Source of the DNA: Egibacteraceae bacterium
GTDB taxonomy: Bacteria; Actinomycetota; Nitriliruptoria; Euzebyales; Egibacteraceae
Reading direction: 5' to 3'
NCBI GenBank assembly: GCA_040905805.1
Contig: JBBDQS010000114.1
Coordinates: 61,410 to 97,968 of the forward strand
Length of the DNA stretch: 36,559 nucleotides
Part shown: one piece after another, positions 1-36,559 of the stretch
Layout: every line of letters begins with the position of its first letter
Position numbering within the stretch: position 1 is the stretch's first letter
The notes under the pieces: generated by a model
The model's database searches: none
What the model was told of the DNA's origin: nothing
Seen by the model: only the letters and a program-made list of their open reading frames with translations
Made by a program: the position numbers and the translations under genes

Positions 1-103
1 ATGCCCGGGCGTTCCGCCGGGCCACGCGCCCACTGTGGAGTAGCGAGGCCCGGCCCGCCCCGGCCCGGCCACGGGGTATGCTGCCCACCGAGATGGGCGA
101 TCG

Positions 104-694
104 GTGACGGGCGGCGGCGAGGCACCGAGGGCAGGGCGGGGCGGCACCGAACCTTCGGCGTGGGTACGACGCTTCGCCGAGCGGATCCCGGCGGGTGGGA
201 CGGTGCTGGACCTCGCCTGCGGGCGCGGGCGCCACACCCGTCTGCTCCTCGCGTTGGGGCATCCCGTGGTGGCTGTGGACCGCGACGTCTCCGCGGTGGC
301 CGACCTCGACGGCGCTCTGGAGGTCGTCGAGATCGACCTCGAAGACGGCCGTGCGTTCCCTCTGGCGGAGCGGCGCTTCGACGGGCTGGTGGTGACCGCC
401 TACCTGCACCGGCCGTTGCTCGGCGCCCTGGTCGAGGCGGTCGCCCCGGGCGGCACGCTCATCTACGAGACCTTTTCGTCTGACCACGCGCGCTTCGGCC
501 GGCCGACCAACCCCGACTTCCTGCTGCATCCCGGCGAGCTGCTCGAGGTCGTGCGTGGCCACCTGCGGGTCGTGGCCTATGAGGACCTCGTCGTACCCGG
601 TCCAGCCGCGCTGCAGCGCATCTGCGCCAGCCGTGACCCCAGTGCGAGCACCTCCGCGGTGCGTCGGTGCCATGAATCAGTGCGGGGCGCCTGA
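104..694 (+). CDS. Class I SAM-dependent methyltransferase
   Basis: Predicted methyltransferase of 196 residues; the substrate cannot be read from the sequence. The glycine-rich SAM-binding motif I is visible as VLDLACGRGRHTRLL at about residues 34-48, followed by an acidic strand end (VAVDRD) and a post-motif strand ending in GGTLIYETF. The segment FGRPTNPDFLLHPGELL near residue 135 is typical of small stand-alone methyltransferases distantly related to TehB. Translation is taken from the GTG at 104; the in-frame sequence upstream is short and repetitive. After the QRICASR stretch the last 20 or so residues look unconserved. The next gene downstream is a decayed membrane protein, so no operon context helps with function. 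Confidence 0.8.
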   Translation: MTGGGEAPRAGRGGTEPSAWVRRFAERIPAGGTVLDLACGRGRHTRLLLALGHPVVAVDRDVSAVADLDGALEVVEIDLEDGRAFPLAERRFDGLVVTAYLHRPLLGALVEAVAPGGTLIYETFSSDHARFGRPTNPDFLLHPGELLEVVRGHLRVVAYEDLVVPGPAALQRICASRDPSASTSAVRRCHESVRGA

Positions 695-1110
695 GGATGC
701 TCGAGACGCGTGGCGTCTTGCCGTTGTGGTGGTGGCAAGCGTGCGGGTCGCGATGTTCTTGGCTGCCGCGGGCGCCGCGTGACTGTTGGCAAGCGATGCC
801 TCGTCCCCGACATCCGACCTGTGGGAGATGTGGCGGCGCTGGGGACGCCGACCTCTACGTGAAGATCGCGGAGCAGGGCTACGCGGCGACCCGTGATGAG
901 AGCATCAGGCCTTCTTCCCCTGTTCCCCGTGCTGGTGCGGGCATGGGGCTGGGTGGGTCTGCCACCGGTGGCGGCGGGCATGCTGGTCAGTCTCGTGTCG
1001 TCGGTGGTGGCCAGCCACTACATCATTCGGCTGGCCGACGAGGTGGCGGGTCCGGGCACCGGCCGCCGAGCGGTCTGGTACCGCTCCCCCCTGCGGCTGG
1101 TGTGCGTGGA
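672..1110 (+). pseudogene. Decayed PIG-V-like mannosyltransferase
   Basis: Remnant of a multi-spanning mannosyltransferase of the PIG-V / integral membrane glycosyltransferase type. From ATG 672 a membrane segment (RLAVVVVASVRVAMFLAAAG) is interrupted by an in-frame TGA at 780-782. The same frame continues as SDLWEMWRRW, then an extra G near 840 shifts to another frame that reads DADLYVKIAEQGYAAT, which resembles the luminal motif of this family. A second shift near 905 leads to LLPLFPVLVRAWGWVGLPP and a further membrane segment ending in RLADEVAGPGTGRRAVWY. The rest of the protein is missing. At least one nonsense and two frameshift lesions make function very unlikely. The sequence from about 1110 to 1299 shows no gene. 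Confidence 0.65.
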
Positions 1111-1299
1111 GGATCGGGGCCTTGTGCCGGTCCCGTTCCTGAACGCTCCCCCTTCCACCGTGATTGGGGCCGCTTGCGCGGCCATCTGCGGCGAAGAAGA
1201 CGCCGTGCGTCGTCGGCAGGCTACGGAGCGGCGGCATCTTTTCCCCAGGCACGATGACGAATTCCGGGTGACCCGCTGCCGCCGGTGCACGATGGGGCC

Positions 1300-1845
1300 A
1301 TGCACACCTGGACCGCTGCCGCTCGAGTCCTGCGGGCGGAGGCCGGCAGGATCATCCTGCGCCGCCTCCCGCCCCAGGTCCCGCCGCTCGTCGCCGTGGT
1401 CGGGGGTGCTCGCCCGGCGGCGGCGATCGCGCTGCGCAACTGCGATCCCGACCGTCCGAACCGCACGGTCGCAGAACTCGTCCTGCTTGCCGCCTCCTTC
1501 CGGCCCGAGCGCATCCTCGTGGGCCTGCCGTTCGCGCTCGATCCCACCAAGGACCGTCGCAGCGGAGTCCTCGTCGTCCACGATCTGCAGTGCGTCCTCG
1601 ATGGGTTCGTCGAGGTGACCCGGGTCCGGGCATGGCGACGCCTCGGCCGGCGCGTGCTGTGGCAGCCGACCGAGTTGCGGCAGTGCGAGATCCTCGACGC
1701 GCAGGTGGCGCTGCTCGCCCGCGAGGTCGTCGCCGAGCGGCCGGCGGAACCGGAGCCCGACGTGCAGGAACGGCTCGTCGCACGCTCCCTCGCCGCCGGC
1801 CAGGTCGTCAGGATCGCCCCGTCGATGTCGCGCACGGCGAGGTGA
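1300..1845 (+). CDS. Hypothetical protein, unrecognised
   Basis: An open frame of about 181 residues with strong GC-rich third positions, so probably a real gene. I do not recognise a family. A hydrophobic stretch PPLVAVVGGARPAAAIALRN near residue 25 and the segment LLAASFRPERILVGLPFAL look like buried strands or helices of a soluble alpha/beta protein. There is no signal peptide, cysteine cluster or nucleotide-binding loop. The ATG at 1300 is preferred, but GTG 1285 in the same frame is possible; neither has a good Shine-Dalgarno. It lies between a decayed transferase and a toxin-antitoxin pair, so it may be accessory. Confidence 0.5.
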   Translation: MHTWTAAARVLRAEAGRIILRRLPPQVPPLVAVVGGARPAAAIALRNCDPDRPNRTVAELVLLAASFRPERILVGLPFALDPTKDRRSGVLVVHDLQCVLDGFVEVTRVRAWRRLGRRVLWQPTELRQCEILDAQVALLAREVVAERPAEPEPDVQERLVARSLAAGQVVRIAPSMSRTAR

Positions 1846-1929
1846 CCGCCGGCCGCCCACCCCCTGGTCGCGCCGTGGTGTCGGGCGGCACGCGCATGGG
1901 GACTGGGCCGCAAGCGCACGCGATGCTGC

Positions 1930-1943
1930 TATTATGCATGCAT
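1930..1943 (+). promoter_or_regulatory. vapB leaderless promoter and palindrome
   Basis: A -10 box TATTAT lies at 1930-1935 and the ATG of the antitoxin begins at 1942, 6 nt further on. Transcription would therefore start at or next to the start codon, and no Shine-Dalgarno is present. The perfect 10-bp palindrome ATGCATGCAT at 1934-1943 overlaps the -10 box and the start codon, where an autoregulating VapB would be expected to bind. The operator role is inference. Confidence 0.5.
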
Positions 1944-2175
1944 GCCCAGCGTCACGATCAGGGACCTTCCCGACGACGTTCGGGATGAGCTTGCGAGCCG
2001 TGCCGCCCGCAGCGGCCGCTCCCTGCAGCAGTACCTGTGGCAGCACCTCACCGACCTTGCCGCAGGCCCCGACATGGAAACGCTGCTCGACGAGATCCGC
2101 CGCCGCAAACAGGCGAGCCCCGCGACCCTGGACGTGGGCGACCTGCTGCGCTGGCGCGACGAGGACCGAGCCTGA
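1942..2175 (+). CDS. VapB/FitA-type antitoxin
   Basis: Antitoxin of a type II toxin-antitoxin pair, 77 residues. The N-terminus MPSVTIRDLPDDVRDEL followed by a helix with RSLQQYL is the ribbon-helix-helix fold of FitA/VapB proteins, which bind operator DNA as dimers. The C-terminal half (about 47-77, with LLDEIRRRKQ) would be the flexible part that wraps round and inhibits the toxin. The toxin gene starts 3 nt after the stop codon. A palindrome over the start codon is a candidate autoregulatory site and the mRNA looks leaderless. Confidence 0.85.
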   Translation: MPSVTIRDLPDDVRDELASRAARSGRSLQQYLWQHLTDLAAGPDMETLLDEIRRRKQASPATLDVGDLLRWRDEDRA

Positions 2176-2178
2176 TCC

Positions 2179-2586
2179 GTGGTCGTGGTCGACGCCTCGG
2201 TGGTCGTGGCCGCGCTGATCGACTCCGGTTCGACGGGTCGGTGGGCTGAACAGCAGCTGGCGAGTCAGCCGTTGGCTGCACCGCACCTGTGCCCAGTCGA
2301 AGCGGCCAACCTGTTGCGGCGGAGCGAGCTGGCGGGAGGCATCGATCGATCTCGAGCGGCGTCAGCGCACCAGGATCTTCTGCGTCTGCCCTGGCAGCTC
2401 TACCCCTACGAGCCCTTCGGAGCGCGGGTCTGGGAGCTCCGCCCGAACGTCACCGCCTACGACGCGTGGTACGTCGCGGTGGCCGAGCTGCTGGGTGCGC
2501 CAGTCGCCACACTTGACCGCCGGTTGGTGGGCGCCACCGGACCCCGGTGCGCCTTCGTCATTCCGCCGATGCCGGTAGGCGCCTGA
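2179..2586 (+). CDS. VapC-type PIN-domain toxin RNase
   Basis: PIN-domain ribonuclease of 135 residues, expected to cleave RNA with Mg2+ or Mn2+ when free of its antitoxin. The acidic active-site residues are all visible: Asp5 in VVVDASVVV, Glu41 in CPVEAANLL, Asp95 in TAYDAWYVAVAE and Asp113 in TLDRRL. Length and spacing are normal for VapC, so the toxin appears intact. Translation begins at GTG 2179, 3 nt after the vapB stop, so the two are certainly co-transcribed and probably translationally coupled. Its RNA target cannot be predicted from sequence. Confidence 0.88.
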   Translation: MVVVDASVVVAALIDSGSTGRWAEQQLASQPLAAPHLCPVEAANLLRRSELAGGIDRSRAASAHQDLLRLPWQLYPYEPFGARVWELRPNVTAYDAWYVAVAELLGAPVATLDRRLVGATGPRCAFVIPPMPVGA

Positions 2587-2946
2587 TCAGCAGTCCGGGT
2601 ACTCCGCCCCGACAATACGCGCACCCTGGCTCAACCTCGGCCACCGCCCGCATGGTCGCCTGCGACGGTGAGGTCACCGCGATCGCGTGCCTCCACGCGA
2701 TCCACCACGATGACTGGCTCGTGGTGCGCACAGCCGCCGGCGGCTACCGCGCCCGACCACCCACTGCCGGTGAGGGGCGATCTACCGCCTGATCGCACCC
2801 GACCGCGGCGGTGGGGGGTCAGACCCTGCCGTGCATTGCGGCATCGGTTCCGCGGGATTGTCACACCCCGTTGTTACGGTTCGTTCCGAACGGCTGTCCG
2901 ATGCGGCGGCCCCCCGCAGGGCCGGCGAGCGAGGGAAGGAGGCGGC
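2587..2946 (+). other. Intergenic stretch before sbcD
   Basis: 360 bases without a convincing gene. A 46-codon frame (2652-2792) encodes a peptide containing HAIHHDDWLVVRTAAGGYRA; it has no clear ribosome binding site and may be a gene fragment or chance. The last 90 bases are less GC-rich around 2850-2895 and probably hold the sbcDC promoter. The ribosome binding site AAGGAGG lies just before the GTG at 2947. Confidence 0.4.
2879..2891. promoter_or_regulatory. Short dyad upstream of sbcDC
   Basis: GTTCG and CGAAC form a 5-bp inverted repeat with a 3-nt spacer, about 55 bp before the sbcD start. It could be an operator for the nuclease operon. The half-sites are in the reverse order to the actinobacterial LexA box, so an SOS role is not supported. 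Confidence 0.25.
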
Positions 2947-4083
2947 GTGGTGCGGTTCGTGCACACGGCGGACTGGCAGCTCGGCATGACCCGCCACTTC
3001 CTCGCACCCGAGGCGCAAGCGCGCTTCGCCGACGCCCGCCTGTGCGCGGTGCGCGCGGTGGGAGAGGTCGCCGCCGAGCACGGCGCGGCCTTCGTCGTGG
3101 TCTGCGGCGACGTGTTCGAGTCCAACCAGGTCGACCGTCAGGTGGTCGTGCGGGCGCTGGAGGCGCTCGCGGCCTGCCCGGTGCCGGTGTATCTGCTGCC
3201 GGGCAACCACGACCCCCTCGACGCGGGGTCGGTGTACCGATCGCCCACGTTCATCGCGCACCGTCCCGCCAACGTCGCGGTGCTCGACGGCGACACGGTC
3301 GTGACCCCGTGCCCCGGCGTGGAGCTGCACGCCGCCCCGTGGCGGTCCAAGCGGCCGCTGGTCGACCTCGTCGCCCGCACCGTGGCGGACCTGGAGCCCG
3401 ACCCGGCAACGGTGCGCGTGGTCGTCGGCCATGGCGCGGTCGACGCGCTGGCCCACGGCCGGAACGAGGACCCGTCGGTGATCGTGCTGGCCGCCGCCGA
3501 GGCCGCCATCGCCCAGGGCCTGGTCGACTTCGTGGCGCTGGGCGACCGCCACTCGCTGACCGAGGTTGGGACCACCGGGCGGGTCTGGTACGCCGGCGCC
3601 CCCGAGCCCACCGACTACGACGAGGTCCTTCCCGGCCACGTGGCCCTGGTCGACGTCGACGCTGAGCAGGTGACCGTCACCCCCTGCCCGGTCGGCACCT
3701 GGCGGTTCGTGCGCTACGCCGCCGACCTGGACAGCCCGGCCGACGTCGCCGCGCTGGCGGCCTGGCTCGACGACCTGCCCGACAAGGAGCGCACGGTCGT
3801 GCAGCTGCGGCTGGTCGGCACCCTGGGCCTGCGCGACCACGCCAGCCTCAGTGCGCTGCTCGACCATCACCGCGACCTGCTCGGCGCGCTGGAGACACCC
3901 TCGCAGCACACCGGCCTGGCCGTGCGTCCCGACGACGCCGACTGCGACGCGATGGACCTGGCCGGGTTCGCGGCCGCGGCCCTGCGCGACCTGCAAGACG
4001 CCGCCGGCGCCGACGACGCGGCGCCGGTCGCCCGCGACGCCCTGGCCCTGCTGTACCGGTTGAGCACGGGAGCGCCGTCGTGA
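2947..4083 (+). CDS. sbcD: SbcD/Mre11-type exonuclease subunit
   Basis: Predicted metallophosphoesterase subunit of the SbcCD (Mre11-Rad50-like) complex, which trims DNA ends and cleaves hairpins in double-strand-break repair; 378 residues. Visible motifs are HTADWQLG at 6-13, CGDVFES with Asp55, GNHDP near 86, VGHGAVD near 161 and LGDRHS near 198. Motif I normally reads D-x-H; here Gln11 replaces the histidine, which could alter the first metal site. The GTG at 2947 is chosen because AAGGAGG lies 5-6 nt upstream and the protein then starts right before the first beta strand. The stop overlaps the start of the ATPase gene by 4 nt, so both subunits are made together. Confidence 0.85.
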   Translation: MVRFVHTADWQLGMTRHFLAPEAQARFADARLCAVRAVGEVAAEHGAAFVVVCGDVFESNQVDRQVVVRALEALAACPVPVYLLPGNHDPLDAGSVYRSPTFIAHRPANVAVLDGDTVVTPCPGVELHAAPWRSKRPLVDLVARTVADLEPDPATVRVVVGHGAVDALAHGRNEDPSVIVLAAAEAAIAQGLVDFVALGDRHSLTEVGTTGRVWYAGAPEPTDYDEVLPGHVALVDVDAEQVTVTPCPVGTWRFVRYAADLDSPADVAALAAWLDDLPDKERTVVQLRLVGTLGLRDHASLSALLDHHRDLLGALETPSQHTGLAVRPDDADCDAMDLAGFAAAALRDLQDAAGADDAAPVARDALALLYRLSTGAPS

Positions 4084-6677
4084 GGATCCACCGGTTGCGC
4101 CTGGTCGACTACCGCGGTGTCGACGCCGCGGAGGTCACCTTCGCCCCGACCGGCGTGACCGTCGTGCAAGGCCCCAACGAGGCCGGCAAGACCAGCCTGG
4201 CCGAGGCCCTGGACCTGCTGCTCGACCACTACGACGACACGCAGAAGGCCGCCGTGCGCGCGGTCAAGCCGCTGCACCGCGACGCCGGCGCCGAGATCAC
4301 CGCCGAGCTGTCCGCCGGTCCCTACCGGTTCACCTACACCAAGCGCTTCCACAAGGACCGGGCCACCACCCTGACCGTCCACGAGCCGGCGCCCGCCTCC
4401 TCCACGGGCCGGGAGGCGCACGACGCGGTGCAGGCGATGCTCGCCGAGACCGTGGACCTGGCGCTGTGGCGCGCGCAGCGTCTGACGCAGGACGGCAGCG
4501 TCGAGCAGGCCGACCTGCGCGAGCAGACCGCGCTGGCCCGCGCGCTGGACCGCTCTGCTGCCGGGCCCGCCGCGGGCGACCGTGAGGACACGCTCCACGA
4601 GCGTGTCATCGCCGAGTACCGCCGCTACCACACCGCCACCGGGCGGCCGAGCAAGGCGGTCAAGGAGGCGGTCACCGACCACGAGGCCGCCTGCCACGAC
4701 GCGGACCTCGCGCGCAAGCAGCTCGACGAGGTCGAGGCCGACGTCGAGCGCTGCGCCGCGCTGGAGCGCGACCTGGCGGCCTGCCGGGTGCGGCTGCGTG
4801 ACCACCAGCGGCGGTTGCCCGAGCTGGAAGCGGCCTGGTCGCAGCTGTCTGCGCGCCGCCAGGAGGTGCACCGCCTGGCCCTTGCTGCCGAGCTGGCCGA
4901 GGCGACCGTCGTCACCGCCGCCGGTGTGCTGCAGGCGCGCCAGGACCTGGCCGCTGACGTCCAGGTCGCCGGCGCGGCCCTGGCCGAGCTGCGCGGCGAA
5001 CAGTCCCGCGCCGCTCCCGCCGCCGCGGCCGCCGAGCGCGCCCGCGACCAGGCTGGGAGAGAGGTGGGTGAGCGCAGCGCAGCGCTGCGCGACGCGCAGG
5101 ACCGGACCGTGCGCGCACGGGCGGCTTACGAGCGCCGCCGTGATCGCCTGGACCTCGAGCTGCTGGCCGAGCGCGCCGAGCGGGTGACCGACATGCAACG
5201 CCAGGTCGCCGAGGCCGAGGCGGCGCTGGACGGCGCGCGCGTGGACGCCGCGCTGCTCGCCCGGATCGAGGCGGCGCACCTGGCGGTGGTGGAGGCCGAG
5301 GCGCGTCTGGAGGGCGACCACGCGGTGGTGGCGGTCCGCCCGCTCGGGGCGGGACCGGTGCAGGTGGGCGGCCGGCAGGTCACCGACGCGCAGACGCTGG
5401 CGGTGACCGCGCCGCTGGACGTGACCGTCCCCGGTGTCGTGGCCGTCTCCGTGCGCCCGGGTCGGGGGGTCGCTGCGCTGGCGGCCGCCCGCGACGCGGC
5501 CGCGTCGCACCTGGTCGCCTGCTTGGGTGAGGCCGGGGTGGCCGACGTCGCCGCCGCCCGCGCCGCCCACCGCCGGCGCGAGGAGGCCGGACGCGCCAGG
5601 GCCGACGCCCACGAGGCGCTGCGCCGCGACCTGCGCGACCTGACCCCCGACCTGCTGGCCGACAAGGTCCGCCGGCTGCGCGAACGCGTCGGCGACGTCG
5701 ACCTGGACACCGACCTCGACACGGCGCGCGAGGCCGTCGAGCAGGCCGAGGGCGCCGTGGCGACCGCGACAGAGGCGCTCACCGACGCCGAGCAGCTGCT
5801 GGCCCGTGCCGCCAGCGAGCGTGAGGGCGCCCGCCACAGCCGTGCCGAGCTTCAGGGCCGAGTCGAGGCCGCGACCGCCAGGCTGCAGGAACGCTCCGCC
5901 GCGCTGGCCGACGCGCGCACCGAGGCCGCCGACGCCGCTGTGGCCGCCCGCGCCGACGCCGCCGGCGAGGAAGCCGACGCCGCCATCCGCGCGCACGCCG
6001 ACGCGGCCGCCGACCTGGACGCTGCCGACCCCGACGCCGTGCGGGCCGCGCTGGACAACGCCCGCGACGCCGCCGAACGCGCGACTGCTGAAGCCCGTGG
6101 GCTGGAGCACGAGCTGCTGCAGATCCGCGCTCGCCTGGAGGTGCGCGGCGAGGAGGGACTGGCCGACCGCCTGGCCGAGGCCGAGTCGCGGGTGGCCCGC
6201 ACGGGTGTGCACCGCGAACGGACCCAGGCCCGCGCCGCCGCGGCCCGGTTGCTGCACGAGACCATGACCTGCCGACGCGACCAGGCCCGCCAAGCCTACG
6301 TCGCGCCGTTCCGCGACAAGATCACCGCGCTCGGACGGGTCGTGTTCGGCCCCGACCTGGCGGTGTCCATGGACGAGGACCTGGCCATCACCAGCCGGAC
6401 CCTGCACGGGGTGACGGTGCCCTTCGCCGAGCTGTCCGCGGGTGCCCGCGAGCAGCTGGCGGTGATCGCACGGCTGGCCTGCGCGGCGATCACCAGCGAC
6501 GACGGCGGCGTCCCGCTGATCCTCGACGACGCTCTGGGCCACTCCGACCCCGCGCGCCTGGAGGCCCTCGGGGCGGTGTTCTCCTTGGCCGCGCGCGACG
6601 CCCAGGTGATCGTGCTGACCTGCATGCCCGAGCGCTACCAGCACATCGGCACCGCCCGGGTGGTGCGCCTGGACTGA
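4080..6677 (+). CDS. sbcC: SbcC/Rad50-type AAA ATPase, coiled coil
   Basis: ATPase partner of the upstream nuclease, 865 residues. The N-terminus has the Rad50 layout: MRIHRLRLVDYRGV, then Walker A GPNEAGKTS at 31-39. A long Ala/Glu/Arg-rich middle (about 170-730) is coiled coil of the kind that forms the Rad50/SbcC arm. The ABC signature is at FAELSAGAREQLAV (about 782) and Walker B at PLILDDALGHSD (about 811). No CxxC zinc hook is obvious at the coiled-coil apex, which fits the shorter actinobacterial YhaN-like relatives as well as SbcC. It starts at a GTG inside the sbcD stop region (GTGA overlap). A nearly 1000-codon frame on the opposite strand is a composition artefact. Confidence 0.85.
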   Translation: MRIHRLRLVDYRGVDAAEVTFAPTGVTVVQGPNEAGKTSLAEALDLLLDHYDDTQKAAVRAVKPLHRDAGAEITAELSAGPYRFTYTKRFHKDRATTLTVHEPAPASSTGREAHDAVQAMLAETVDLALWRAQRLTQDGSVEQADLREQTALARALDRSAAGPAAGDREDTLHERVIAEYRRYHTATGRPSKAVKEAVTDHEAACHDADLARKQLDEVEADVERCAALERDLAACRVRLRDHQRRLPELEAAWSQLSARRQEVHRLALAAELAEATVVTAAGVLQARQDLAADVQVAGAALAELRGEQSRAAPAAAAAERARDQAGREVGERSAALRDAQDRTVRARAAYERRRDRLDLELLAERAERVTDMQRQVAEAEAALDGARVDAALLARIEAAHLAVVEAEARLEGDHAVVAVRPLGAGPVQVGGRQVTDAQTLAVTAPLDVTVPGVVAVSVRPGRGVAALAAARDAAASHLVACLGEAGVADVAAARAAHRRREEAGRARADAHEALRRDLRDLTPDLLADKVRRLRERVGDVDLDTDLDTAREAVEQAEGAVATATEALTDAEQLLARAASEREGARHSRAELQGRVEAATARLQERSAALADARTEAADAAVAARADAAGEEADAAIRAHADAAADLDAADPDAVRAALDNARDAAERATAEARGLEHELLQIRARLEVRGEEGLADRLAEAESRVARTGVHRERTQARAAAARLLHETMTCRRDQARQAYVAPFRDKITALGRVVFGPDLAVSMDEDLAITSRTLHGVTVPFAELSAGAREQLAVIARLACAAITSDDGGVPLILDDALGHSDPARLEALGAVFSLAARDAQVIVLTCMPERYQHIGTARVVRLD

Positions 6678-6697
6678 CCCGGCCAGGCCCGGCGCGG

Positions 6698-7174
6698 CTA
6701 TTGCCCCAGGTCGAACCCACCCACGTCGAGCGCGTCGTCGGGGTCGAGCTCCAGGAGGAAGTCGCGGCAGCGGGCGGCTTCCTCGACCTCGCCGATGGTG
6801 AACGCCGCGTGCATCAGGCTGTGCACGCTGCGCAGGAAACCGCGGTTGGGCTCGTGGCGCCACGGGACGGGACCCTGGCCGCCCCAGCCGGCCTTGCGGA
6901 TCGTGTCCAGACCGCGGTGGTAGCCGGTGCGGGCGAAGGCGTAGGCGGCAACCGGGTCGCCGGCGTCAAGGGCCCACTCGGCCAGCCGCGCCCACGCGTC
7001 GAGGTAGGCGGGGTGGGTCGCGGCGACGACCCGCAGCCCTTCCCCGAGGGCCCCGTCGTCGCCGTCCGCGGCGGCCAGCGAGCGGACGCGTGCCAGGGCC
7101 TCGGACCACTCCGCCGGCACCGGGGCCAGCTCGATCTCGGTCACGCCATGCATCGGGAGTTTGCTCATGGCCAC
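6698..7174 (-). CDS. DUF3151 family protein
   Basis: Conserved actinobacterial protein of unknown role, 158 residues. The stretch AYAFARTGYHRGLDTIRKAG followed by GPVPWRHEPNRGFL and the closing CRDFLLELDPDDAL are the hallmarks of the DUF3151 family, which looks like a helical repeat (TPR-like) protein. Two starts are possible, ATG 7174 and ATG 7168. It converges on sbcC with a 20-nt gap, and lies 62 nt downstream of cbbR on the same strand, so it may be read through from the cbbR promoter. A link with carbon fixation is not otherwise supported. Confidence 0.85.
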   Translation of the reverse strand: MAMSKLPMHGVTEIELAPVPAEWSEALARVRSLAAADGDDGALGEGLRVVAATHPAYLDAWARLAEWALDAGDPVAAYAFARTGYHRGLDTIRKAGWGGQGPVPWRHEPNRGFLRSVHSLMHAAFTIGEVEEAARCRDFLLELDPDDALDVGGFDLGQ

Positions 7175-7236
7175 GGTCTACCACCTCGGGGCCTCCCGGC
7201 CCAGCGCGCAGCACGGTTCTCCGGCGTGTGTGCGGG

Positions 7237-9743
<2,507 letters not shown>

Positions 9744-9774
9744 CGCCGACGTCCCCTAGAGCCAAGGAGCCGAC

Positions 9775-10209
9775 ATGCACATCACCCAGGGAACCTTCTC
9801 CTACCTGCCGGAGTTCACCGACGAGGAGATCTCCAAGCAGATCCAGTACGCCATCGACCAGGGCTGGGCCGTCGCGGTGGAGTTCACCGACGACCCGCAC
9901 CCCCGCAACTTCCTGTGGGACATGTGGGGCCTGCCGATGTTCGAGATCGAGGATGCGTCCGCCGGCCTCTACGAGATCAAGGAGTGCCGCAAGGCCTACC
10001 CGAACCACTACATCCGGGCCACGTTCTACGACGCCACCCTCGGCCGCCAGACCACCGCGCTGCAGTTCATCGTGAACCGCCCGCCGGAGGAGCCCGGGTT
10101 CCGCCTGGAGCGCCAGGAGGACCGCGACCGGGTGATCCGCTACACGCTGCACTCCTACGCGACCGAGCGTCCGAAGGGCGAGCGCTACAGCAACGGCAGC
10201 GGGAGCTAG
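9775..10209 (+). CDS. cbbS: RuBisCO small subunit
   Basis: Small subunit of form I RuBisCO, 144 residues, which caps the large-subunit octamer. The N-terminal region [19 protein letters not shown] and the motif [18 protein letters not shown] are typical. The C-terminus is extended past the standard fold (from about residue 105: NRPPEEPGF onward), the hairpin extension that marks red-type small subunits and lines the central pore of the hexadecamer. AAGGAG precedes the ATG by 7 nt. It sits 31 nt after cbbL and 8 nt before cbbX, a tight operon. Confidence 0.96.
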
Positions 10210-10217
10210 GAGCGTCC

Positions 10218-11279
10218 ATGGTCAGCAAGAACCAGGCCGAGAACAAGGACTCGGACAGCCGAGCCGGGTTTGGCATGAGCCAATCCCGCTCGGGGGCCCC
10301 GCCCGGGCAGGACCCCGAGGACACCGTCGAGACCCTCGGCGACGACGAGCTCGTCGATCTCCAGGCCGAGCTCAAGGAGTCGAACACCGACGAGGTCCTG
10401 GAGCGGCTCGACCGCGAGCTCGTCGGCCTGGTGCCGATCAAGACGCGCATCCGCGAGATCGCTGCGCTGCTGCTCGTTGACCGCCTGCGCAACCGCTACG
10501 GGCTGGCCTCGACGCGGCCGTCGCTGCACATGTCGTTCACCGGCAGCCCCGGCACGGGCAAGACCACCGTGGCGATGCGGATGGCCGAGCTGCTGCACCG
10601 CCTGGGCTACATCCGCAAGGGTCACCTGGTCAGCGTCACCCGCGACGACCTCGTCGGCCAGTACGTCGGCCACACCGCGCCCAAGACCAAGGAGGTCGTC
10701 AAGCGCGCGATGGGCGGGGTGCTGTTCATCGACGAGGCGTACTACCTGTACCGCGAGGACAACGAGCGCGACTACGGGCAGGAGACCATCGAGATCCTCC
10801 TGCAGATGATGGAGAACGAGCGCGAGGACCTCGTGGTCATCCTCGCCGGGTACAAGGACCGGATGGACTCGTTCTTCCAGTCCAACCCCGGCATGGGCTC
10901 GCGCATCGCCCACCACCTGGACTTCCCCGACTACGACATCGACGAGCTGCTGGCCATCGGCGACCTGATCCTCGAGCAGGAGAACTACGAGCTGACCGAC
11001 GAGGCACGCACGCTCTTCCACGAGTACCTCGAGCGCCGCAAGGGCCAACCCCGCTTCGCCAACGCGCGCAGCGTGCGCAACGCGCTGGAGCGGGCGAGGC
11101 TGCGCCAGGCCAGTCGTCTGCTGTCGTCGACCAGCGAGAAGGTCGGCAAGGACGACCTGGTGCGCATCCTGCCCGAGGACATCGCGAGCAGCCGGGTCTT
11201 CAACGAGTCCGACGAGGTGGGTGAGGCCGGGGAGGCCACCACCGACGACGCCGACGCCGACCAGGCCGACGCGAGCTGA
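10218..11279 (+). CDS. cbbX: CbbX red-type RuBisCO activase
   Basis: AAA+ ATPase that remodels inhibited red-type RuBisCO by pulling on the large-subunit C-terminus and releasing tightly bound sugar phosphates; 353 residues. Walker A is GSPGTGKT at 109-116, Walker B VLFIDEA with Asp172-Glu173, and the pore-loop region around [11 protein letters not shown] follows. Sensor/arginine-finger residues lie in [17 protein letters not shown]. The first 50 residues are a low-complexity acidic and Ser/Gln-rich extension and the last 25 are acidic; both exceed the compact core of known CbbX. It begins 8 nt after cbbS. Its presence confirms that the RuBisCO is red-type. Confidence 0.95.
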
Positions 11280-11296
11280 GCCGGGCGCCCACGGCC

Positions 11297-11359
11297 TACC
11301 ATGTGACGATGGAGGTCTGGCGGGCGCGGCGGTGGTCGGCCGACGCGGGGGTCGCATGA
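11297..11359 (+). promoter_or_regulatory. Leaderless promoter and 16-codon mini-ORF
   Basis: A -10 box TACCAT (11297-11302) lies 6 nt before an ATG at 11309. That ATG opens a 16-codon frame (MEVWRARRWSADAGVA) whose TGA at 11357-11359 overlaps the ATG of the lipoprotein gene at 11356. The arrangement looks like a leaderless leader peptide coupled to the next gene. The lipoprotein ATG has no strong Shine-Dalgarno of its own, in keeping with coupling. Confidence 0.35.
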
Positions 11360-11871
11360 GACGCGGGGCGCTCGCCGCGCTGGTGGTGCTCGGCATGGTG
11401 GCCTGCGGGACCGGTGAGCGACCGCAGACCCCCCAGCCCCGCGAGGGTCGTGCCGGTCTGCAGCTGTCCGGCACGGTGGCGGGGTCGCAAGTCGCCGTCA
11501 GCGACGGCTCGCCCGACCTGACCCTGGGCGACTGCGAGATCGCCGGTGGCTCCGCACGTGACCTCTGTGCGAAGTCCCGCGACCTGCGGGGCGGTCCGGT
11601 GGTGCTGGCAGTCCGCAACCCCGGGGTGCTGGTGGCGGGCGAGACGCTGCCCGTCGGGGCTCCGGGCTGCACGGGCCAGGGGTGCGACGCGGTCACGGAC
11701 GTCGCGGTGGTCGACGTGCTGCTGGGGGAGGACGGCCCGCGCCGGGCCACGAGTGGGGTGCTGGCGCTCACCGCGGTCCAGGAGGGACGCCGCTACGCGG
11801 GTCGCCTGCGCATCGAGCTGCCCGACGGCATGCTGTCCGGCCACTTCGACCTGGTCCCGCGGCCGCGGTGA
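11356..11871 (+). CDS. Putative lipoprotein
   Basis: Predicted exported lipoprotein of 171 residues with no recognised family. The N-terminus MRRGALAALVVLGMVACGTG has two arginines, a hydrophobic core and a lipobox ending at Cys17, so the mature protein should be lipid-anchored on the outer face of the membrane. The mature part is beta-rich and includes two cysteine-bearing segments (GDCEIAGGSARDLCAK and GAPGCTGQGCDAV) that could form disulfides. The ATG at 11356 is chosen because it gives the shortest complete signal peptide; the in-frame sequence upstream is not coding-like. It converges on the symporter gene. Confidence 0.7.
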   Translation: MRRGALAALVVLGMVACGTGERPQTPQPREGRAGLQLSGTVAGSQVAVSDGSPDLTLGDCEIAGGSARDLCAKSRDLRGGPVVLAVRNPGVLVAGETLPVGAPGCTGQGCDAVTDVAVVDVLLGEDGPRRATSGVLALTAVQEGRRYAGRLRIELPDGMLSGHFDLVPRPR

Positions 11872-11949
11872 CGCGGGCGACCTGCCGCAGCTGCGCTCGT
11901 CACCGGATGGCACCGTCGTCCGGCTGCACACCAGGCTCTCCTGAGCCCC

Positions 11950-13383
11950 TCACCGGCGCACGTCGTCCAAGCTCGGGACCTGTTCGTGCAGGGACGTGAG
12001 ATCGGCCTCGGAGCGGCTGGCCAGCGAGACGCCGATGGCCACCACGGTCGAGGCCAGCAGCGCTCCGAGGAAGGGCTGCAGGGTCGGCACGGCGTCGGGG
12101 AAGGTGGCGAGCCGCAGACCGTCGAGCAGCGCGCCCTGGGACGCCAGCCCCGGGGCCACCGCGCCCACGAGGCCGGCCACGCCGCCGGCCAGGGCCGCTG
12201 CGGGTGTGGCTCGCCGCCAGAGGCCGAGCAGCGCCGGCACCACCGCGGTGGCGCACAGCAGGTCGGCGATCAGGAACAGCCGCAGCACGGAGTAGTTCTG
12301 CAGCGCGACGACCACCGCAGGGATCATCACCACGACGGTGACCAGGCGCGCGCCCCGCAGCGACAGCGAGGGGCGCTCGGCGGCCACCAGGGCGGCGAGG
12401 CCGTTCTCCAGCGTGTCCACCGACGAGGCCACCAGGGACACCCCGAGCACCAGCACCACGAGCGCCACCCAGGCCGGCAGGCCGGCCAGCAGCGCGAAGA
12501 ACGGCACGGGGGGGTCCCCGAGGGCCACCCCGGCTCCGGCGGCAAGGATGCCGAGCGCGCCCACCGCGACCATGACGGGCACGGTGAGGACCGCGCCGAG
12601 CACGGCGCCACGGCGCAGTGCCCCAGGATCCCGTGCGGACCACACGCGCTGCCAGTAGCCCTGGTGGAACAGGTTGGCGGCCGTCACGGCGAGCACCAGG
12701 GTGATCGCGGCCTCCACGCCGATGCGGTCGACGCCGAGCAGCCCGGACGTGGTCAGCGCGACACCGGGCGCGGGGACCGCGAAGACGATCGCGCCACCGG
12801 CCACCGCGAGGAGCCCGAGCATCAGCCAGGCCTGCCAGCAGTCGGTGCGCAGACTCGCCCGCAACCCGCCGTACGCGGTGTAGGCGAGCGTGACGCCGGC
12901 GACCGCCAGCACCGCGACGCGCGCGTCGGCGCCCGACAGGATGGCCGTGATCGCGCCGACGGCGGTCAGCTCCGCGGTCACGAACAAGGCCATGTAGGCC
13001 ACGCTCACGCCGACGACGTAGCCGTGGAAGACGCGGCCGTAGCGCAGGCGCACGAACTCGGTGAGGCTGTGCCCGGCGGGCACGATCGCGCGCAGGCGCG
13101 GGCCCAGCAGGGCAAACCCCACAATGGGGGCGCACGCCCCGAGGGCGTAGCCGACCACGGCGACCAGGCCCACGAACGCCCCCACCTCGGGGGCGGCGAA
13201 CAAGATCCACGCGCCCATCCCGGAGGCCAGGAACGACAGGCCGAGCGCCCCGGCACGCTGGCTGCCGCGCGCGACCATGTAGTCCTCGACGCTGCCCTGC
13301 GACCCCCGGGCGCGAACGCCCACCCAGGCGAACACCCCCAGCGCACAGACGACCGCGACCACAGCGAGCAGGGGTTCGACCAC
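11950..13383 (-). CDS. thiV: Sodium:solute symporter under TPP riboswitch
   Basis: Integral membrane transporter of the SSS (sodium:solute symporter) family, 477 residues with about 13 hydrophobic segments. The segment SVEDYMVARGSQRAGALGLS after the first helix and YTAYGGLRASLRTDCWQAWL in the middle are family signatures. A TPP riboswitch immediately upstream implies that the substrate is thiamine or a thiamine precursor; SSS proteins in this setting have been called ThiV, so that symbol is used by analogy. Translation starts at GTG 13383, whose ribosome binding site GGAGGGAG lies inside the riboswitch. The last 20 residues are hydrophilic and cytoplasmic. Confidence 0.85.
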   Translation of the reverse strand: MVEPLLAVVAVVCALGVFAWVGVRARGSQGSVEDYMVARGSQRAGALGLSFLASGMGAWILFAAPEVGAFVGLVAVVGYALGACAPIVGFALLGPRLRAIVPAGHSLTEFVRLRYGRVFHGYVVGVSVAYMALFVTAELTAVGAITAILSGADARVAVLAVAGVTLAYTAYGGLRASLRTDCWQAWLMLGLLAVAGGAIVFAVPAPGVALTTSGLLGVDRIGVEAAITLVLAVTAANLFHQGYWQRVWSARDPGALRRGAVLGAVLTVPVMVAVGALGILAAGAGVALGDPPVPFFALLAGLPAWVALVVLVLGVSLVASSVDTLENGLAALVAAERPSLSLRGARLVTVVVMIPAVVVALQNYSVLRLFLIADLLCATAVVPALLGLWRRATPAAALAGGVAGLVGAVAPGLASQGALLDGLRLATFPDAVPTLQPFLGALLASTVVAIGVSLASRSEADLTSLHEQVPSLDDVRR

Positions 13384-13384
13384 G

Positions 13385-13483
13385 ACGCACTCCCTCCGCC
13401 GGCATTACCCGGTTCAGGTTCAGGGGTCTGCATCGGGCCGGTGGCCCACGCACTCTCAGCTTGGAAGCTCCCCCAGCGTGCGT
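13385..13483 (-). promoter_or_regulatory. TPP (THI-element) riboswitch
   Basis: On the minus strand the conserved TPP aptamer pieces appear in order: GGGGGAGC, then GCTGAGAGTGCG, then GACCCCTGAACCTGAACCGG and GTAATGCCGGCGGAGGGAG. Helix P1 is formed by plus-strand ACGCAC (13385-13390) with GTGCGT (13478-13483). The Shine-Dalgarno GGAGGGAG (13391-13398) is part of the aptamer 3' side and the GTG start follows P1 by one base, so ligand binding should block ribosome access directly. A -10 box TATCGT lies at 13487-13492 on the same strand. Confidence 0.93.
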
Positions 13484-13540
13484 GACACGATAGCGGAGTT
13501 CCGCGCGCTCGGCGACCGGCGGTGCTCCCCACGCGGGCCC

Positions 13541-13583
13541 AGCCCCGGTGGTGAGCCCCGGTGGTCAGCCCCGGTGGTCAGCC
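13541..13583. repeat. 13-bp tandem repeat, 3.3 copies
   Basis: Unit AGCCCCGGTGGTS repeats at 13541, 13554 and 13567, with a partial fourth copy. It lies at the end of the cupin gene and contains that gene's stop codon; every unit could supply a TGA or TCA variant on the minus strand, so copy-number change could move the stop. Confidence 0.8.
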
Positions 13584-14033
13584 TCCGAGTGCCCGGCGAA
13601 CCCGGTGGAGCAGGGAGCGTGTGGGGGCGTCACCGGCGTCCGCGGCGGGTGCCTCGACGGGGCCGGTCAGCGGCGTCGGCAGGTCCTCGGGCGGGCTGAC
13701 CACGACCTGCAGGATCAGCGGGTCGGGCGCGTCGTTGCGCACGCCGTGGGCCACCCCAGCCGGGATCAGCACCGACTGGAGCGGCTCCAGGGTCACCTCC
13801 GCGTCGTCGGTGACGACCCAGGCGCGTCCGCCCACGACCGTGTAGATCACGTCGGCGGTGCGCAGCACCTGGGCCGCGATCACCTGCTGGGGTTCGAACC
13901 CGACCAGGTCGACGGCGACGACGTCGGTCGCGAAGACCCGCCGGCTGAGCGGCCCGGACTCCTGGAAGTCGACGTAGTCGCGCAGGTCGACCGCGGCGGG
14001 CTCGAACCCCGCGGGTCCATCGGAGGGTCCCAT
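13578..14033 (-). CDS. Cupin-domain protein
   Basis: Small cupin-fold protein of 151 residues. The central part has the two cupin-like strands: VIYTVVGGRAWVVTDDAEVTL followed by LEPLQSVLIPAGVAHGVRND, the second matching the PxGxxH motif with one clear metal-ligand histidine. The first motif lacks the usual HxH pair, so metal binding is uncertain and the protein may be a ligand-binding or structural cupin. A proline/alanine-rich tail and a basic end (SLLHRVRRALGG) follow. The ATG at 14033 sits 8 nt from a minus-strand -10 box TAGACT, so the mRNA is probably leaderless. It is divergent from pepA. Confidence 0.75.
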   Translation of the reverse strand: MGPSDGPAGFEPAAVDLRDYVDFQESGPLSRRVFATDVVAVDLVGFEPQQVIAAQVLRTADVIYTVVGGRAWVVTDDAEVTLEPLQSVLIPAGVAHGVRNDAPDPLILQVVVSPPEDLPTPLTGPVEAPAADAGDAPTRSLLHRVRRALGG

Positions 14034-14039
14034 AGCCCG

Positions 14040-14086
14040 CGAGTCTAGTGCGGGCTCGGTGGTGGGCGGACGCCCCGGTAGACTCG
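14040..14086. promoter_or_regulatory. Mirrored cupin/pepA promoters
   Basis: CGAGTCTA (14040-14047) and TAGACTCG (14079-14086) are a perfect 8-bp inverted repeat. Each arm supplies a -10 box TAGACT pointing outward: to the leaderless cupin gene on the minus strand and to pepA on the plus strand (leader of about 47 nt with GAGGA before the ATG). Confidence 0.5.
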
Positions 14087-14137
14087 CCCGCGGCGAGCGG
14101 GCCGGACCCGTCTCGGCCGCGACACGAGGACTTGCGC

Positions 14138-15640
14138 ATGCCGACCTTCCAGTACACCCAGCAGTCGCCGACCGCGGTCCAGGCCGATGCGGTCGTGGTC
14201 TTCGCCGCGGCCGGTGACGGCCGGGCGATCCTCGGCGCGGATGCCGTAGCGCTGGCCCGCGAGCTCGACAGCGACCTCGACGTGTGGCTGGCGGGTGTGG
14301 CCTTCGACGGCGAGCTGGGGGCGGTCGCCCGTCTGCCCCTGCGCGACCGGGCGGGCGCGGGCGTGCTGATGGTCGTCGGGCTCGGCATCGCCGACGAGGT
14401 CACGGTCGACACCCTGCGCAAGGCCGCCGGGGTCGCTGTCCGCAACGCCGCGAAGGACTCGACGGTGGCGCTCGTGGCGCCCGGTGACTACACCGCCGGC
14501 GAGCAGGCGGCCGCGGTCGCGCAGGCCCTCACGGAGGGCGCGGCACTCGGCGCCTACGCCTTCACCGAGTACCGGTCGAAGAACCCCGACACCCCGTCGC
14601 TGGAGGCGGTGGTAGTGCTCGCCGGTGAGGGGGTGGACCCCGACGCCGTCGAGGCGGGCCTGGCGGTGGGCCAGGCCACAGCCGCCGGCGTCGTCCTCGC
14701 GCGCGACCTCGTCAACACCCCCCCGGGAGCCAAGCGCCCGCCGGCCCTGGCCGACCGCATCGCCGAGGTCGCCAAGGCCGCCGACCTGAAGGCGAAGATC
14801 TTCGACGGCAAGGCCCTCGCCAAGGGCGGGTTCGGGGGCATCATCGGCGTGGGGCAGGGTTCCAGCGAGCCGCCCCGTCTGGTCGAGCTGACCTACGACC
14901 CGGCTCGCTCCAAGGGTCACGTGGTCTTGGTCGGCAAGGGCATCACCTTCGACTCTGGGGGGTTGTCGCTCAAATCCAGCACGGCCATGAAGACGATGAA
15001 GATGGACATGAGCGGCGCCGCCGCCGTGGTCGGTGCCATGTCGGTGCTGGCCCGCCTGAAGGTCCGGACGAAGGTGACCGGCCTGGTGGCGCTGGCCGAG
15101 AACATGCCGTCGGGCGACGCCATCCGGGTCTCGGACGTGCTCACCCACTACAACGGCACGACCGTGGAGGTCATGAACACCGATGCCGAGGGGCGTCTGG
15201 TCCTCGCCGATGCGCTGGCCTACGGCGCCGAGCGTGAGCCCGACGCGATGATCGACGTCGCGACGCTGACCGGTGCGCAGGTCGTCGCGCTGGGCAACAA
15301 GATCGCCGCCATCATGGGCACCGACGAGGCGCTGGTGAGCGCGCTGCGCGACGCCGCCGAGCAGACCGGGGAGCAGCTGTGGCCGCTGCCGCTGCCGGCG
15401 GAGTACGCCGAGCAGCTCAAGAGCGACGTCGCCGACCTGCGCAACGTCGGCAAGGCCCGCGAGGCGGGGGCGATCGTCGCCGGGCTCTTCCTGAAGGAGT
15501 TCACGGCCGGTCAGCCGTGGGCGCACCTGGACATCGCCGGGCCGGCGTTCAGCGACGACGGCGACGCCTTCTTCACCTCCAAGGGCGGCACCGGGATGGC
15601 GGTCCGCACCCTGGTGCGCTACCTGCAAGACCTCACGTAG
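14138..15640 (+). CDS. pepA: Leucyl aminopeptidase (M17)
   Basis: Cytosolic M17 aminopeptidase, 500 residues, which removes N-terminal residues from peptides as a hexamer with two metal ions. The catalytic domain shows VLVGKGITFDSGGLSLKSS with metal/catalytic Lys267, MKMDMSGAAAV with an Asp ligand, and the family signature NTDAEGRLVLADAL at 347-360, which holds the bicarbonate-binding Arg and metal ligands. DLVNTPPGAKRP at about 188 marks the end of the N-terminal domain. Length and motifs are complete. The ATG at 14138 has GAGGA about 8 nt upstream. Its 3' end overlaps the convergent thioesterase gene by 8 nt. Confidence 0.95.
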   Translation: MPTFQYTQQSPTAVQADAVVVFAAAGDGRAILGADAVALARELDSDLDVWLAGVAFDGELGAVARLPLRDRAGAGVLMVVGLGIADEVTVDTLRKAAGVAVRNAAKDSTVALVAPGDYTAGEQAAAVAQALTEGAALGAYAFTEYRSKNPDTPSLEAVVVLAGEGVDPDAVEAGLAVGQATAAGVVLARDLVNTPPGAKRPPALADRIAEVAKAADLKAKIFDGKALAKGGFGGIIGVGQGSSEPPRLVELTYDPARSKGHVVLVGKGITFDSGGLSLKSSTAMKTMKMDMSGAAAVVGAMSVLARLKVRTKVTGLVALAENMPSGDAIRVSDVLTHYNGTTVEVMNTDAEGRLVLADALAYGAEREPDAMIDVATLTGAQVVALGNKIAAIMGTDEALVSALRDAAEQTGEQLWPLPLPAEYAEQLKSDVADLRNVGKAREAGAIVAGLFLKEFTAGQPWAHLDIAGPAFSDDGDAFFTSKGGTGMAVRTLVRYLQDLT

Positions 15641-16019
15641 ACACGAAGCGGCTGCGGCTCACCAGGACGCGGTGGTGCCGGCAGTGGGCCACCTCCGCCC
15701 CGTCGGAGGTGACCGAGATGGAGAACTCCAGACGCCGGCCGTGGACGCCCATCAGCACGGCCTCGGCCTGCACCGTCTGGCCGGCGTGGCTCGGCAGGAG
15801 GTGCTCCAGCTCGACCCAGGCGCCGACGCTCGTCTTGCCCTCGGGCAGGCACGTGCCGAGCGCCTGCACGGCAGCCTGCTCGGCGAGCGCGAGCACGCGG
15901 GGGGTCGCAAGCACCGCCACGTCACCGCAACCCATCGCGAGCGCGGTGTCGGCTTCGGTCACCTCGAGGCTGACGGTCGCGCGACGTCCTGGTATGCAGT
16001 CGGGGTGGTGATCGCTCAT
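15633..16019 (-). CDS. Hot-dog thioesterase, FlK-like
   Basis: Small single-domain thioesterase-like protein, 128 residues, resembling the fluoroacetyl-CoA thioesterase (FlK) group. It reads ATPRVLALAEQAAVQALGTCL, the central hot-dog helix with its catalytic-type Glu, followed by GKTSVGAWVELEHLLPSHAGQTV, which contains the conserved Thr/His-bearing strands of this family. The true substrate is unknown; most relatives are housekeeping acyl-CoA hydrolases rather than fluoroacetate-resistance enzymes. ATG 16019 is preferred; ATG 16037 would add six residues. It converges with pepA, the two coding regions overlapping by 8 nt. Confidence 0.8.
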   Translation of the reverse strand: MSDHHPDCIPGRRATVSLEVTEADTALAMGCGDVAVLATPRVLALAEQAAVQALGTCLPEGKTSVGAWVELEHLLPSHAGQTVQAEAVLMGVHGRRLEFSISVTSDGAEVAHCRHHRVLVSRSRFVST

Positions 16020-16128
16020 CGTGGGTGCTCCAGGCATGGCAGGTTCGCCGGTACTCCCGGCCGCTGGCAGTATGGACCGCATCCGGTGCTGGCCAATCAT
16101 GCGCGCGCCGCCATCTGCGAGGAGTCCC

Positions 16129-16884
16129 ATGTCCGGTCCGCTCGGGGTCATGTCGGTGATCCTGTTGGAGGCGGCCGTCGGCGGCGCCGTGGTGCTGTGG
16201 GCCAGCGGGGTCTGGGGCGCGGTCCGGCGGGGGTTCTTCGTCCTGACCGGGGTGACCCTCGCCCTCTGCGCGGTGGGAGCGTGGGCGATCACCCGCGGGC
16301 AGGTGGCAGGCCCGGAGGTGACCGCGCTCGGCGTGTTCGCCGCGCTCCTGGTCGTCTGGCAGGTCCTGCTCCTGGCCCGCCAGGAGGCCGTCTCCCGCGT
16401 GGTCGGCCTGGCCGGGACGGCAGCCGGCCTGGTGGCGCTCGCCATGTTCGGGCTGGCCCATGGGGTCAGCCCGGGGCTGGCGGTCGCGGAGCTCGCCCTG
16501 GGCGCGCTGTTCCTGGGTTCGACGTTGTTCGGGCTGCTGCTCGGGCACTGGTACCTCGTCGAGCGGCGCCTGACCAACGTCTACATGATCCGCGGGGCCT
16601 GGTGGTACATCGCCGGGGTCGTCGCCGCGGTGGGGGCGGCGGTGCTCTCGGCGCAGAACCCGCCGCCGGACCTGGGCGGGGGCTTCTCGCCCGTCCTGGT
16701 GGTACCGGGCTTCAGCGTCATGCTGGCGGTCGGCCTCGTGGCCGTCTGCGCCCTGATCGCCGGCTTCGTCTGGAAGCTCGCCAAGGAGGGCGGGCGCTCC
16801 ATCCAGGCGGCCACCGGCATGTTCTACCTCGCGGTGATCATGGCCTTCTCCGCGGAGCTCTCCACCAAGTTCCGCTTCTTCTGA
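16129..16884 (+). CDS. Multi-pass membrane protein
   Basis: Integral membrane protein of 251 residues with about seven or eight hydrophobic helices and no family I can name. Visible landmarks are LLLGHWYLVERRLTN in the middle and VWKLAKEGGRSIQAATGMFYL before the last helix. The conserved-looking H-W-Y and K/R pattern suggests a heme- or quinone-type membrane protein, but this is only impression. GAGGAG precedes the ATG at 16129. The end, STKFRFF then TGA, coincides with a 17-bp repeat found again at 19243, so this gene's 3' end was the attachment site of the neighbouring decayed island; the stop codon now present may be supplied by the inserted DNA. Confidence 0.8.
   Translation: MSGPLGVMSVILLEAAVGGAVVLWASGVWGAVRRGFFVLTGVTLALCAVGAWAITRGQVAGPEVTALGVFAALLVVWQVLLLARQEAVSRVVGLAGTAAGLVALAMFGLAHGVSPGLAVAELALGALFLGSTLFGLLLGHWYLVERRLTNVYMIRGAWWYIAGVVAAVGAAVLSAQNPPPDLGGGFSPVLVVPGFSVMLAVGLVAVCALIAGFVWKLAKEGGRSIQAATGMFYLAVIMAFSAELSTKFRFF
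16867..16883. repeat. 17-bp direct repeat, left copy (att-like)
   Basis: AAGTTCCGCTTCTTCTG, the last codons of the membrane-protein gene, recurs exactly at 19243-19259 in the same orientation. The flanks differ on both sides. Position at a gene's 3' end and at the edge of foreign-looking DNA fits an attL/attR pair. Confidence 0.65.
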
Positions 16885-16940
16885 GCCGGCGGGGCCGGCG
16901 GGGCCGTGACCAGCGGGTGTTCTAACTTTGCGACCTCATT

Positions 16941-17235
16941 GTGAGGCCGGTTGACCCCACGGTTGACCCCAACCAGGGTTTCGCTGCGTCGGCAAGCGGA
17001 CCGCTTGGTCCTCAATCTCTCTCCCCGCCCCTGTGGGCGGTCGCCGCCGGCCTGTGGACCGCCGATCAGCTCGAGGCAGCGATCGCCGTGATCGCCGCCA
17101 TGGTCGGCAGTGAGGCCGCGCTCACCGACGTGCGCCGCCGCGCCACCCCGGGCGTCGACCCCAAGACCATCAACGCCCGCGGCGAGGTCGAGGCGCTGGT
17201 GCCCGTCACCGTGCTGCACGCCAGCTCATGCCCTG
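16941..17235 (+). pseudogene. Gene fragment of unknown family
   Basis: From about 17030 this frame has typical GC-rich codon use and reads GLWTADQLEAAIAVIAAMVG, then VDPKTINARGEVEALVPVTV, a soluble-looking protein end that I cannot identify. It has no start of its own: the upstream part runs through the TTGACCCC repeats, and the frame beyond 17235 continues into sequence that codes better in another frame. It is treated as a remnant of an element gene. The rest of 16885-17030 shows only repeats. Confidence 0.35.
16949..16981. repeat. TTGACCCC repeats, left end of island
   Basis: Two copies of GGTTGACCCC lie 12 bp apart (16949 and 16961), followed by CCAGGGTTT (16973-16981). Related sequence in inverted order occurs at 19125-19152 and 19193-19201. 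Such arrays near both ends resemble arm-type binding sites of a tyrosine integrase; that role is inference. Confidence 0.5.
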
Positions 17236-17250
17236 ACCCCGCTGACCACG

Positions 17251-17549
17251 ATGTTCCTGCGGGGTCGCTGGGGTGCTGTGATACTGCGCGTGAGCCTGTC
17301 GCTAGCGCTCACGGCCATCGGCCTGGCGACCGCCGTGGCGATCGCCACGCTGCTGTGGCTGACCCTGGACGCCAGCGATCAGCGGCGACAGGCCGCCGAG
17401 CGCGCCGAGGCGCGCACCACCGCCGCCGTCCAGTGCGTCGCGCGCTGCTGCTCGTGCACCCTGACGTCCGCGATACAGACGCTGTCGAGCGCCTGTGCGG
17501 CGCCGAGATCACCGAGGGAGTGCGCGAGCGCATGGCGACCCCGCGATGA
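17251..17549 (+). pseudogene. Frameshifted small membrane protein
   Basis: ATG 17251 opens a frame with one membrane helix (LSLALTAIGLATAVAIATLL) followed by an amphipathic basic/acidic helix (DASDQRRQAAERAEARTTAA). At about 17445 coding character moves to another frame, which continues as LLLVHPDVRDTDAVERLCG and ends at 17549. Joined, the two pieces make a sensible single-pass protein of about 99 residues, so a one-base indel has probably broken it. No family recognised. A ribosomal slip cannot be excluded, but no slippery heptamer is evident. Confidence 0.45.
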
Positions 17550-17654
17550 TCAGGCGGTGGCTTGTTGTTCGCACGCGCCCATGGCGGGCTACGAGGGGGC
17601 CACGCATGGCGGACACCGGGAACCTGCAGCTGCCGAGCCACCCGAGGGCGGCGA

Positions 17655-18017
17655 CTAATGGTTCCGACGGCGGCCGGCGGGCGACCGCGAAGGCGGCGGT
17701 GGAGTACGAGAAGCCATGAAGACGGTCCCCTCGTGCACCACCAACTTCGGATCGGGCTTCTTCGAGGCAGACAGAGATCCGTCTGGCAGGACGAACTGGT
17801 GCACGCGCGCGACGATCTGCCCCTTGGACCAGTAGCAAACTTCCTCGCTGACCGTTCCGGACGGCTGACCGGAGGAGTCCCGCGGCCGGCCGCGCGCCTC
17901 CACCAAGGCCTGGAGTTCGCCAGCGAGCGCACGCTCATAGAACCGCTGCTCGTTGAACAGCCGGCGGAGTTCCTCAGGGGAGACGATGACCGGCCAGCCC
18001 TGGGTGGTGTCGCTCAT
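17655..18017 (-). CDS. Hypothetical protein, island cargo
   Basis: Protein of 120 residues without a recognised domain. It is mostly polar, with GWPVIVSPEELRRLFNEQRF at the start, a charged helix, then a beta-like half ending in KKPDPKLVVHEGTVF. That closing motif gives the impression of a conserved small cytoplasmic protein of integrated elements. The ATG at 18017 fits the start of coding character. It is divergent from the next gene, 74 nt between starts. The C-terminal 15 residues are Pro/Arg-rich and may be an extension after loss of the original stop. Confidence 0.55.
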   Translation of the reverse strand: MSDTTQGWPVIVSPEELRRLFNEQRFYERALAGELQALVEARGRPRDSSGQPSGTVSEEVCYWSKGQIVARVHQFVLPDGSLSASKKPDPKLVVHEGTVFMASRTPPPPSRSPAGRRRNH

Positions 18018-18045
18018 GCAGCCCCCGGCCGCGAGCTTAGAGCAG

Positions 18046-18051
18046 TAGACT
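18046..18051 (+). promoter_or_regulatory. -10 box for the 18092 gene
   Basis: TAGACT lies 40 nt before ATG 18092, with a good Shine-Dalgarno AAGGGGAGGG between. No clear -35 box is seen. Confidence 0.4.
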
Positions 18052-18091
18052 TCGCCTCAAGATGCAGCGAGTACGAGTCGAAGGGGAGGGT

Positions 18092-18448
18092 ATGGCGACC
18101 ATCGATTTCGTCGTCGGGTATCTCGACGGCGCTCTGGACTTCGACGATCTGCACGCGCGCGTGCAGACGACCCACCTGCGGCGCCGGCCAGACCAGTTCT
18201 CGGCGGAGGTGCTGCGCGTCATGGGCGAGGCGACGAGCGCGAACTGGCCGGACGAGGAGATACACGAGGCGCTGGGTGAGCTGGTGAAGCGCAGTCGCGC
18301 TCACGGCCACATCGCAGTCCCCACCTCGTCGCCTTCGGGACAGATCTCCGTCCGGCTTGGCGTGAAAAACAGCTACCTTCGCATCGCTGGCCATGGGGGT
18401 CACCGAACCGAGGGCAACACGCAGGAGCTCACGCACTCGGCTCTCTAA
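18092..18448 (+). CDS. Hypothetical protein, island cargo
   Basis: Protein of 118 residues, unrecognised. The first part reads MATIDFVVGYLDGALDFDDLH, followed by a helical acidic/basic region (SANWPDEEIHEALGELVKRS) and a beta-like C-terminal part (GQISVRLGVKNSYLRIAG). The start at ATG 18092 is supported by AAGGGGAGGG 3-10 nt upstream; an earlier ATG at 18062 is less likely. No membrane or secretion signal. It lies between two minus-strand genes and its 3' end overlaps the next by 4 nt. Confidence 0.55.
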   Translation: MATIDFVVGYLDGALDFDDLHARVQTTHLRRRPDQFSAEVLRVMGEATSANWPDEEIHEALGELVKRSRAHGHIAVPTSSPSGQISVRLGVKNSYLRIAGHGGHRTEGNTQELTHSAL

Positions 18449-18777
18449 AGCCCGAAGCCCGCACGTACGTCGGGGACGTCTGACTCCTTGACGCCCAACC
18501 CGATGTTGCGGAACTGGCAGCTCGAAAAGGTGCAGTTCTTCAGCCCCACGGCGCCGATGATGAGCTCTCGGGCGTCGGGGATCGTCCAGACGAGGGCGTC
18601 CCAGTCCGGCGCATCCCAGCCGCAGTTGATGATCGACACGCCTTCGACCAGGACGATCACCGCCGGCCCCACGATCGCGCAGTTGACAAACTCCACTCCT
18701 TCGATGAGGGGATCGTTGATCGCCCAGCGTGAGATCTCGACGACCTCGTTACGGGCCTCGCTCGGGTAGGGCTTCAT
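18445..18777 (-). CDS. Beta-helix-like hypothetical protein
   Basis: Protein of 110 residues. The middle has alternating short strands with cysteines and asparagines: EGVEFVNCAIVGPAVIVLVEG, then SIINCGW and GLKNCTFSSCQFRNIGLG. This periodicity recalls right-handed beta-helix or degenerate pentapeptide-repeat proteins, but no strict A(D/N)LxX repeat is present, so no family is claimed. ATG 18777 follows GGGAAG and a -10-like TATAAG on the minus strand (18786-18791). It converges with the 18092 gene by a 4-nt overlap. Confidence 0.55.
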   Translation of the reverse strand: MKPYPSEARNEVVEISRWAINDPLIEGVEFVNCAIVGPAVIVLVEGVSIINCGWDAPDWDALVWTIPDARELIIGAVGLKNCTFSSCQFRNIGLGVKESDVPDVRAGFGL

Positions 18778-18828
18778 TGGGCTTCCCTTATAGTGGCGGG
18801 AAGGGTTCTCGCCTCCCGGTAGGGGTCC

Positions 18829-18913
18829 AGAGTGTGTCATGCCGCGGCGCGGTGCACGCGCCGGCTACGGGAGTCACCTGGACCGGGACGGCGACGGCAT
18901 CGGCTGCGAGTGA
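18829..18913 (+). pseudogene. Excalibur-domain fragment
   Basis: The frame ending with TGA at 18911-18913 reads GYGSHLDRDGDGIGCE, the end of an Excalibur calcium-binding domain (D-R-D-G-D-G and final Cys-Glu). The preceding part of the domain (CHAAAR) is in another frame, so a frameshift and an upstream deletion have destroyed the gene, which normally encodes a secreted surface protein or nuclease. The remainder of 18914-19242 holds no intact gene; a short frame with WRIDKLDPLLDEFGG at 18930-19003 may be another scrap. Confidence 0.6.
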
Positions 18914-19124
18914 CCTTCCCGGCCTCGTCGATGGCGCATCGACAAACTCGACCCGCTCCTCGACGAGTTCGGCGGGCGACCCGGGGGGCCCAGCTAGCCG
19001 GCTTCGAGCGTGGCGGCGGCGGCGAGGATCTCATCGGGGGATGCTCGGACGGTACCTCGTCGTGGTCGGATCCAGCGTCCAACAGTGCGACACCGAGCGT
19101 GGCTACGACCCGGTACGGGCCAAG

Positions 19125-19152
19125 GGTTGACCCCAACCGTGACCCCAACCGG
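19125..19152. repeat. TTGACCCC repeats, right end of island
   Basis: GGTTGACCCCAACC followed by GTGACCCCAACCGG. The CCAACC ends are the reverse complement of the GGTTG starts of the left array at 16949. AAACCCTGG at 19193-19201 mirrors CCAGGGTTT at 16973-16981. Candidate arm-type sites of the lost integrase. Confidence 0.5.
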
Positions 19153-19242
19153 CTACGGCATCGGCCGCCACCGTGGGCGTGTGCGCCTGTGAAAACCCTG
19201 GTGGCGTCGACGGGTTCGGTACCGGGTCGGCAGCCGCGATCG

Positions 19243-19259
19243 AAGTTCCGCTTCTTCTG
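19243..19259. repeat. 17-bp direct repeat, right copy (att-like)
   Basis: Exact copy of the sequence at 16867-16883. Here it is followed by GCGCGG rather than AGCCGG, and 13 bp later by the stop codon of the EVE gene remnant. Confidence 0.65.
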
Positions 19260-19272
19260 GCGCGGCTGCGGG

Positions 19273-19359
19273 TCAGCTCGCGGCCTGCGCCAGGGCAAAG
19301 CGGACGACCGCGAAGTCCGACTCGGGCCACGCGCGGATGTTGCCTTGGAAGGCGAGCTT
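19273..19359 (-). pseudogene. C-terminal fragment of split EVE gene
   Basis: On the minus strand this segment encodes KLAFQGNIRAWPESDF and twelve further residues before TGA. That is the usual EVE-domain ending, and it is exactly what is missing from the truncated EVE gene at 27362-27721. Joining TAC at 27368-27370 to AAG at 19357-19359 gives an uninterrupted frame (EHY-KLAFQG) of about 146 residues. The fragment has no start and is separated from the rest by the 8.0-kb element. Confidence 0.9.
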
Positions 19360-19370
19360 CTAACCCTTGC
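19348..19370. other. Left attachment junction of serine element
   Basis: Crossover core TT at 19358-19359. To the left is EVE coding sequence; to the right the element arm CTAACCCTTGC (19360-19370), which is 9/11 complementary-inverted to the right-end arm. Confidence 0.75.
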
Positions 19371-19431
19371 CTTGAGGGGTAAGTAGCGGCATGATGACGG
19401 CACGCCCCACCGAGCGAGGGAGTGCCACCCA

Positions 19432-20874
19432 ATGATCGCCACCGACGCCACCGTGAGAGTGGCCCTGTACGCCCGCATCTCCAAGGATGACCGCCACACC
19501 GAGAAGGGCGTCACCCGCCAGCTCGAGGACGGGCGCAAGCTCGCCGCTGACCGCGGCTGGATCGTGGCCGGCGAGTACGTCGACAACGACCGCTCCGCGT
19601 TCAACGGCAAAGAGCGCGCCGAGTGGCGCCGTCTCCTGGCCGACGCCCCCGGGCTCGACCGCGTGGTCGCCTGGCAGCTCGATCGACTGTGGCGCAACAG
19701 CGCCGAGCGCGTCGCCGATGCCGAGACTCTCGCCCGGGCCCGCGTCGGGCTGACCCTGACGCAGGGCGGAGACTACGATCTCGCCACCGCGGCCGACGGG
19801 CTCACCACGGGCGTGCTCGGCGAGCTGGCTGCGTTCGAGTCGAGGTTGAAGGGCGAGCGGGTCTCCCGTGCTGCCCGCCAACGGGCCGAGGAAGGCAAGG
19901 CGAACACGGTAGTGCTGTACGGGTGGCGCCGCGAGCGCGAGTACGACCAGGCCGGCCGCGTGGCCGCGTGGTGGGACGTCGAGGAGCCGACCGAGGCCGA
20001 CATCGTGCGCGACGTGGTGCGCCGCATCCTCGACGGCGAGCCGATCACCCGGATAGCCGAGGACCTGAACGCGCGCGGCGTGGTGCCCCCGTCGCGGCGC
20101 CCCGACAAGGCATGGTCGCGCTCGGGGGTGCGCGCGCTCGCGCTGCGCCCCGCGAACGCCGGGGTGCGCACCTACAAGGGCGAGACGTTCCCGGCCGCGT
20201 GGCCGGCGCTGGTGACCGCTGAGCAGCATGAGCGCGTGTGCGCGCTCCTGGCCCGCCGCAGTAGCGGCAAGGGCCAGCGGCCGGCCTCGCGCAAGTATCT
20301 GCTCTCGGGCGGGATCGGCGAGTGCGGCGTGTGCAACGGGCCGCTGCGCGGCCGGCGCAAGCGCAACCCCCGCGGCCAGGAGTTCGAGCTGTACGTCTGC
20401 CGGGATCGTGGCTGCGTCGGCCGCAACCGTGAGGCCGTAGACGAGTGGGTCGCCGCCGTGGTCACCGAGCGCCTGGCCCGCCCCGACGCCGCCGAAGTGT
20501 TCGCCCCCGACGACGAGGCCGCCCGCGCGGCACTCGACCGTGCCGAGGGCGTGCGCGCTCGCCTCGACAACGCCGCCGACGCCTACGCCGAGGGCACCAT
20601 CGACCGGGACCAACTCGCGCGGATCAGCGGCAAGCTGCGCCCCGTGCTCGACCAGCTCGAAGGCGAGGCGAGGCGCCTGTCGGCCGGCGCGAACCTCGGC
20701 GTGCTCGGGCCCCTGCTCGCCGACCACGCCGGCGCAGTGTGGGCCGGGCTTGACGTGGCACGGCAACGCCGCGTGCTGGAGGTCCTGGGGCTGCGCGTGA
20801 CCGTCATGCCGCAGCGGGACACCGCTGGCCCTAGGTTCGACCGCGACCTTGTGCGGATCTCCTGGCGGGCCTAG
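19432..20874 (+). CDS. Large serine integrase
   Basis: Large serine recombinase of 480 residues that integrates and excises the element. The N-terminal resolvase domain has YARISKDD with nucleophile Ser17, the QLDRLWRN stretch and GELAAFESRLKGERVSRA. The recombinase domain (about 160-290) follows, with ITRIAEDLNARGVVPPSR. The zinc ribbon is seen as GECGVCNGPL and YVCRDRGCVGR at about 300-330, then a coiled-coil segment with Ala/Arg/Glu repeats. It lies 73 bp inside the left junction, the usual place. Its stop codon shares CTAG with the stop of the convergent gene. The dyad at the junctions with a 2-bp core is what this class of enzyme uses. Confidence 0.95.
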   Translation: MIATDATVRVALYARISKDDRHTEKGVTRQLEDGRKLAADRGWIVAGEYVDNDRSAFNGKERAEWRRLLADAPGLDRVVAWQLDRLWRNSAERVADAETLARARVGLTLTQGGDYDLATAADGLTTGVLGELAAFESRLKGERVSRAARQRAEEGKANTVVLYGWRREREYDQAGRVAAWWDVEEPTEADIVRDVVRRILDGEPITRIAEDLNARGVVPPSRRPDKAWSRSGVRALALRPANAGVRTYKGETFPAAWPALVTAEQHERVCALLARRSSGKGQRPASRKYLLSGGIGECGVCNGPLRGRRKRNPRGQEFELYVCRDRGCVGRNREAVDEWVAAVVTERLARPDAAEVFAPDDEAARAALDRAEGVRARLDNAADAYAEGTIDRDQLARISGKLRPVLDQLEGEARRLSAGANLGVLGPLLADHAGAVWAGLDVARQRRVLEVLGLRVTVMPQRDTAGPRFDRDLVRISWRA

Positions 20875-21173
20875 ACGTCGAGGCCGACCACGACCTCCCG
20901 GCGCTTGGCCGCCGCCTTGCCCGCCGCCTTGACGAGCCGCTCCGCATTCACGGCCCGCTTGAGCTTCCGGCAGCGGGGACAGCGCAGATGTACGAGGGGG
21001 GTCACTGGACCGTCCTGCCACCGCAGCACCACGTTGCGGACGTGGGGCCCGTCTACCCGCAGACCCTGCGCGGTGCCGAGGCGCTTGCCACACGCGCAGC
21101 GGATCGGCACCGCTGGCATGCGACCGTGACGACGGTCAACCGTGGGGCGAGAACGACGTTCGCGTAACTCCAT
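20871..21173 (-). CDS. Small zinc-ribbon protein
   Basis: Protein of 100 residues (82 if translated from ATG 21119). Two metal-binding knuckles are visible: CACGK near the start and LRCPRCRKLKR near the middle, followed by a basic alanine/lysine tail; a nucleic-acid-binding or regulatory role is plausible. ATG 21173 is favoured because a minus-strand -10 box TAGCAT (21181-21186) ends 7 nt before it, giving a leaderless mRNA, while ATG 21119 has no Shine-Dalgarno. However, codons 1-18 use more T/A third positions than the rest. It is divergent from the replication operon and could be its repressor or an excision factor; neither is shown. Confidence 0.65.
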   Translation of the reverse strand: MELRERRSRPTVDRRHGRMPAVPIRCACGKRLGTAQGLRVDGPHVRNVVLRWQDGPVTPLVHLRCPRCRKLKRAVNAERLVKAAGKAAAKRREVVVGLDV

Positions 21174-21177
21174 AAGC

Positions 21178-21190
21178 GATATGCTACACT
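21178..21190. promoter_or_regulatory. Overlapping divergent promoters
   Basis: An AT-rich island in GC-rich DNA. On the plus strand TATGCT (21180-21185) or TACACT (21185-21190) can serve as -10 for the replication operon; on the minus strand TAGCAT (21181-21186) serves the zinc protein. The two promoters overlap, so only one can be occupied at a time. Confidence 0.5.
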
Positions 21191-21305
21191 GCGGGGCACA
21201 ACAGAACCGGGACCGGGCACGCGCCCAACCCCCGGCGGGCACGAGGCAGCCCGACGAAGCCTCGCACCGATCCGCCGCACGCGGACGGCTGCGAGGTGAT
21301 GGCCG

Positions 21306-21617
21306 ATGGCCGCCAGCAGACCCCTACCCCCGCCCGATCGTGCCCTGCGTGCACGCATGGCTGCGCACGCATCGTGGGCGAAGACCTCCGACCCGGCGGC
21401 GCGCACCGCGCCGGCGCGTGAGGCGATGCGCACCCGGTTCCTCGACGAGGTCGACCCAGACCGGGTGCTGCCCGAGGCCGAGCGTGTCCGTCGCGCCGGA
21501 CACGCCCGCCAGGCCTACATGGCTGGGCTGGCACTGAAGGCAGCGAAGGCTCGTCGCCTGCGTTCCGAGGCTGACCAGCTCGACACCGAGGCCGCCGAGG
21601 CCGAGGGTGCGGCATGA
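21306..21617 (+). CDS. Hypothetical element protein
   Basis: Protein of 103 residues with no named domain. It contains MAAHASWAKTSDPAARTAPA, a pattern I associate with small conserved proteins next to replication genes in actinobacterial integrative elements and phages, and a helical basic middle (VRRAGHARQAYMAGLALKAA). First gene of the element's replication operon. The start at ATG 21306 follows GAGGTGATGG. Its stop overlaps the next start in ATGA. Confidence 0.7.
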   Translation: MAASRPLPPPDRALRARMAAHASWAKTSDPAARTAPAREAMRTRFLDEVDPDRVLPEAERVRRAGHARQAYMAGLALKAAKARRLRSEADQLDTEAAEAEGAA

Positions 21618-21766
21618 CGGCCGCCGACCGCGCCACGCTGCGCGACCTCGCCCGCCAGGTCGCCGCCGACGCCCCGCCGCTGAGCGCGCAACAGGTACGC
21701 GCGATTCGGCGAGTGATCCGCACCGCGCCGCAGGAGTCGCGCCAGCCGGCGCGTGACGCCGCATGA
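21614..21766 (+). CDS. 50-residue element protein
   Basis: Short gene of 50 codons: MTAADRATLRDLARQVAADA, then PLSAQQVRAIRRVIRTAP and a short tail. It is helical and basic at the end. It starts in the ATGA overlap with the previous gene and ends in an ATGA overlap with the next, and codon use matches the neighbours, so it is very likely translated. Function unknown. Confidence 0.65.
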   Translation: MTAADRATLRDLARQVAADAPPLSAQQVRAIRRVIRTAPQESRQPARDAA

Positions 21767-22203
21767 GCCCCCCGAACGAGAAACGCCGCCCCGGTGAGGG
21801 GGGCGGCGCCGAGATCTCGACCGGGCGACGGACGAACAACCTCACCCCGGAGTGTACTCCGCGGCTGTCCCCGGGCCCGCCATGCCGCCCCGGCTGCGCG
21901 CTCGTCTGCTCGGTCGCGAGCTGGTCGCACGTCCTCGATGATCGCAACCCGGCGCCTCCGCACTGGCGGCTTTGCTGGGCGATTGTCGGCCTGCCGGTCC
22001 CGCTGCGCCCCGGCGAGTGGCCCGACCTGCTCGACGCGTTCGAGGCCGCGTACGGGACTGGCGAGCTGGTGGTCGGCCTGCGCATGACCGCGGCGACACC
22101 GCCCCTGAGCGCTGGCTGCGGTGCCCCGTGGCTGGCCGCCGACCGCGCGCGCGCGGGGGCCTTGCTCGCCGCCGCCGAGCGACGTCTGGCGGTGGCGGCA
22201 TGA
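21763..22203 (+). CDS. Hypothetical element protein
   Basis: Protein of 146 residues, unrecognised. After a charged start it has a cysteine-containing segment (PCRPGCALVCSVASWSHVL) and then WRLCWAIVGLPVPLRPGEWP, a helical region and an alanine-rich end. The cysteines could bind a metal but are not spaced as a standard ribbon. Coupled by ATGA overlaps to the genes on both sides. The N-terminal 45 residues may be a linker; an internal start is possible. Confidence 0.55.
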   Translation: MSPPNEKRRPGEGGGAEISTGRRTNNLTPECTPRLSPGPPCRPGCALVCSVASWSHVLDDRNPAPPHWRLCWAIVGLPVPLRPGEWPDLLDAFEAAYGTGELVVGLRMTAATPPLSAGCGAPWLAADRARAGALLAAAERRLAVAA

Positions 22204-23711
22204 CGGACTGGGTCCGTGAGGTTGCCCTCGCCGATTTCGTGGCCGCGCACGGCCGCCAGCCCACGGGCGCCGAGTTGCGAGAGCTCGTGCCACCACCCGC
22301 GGTCGACACGTCCGGGCTCGTGGTCCCGCCCGCCGAGAATCCCGGCGCCGGCCCGCCTGGCCTCGTGGCCCCCAGCGACGCGCCGCACCCGGCCGACGGC
22401 CCGCCCCGGCCGAACCGCCACGGCCAGCCAAGGGCGACGGCCGTCCAGAACGGGCAGGTGCGCGGACCGGCGCCGCCGCTGCTCACCCGCAGGCTGGCCG
22501 ACGTGCCCGCCGAAGAGGTCGCGTGGCTGTGGGACGGGCGCATCCCCTACGGCAAGTTGACCGTACTGGCCGGTGACCCCGGCGTGGGCAAGTCCTACCT
22601 GACCATGGCCTTGGCCACCGCGGTCACTCTCGGCGTGGCACTACCCGAGGACTCCCGCGCCCCCGACGGGCCCGGCGACGTGCTCATGGCCTCCTACGAG
22701 GACGACCCCGGCGACACGCTGCGCCCTCGCGCGAACCGTCTCGGCGCCGCCTCTGACCGCTTGGTCATCATCGACGGGGCGGCCGGCGAGGACGGCAAGC
22801 CGCGCCCGTTCTGCGCCGACGACGTGGAATCCCTGGCCGTCACCCTCGACGAGCTCGAACGTCCCCGCCTGCTCGTCATCGACCCCGTGGCGGCATGGGT
22901 CGGCGGCGGGCTGGACACCTACAGAGACAACGAGGTGAGGGCCGCACTTGAGGGCCTGCGTCGCCTCGCCGCCGAGCGCCGCGTCGCGGTGCTGTGTGTC
23001 ATGCACCTACGCAAGTCCGCTGCCAGCAGCGCCCTGGCCCGCCTGTCCGGCTCGGGCGCCTACGGCCAGCTCGTGCGCTCGGCGTTGCTGGCCGGGCGCG
23101 ACCCCGACGACGAGACCCGCTGCGCCCTCGCGCACGTCAAACACAACCTGGCCGCCAAGCAGCCCACCATCGGCTACCGCATCGACGACCTCGGGCTGAC
23201 GTGGACTGGGATTGTGGAGGACCTCGATGGTGAGCGCCTCGCCGGCCACGACCAGGACGACGAGCGGTCCCGCCTCGACGAGGCCAAGGCGTTCCTCCTT
23301 GAGGAGCTGCCGTTGCCCAGCGACGAGGTCATCTCGCGGGCCGGGAAGGTGGGGATCGCCGAGAAGACCCTACGGCGCGCGAAGAAGGCACTGAGGGTCG
23401 CTTCGGTCAAGAGCGCCGAGGCGTGGCGATGGGTCCTGCCTGAAGATGGCCAGCCCGAACCAAGGCGGCCAACCCCCAACCAGCAACCCGCCGTGACCAG
23501 CGAAGATGGCCAAGGCGCCCATACATACATCTATGGGCAGGTTGGCCACCTTGACCAGGCGGGTGCTAGCGAAGGTGCCCCGGAAGGTGGGTCGCGTGAT
23601 GCGTCCGCATGGTCGACCGCGGACACCGCCGCGCCGTGCGTCGCATGCGGGCACCCCGCCCTCCTGCGCGACCTCGCCGGTGACCCCCGACACAAGGACT
23701 GCCCGCTATGA
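22200..23711 (+). CDS. RepA-like AAA ATPase (replication)
   Basis: 503-residue ATPase of the RepA/AAA_25 type found in plasmids and phages, where it acts as a replicative helicase or loader. Walker A GDPGVGKSY is at 125-133 and Walker B RLLVIDPVAAW at about 224-234. Downstream come VAVLCVMHLRKSAASSA (sensor-like) and SGSGAYGQLVRSALLAG, both typical of this family. Residues 1-105 are a proline-rich leader with a helical start, and the tail (about 395-503) has a winged-helix-like part (PSDEVISRAGKVGIAEKTL), then a low-complexity linker and a final CVACGHPAL knuckle. The ATGA-coupled start at 22200 leaves no doubt of operon membership. It suggests that the excised element replicates. Confidence 0.85.
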   Translation: MTDWVREVALADFVAAHGRQPTGAELRELVPPPAVDTSGLVVPPAENPGAGPPGLVAPSDAPHPADGPPRPNRHGQPRATAVQNGQVRGPAPPLLTRRLADVPAEEVAWLWDGRIPYGKLTVLAGDPGVGKSYLTMALATAVTLGVALPEDSRAPDGPGDVLMASYEDDPGDTLRPRANRLGAASDRLVIIDGAAGEDGKPRPFCADDVESLAVTLDELERPRLLVIDPVAAWVGGGLDTYRDNEVRAALEGLRRLAAERRVAVLCVMHLRKSAASSALARLSGSGAYGQLVRSALLAGRDPDDETRCALAHVKHNLAAKQPTIGYRIDDLGLTWTGIVEDLDGERLAGHDQDDERSRLDEAKAFLLEELPLPSDEVISRAGKVGIAEKTLRRAKKALRVASVKSAEAWRWVLPEDGQPEPRRPTPNQQPAVTSEDGQGAHTYIYGQVGHLDQAGASEGAPEGGSRDASAWSTADTAAPCVACGHPALLRDLAGDPRHKDCPL

Positions 23712-24043
23712 CCGGCGGGACGGCCGTCACGCTGCGATGCGCCGGTGGCCTGCACGGCGCCTGCCCGTCGTGCGCCTGCCGGTGCCACGACGCCCAGCTC
23801 GACCTGCTCACCACCCTGACCGACCCCGACTACGGAGGACCGCTGATGACCGCACACCCGCGAAGCCGGGGGGCCAAACCCCGGGGGGAGGTCGCCGAAG
23901 CCCGGGCCCGCGTCGACACCCTCCGCCGCCTGGTGGCCACCCGCCAGGCTGGAGCCGCCGCGCTGCACGTTGCCGAGTACCGCCTACAAGCTGCGCTCGA
24001 CCGCCTCGCCGAGGACGACGACGACGGCCCGGCCGCGGCATGA
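23708..24043 (+). CDS. Cys-rich hypothetical element protein
   Basis: Protein of 111 residues, last gene of the replication operon, starting in an ATGA overlap. The N-terminus has a dense cysteine group (LRCAGG, then GACPSCACRCHDAQ) that could bind zinc. The second half is a basic linker followed by a long amphipathic helix (EARARVDTLRRLVATRQAG) and an acidic end. A start at the internal ATG 23846, giving the helical half alone, is also possible. No family recognised. Confidence 0.55.
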   Translation: MTGGTAVTLRCAGGLHGACPSCACRCHDAQLDLLTTLTDPDYGGPLMTAHPRSRGAKPRGEVAEARARVDTLRRLVATRQAGAAALHVAEYRLQAALDRLAEDDDDGPAAA

Positions 24044-24285
24044 AGGGGCGAGGCATGGGGCGAGGGGAGGGGGGCGGTGTGGTGGCGTACGAACAGGACG
24101 GCCCTCCGCAACCCAGCAGACCTCGAAAACTCAGACGTACAAGATGGAAGCTGTTTTTGCCGGGGGCGCAGCTTTCCCCGGGGGGCGCGAACACGGGGGG
24201 CGGGTGCTCAGGGGGTGGAGGATTGGGGAATCTCCCCATTGCCCTCCATCTCGTCGCGCACGCCGCCCACCGTCCCGCGGCGAGG

Positions 24286-24313
24286 AAGGTTGGTGCAGAT
24301 CTGCCCCAACCTT
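24286..24313. repeat. 28-bp near-perfect palindrome
   Basis: Arms AAGGTTGGTGCAGA and TCTGCCCCAACCTT match at 13 of 14 positions, with centre AGATCT. No T-run follows, so it is not a standard terminator. Candidate binding site for a dimeric replication, packaging or regulatory protein. Confidence 0.8.
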
Positions 24314-24423
24314 GGCCAAGCGATCACGGCGACCGCGACCGACCGCAGCTCCAGGCCGGGAGAGGGCGGGGCCCCGGGGGGGACACCCCTCGGCGGGTCG
24401 AGGGGGGCGCCTGCCGCAACCCC

Positions 24424-24451
24424 TTGCCACGTTCCTGACGTCGTCTAGGAC
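24424..24451 (+). promoter_or_regulatory. Packaging-operon promoter
   Basis: TTGCCA (24424-24429) and TAGGAC (24446-24451) with 16-bp spacing precede the small terminase gene, whose ATG 24487 has AGGAGG 7 nt upstream. Confidence 0.4.
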
Positions 24452-24486
24452 ACTGAGGACTTGTTGATTCCCGCAGGAGGTGGCTC

Positions 24487-24912
24487 ATGGCCGGTCGAGG
24501 ACGCCCACCGGAGGAGGAGCGCCGCAACCCGTCGGACGTGCCGATCCGCGGCGAGTGGAAGGCCGCCCCCGGCGTGGGGTGGCAGCACGGCGAGGTCCCC
24601 CCGCCCCCGGCCGGGCTGCTCAAGGCGTCGCGGCAGGCGTGGCAGGCGTGGATGGGCGGATGGTTCGCCGCCTTCTGGACGCCCGATGACCTGCCCGCCC
24701 TGCGCCATCTCGTGCGCCTGTACGACCAGGTGGAGCGCGGCGAGTTCCACCGGGCCGGCGAGCTGCGGCTGCTGATGGACACCTACGGCGCGACCCCCAA
24801 GGGCCGCCAGGACCGGCGTTGGAAGCCGCCGGCAGAGGAGCGCCCGCCGGGCACTCCGTCCGCGCCCCGCTACGGCCATCTACGCCCCGTCGAGCAAGGA
24901 GAGACACCATGA
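24487..24912 (+). CDS. Phage terminase small subunit
   Basis: 141-residue protein resembling P27-type small terminase subunits, which recognise the packaging site on DNA and recruit the large terminase. The centre reads PPPPAGLLKASRQAWQAW, then WFAAFWTPDDLPALRHLV and RLYDQVERGEFHRAGELRLL, ending with DTYGATPKGRQDRRW, the usual order in this family. AGGAGG gives a strong start at ATG 24487. There is no large terminase gene anywhere in the element, so this subunit would have to redirect another phage's motor or act alone as a regulator. Confidence 0.8.
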   Translation: MAGRGRPPEEERRNPSDVPIRGEWKAAPGVGWQHGEVPPPPAGLLKASRQAWQAWMGGWFAAFWTPDDLPALRHLVRLYDQVERGEFHRAGELRLLMDTYGATPKGRQDRRWKPPAEERPPGTPSAPRYGHLRPVEQGETP

Positions 24913-25151
24913 CCGACCCACAGACCCAGACCATCATCGCCCGCTCGGAGGAGCTGCTGCGCCGCGCCGAGGAGCTGTCCACCCGCGTCGCCGCCGGCGA
25001 GTTCGCCGAGGACACCGCCTGCGCCCGCCTCGACGAGATCGCCGGGGAGCAGGCGTACCTACGCGCCCAGCTGCTGGCGGGCCTCGACGATGTGGCGGCC
25101 GAGCAACGGGAGGCGTGGGAGCGGTTCTACGGCCGCGACGCGGCCGTCTGA
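24909..25151 (+). CDS. Small coiled-coil element protein
   Basis: 80-residue, almost entirely helical acidic protein: RSEELLRRAEELSTRVAAGE and a second helix EQAYLRAQLLAGLDDVAAEQ. Likely a coiled coil. It starts in an ATGA overlap with the small terminase gene and ends 182 bp before the capsid gene, in the slot where a prohead protease would usually be found. It could be a scaffold or size-determination protein, but nothing in the sequence proves it. The gap 25152-25333 holds no gene. Confidence 0.65.
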   Translation: MTDPQTQTIIARSEELLRRAEELSTRVAAGEFAEDTACARLDEIAGEQAYLRAQLLAGLDDVAAEQREAWERFYGRDAAV

Positions 25152-25333
25152 TACGATGGCCCTGCCACCGTGGCGACTGCGGCCCCCCGTCAAACGGCTG
25201 TCGCACCGCCGCTGGCTAGTGCCCCTCCGGGCCGCCCAAGGGCCCCCCGGGTGAGGACGGCGAACCGTTGACCGTCAAGCGACGACGTGCGCGCTCAGCG
25301 CCTCGTCGCTCACCCGCATGAGGAGGCACCACC

Positions 25334-26650
25334 GTGGGAATCCAGGAGCTGCAGGATGAGCTGAAGGCCAAGCGCGCCAAGCGCGACGGCCTCGCCGAGG
25401 AGCTGCAGGGCGTCGCCGAGCAGCTGACCACCAAGTCGGCCGACGCCGGCCTGATCGAGCGCAGCAAGCGCCTGCGAGCGGGCGTGACGAAGCTGGACGC
25501 CGAGATCGGCGAGAAGCGCGGCGCGTGGGAAGCCGAGGTGAGCCGCGCCTACAAGGCGGGCGAGCTTGACGGCAACCTCGAAGCCGGCACCGCCGGCATG
25601 ACGCTCCCCACCACCCGCGGCCTGAAGGACCGCGACCGCTTGGGCAAGGGCGAGTCCGTCGCTGACTGGTGCAAGGCCAAGGGCGTGGACGACGGCAGCC
25701 TGGCCTCGGGCGTCGACCCCGACGAGGCGTGGGGCGCGTGGTTCAAGGGGTACGTCTCCGGCGAATGGCGCGACTTCAAGCAGATGACGAAGGACATGAG
25801 CTCATCGCCCGACTCCGCTGGCGGGTTCATCGTCCCGACGGTGCTGTCGGCCCGCGTCATCGACCTGCTGCGCGCCTCCAACCCGATCTTCCAGGCCGGC
25901 GCGCAGACGGTCCCGATGACCTCCAAGACGCTGGACATCGCCCGCATCGGCGCGGACGTGGACGCGACGTGGCACGCCGAGGGCGCCGCGATCACCGCGT
26001 CAGACGTGACCCTGGAGCGCGTGCGGTTCACCGCAAAGACCCTGCCGGTCTTGTGCAAGGCGAGCCGTGAGCTGGCCGAGGACGCACCGAACGCTGGCAG
26101 CGTCGTGGCGCAGTCCATCGCCGGGGCGACCGGCGTTGCCGTCGCCAAGGCGGCCCTACGCGGCGACGGCACCGGCAACGCTCCGACCGGCATCCGCAAC
26201 CAAACCGGCGTGACCGTGACCGAGCTGGGCGCGGGGAACGGCGACGACGCCGACTACGACAGCTTCCTCGACGCCATCCGCGACATCGCGCTGGCGAACG
26301 CCGCGGCCGGCGCGGCGATCCTCAACCCGCGCACCGAGTCGTCCCTCAACAAGCGCAAGGCCTCGGATGGCGCCTACCTGACACCGCCCCAGGCCTACTC
26401 CGCCCTCGGGCGGTTCGCCACGACTGCGATCCCCACGGACCTGACCGTGGGCACGTCGACCGAGACGACCGAGGCCTACGTGGGCGACTTCACCAAGCTG
26501 CTGATCGGCATGCGCGCCCAACTGCGCATCGAACCGTTGCGCGAACGCTTCGCTGACAGCGGGCAGGTGGCGTGGCTGTCGTGGCTGCGCATGGACGTCC
26601 AGCTAGAGCAGCCCAAGGCGTTCGTGGCCCTCACGGGGATCACGAACTGA
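25334..26650 (+). CDS. HK97-fold major capsid protein
   Basis: Phage major capsid protein of 438 residues. Residues 1-70 are a coiled coil (MGIQELQDELKAKRAKRDGL) of the scaffold-like delta domain, then a linker leads to SSSPDSAGGFIVPTVLSARV at about 157-176, where mature HK97-type subunits begin. The core has FQAGAQTVPMTSKTL, KTLPVLCKASRELAEDAP (spine helix), GDGTGNAPTGI and the closing FVALTGITN. The frame is complete, with a GTG start at 25334 preceded by GAGGAGGC. No protease gene lies upstream to cut the delta domain. Capsid genes of this kind occur in phiRv1-type elements and in capsid-encoding satellites. Confidence 0.9.
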   Translation: MGIQELQDELKAKRAKRDGLAEELQGVAEQLTTKSADAGLIERSKRLRAGVTKLDAEIGEKRGAWEAEVSRAYKAGELDGNLEAGTAGMTLPTTRGLKDRDRLGKGESVADWCKAKGVDDGSLASGVDPDEAWGAWFKGYVSGEWRDFKQMTKDMSSSPDSAGGFIVPTVLSARVIDLLRASNPIFQAGAQTVPMTSKTLDIARIGADVDATWHAEGAAITASDVTLERVRFTAKTLPVLCKASRELAEDAPNAGSVVAQSIAGATGVAVAKAALRGDGTGNAPTGIRNQTGVTVTELGAGNGDDADYDSFLDAIRDIALANAAAGAAILNPRTESSLNKRKASDGAYLTPPQAYSALGRFATTAIPTDLTVGTSTETTEAYVGDFTKLLIGMRAQLRIEPLRERFADSGQVAWLSWLRMDVQLEQPKAFVALTGITN

Positions 26651-26784
26651 TGGGCGTCGTCGACACCGGCGGCCTGGAGATCCTCGCCGAGATCGAGCGC
26701 GACCGCTGGGACGACCTCGTGCATCCCGACGAGGAACCCCGCCGCGAAGGCGTCCCGCTCGAACTCTGGCGGGCGCTGCGCTGA
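26650..26784 (+). CDS. 44-residue element protein
   Basis: Small acidic protein: MGVVDTGGLEILAEIERDRW, then DDLVHPDEEPRREGVPLELW. Start ATG 26650 overlaps the capsid stop codon by one base and its own stop overlaps the next ATG by one base. Codon use matches the neighbours. Unknown role; position suggests head assembly. Confidence 0.55.
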   Translation: MGVVDTGGLEILAEIERDRWDDLVHPDEEPRREGVPLELWRALR

Positions 26785-27059
26785 TGGCCATCGAAGCTGA
26801 GCGGGTGACCGTCACGGATACCGCGGTCGCCCTCAACGACGGCATTGACGACCACATCCACGGCTACTCGGTGCTCGTCACCAACCGTGCCGCCACGACC
26901 TCCATCGACCTCGGCCCGTCCGGTGTCACCTCGGGCGCCGGGGTCGAGCTGAAGGCCGGCGAGTCCATCTCCCTGGACCTCACCGGGGGCGACGTCATCT
27001 ACGCCGTCGCCCCCGCACTGGAAACCCCCCGTGTCGACGTCTTGCGGGTGGGGGTCTAG
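26784..27059 (+). CDS. Small beta-rich structural-type protein
   Basis: 91-residue protein made of short strands: ERVTVTDTAVALNDGIDD, then YSVLVTNRAATTSIDLGPSG and ELKAGESISLDLTGGDVIYA. It looks like a single beta-sandwich domain of the sort found as capsid decoration or head-tail proteins. It follows the capsid and the 44-residue gene without gaps. No exact family assigned. Confidence 0.65.
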   Translation: MAIEAERVTVTDTAVALNDGIDDHIHGYSVLVTNRAATTSIDLGPSGVTSGAGVELKAGESISLDLTGGDVIYAVAPALETPRVDVLRVGV

Positions 27060-27164
27060 GTGGCCCGCATCCGCATCGCCCCGCCGTCAGGACTGCTCAG
27101 TAAGCAGCTCGGCCGCCTGCGTGCAGGGGGTCACGGCCGCCGCATCCTTCTGGTGAAGCTCTAA
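27060..27164 (+). CDS. 34-residue basic peptide
   Basis: GTG directly after the previous stop codon opens a 34-codon frame reading VARIRIAPPSGLLSKQLGRL and ending in GRRILLVKL before TAA. Highly basic. Its coupling to the preceding gene supports translation, but it is short. It could be the start of a longer gene (for instance a head-tail protein) lost from this reduced element. Confidence 0.4.
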   Translation: MARIRIAPPSGLLSKQLGRLRAGGHGRRILLVKL

Positions 27165-27354
27165 CGGCGTGGCGGCGCCCCAGACGTGCGCGGCGAGGGC
27201 GCGACGGGGCCGTCGAGGGGTCGGGGGCCCGGGTGGCGCGAGGCGTGGCACCTCGTTGCTGCCGGCGCCCCGCCGCGCACACCACCACCCGGGGGGCTAC
27301 CCTGCGCGCGGGCGCCTTGGGAAGGGCCCTCGCCATGTAAAGTGGCCTCCTAAC

Positions 27355-27378
27355 GCAAGACTTAGTTGTAGTGCTCGC
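27355..27378. other. Right attachment junction of serine element
   Basis: Element arm GCAAGACTTAG (27355-27365) then core TT (27366-27367), then EVE coding sequence. When the ends are rejoined, the arm faces CTAACCCTTGC from the left end across the TT core, an inverted repeat with 9 of 11 positions matching, as expected of attP for a serine integrase. Confidence 0.75.
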
Positions 27379-27721
27379 GCGGCCACTTCTTGGGGAACTG
27401 GAGGTCCTCGTAGAGGCTGTCGACGGGTACCCAGGCCTCGGGGTCGGAGAGCACCACCTCGGGGCTGATCTCGACGCGCCAGGGGTAGTCCTCGCCCGGC
27501 TTGGACTCCCAGATCGGCTCGTGGTCCTCGAAGACGCTGCTCGTCACCTCGACGACCGCCCCGAAGGCCACGTGCCTGGTGACGTAGTACACGATCTTGT
27601 CGCCGGGGGCGATCTCGCGGGCGGTCTTGCCGCGGCGGGACTTGATGCCCTGCACCTTCCAGCCCAGCGCTGCCGTGCGGGCGAAGTTGTCCGGCGACGT
27701 GGTCAGGCACCAGACGCCCAC
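27362..27721 (-). CDS. EVE-domain protein, truncated by insertion
   Basis: N-terminal 119 residues of an EVE-domain protein; the fold (PUA-like) recognises modified nucleobases or RNA. It reads MGVWCLTTSPDNFARTAALG, WKVQGIKSRRGKTAREIAPG, DKIVYYVTRHVAFGAVVEVT and FPKKWPREHYN, then TAA. Complete family members continue with about 28 more residues (LAFQGN...), which are found at 19273-19359. The Asn codon and stop are contributed by the inserted element at its right junction. Translation begins at GTG 27721, 3 nt after the O-methyltransferase stop on the same strand, so the pair forms an operon. Without the last strand and helix the protein may be unstable or altered. Confidence 0.9.
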   Translation of the reverse strand: MGVWCLTTSPDNFARTAALGWKVQGIKSRRGKTAREIAPGDKIVYYVTRHVAFGAVVEVTSSVFEDHEPIWESKPGEDYPWRVEISPEVVLSDPEAWVPVDSLYEDLQFPKKWPREHYN

Positions 27722-27724
27722 GGG

Positions 27725-28366
27725 TCAGCCTCCTTGCGGGGAGTAGGCCGCGGCGAGGAGCCCGTCGCCCACCGGCACGATCGTCGCGGTGAACTGCGGG
27801 TCGTCGCGGATCTCGTCGTTGAAGGCGCGCAGGGCCGTGGTGTCCTCGTCGGTCACCGACGGGTCGCCCACCGCGCCCTTCCAGAGCACGTTGTCGGCGA
27901 CGAGCAGCCCCCCCGGGCGCAGGATCCGTCGCGCGTGCTCGAGGTAGGCGGGGTACTCGGTCTTGACCGCGTCGAGGAAGACGATGTCGTAGTGCGCGTC
28001 GGCCAGCTTGGGCAGCACCCCCAGCGCGGCGCCCCGCATCGCACGGACCCGGTCGGACACGCCGCCCTCGGCGTACGCGCGCTGGGCCAGGGCCTGGTTG
28101 TCGGGGTCGAGCTCGATGGTCGTCAGGATGCCCCGTGGATCGAGCCCGCCGAGCAGCCAGAGCCCGCTGTACCCGCCGCCCGACCCGACCTCGACGGCGT
28201 GGCGGGCCCCGATCACCCGGGCGAGGAAGCGCAGGAACGAGCCCGTCTCGGCCGGCACCGCGGGGATGTCGGCCTCCTCGCTGCGAGCCCGGGCCGCCCG
28301 CAGCGGCTCGTCCTCCCGCTCGTCGAAGCGGCGCAGGTAGGCGATCGTGCGCTCATCGGTGTACAC
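27725..28366 (-). CDS. O-methyltransferase, Rv1220c-like
   Basis: SAM-dependent O-methyltransferase of the family-3 (catechol/caffeoyl-CoA) type, about 213 residues. Motif I is AVEVGSGGGYSGLWLL, followed by TTIELDP (acidic strand end) and YDIVFLDAVKTEYPAYLEHA with the metal-binding type Asp; LLVADNVLWKGAV is the conserved post-motif. Start GTG 28366 is chosen because AGAGGAG lies 10 nt upstream; GTG 28411 is an upstream alternative. In mycobacteria an orthologous-looking gene (Rv1220c) is likewise divergent from sigE, and the same order is seen here. Substrate unknown. Confidence 0.88.
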   Translation of the reverse strand: MYTDERTIAYLRRFDEREDEPLRAARARSEEADIPAVPAETGSFLRFLARVIGARHAVEVGSGGGYSGLWLLGGLDPRGILTTIELDPDNQALAQRAYAEGGVSDRVRAMRGAALGVLPKLADAHYDIVFLDAVKTEYPAYLEHARRILRPGGLLVADNVLWKGAVGDPSVTDEDTTALRAFNDEIRDDPQFTATIVPVGDGLLAAAYSPQGG

Positions 28367-28516
28367 CGCTGCCAGTCTCCTCTCGGTCGTGGGGAACACT
28401 GGAGGTCCCACACGGCGTTCGACAGCCTAGCGGGCGCTTGCCGTCCGCAGGCTGATTGGGCTCCACGGTCGGCAGACGGCGAGCAGACGTCCAGTGGGAG
28501 GGCACACGGTGCGCAG

Positions 28517-28522
28517 TAGAAT
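28517..28522 (+). promoter_or_regulatory. -10 box of the sigE operon
   Basis: TAGAAT about 47 nt before the sigma-factor GTG. No clear -35 partner; an ECF-type promoter could also exist here. Confidence 0.35.
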
Positions 28523-28568
28523 GTCCCCATCGCCGGGCCCTCAAGCCCCGGCGCCCCGAGGAGGTCCC

Positions 28569-29144
28569 GTGGCCCCCCGCCAGGACGATGCGCCGCGTGC
28601 GGACCCTCGCCCGACGTGGGACGAGGTGGCCGAGCGCTACGGCGACCAGGTCTACAACGTCGCCTACCGGCTCACGGGCGACGCCGACGACGCGGCCGAC
28701 CTGGCCCAGGACGTCTTCGTCCGGGTGTACCGCAACCTGGACCGCTACCAGCCGGGCACGTTCGACGGATGGCTGTACCGCATCACCAAGAACCTCTTCC
28801 TCGACCACGTCCGCCGGCGCAAGCGGGTGCGTCTCGAGCCGTTGCCGGAGGAGGAGTGGCGGGTCCCCGCCTCCGGTGATCCCGGACCGGCGGAGCTGGT
28901 GGACCGGGGGACGCTCGAGGCCTGCCTGGAACGGGGGCTGGCGGAGCTGTCGGTGGACTTCCGCCTGGCGGTCGTGCTGTGCGACGTCCAGGGGCTGTCC
29001 TACGAGGAGATCGCGGGGGTGACCGGCTGGCCCCTCGGCACGGTGCGGTCCCGCCTGCACCGGGGTCGCCGGCAACTGCGGGACTACCTCGACCGTCAGG
29101 CAGCGGCGGGGGTCCATGACTGCGAGGCACATGGCGATGCGTGA
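28569..29144 (+). CDS. sigE: ECF sigma factor, SigE-like
   Basis: Extracytoplasmic-function sigma factor of 191 residues that directs RNA polymerase to envelope-stress genes. Region 2 is DQVYNVAYRLTGDADDAADL, then AQDVFVRVYRNLDRYQPG and DGWLYRITKNLFLDHVRRRK; region 4 is LCDVQGLSYEEIAGVTGWPL then GTVRSRLHRGRRQLRDYL. GTG 28569 is preferred to the ATG at 28521 because GAGGAGG precedes it by 6 nt. It is followed by a zinc anti-sigma factor and an HtrA protease, the order of the mycobacterial sigE locus, which supports the name. Confidence 0.92.
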   Translation: MAPRQDDAPRADPRPTWDEVAERYGDQVYNVAYRLTGDADDAADLAQDVFVRVYRNLDRYQPGTFDGWLYRITKNLFLDHVRRRKRVRLEPLPEEEWRVPASGDPGPAELVDRGTLEACLERGLAELSVDFRLAVVLCDVQGLSYEEIAGVTGWPLGTVRSRLHRGRRQLRDYLDRQAAAGVHDCEAHGDA

Positions 29145-29592
29145 CCGCTGTGAGGACGTGGAGCCGCTGTGCTCGGCGTGGCTGGACGACACCCTGGACC
29201 AGTCCGACCGGGCAGGGGTGGATGCCCACCTCCAACGCTGTGCCGCGTGCCGCGACGAGGTGGACAGCCTGCGTCGCGTCCGTGACCTGCTCGGCAACCT
29301 GCCCGTCCGTCGCCTCCCGAGCGACCTGTCGCTGCTCCCGGCGCCCCCGGGCCCGGGGGGCCGGGGCGCTCCGCGGGTGCCGGTGACGGCTTGGTCGGGC
29401 GGGCAACGCGCGGTCGCCGGCGTCGCCGTGGCGCTCGGGTTGGTCGGCGGCGCCGCCTTCGCCCTCGGGGGCCAGCCCGCCCCCGGCGCGCGCGTGGTGA
29501 GCGTCCCGGTGGACCGCTATGTCAGCGACCACCTCGTGCACACGGTCGGGGACCCCACCGCCACCCCGGTGTTCCTCGACGGTCGACGGTGA
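29131..29592 (+). CDS. rseA: Zinc-type anti-sigma factor, RseA-like
   Basis: Membrane anti-sigma factor that holds SigE inactive, about 153 residues. The cytoplasmic part has the ZAS motif H-x3-C-x2-C (AHLQRCAACRDEV) near residue 45. A single membrane helix follows (AVAGVAVALGLVGGAAFALG), leaving a short external tail. Start is uncertain: ATG 29116, 29131 and 29137 are in frame and all overlap the end of sigE; 29131 is used. Its stop overlaps the start of the RseB-like gene in GTGA, so sigma, anti-sigma and sensor are translated together. Confidence 0.85.
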   Translation: MAMRDRCEDVEPLCSAWLDDTLDQSDRAGVDAHLQRCAACRDEVDSLRRVRDLLGNLPVRRLPSDLSLLPAPPGPGGRGAPRVPVTAWSGGQRAVAGVAVALGLVGGAAFALGGQPAPGARVVSVPVDRYVSDHLVHTVGDPTATPVFLDGRR

Positions 29593-30719
29593 CCCCGAGG
29601 GGGGGCTCGGGCGCGGCCGGGGTGACCGCGGTCGCCTTGACGGCCCTGCTGACCGTGTCCCTGGGCGGCAGCGTGCTCGCCGTCGGCGAGCGGCACCTGG
29701 AGATCGGCGCGCCCGAGGAAGGGACGTGGCGCGCGGTCATGCTGCGGGCATGGGACGCCGCGCAGGAGCGCCGCTACAGCGGCGAGGCCCTGTCGATCGT
29801 GTGGTCGGGCGACACGCCCACGGTCACCGTGTCGCGGGTCATGCGCGAGCGGGACGTCCTCGCCGTGTCGGACCAGGACCGCATGACCGTCGAGGTCGGG
29901 ATCGGTCCCGGGGACTCGACCGAGCAGCGGGAGGGGTGGTTCGCGCCGCTGCCGGCCGTCCACGGCAGCGAGCCCGCCGCGGCCGTGCGCGCCATCGCGG
30001 ACAAGTACGACGTGAGGGTGGCGGGAGCCGAGCGCATCCTCGACCGGCGCTGCACCAAGCTGGAGGTCCACCGCCGTGACGGGGCCAGCCTGCGGGAACG
30101 CCTCTGGGTCGACGACGACAGCGGCCTGGTGCTGCGTCGGGAATCCTACGAGGGCGCCGAGCGCCGGCTCGGGCTCATGACCTACCTGGCGCTGGACGTG
30201 CAGCCCGCCGGCCTGGTGCCGGCGGGAGTCCGGGCCAGCCGCGGGCAGGTCCTCCGGCCCCGGGTGCCGCAGACGCCGGAGGCCCGCCCGGTGGACGACG
30301 CGGCCCTCACGGCGCTGCGGCAGGCCGGCTGGACGGTGCCGCCGACGCTTCCGGGCGGCTACGAGCCGGTCGGGGTGTACGCCGTCGACGGGCGTGACGG
30401 CCAACCGCTCCACGTGGTGTACACCGACGGGCTGTACATGCTCTCGCTCTTCCAGGAGCAGGGCCACCCGGACTGGGACTCCCTGCCCGAGGGCGCCACG
30501 CGCGCCGAGGGGCTCGACTGGCACGCCTACGAGTGGCCGGGGGCGGTTCCCCGGCGGCTGGTCTGGGAAGCATCGGGCACAACGTTCTCGCTGGTGGGCG
30601 ATGTCCCACCGGAGGAGTTCGTGGCGATCGCCGATGCGCTGCCCCGGCCGAGAGCCGGCTCCGTGGTCGACCGACTGCGCCGGGGTCTCAGCAGGCTCCT
30701 GTCGCTGGTGCCACAGTAG
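29589..30719 (+). CDS. RseB/MucB-like envelope stress sensor
   Basis: Exported protein of 376 residues with a signal-anchor start (GVTAVALTALLTVSLGGSVL). The first folded part (about 35-215) resembles the MucB/RseB fold: AAQERRYSGEALSIVWSGDT, and LWVDDDSGLVLRRESYEG, the pattern also seen in LolA-like lipid-binding proteins. The second part (about 235-376) has the DUF4367-like pair TLPGGYEPVGVYAVDGRD and HVVYTDGLYMLSLFQEQG. In proteobacteria RseB protects RseA from proteolysis until lipoprotein or lipopolysaccharide signals release it; a comparable role is inferred from its place between rseA and htrA. GTG 29589 is coupled to rseA. Confidence 0.8.
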   Translation: MTPRGGSGAAGVTAVALTALLTVSLGGSVLAVGERHLEIGAPEEGTWRAVMLRAWDAAQERRYSGEALSIVWSGDTPTVTVSRVMRERDVLAVSDQDRMTVEVGIGPGDSTEQREGWFAPLPAVHGSEPAAAVRAIADKYDVRVAGAERILDRRCTKLEVHRRDGASLRERLWVDDDSGLVLRRESYEGAERRLGLMTYLALDVQPAGLVPAGVRASRGQVLRPRVPQTPEARPVDDAALTALRQAGWTVPPTLPGGYEPVGVYAVDGRDGQPLHVVYTDGLYMLSLFQEQGHPDWDSLPEGATRAEGLDWHAYEWPGAVPRRLVWEASGTTFSLVGDVPPEEFVAIADALPRPRAGSVVDRLRRGLSRLLSLVPQ

Positions 30720-30747
30720 AGGGACCCCTGCGCGGTAGGACACCCCC

Positions 30748-31998
30748 ATGACGGAAGACCCTGTACGCTACGCGACCGCTCCCCTGCGGCTGCCGTCCCC
30801 GCCGCGCCCCGCAGGCGGGACCGCGACGACCTACCCGACGATCCCAGCCGGTCCCGGGGGGTTCCGGCGTCCCGACCCGCGGCCGGCAAGCCCGCGTCTC
30901 GCGGCGGTGGCCATGCTCGCGGCGCTGGTCGGCGCGCTGCTCGGCAGCGGCGCGATGATCGCCTACACCGACCAGCGCTCGACCGACGCACCCGTCTCCG
31001 CGCAGCCTGTGCGCGGCGGTGGAGAGGTGTTCGCGCCGACGCTCGACATCGAGGGCGCCGACGGGGTGGACCGGGTGGCGGGCATCGCCGCTGCCGTCAT
31101 CCCGACGGTCGTGCAGGTCGACATCGAGGGCGGTGGCCCGCTCGGACAGGGGGCGGGCAACGGCTCCGGGGTCGTCTACCGCTCCGACGGCCACATCCTC
31201 ACCAACAACCACGTGGTCGATGGCGCGGACGCCGTCGAGGTGGTGCTGAGCGACGGGACCCGGTTGGACGCCACCGTGGTCGGCACCGATCCCGCCAACG
31301 ACCTGGCCGTGCTGCACGTCGACCGGGCCGACCTGACCGCGATCCAGGTGGGTGACTCCTCCGATCTGCGCATCGGCGAGCTCGCGGTCGCGATCGGCAG
31401 CCCCTTCGGCCTGGAGGGCACCGTGACCTCCGGGGTGGTGAGCGCGCTGAACCGAGACATCCCCGTTGGGGGACCCAACCGGATGCCGATGACGATGTTC
31501 AACGTCATCCAGACCGACGCGCCCATCAACCCGGGCAACTCCGGTGGACCCCTGGTCGGTGGGGACGCGCGCCTGATCGGCATCAACTCGGCCATCCTGA
31601 CCACCGGCGGGGCGCCGGGCAACGCCGGGGTGGGGTTCGCGATCCCCGCCGATACCGCGGTGGCGATCGCCGACGAGCTGATCGAGCGGGGGTTCGTCCG
31701 CCACCCCCTTCTCGGGGTCCAGGGTGGGGACCTCTCCGACGAGCTCGCCGAACGCCTGGGGGTCGACGAGGGTGCCTACGTCCAGGAGGTGCAACCCGGC
31801 ACCCCCGCCGAGGAGGCCGGCCTGCAGGCCGACGACGTCATCGTCGCCGTCGACGACGTCCCGATCACGTCGATGACCGATCTCGTCATCGAGGTCCGCG
31901 GCAAGTCGGTGGGCGAACAGGTCACCGTGACGTACATTCGTAACGCCGAGGAGCAACGCGCGGAGGTGGCCCTCGCCGAGCGCCCCCGTGACCAGTAG
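30748..31998 (+). CDS. htrA: HtrA/DegP-like serine protease
   Basis: Membrane-anchored trypsin-like protease of 416 residues for envelope protein quality control. After a Pro-rich cytoplasmic region, one membrane helix at about 50-72 (LAAVAMLAALVGALLGSGAM) places the rest outside. The triad is complete: His155 in LTNNHVVDG, Asp185 in DPANDLAVL and Ser265 in NPGNSGGPLV. A PDZ domain from about 325 contains LGVDEGAYVQEVQPGTPAEE. It follows the SigE-RseA-RseB genes with a 28-nt gap and may cut the anti-sigma factor or repair stressed envelope, as in mycobacteria. Confidence 0.95.
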   Translation: MTEDPVRYATAPLRLPSPPRPAGGTATTYPTIPAGPGGFRRPDPRPASPRLAAVAMLAALVGALLGSGAMIAYTDQRSTDAPVSAQPVRGGGEVFAPTLDIEGADGVDRVAGIAAAVIPTVVQVDIEGGGPLGQGAGNGSGVVYRSDGHILTNNHVVDGADAVEVVLSDGTRLDATVVGTDPANDLAVLHVDRADLTAIQVGDSSDLRIGELAVAIGSPFGLEGTVTSGVVSALNRDIPVGGPNRMPMTMFNVIQTDAPINPGNSGGPLVGGDARLIGINSAILTTGGAPGNAGVGFAIPADTAVAIADELIERGFVRHPLLGVQGGDLSDELAERLGVDEGAYVQEVQPGTPAEEAGLQADDVIVAVDDVPITSMTDLVIEVRGKSVGEQVTVTYIRNAEEQRAEVALAERPRDQ

Positions 31999-32043
31999 GC
32001 CGTCGGTGATCCCGACTCCGAGCCCATCGACGAGAGACGACCG

Positions 32044-32409
32044 GTGATGACCAGCCTGGCCTTTAGCACCCCCGGGTTCGCGGAGATCCTGGTCCTGCTG
32101 GTCCTCGCCCTGCTCATCTTCGGCCCGGACAAGCTGCCGGGCATGGCGCGCAACGCCGGGCGGATGGTCGCGCGGTTCAAGGAGGAAGCCTCGGGCACGC
32201 TGGACGAGCTGAAGCGCGCCGCCGAGTACGACGAGCTGCGCAGCGTCGCCGAGGAGCTGCGCTCCACGGGCGGCGAGCTGGCCTCGACGGGCACCGAGCT
32301 GCAGCGAGCCGGAGCAGACCTGCGACGCAGCACCGCCCGCGGCGGGTCAGGGTCCCCGCGTGCCCCCTCGACGGGCGAGGCGCCGCCCTTCGACCCTGAC
32401 GCCACCTGA
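32044..32409 (+). CDS. tatB: TatB twin-arginine translocase subunit
   Basis: 121-residue single-helix membrane protein of the TatA/B family. It has the short external start, the helix FAEILVLLVLALLIFGPDKL with the conserved Glu and the FGPxKLP hinge, then an amphipathic helix (RFKEEASGTLDELKRA) and a polar tail. The longer tail and position after htrA, as in mycobacteria, suggest TatB rather than TatA. GTG 32044 and ATG 32047 are adjacent starts that cannot be separated. The downstream phosphatase starts 3 nt after its stop. Confidence 0.9.
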   Translation: MMTSLAFSTPGFAEILVLLVLALLIFGPDKLPGMARNAGRMVARFKEEASGTLDELKRAAEYDELRSVAEELRSTGGELASTGTELQRAGADLRRSTARGGSGSPRAPSTGEAPPFDPDAT

Positions 32410-32411
32410 GG

Positions 32412-33107
32412 ATGCACGTGCGCCGCCACCGCCGGGCGGTGGTCGCGAGCGTCGGTGGCGCCCTGCTCGCCGGCTCCTGGCTCGCCCTTCGCCGCCCCGC
32501 CGTGCAGCGCATGGACGTCCGGGTGGGCGACGCCATCCGCCGGTCCGGGTCGCCGCCGCTCGAACGGCTCGACCGGGCCGTCACGCGCACCACCGACCTC
32601 GGCTCGATGTACGCGGTGGCCGGCATGGCCGCGGTGCTGGCCGCGGTCGGCCGGCCCCGCATGGCGACCGACGTGTTCGGGGTGGGCACCCTGGCCTGGC
32701 TGGTGGCGCAGGGCAGCAAGACCGGGGTGCGCCGGCAGCGGCCGTACGAAGCCGACGGCGTCCGTCGCCTCATCGCCCCGCCGACCGGTTCCTCCTACCC
32801 GTCCGGCCACGCGGCCGTCTGGGTGGCGGTGACTGCCGTGGTCGCCGAGCAGGTCCGACCCGCGGCCGCACCGCTCGTGCGGGTGCTCGGGGCCTACGTG
32901 CCCCTGAGCCGGGTCTACGTCGGGGTGCACTACCCCACCGATGTCATCGGGGGGGCAGGGCTCGGGCTCGTCCTCGGCTCGGTGTGGCGCATGGCGGTGA
33001 CCGCGCCCGAGGTCAGCCTGGGGCGTCTGGGGCGCCTGGGGCGGCCGCGACGCTCGCCGGGTGGACCTGCGTCGGACCGCGCGGGCCGGCCAAACCCCAC
33101 CGGGTGA
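32412..33107 (+). CDS. PAP2-type phosphatase
   Basis: Membrane phosphatase of the PAP2/undecaprenyl-pyrophosphatase superfamily, 231 residues. The three catalytic motifs are present: KTGVRRQRPY (C1), SSYPSGHAAV with catalytic His (C2) and SRVYVGVHYPTDVIGG (C3). Four to five hydrophobic helices surround them. It probably acts on a lipid phosphate such as undecaprenyl or phosphatidate. The last 30 residues (a 9-nt repeat coding LGRLGRLGR, then a Pro/Arg tail) overlap the 3' end of the convergent glycosyltransferase gene by 95 bp, an unusually long overlap; the end of one of the two genes may have drifted. Confidence 0.85.
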   Translation: MHVRRHRRAVVASVGGALLAGSWLALRRPAVQRMDVRVGDAIRRSGSPPLERLDRAVTRTTDLGSMYAVAGMAAVLAAVGRPRMATDVFGVGTLAWLVAQGSKTGVRRQRPYEADGVRRLIAPPTGSSYPSGHAAVWVAVTAVVAEQVRPAAAPLVRVLGAYVPLSRVYVGVHYPTDVIGGAGLGLVLGSVWRMAVTAPEVSLGRLGRLGRPRRSPGGPASDRAGRPNPTG

Positions 33108-33792
33108 CCCGCCAGACCGCCTCGGCGACGACCGTTCGGCTGAGCTTGCTCGTGCCCTCGCGCCGCTCGGTGAAGGTGATGGGGATCTCGACCAGCCGGA
33201 AGCCCGCACGCCAGGCCCGCAGCGCCGTCTCCAGCTGGAAGGCGTAGCCGTCGGACTCGATGACGGCCAGGCCGATCGCGGACAGCACCGGCCGACGAAA
33301 CGCCCGGAAGCCCGACGTGGCGTCGCGCACGTGCAATCCCGTGAGCGCGTGCACGTAGCGGTTGCCGCCCTCCGAGAGGACGCGCCGGTGCCACGGCCAC
33401 GCCACGACATGCCCGCCGGGGACGTACCGGGAACCGATGACCAGGTCGGCACCCCCCAGCGCGTGGAAGAGGCTCGGGAGATCGGCCGGGTCGTGGGAGC
33501 CGTCGGCGTCCATCTCCGCCAGGGCCTCGAACCCCCGGTCCAGCCCCCAACCCAGCCCGGCCCGGTAGGCCGCTCCCAACCCGTCCTTGGCGGGGCGGTG
33601 CAGCACATGCACCCGGGCACTGTCCGTCGCCAGGTCGTCCGCCAGCGCCCCGGTGCCGTCGGGCGACGCATCGTCCACCACCAGCACGTCGTACGCGTCG
33701 CCCGCGTCGAGGGCACCGCGGACCACCGCGACGATCGACGCGGCCTCGTTGTACGTGGGGATCACAACGAGGCCGCGCCCGGCGATTCCCAC
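33013..33792 (-). CDS. Polyprenol-phosphate mannose synthase-like GT2
   Basis: Family-2 glycosyltransferase of 259 residues, closest in pattern to dolichol/polyprenol monophosphomannose synthase (Ppm1/DPM1), which moves mannose from GDP-mannose to polyprenyl phosphate. LVVIPTYNEAASI, LVVDDASPDGTGAL and EMDADGSHDP are the nucleotide- and metal-binding motifs; GSRYVPGG and VEIPITFTERREGTSKLS are typical of DPM1. There is no C-terminal membrane domain, so it is the soluble or peripheral form. GTG 33792 is used; it lies in a 19-bp sequence repeated at 33864. Its 3' end overlaps the PAP2 gene. Confidence 0.88.
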   Translation of the reverse strand: MGIAGRGLVVIPTYNEAASIVAVVRGALDAGDAYDVLVVDDASPDGTGALADDLATDSARVHVLHRPAKDGLGAAYRAGLGWGLDRGFEALAEMDADGSHDPADLPSLFHALGGADLVIGSRYVPGGHVVAWPWHRRVLSEGGNRYVHALTGLHVRDATSGFRAFRRPVLSAIGLAVIESDGYAFQLETALRAWRAGFRLVEIPITFTERREGTSKLSRTVVAEAVWRVTRWGLAGPRGPTQVHPASVAAAPGAPDAPG

Positions 33793-33882
33793 GTCAGTAC
33801 GCCATGGCGGTCGCTGCGCGACCGCCCCAACCGGCACAGCGGAGAATCGCCTCCGCTGGCGCTCCGGCGATTCCCACGTCAG
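33779..33882. repeat. 19-bp direct repeats around a double hairpin
   Basis: CCGGCGATTCCCACGTCAG occurs at 33779-33797 and again at 33864-33882. The first copy contains the glycosyltransferase start codon and the second the mrp stop codon. Between them lies a perfect 9-bp hairpin GGCGGTCGC / GCGACCGCC (33806-33826, loop TGC) and the REP-like repeat. The structure could also end mrp transcription. Confidence 0.75.
33831..33873 (+). repeat. REP-like 43-bp repeat, copy 1
   Basis: Starts CCGGCACAGCGG and ends with the palindromic pair GAATCGCC / GGCGATTC (8-bp arms). A second copy, inverted, with one mismatch lies at 36515-36557. Intergenic position, conserved tail plus hairpin are REP-like. Confidence 0.8.
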
Positions 33883-34994
33883 CCCATGAGGGGCAGCGAC
33901 TTGCCGATCATGGACGCCTTGCGCTTGGCGAGGCCGCTGGCGATGTCGATGAGCGCACGGCTGGCCGGTGCGTCCGGGTGGGACACCACCAGGGGCACGC
34001 CGGCGTCGGCGCCCTCCCGCAGTCGTTCGTCGATGGGGATCGATCCGAGCAGATCGGTGTCGAGCTCGGCGGCCAGCAGCTTGCCCCCGCCCTCGCCGAA
34101 GATGCGGTACTCCTTGCCGGTGTCCGGCGCGATGAAGACCGCCATGTTCTCGATCACCCCGCCGATGTGCATGCCGGTCTGCGCCGTGGTCTGGCCCGCG
34201 CGCAGCGCCACCCGCTGTGCCGCCTGCTGCGGGGTGGTCACGATCAGCATGTCGGCGTTGGGCAGCATCTGCGCAAGCGAGATGGCGATGTCGCCGGTGC
34301 CGGGCGGCAGGTCGCAGAGCAGGAAATCCAGGTCGCCCCAGAACACGTCGGCGAGGAACTGCTGCAGCGCTCGGTGCAGCATCGGTCCGCGCCAGATGAC
34401 GGGGCGCTCGGCGTCGATGAAGAAGCCGATGGAGATGACCTTGCAGCCGTGGGCGCGCAGCGGCATCACCATGTTCTCGAACGCGACCGGGCGACCGGTG
34501 GCACCGATCATGCGCGGGATCGAGTACCCCCAGATGTCCGCGTCCAGGATGCCGACGCTCTTGCCCATCCCGGCCAGCGCGACGGCCAGGTTCGCGGTGA
34601 TCGACGACTTGCCGACACCGCCCTTGCCGCTGGCGACGGCGAGCACCTTGGTCTCCGAGTCCATCTGCGCGAAGGGGATCACCGGGTCCGCCCCACCGGG
34701 GGCGGGCTTGTTCGGGCGGACCTTCGCGACGTAGGCGCCACGCTGCTCGTCGCTCATCGCGCGCAGCTCGACCGTGACGTCCGACACGCCCTCCAGGGCC
34801 GTCAGGGCCTGGCCGACCTCCCGCGTGAGCTGGTCCTTCGCCGGGTGCCGCGGGATCGTGAGCAACAGGACGACCCGCACCGAGCCCCGGTCCTCCTCGA
34901 CGTGGTCGACCATCCCCATCTCGGTGATCGGTCTGCCGACATCGGGATCCGCGACGCTGGCAAGGGCTTGCAGCATCCGCTCGGTTGACGGCAC
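33879..34994 (-). CDS. mrp: Mrp/ApbC-family Fe-S carrier ATPase
   Basis: 371-residue P-loop ATPase that is thought to carry iron-sulfur clusters to target proteins. Residues 5-80 are the MIP18/DUF59 domain (ALASVADPDVGRPITEMGMV). The deviant Walker A GKGGVGK is at 123-129, followed by GILDADIWGYSIPRM and LLCDLPPGTGDIAIS. The CxxC motif that holds the bridging cluster in many relatives is absent: the loop reads ENMAVFIAPDTGKEYRIFG, as is common in actinobacterial Mrp. GTG 34994 follows GAGGAG and begins the first domain; the in-frame sequence upstream is not conserved. Mrp also lies in this neighbourhood in mycobacteria. Confidence 0.92.
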   Translation of the reverse strand: MPSTERMLQALASVADPDVGRPITEMGMVDHVEEDRGSVRVVLLLTIPRHPAKDQLTREVGQALTALEGVSDVTVELRAMSDEQRGAYVAKVRPNKPAPGGADPVIPFAQMDSETKVLAVASGKGGVGKSSITANLAVALAGMGKSVGILDADIWGYSIPRMIGATGRPVAFENMVMPLRAHGCKVISIGFFIDAERPVIWRGPMLHRALQQFLADVFWGDLDFLLCDLPPGTGDIAISLAQMLPNADMLIVTTPQQAAQRVALRAGQTTAQTGMHIGGVIENMAVFIAPDTGKEYRIFGEGGGKLLAAELDTDLLGSIPIDERLREGADAGVPLVVSHPDAPASRALIDIASGLAKRKASMIGKSLPLMG

Positions 34995-35139
34995 GACGGG
35001 CTCCTCAGCTGGCAGGCGGGCTGGCGGGGCGGAGCAGGCGCACAGACGGCGCGATCGCATCGTAACGGCCGCCGGGCAGGCCCGCAGATCCCCCCGCCTT
35101 CCGCTGCATGGTGTGCTCGGGATGGCAGGCCGGGTCGGC

Positions 35140-35145
35140 TAAGGT
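35140..35145 (+). promoter_or_regulatory. Leaderless -10 box for lipoprotein
   Basis: TAAGGT ends 7 nt before ATG 35153 and no Shine-Dalgarno is seen, so the mRNA should begin at or next to the start codon. Confidence 0.45.
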
Positions 35146-35152
35146 GCCCCCG

Positions 35153-35875
35153 ATGTGGGCGCGGTGGGTGTTGGCGGGCGTGACCCTGCTGTGCGCGGGC
35201 TGCCAGCTCCAGATGGACCTCGCCCTCACGTTCGACCGCGACGGTGCGGGCGACCTGGCCGTGGCGGTGACCGCCGACCCCGCCCTGCAGGCCATGGCGC
35301 GGTCGGCCGGCGCGGACCCCCTGCGGGAGCTGGCCGCCGCCGGCGAGGAGCTGGCCGACCGGGGATGGCAGACGTCGGACACCGTCGATGACCAGGGGAT
35401 GCGCACCGTCACGCTGTCCGCGGACTTTACGGGGCCCCGCGTGTTCGAGCAGCTCGCCGAGCAGCTGGCGATGGCCCTGTCGTCCCCCGAGGTCGACCTG
35501 CTCACCCCGCTGACCCTCACCGTCGACGACGAGCAGCTGCTCCTGGCGGGGGCCGCGAGCCTGCGACCCACCGAGGTGGTGGCGGAGCTCGGGCTGACCC
35601 CTGAGCAGGCGGTGGCGTTGCTCCGCGACGAGGACGGGTTCGCCTACACCGTGGCGGTCGACATGCCCGGCGAGGTGCTCGACACGACCGCCGACAGGCA
35701 GGAGGACGGGACGCTGCGCTGGACCGTCGAGCCCGGCGAGCAGGTCAGGATCCACGCCGTCGGCCGGCGTCCCGGACCGCCGATGTGGCCGCTGGTGGTG
35801 GGTGCGCTCGCCGGGCTCGTGGTCGCTGCGGTGGTCCTGCGCCGCCTCGCGGTCGTGCGCCGCCGATCCGGCTGA
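35153..35875 (+). CDS. LppM-like membrane lipoprotein
   Basis: 240-residue exported protein. A short signal peptide ends in LLCAGC, a lipobox with cysteine rather than leucine at -3; lipidation of Cys17 is likely. The mature part begins QLQMDLALTFDRDGAGDLAV, which matches the LppM/DUF3153 type of beta-rich domain known from mycobacterial LppM, and continues with alternating strands up to about residue 200. A C-terminal membrane helix (MWPLVVGALAGLVVAAVVL) and basic tail follow, so both ends are membrane-bound. Start ATG 35153 fits the leaderless promoter. Role in envelope is inferred from location only. Confidence 0.75.
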   Translation: MWARWVLAGVTLLCAGCQLQMDLALTFDRDGAGDLAVAVTADPALQAMARSAGADPLRELAAAGEELADRGWQTSDTVDDQGMRTVTLSADFTGPRVFEQLAEQLAMALSSPEVDLLTPLTLTVDDEQLLLAGAASLRPTEVVAELGLTPEQAVALLRDEDGFAYTVAVDMPGEVLDTTADRQEDGTLRWTVEPGEQVRIHAVGRRPGPPMWPLVVGALAGLVVAAVVLRRLAVVRRRSG

Positions 35876-35918
35876 CCGCCGGCGGAACCCCGGCGCGCCC
35901 GGTGGCGTCTCAACCCGC

Positions 35919-36509
35919 ATGACCAGACCCGCGCACCCCCGCGTCCCACGGCCGGCCGCTGCGGCGGCGACGGTCCTGGTCGCCGTCGCCCTGCTGGCCC
36001 TGCCGGCGGCGCCGGCGCTGGCGTGCAGCTGCATCGAGATGACCGAGGAAGAAGCGTTGGACGGTGCGACGGCGGTCTTCACGGGCACGCTCGTCGAGTA
36101 TCGGCCACCACCCACGGTCACGTCGTCGATGGACCCGGCGACCTGGGTGTTCCACGTCCACGAGGTGCACAAGGGCTCCGTCGACCGGCCCCGCCAGGAG
36201 GTGACCAGCGCCGTCTCCAGCGCCAGCTGCGGGTTGGACCCGCCCGAGCGCCGGCGCACCTACCGGGTCTACGCCGACGCCGCCGGTGAGGGCGCCGCTC
36301 TCACCGCGTCGCTGTGCGGCGGCACGCACATCGTGGCCGACCAACCGGTGCCCGACCAGGTCGAGCCCCCCGCCCCCGAGGGCGACGGGGCGCTGCGCGT
36401 GACCGGCCGGGGCGGTGGCGTGATGCTGGTCGTCGGCGTGGGCGCCGGCCTGGCGGGCGCGGCCGGCCTCGCCGGGCTCGTGTGGTGGCGCCGTCGATCC
36501 GAGCCCTGA
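35919..36509 (+). CDS. Secreted Cys-containing TIMP-like protein
   Basis: 196-residue exported protein. Signal peptide with cleavage after PALA leaves a mature N-terminus starting CSCIEM, followed by ALDGATAVFTGTLVEYRPPP, TWVFHVHEVHKGSVD and a paired SCGLD / LCGG further on. An N-terminal C-x-C, a F-x-G strand and later partner cysteines resemble the netrin/TIMP-like fold of bacterial secreted proteins. A C-terminal membrane helix (VMLVVGVGAGLAGAAGLAGL) and RRR tail anchor it to the outer face. Function unknown. ATG 35919 is the only start giving a signal peptide. Confidence 0.7.
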   Translation: MTRPAHPRVPRPAAAAATVLVAVALLALPAAPALACSCIEMTEEEALDGATAVFTGTLVEYRPPPTVTSSMDPATWVFHVHEVHKGSVDRPRQEVTSAVSSASCGLDPPERRRTYRVYADAAGEGAALTASLCGGTHIVADQPVPDQVEPPAPEGDGALRVTGRGGGVMLVVGVGAGLAGAAGLAGLVWWRRRSEP

Positions 36510-36514
36510 CCCGT

Positions 36515-36557
36515 GAATCGCCGGAGCGCCAGCGGAGGCGATTCACCGCTGTGCCGG
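36515..36557 (-). repeat. REP-like 43-bp repeat, copy 2
   Basis: Inverted copy of 33831-33873 with one mismatch, 5 bp after the stop codon of the last gene. The palindrome GAATCGCC / GGCGATTC is intact. The window ends two bases later, so further copies may follow. Confidence 0.8.
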
Positions 36558-36559
36558 GT

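Follow-up and report, generated by a model that had tools for sequence, protein, structure and literature searches.

A phage-related element of 8,008 bp lies within an EVE-domain gene of an Egibacteraceae bacterium, where it was most probably (about 0.9) integrated by the serine integrase that it encodes, at a TT core inside the gene. This reading, which agrees with the initial annotation, is supported by the empty sites found in relatives, the neighbouring genes kept around them, the symmetry of attP and the intact integrase gene next to attL. The window, i.e. the whole stretch of DNA analysed here, comprises 36,559 nucleotides, and all positions without another label refer to it. The features on which the argument draws are as follows:

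19273-19357, minus strand: split EVE gene (host), C-terminal end with its stop codon; the TT core completes codon 119
19358-19359: TT core at attL, from the junction join and arm symmetry
19360-19383: right arm of attP, on the element side of attL, CTAACCCTTGCCTTGAGGGGTAAG; 15 of 24 positions symmetric with the other arm
19360-27367: entire element, 8,008 bp from one crossover point to the other, from the junction join
19432-20874, plus strand: large serine integrase, 480 aa (PF00239, 5.5e-23; PF07508, 5.4e-13; phrog_95, 1e-87)
21306-21617, plus strand: small protein, phrog_2842, common to related elements (56-57% in L038 and L051)
22194-23711, plus strand: AAA_25 replication-type ATPase (PF13481, 2.9e-36)
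24487-24912, plus strand: weak small-terminase-like or minor-tail-like ORF (PF25673, 8.8e-5, below the cut-off; phrog_226, 2.1e-6)
25334-26650, plus strand: HK97-type major capsid protein, 438 aa (PF05065, 3.6e-41; phrog_10, 2.1e-47)
26784-27059, plus strand: small ORF following the capsid gene, without a family match
27342-27365: left arm of attP, on the element side of attR, GTGGCCTCCTAACGCAAGACTTAG, from arm symmetry
27366-27367: TT core at attR, from the junction join and arm symmetry
27368-27721, minus strand: split EVE gene, N-terminal 118 codons (host), from coordinates, Pfam and orthologs

The N-terminal part of the EVE gene begins at 27721 and contributes 118 whole codons (27368-27721), codon 119 (AAG) spans the TT, and the C-terminal codons extend from 19359 to the stop at 19273-19275 (TCA on the plus strand). 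Taking out 19360-27367 joins the two pieces at their common TT (19358-19359 and 27366-27367) and yields an open frame of 146 amino acids, ending in EHYKLAFQGNIRAWPESDFAVVRFALAQAAS before the stop. An in-frame split at these positions, and an element of 8,008 bp with exact junctions, had both been proposed by the initial annotation; every coordinate was reproduced, and the recomputed length between the crossover points is identical. The joined protein matches the Pfam EVE family (PF01878) above the cut-off (E=8e-8) and an intact ortholog has a match at 1.3e-10 to the solved structures of PH1033, a UPF0310 protein (1wmm, 2hd9 and 2zbn), which together place the gene among EVE-domain proteins of the UPF0310/PH1033 type.

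The initial annotation had also proposed a search for an uninterrupted EVE gene in related genomes. The named relatives compared are Egibacter, Egibacteraceae and Nitriliruptorales assemblies, in keeping with a host that probably belongs in or close to the actinobacterial class Nitriliruptoria. Full-length, stop-free EVE orthologs, 66-75% identical, are present in 12 genomes of the family (Egibacteraceae/Nitriliruptoria). In these, as in the named Egibacter and Nitriliruptoria assemblies, the intact orthologs are contiguous across the junction and cross it at the same codon, which places the junction beyond chance. The sequence at this point is uninterrupted and nearly always reads W-K/R-L-A-F-Q-G-N. 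The right flank of EVE, with its O-methyltransferase and sigma-factor genes, is kept across relatives, whilst on the left a membrane-protein gene (16129-16884) is kept in several genomes. With 12 uninterrupted orthologs and kept neighbours, the insertion passes the test set by the initial annotation, which had named a different sequence at the EVE site in related genomes as the outcome that would speak against it. The kept neighbours on both sides also bear on whether the junctions are assembly errors, the least credible of the explanations considered here. The host genome is a draft of 166 contigs, which would allow for such errors, but the two junctions fall well within a single contig (C114), the ends fit an exact serine-integrase insertion and the GC content of the element equals that of its flanks.

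Several relatives have lost the gene by other routes. In the only other genome of the same genus that was compared (G001, locus L096), EVE is largely deleted, so that the genus offered no empty site for comparison; at about 3948-4070 of that locus the gene is cut to its first ~16 and last ~14 codons by an internal deletion, with no element present. The two neighbours of EVE directly adjoin one another in G012, without EVE between them, other sequence occupies the space between them in G011, and the EVE remnant of G007 is frameshifted. Because the gene is deleted, decayed or lost in these four genomes, EVE seems to be dispensable in this group. The G007 fragment, which ends near residue 109, was considered as a further insertion close to this site and rejected, as the gene is a pseudogene broken by a frameshift and lacks a neighbouring integrase.

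A separate second insertion is seen immediately to the left of EVE (16867-19259). A 17-bp direct repeat, AAGTTCCGCTTCTTCTG, found at 16867 and 19243, covers the 3' end of the membrane-protein gene and bounds 2.4 kb of lower-GC DNA (0.684) containing small ORFs; where scanned, these had no Pfam match, and no integrase was recognised among them. The motifs GGTTGACCCC/TGACCCCAACC are repeated just within both ends of this island (16949-16974 and 19125-19150) and are possibly integrase arm sites. G001 lacks the island, and its two genes are nearly adjacent.

The att sites have the form found with large serine integrases, in that the sites have only a short core in common and the attP arms constitute an inverted repeat around a 2-bp core. 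In the reconstructed circle the arms are symmetric about TT at 9 of 11 and 15 of 24 positions. Scores at this level recur at 0.1% and 0.2% of window positions, respectively, the 9/11 match being equalled at just 37 of 36,533. The TT core and the 9/11 inverted repeat described initially were thus reproduced, but TT is not all that the junctions have in common: in one register they have TTnTA, plus CT at +8, so that TT and TA are nearby candidate crossover points. The distinction matters for codon 118 (27368-27370), which adjoins the core and reads TAC (Tyr) in the rejoined gene; the 18 orthologs in the alignment all have Trp (TGG) there, and a further relative has Cys. A crossover at TT consequently needs this change to have been in the host already, or to have arisen by drift after insertion. 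Were the crossover instead at TA, 3 bp away, the host gene would already have stopped at codon 118 (TAG) and have been broken before the element arrived. TA is common to both junctions in the same register, TGG becomes TAG by one change and TAC only by two, and EVE decays in the family without any element. Against this, the attP symmetry vanishes when centred on TA, falling to 3 of 11 and 4 of 24 positions. Serine integrases require a non-palindromic core for control of orientation; TT qualifies, whilst a palindromic core such as TA is unusual for these enzymes. A TA crossover is accordingly improbable, and the simplest account of the tyrosine codon in a gene entered at TT would be relaxed selection, before or after insertion.

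The integrase contains Resolvase and Recombinase domains, a YARIS motif and a cluster of cysteines; the YxRxS catalytic serine of the Resolvase domain, the Recombinase domain and a Cys-rich zinc region identify it as a large serine integrase of the phiC31/Bxb1 type. Its ATG at 19432 is confirmed as lying 73 bp from the left junction, as first annotated. The closest integrase found, from a Nitriliruptoria genome (G036), is 51% identical and likewise matches phrog_95, and three others from the same order (G024, G028 and G029) are 46-49% identical over their best-aligned parts. Unlike the integrase of the element, these four adjoin one other conserved gene rather than EVE. That gene appears to be cut at the same place beside each of them (L033-L036; FPGG-G..T...PGHGDDTT). 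No Pfam name was obtained for it; by eye its PGHGDDTT motif recalls metallo-hydrolases, and no identity is claimed. The best phage matches are serine integrases ~43% identical over their full length, from the mycobacteriophages Agent47, Collard, Larva and others; these are phages of 61-63 kb, in contrast to the 8,008 bp of the element. Single-sequence scans with the integrase (genome and viral contigs) and with the capsid protein (viral contigs) returned no relatives, which leaves no second integration of the element to compare, and neither a second copy in another genome nor an excised form was found.

The insertion strips the last 28 of the 146 EVE residues, and the interrupted frame stops one residue past the junction, giving a product of 119 amino acids that ends in EHYN. 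In a confident structure prediction for an intact ortholog (mean pLDDT 94.7), the junction falls within helix 115-122, whilst strand 126-129 and the C-terminal helix 131-144 fall in the lost part. Residues L120-A121-F122 and G124, invariant in the ortholog alignment, are also gone from the truncated protein. The loss of this LAF-G block together with the last strand and the last helix makes it very likely that the EVE protein is inactivated. Whether this inactivation serves either party is a different matter. EVE is a modified-base-binding domain (PMC7641849), and the element might target the gene because its loss favours the element, for instance if EVE senses modified DNA of phages or satellites; integration would then be a landing site and a counter-defence step at once. 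The losses of EVE in relatives that lack this element argue against any special role for it in removing the gene. No observation made here speaks specifically for the proposal, which we regard as very improbable. Slighter still is the chance that insertion and excision act as a reversible, regulated off/on switch of EVE that is useful to the host. The junctions are exact and excision would restore the gene, but exact restoration is general for serine integrases, several relatives have lost EVE without any element and no directionality factor was identified in the element.

What kind of element this is can be judged with less assurance. Apart from the weak match at 24487-24912, none of the element ORFs scanned against Pfam and PHROG families was recognisable as a terminase large subunit, portal or tail gene, which makes a reduced satellite borrowing from a helper phage, or a remnant of one, the most likely interpretation. 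As a small island that combines integration machinery with a gene for a major capsid protein, the element corresponds to the definition of a candidate actinobacterial satellite (PMC10654092). The Mycobacterium 'candidate PICIs' of that study combine an integrase with a major capsid protein, some having serine integrases, and comparable elements are common in that genus. Like the present element, they are small and integrated and carry an integrase, a replication-type ATPase and a major capsid protein, and those with serine integrases likewise do not insert at tRNA genes (PMC10654092). The likeness is one of gene content only; the host class and the EVE target are different, and portal and TerL are unrecognised here. 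The cf-PICIs, as outlined in PMC10690885, also encode their own major capsid protein, but they possess a full head set and terminases. In the present element, portal, protease, connectors and large terminase are without a family match and there is only a weak small-terminase-like match, so that it is not assigned to that group.

Further comparisons come from relatives of individual genes. The best capsid relatives in IMG/VR are mostly on short contigs (4-12 kb), which may be incomplete; most have a portal gene adjacent and some have TerL, and several of those on short contigs or small elements carry an integrase together with the capsid module. A set of IMG/VR loci (L099-L125) contains many contigs of this size with a related capsid gene, usually a portal and sometimes TerL and an integrase, and possibly represents a sizeable set of small capsid-module elements. 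In L051, a phrog_2842 protein, an AAA_25 ATPase and a capsid gene occur together with portal and TerL, whilst L050 is a short element with a tyrosine integrase, a helicase and a capsid gene, and without a portal or TerL of the L051 type. The host genome has no PF04860 portal match and no PF03354 TerL match, and thus shows no sign of a helper prophage of this kind.

On this gene content, a satellite that moves with the aid of a helper phage, or a remnant of such a satellite, is the interpretation that we somewhat favour. Neither this satellite-like character nor the decay of EVE in the family had featured in the initial annotation. The same integration event would also be compatible with an immobile deletion remnant of an ordinary prophage, which is a less likely, though serious, alternative. 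The recognisable genes are just the integrase, the ATPase, the capsid gene and small ORFs, and a portal gene adjoins the capsid gene in most capsid relatives. Yet both att ends are intact, as are the genes for the integrase, the ATPase and the capsid protein; L050 is one of the other small elements that have a capsid gene without portal or TerL, and the abundance of comparable elements in Mycobacterium (PMC10654092) also weighs against a prophage remnant.

The insertion itself is shown by comparison of the sequences. In our reading, a circularised 8,008-bp element, bearing an attP of the form ...GCAAGACTTAG-TT-CTAACCCTTGC..., recombined with the 2-bp TT core of attB inside codon 119 of the chromosomal EVE gene, a reaction presumably catalysed by the large serine integrase of the element, given the position and type of its gene. 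This left attL beside the integrase gene, with attR within EVE. Functions missing from the element may be borrowed from a helper phage, unless it is a remnant, and re-excision would require a directionality factor.

In a survey of 6,207 large serine recombinases, 82.8-88.3% of clusters target only 1-3 host gene clusters (PMC10083194), so that finding a new target gene for an integrase of this class is to be expected. The same survey saw no enrichment of targets within defence genes or close to them (PMC10083194). The initial annotation had considered EVE not to be a commonly described target, and full-text literature searches, which were not exhaustive, returned no earlier account of integration into an EVE gene. 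Neither integrase nor attachment is mentioned in a review of EVE (PMC7641849), and EVE as a target is absent from the main text of the survey, whose list of targets is in its supplement (PMC10083194). EVE thus appears to be an unreported target, and the case a new instance of an ordinary kind of event. It defines, to the base, the attP and attB of an uncharacterised integrase whose closest relative found is 51% identical, and the attB is a conserved coding site within EVE in a group for which few genetic tools exist. One more small capsid-bearing element is thereby placed among the actinobacterial satellites, and the current view of how such elements work is left unchanged.
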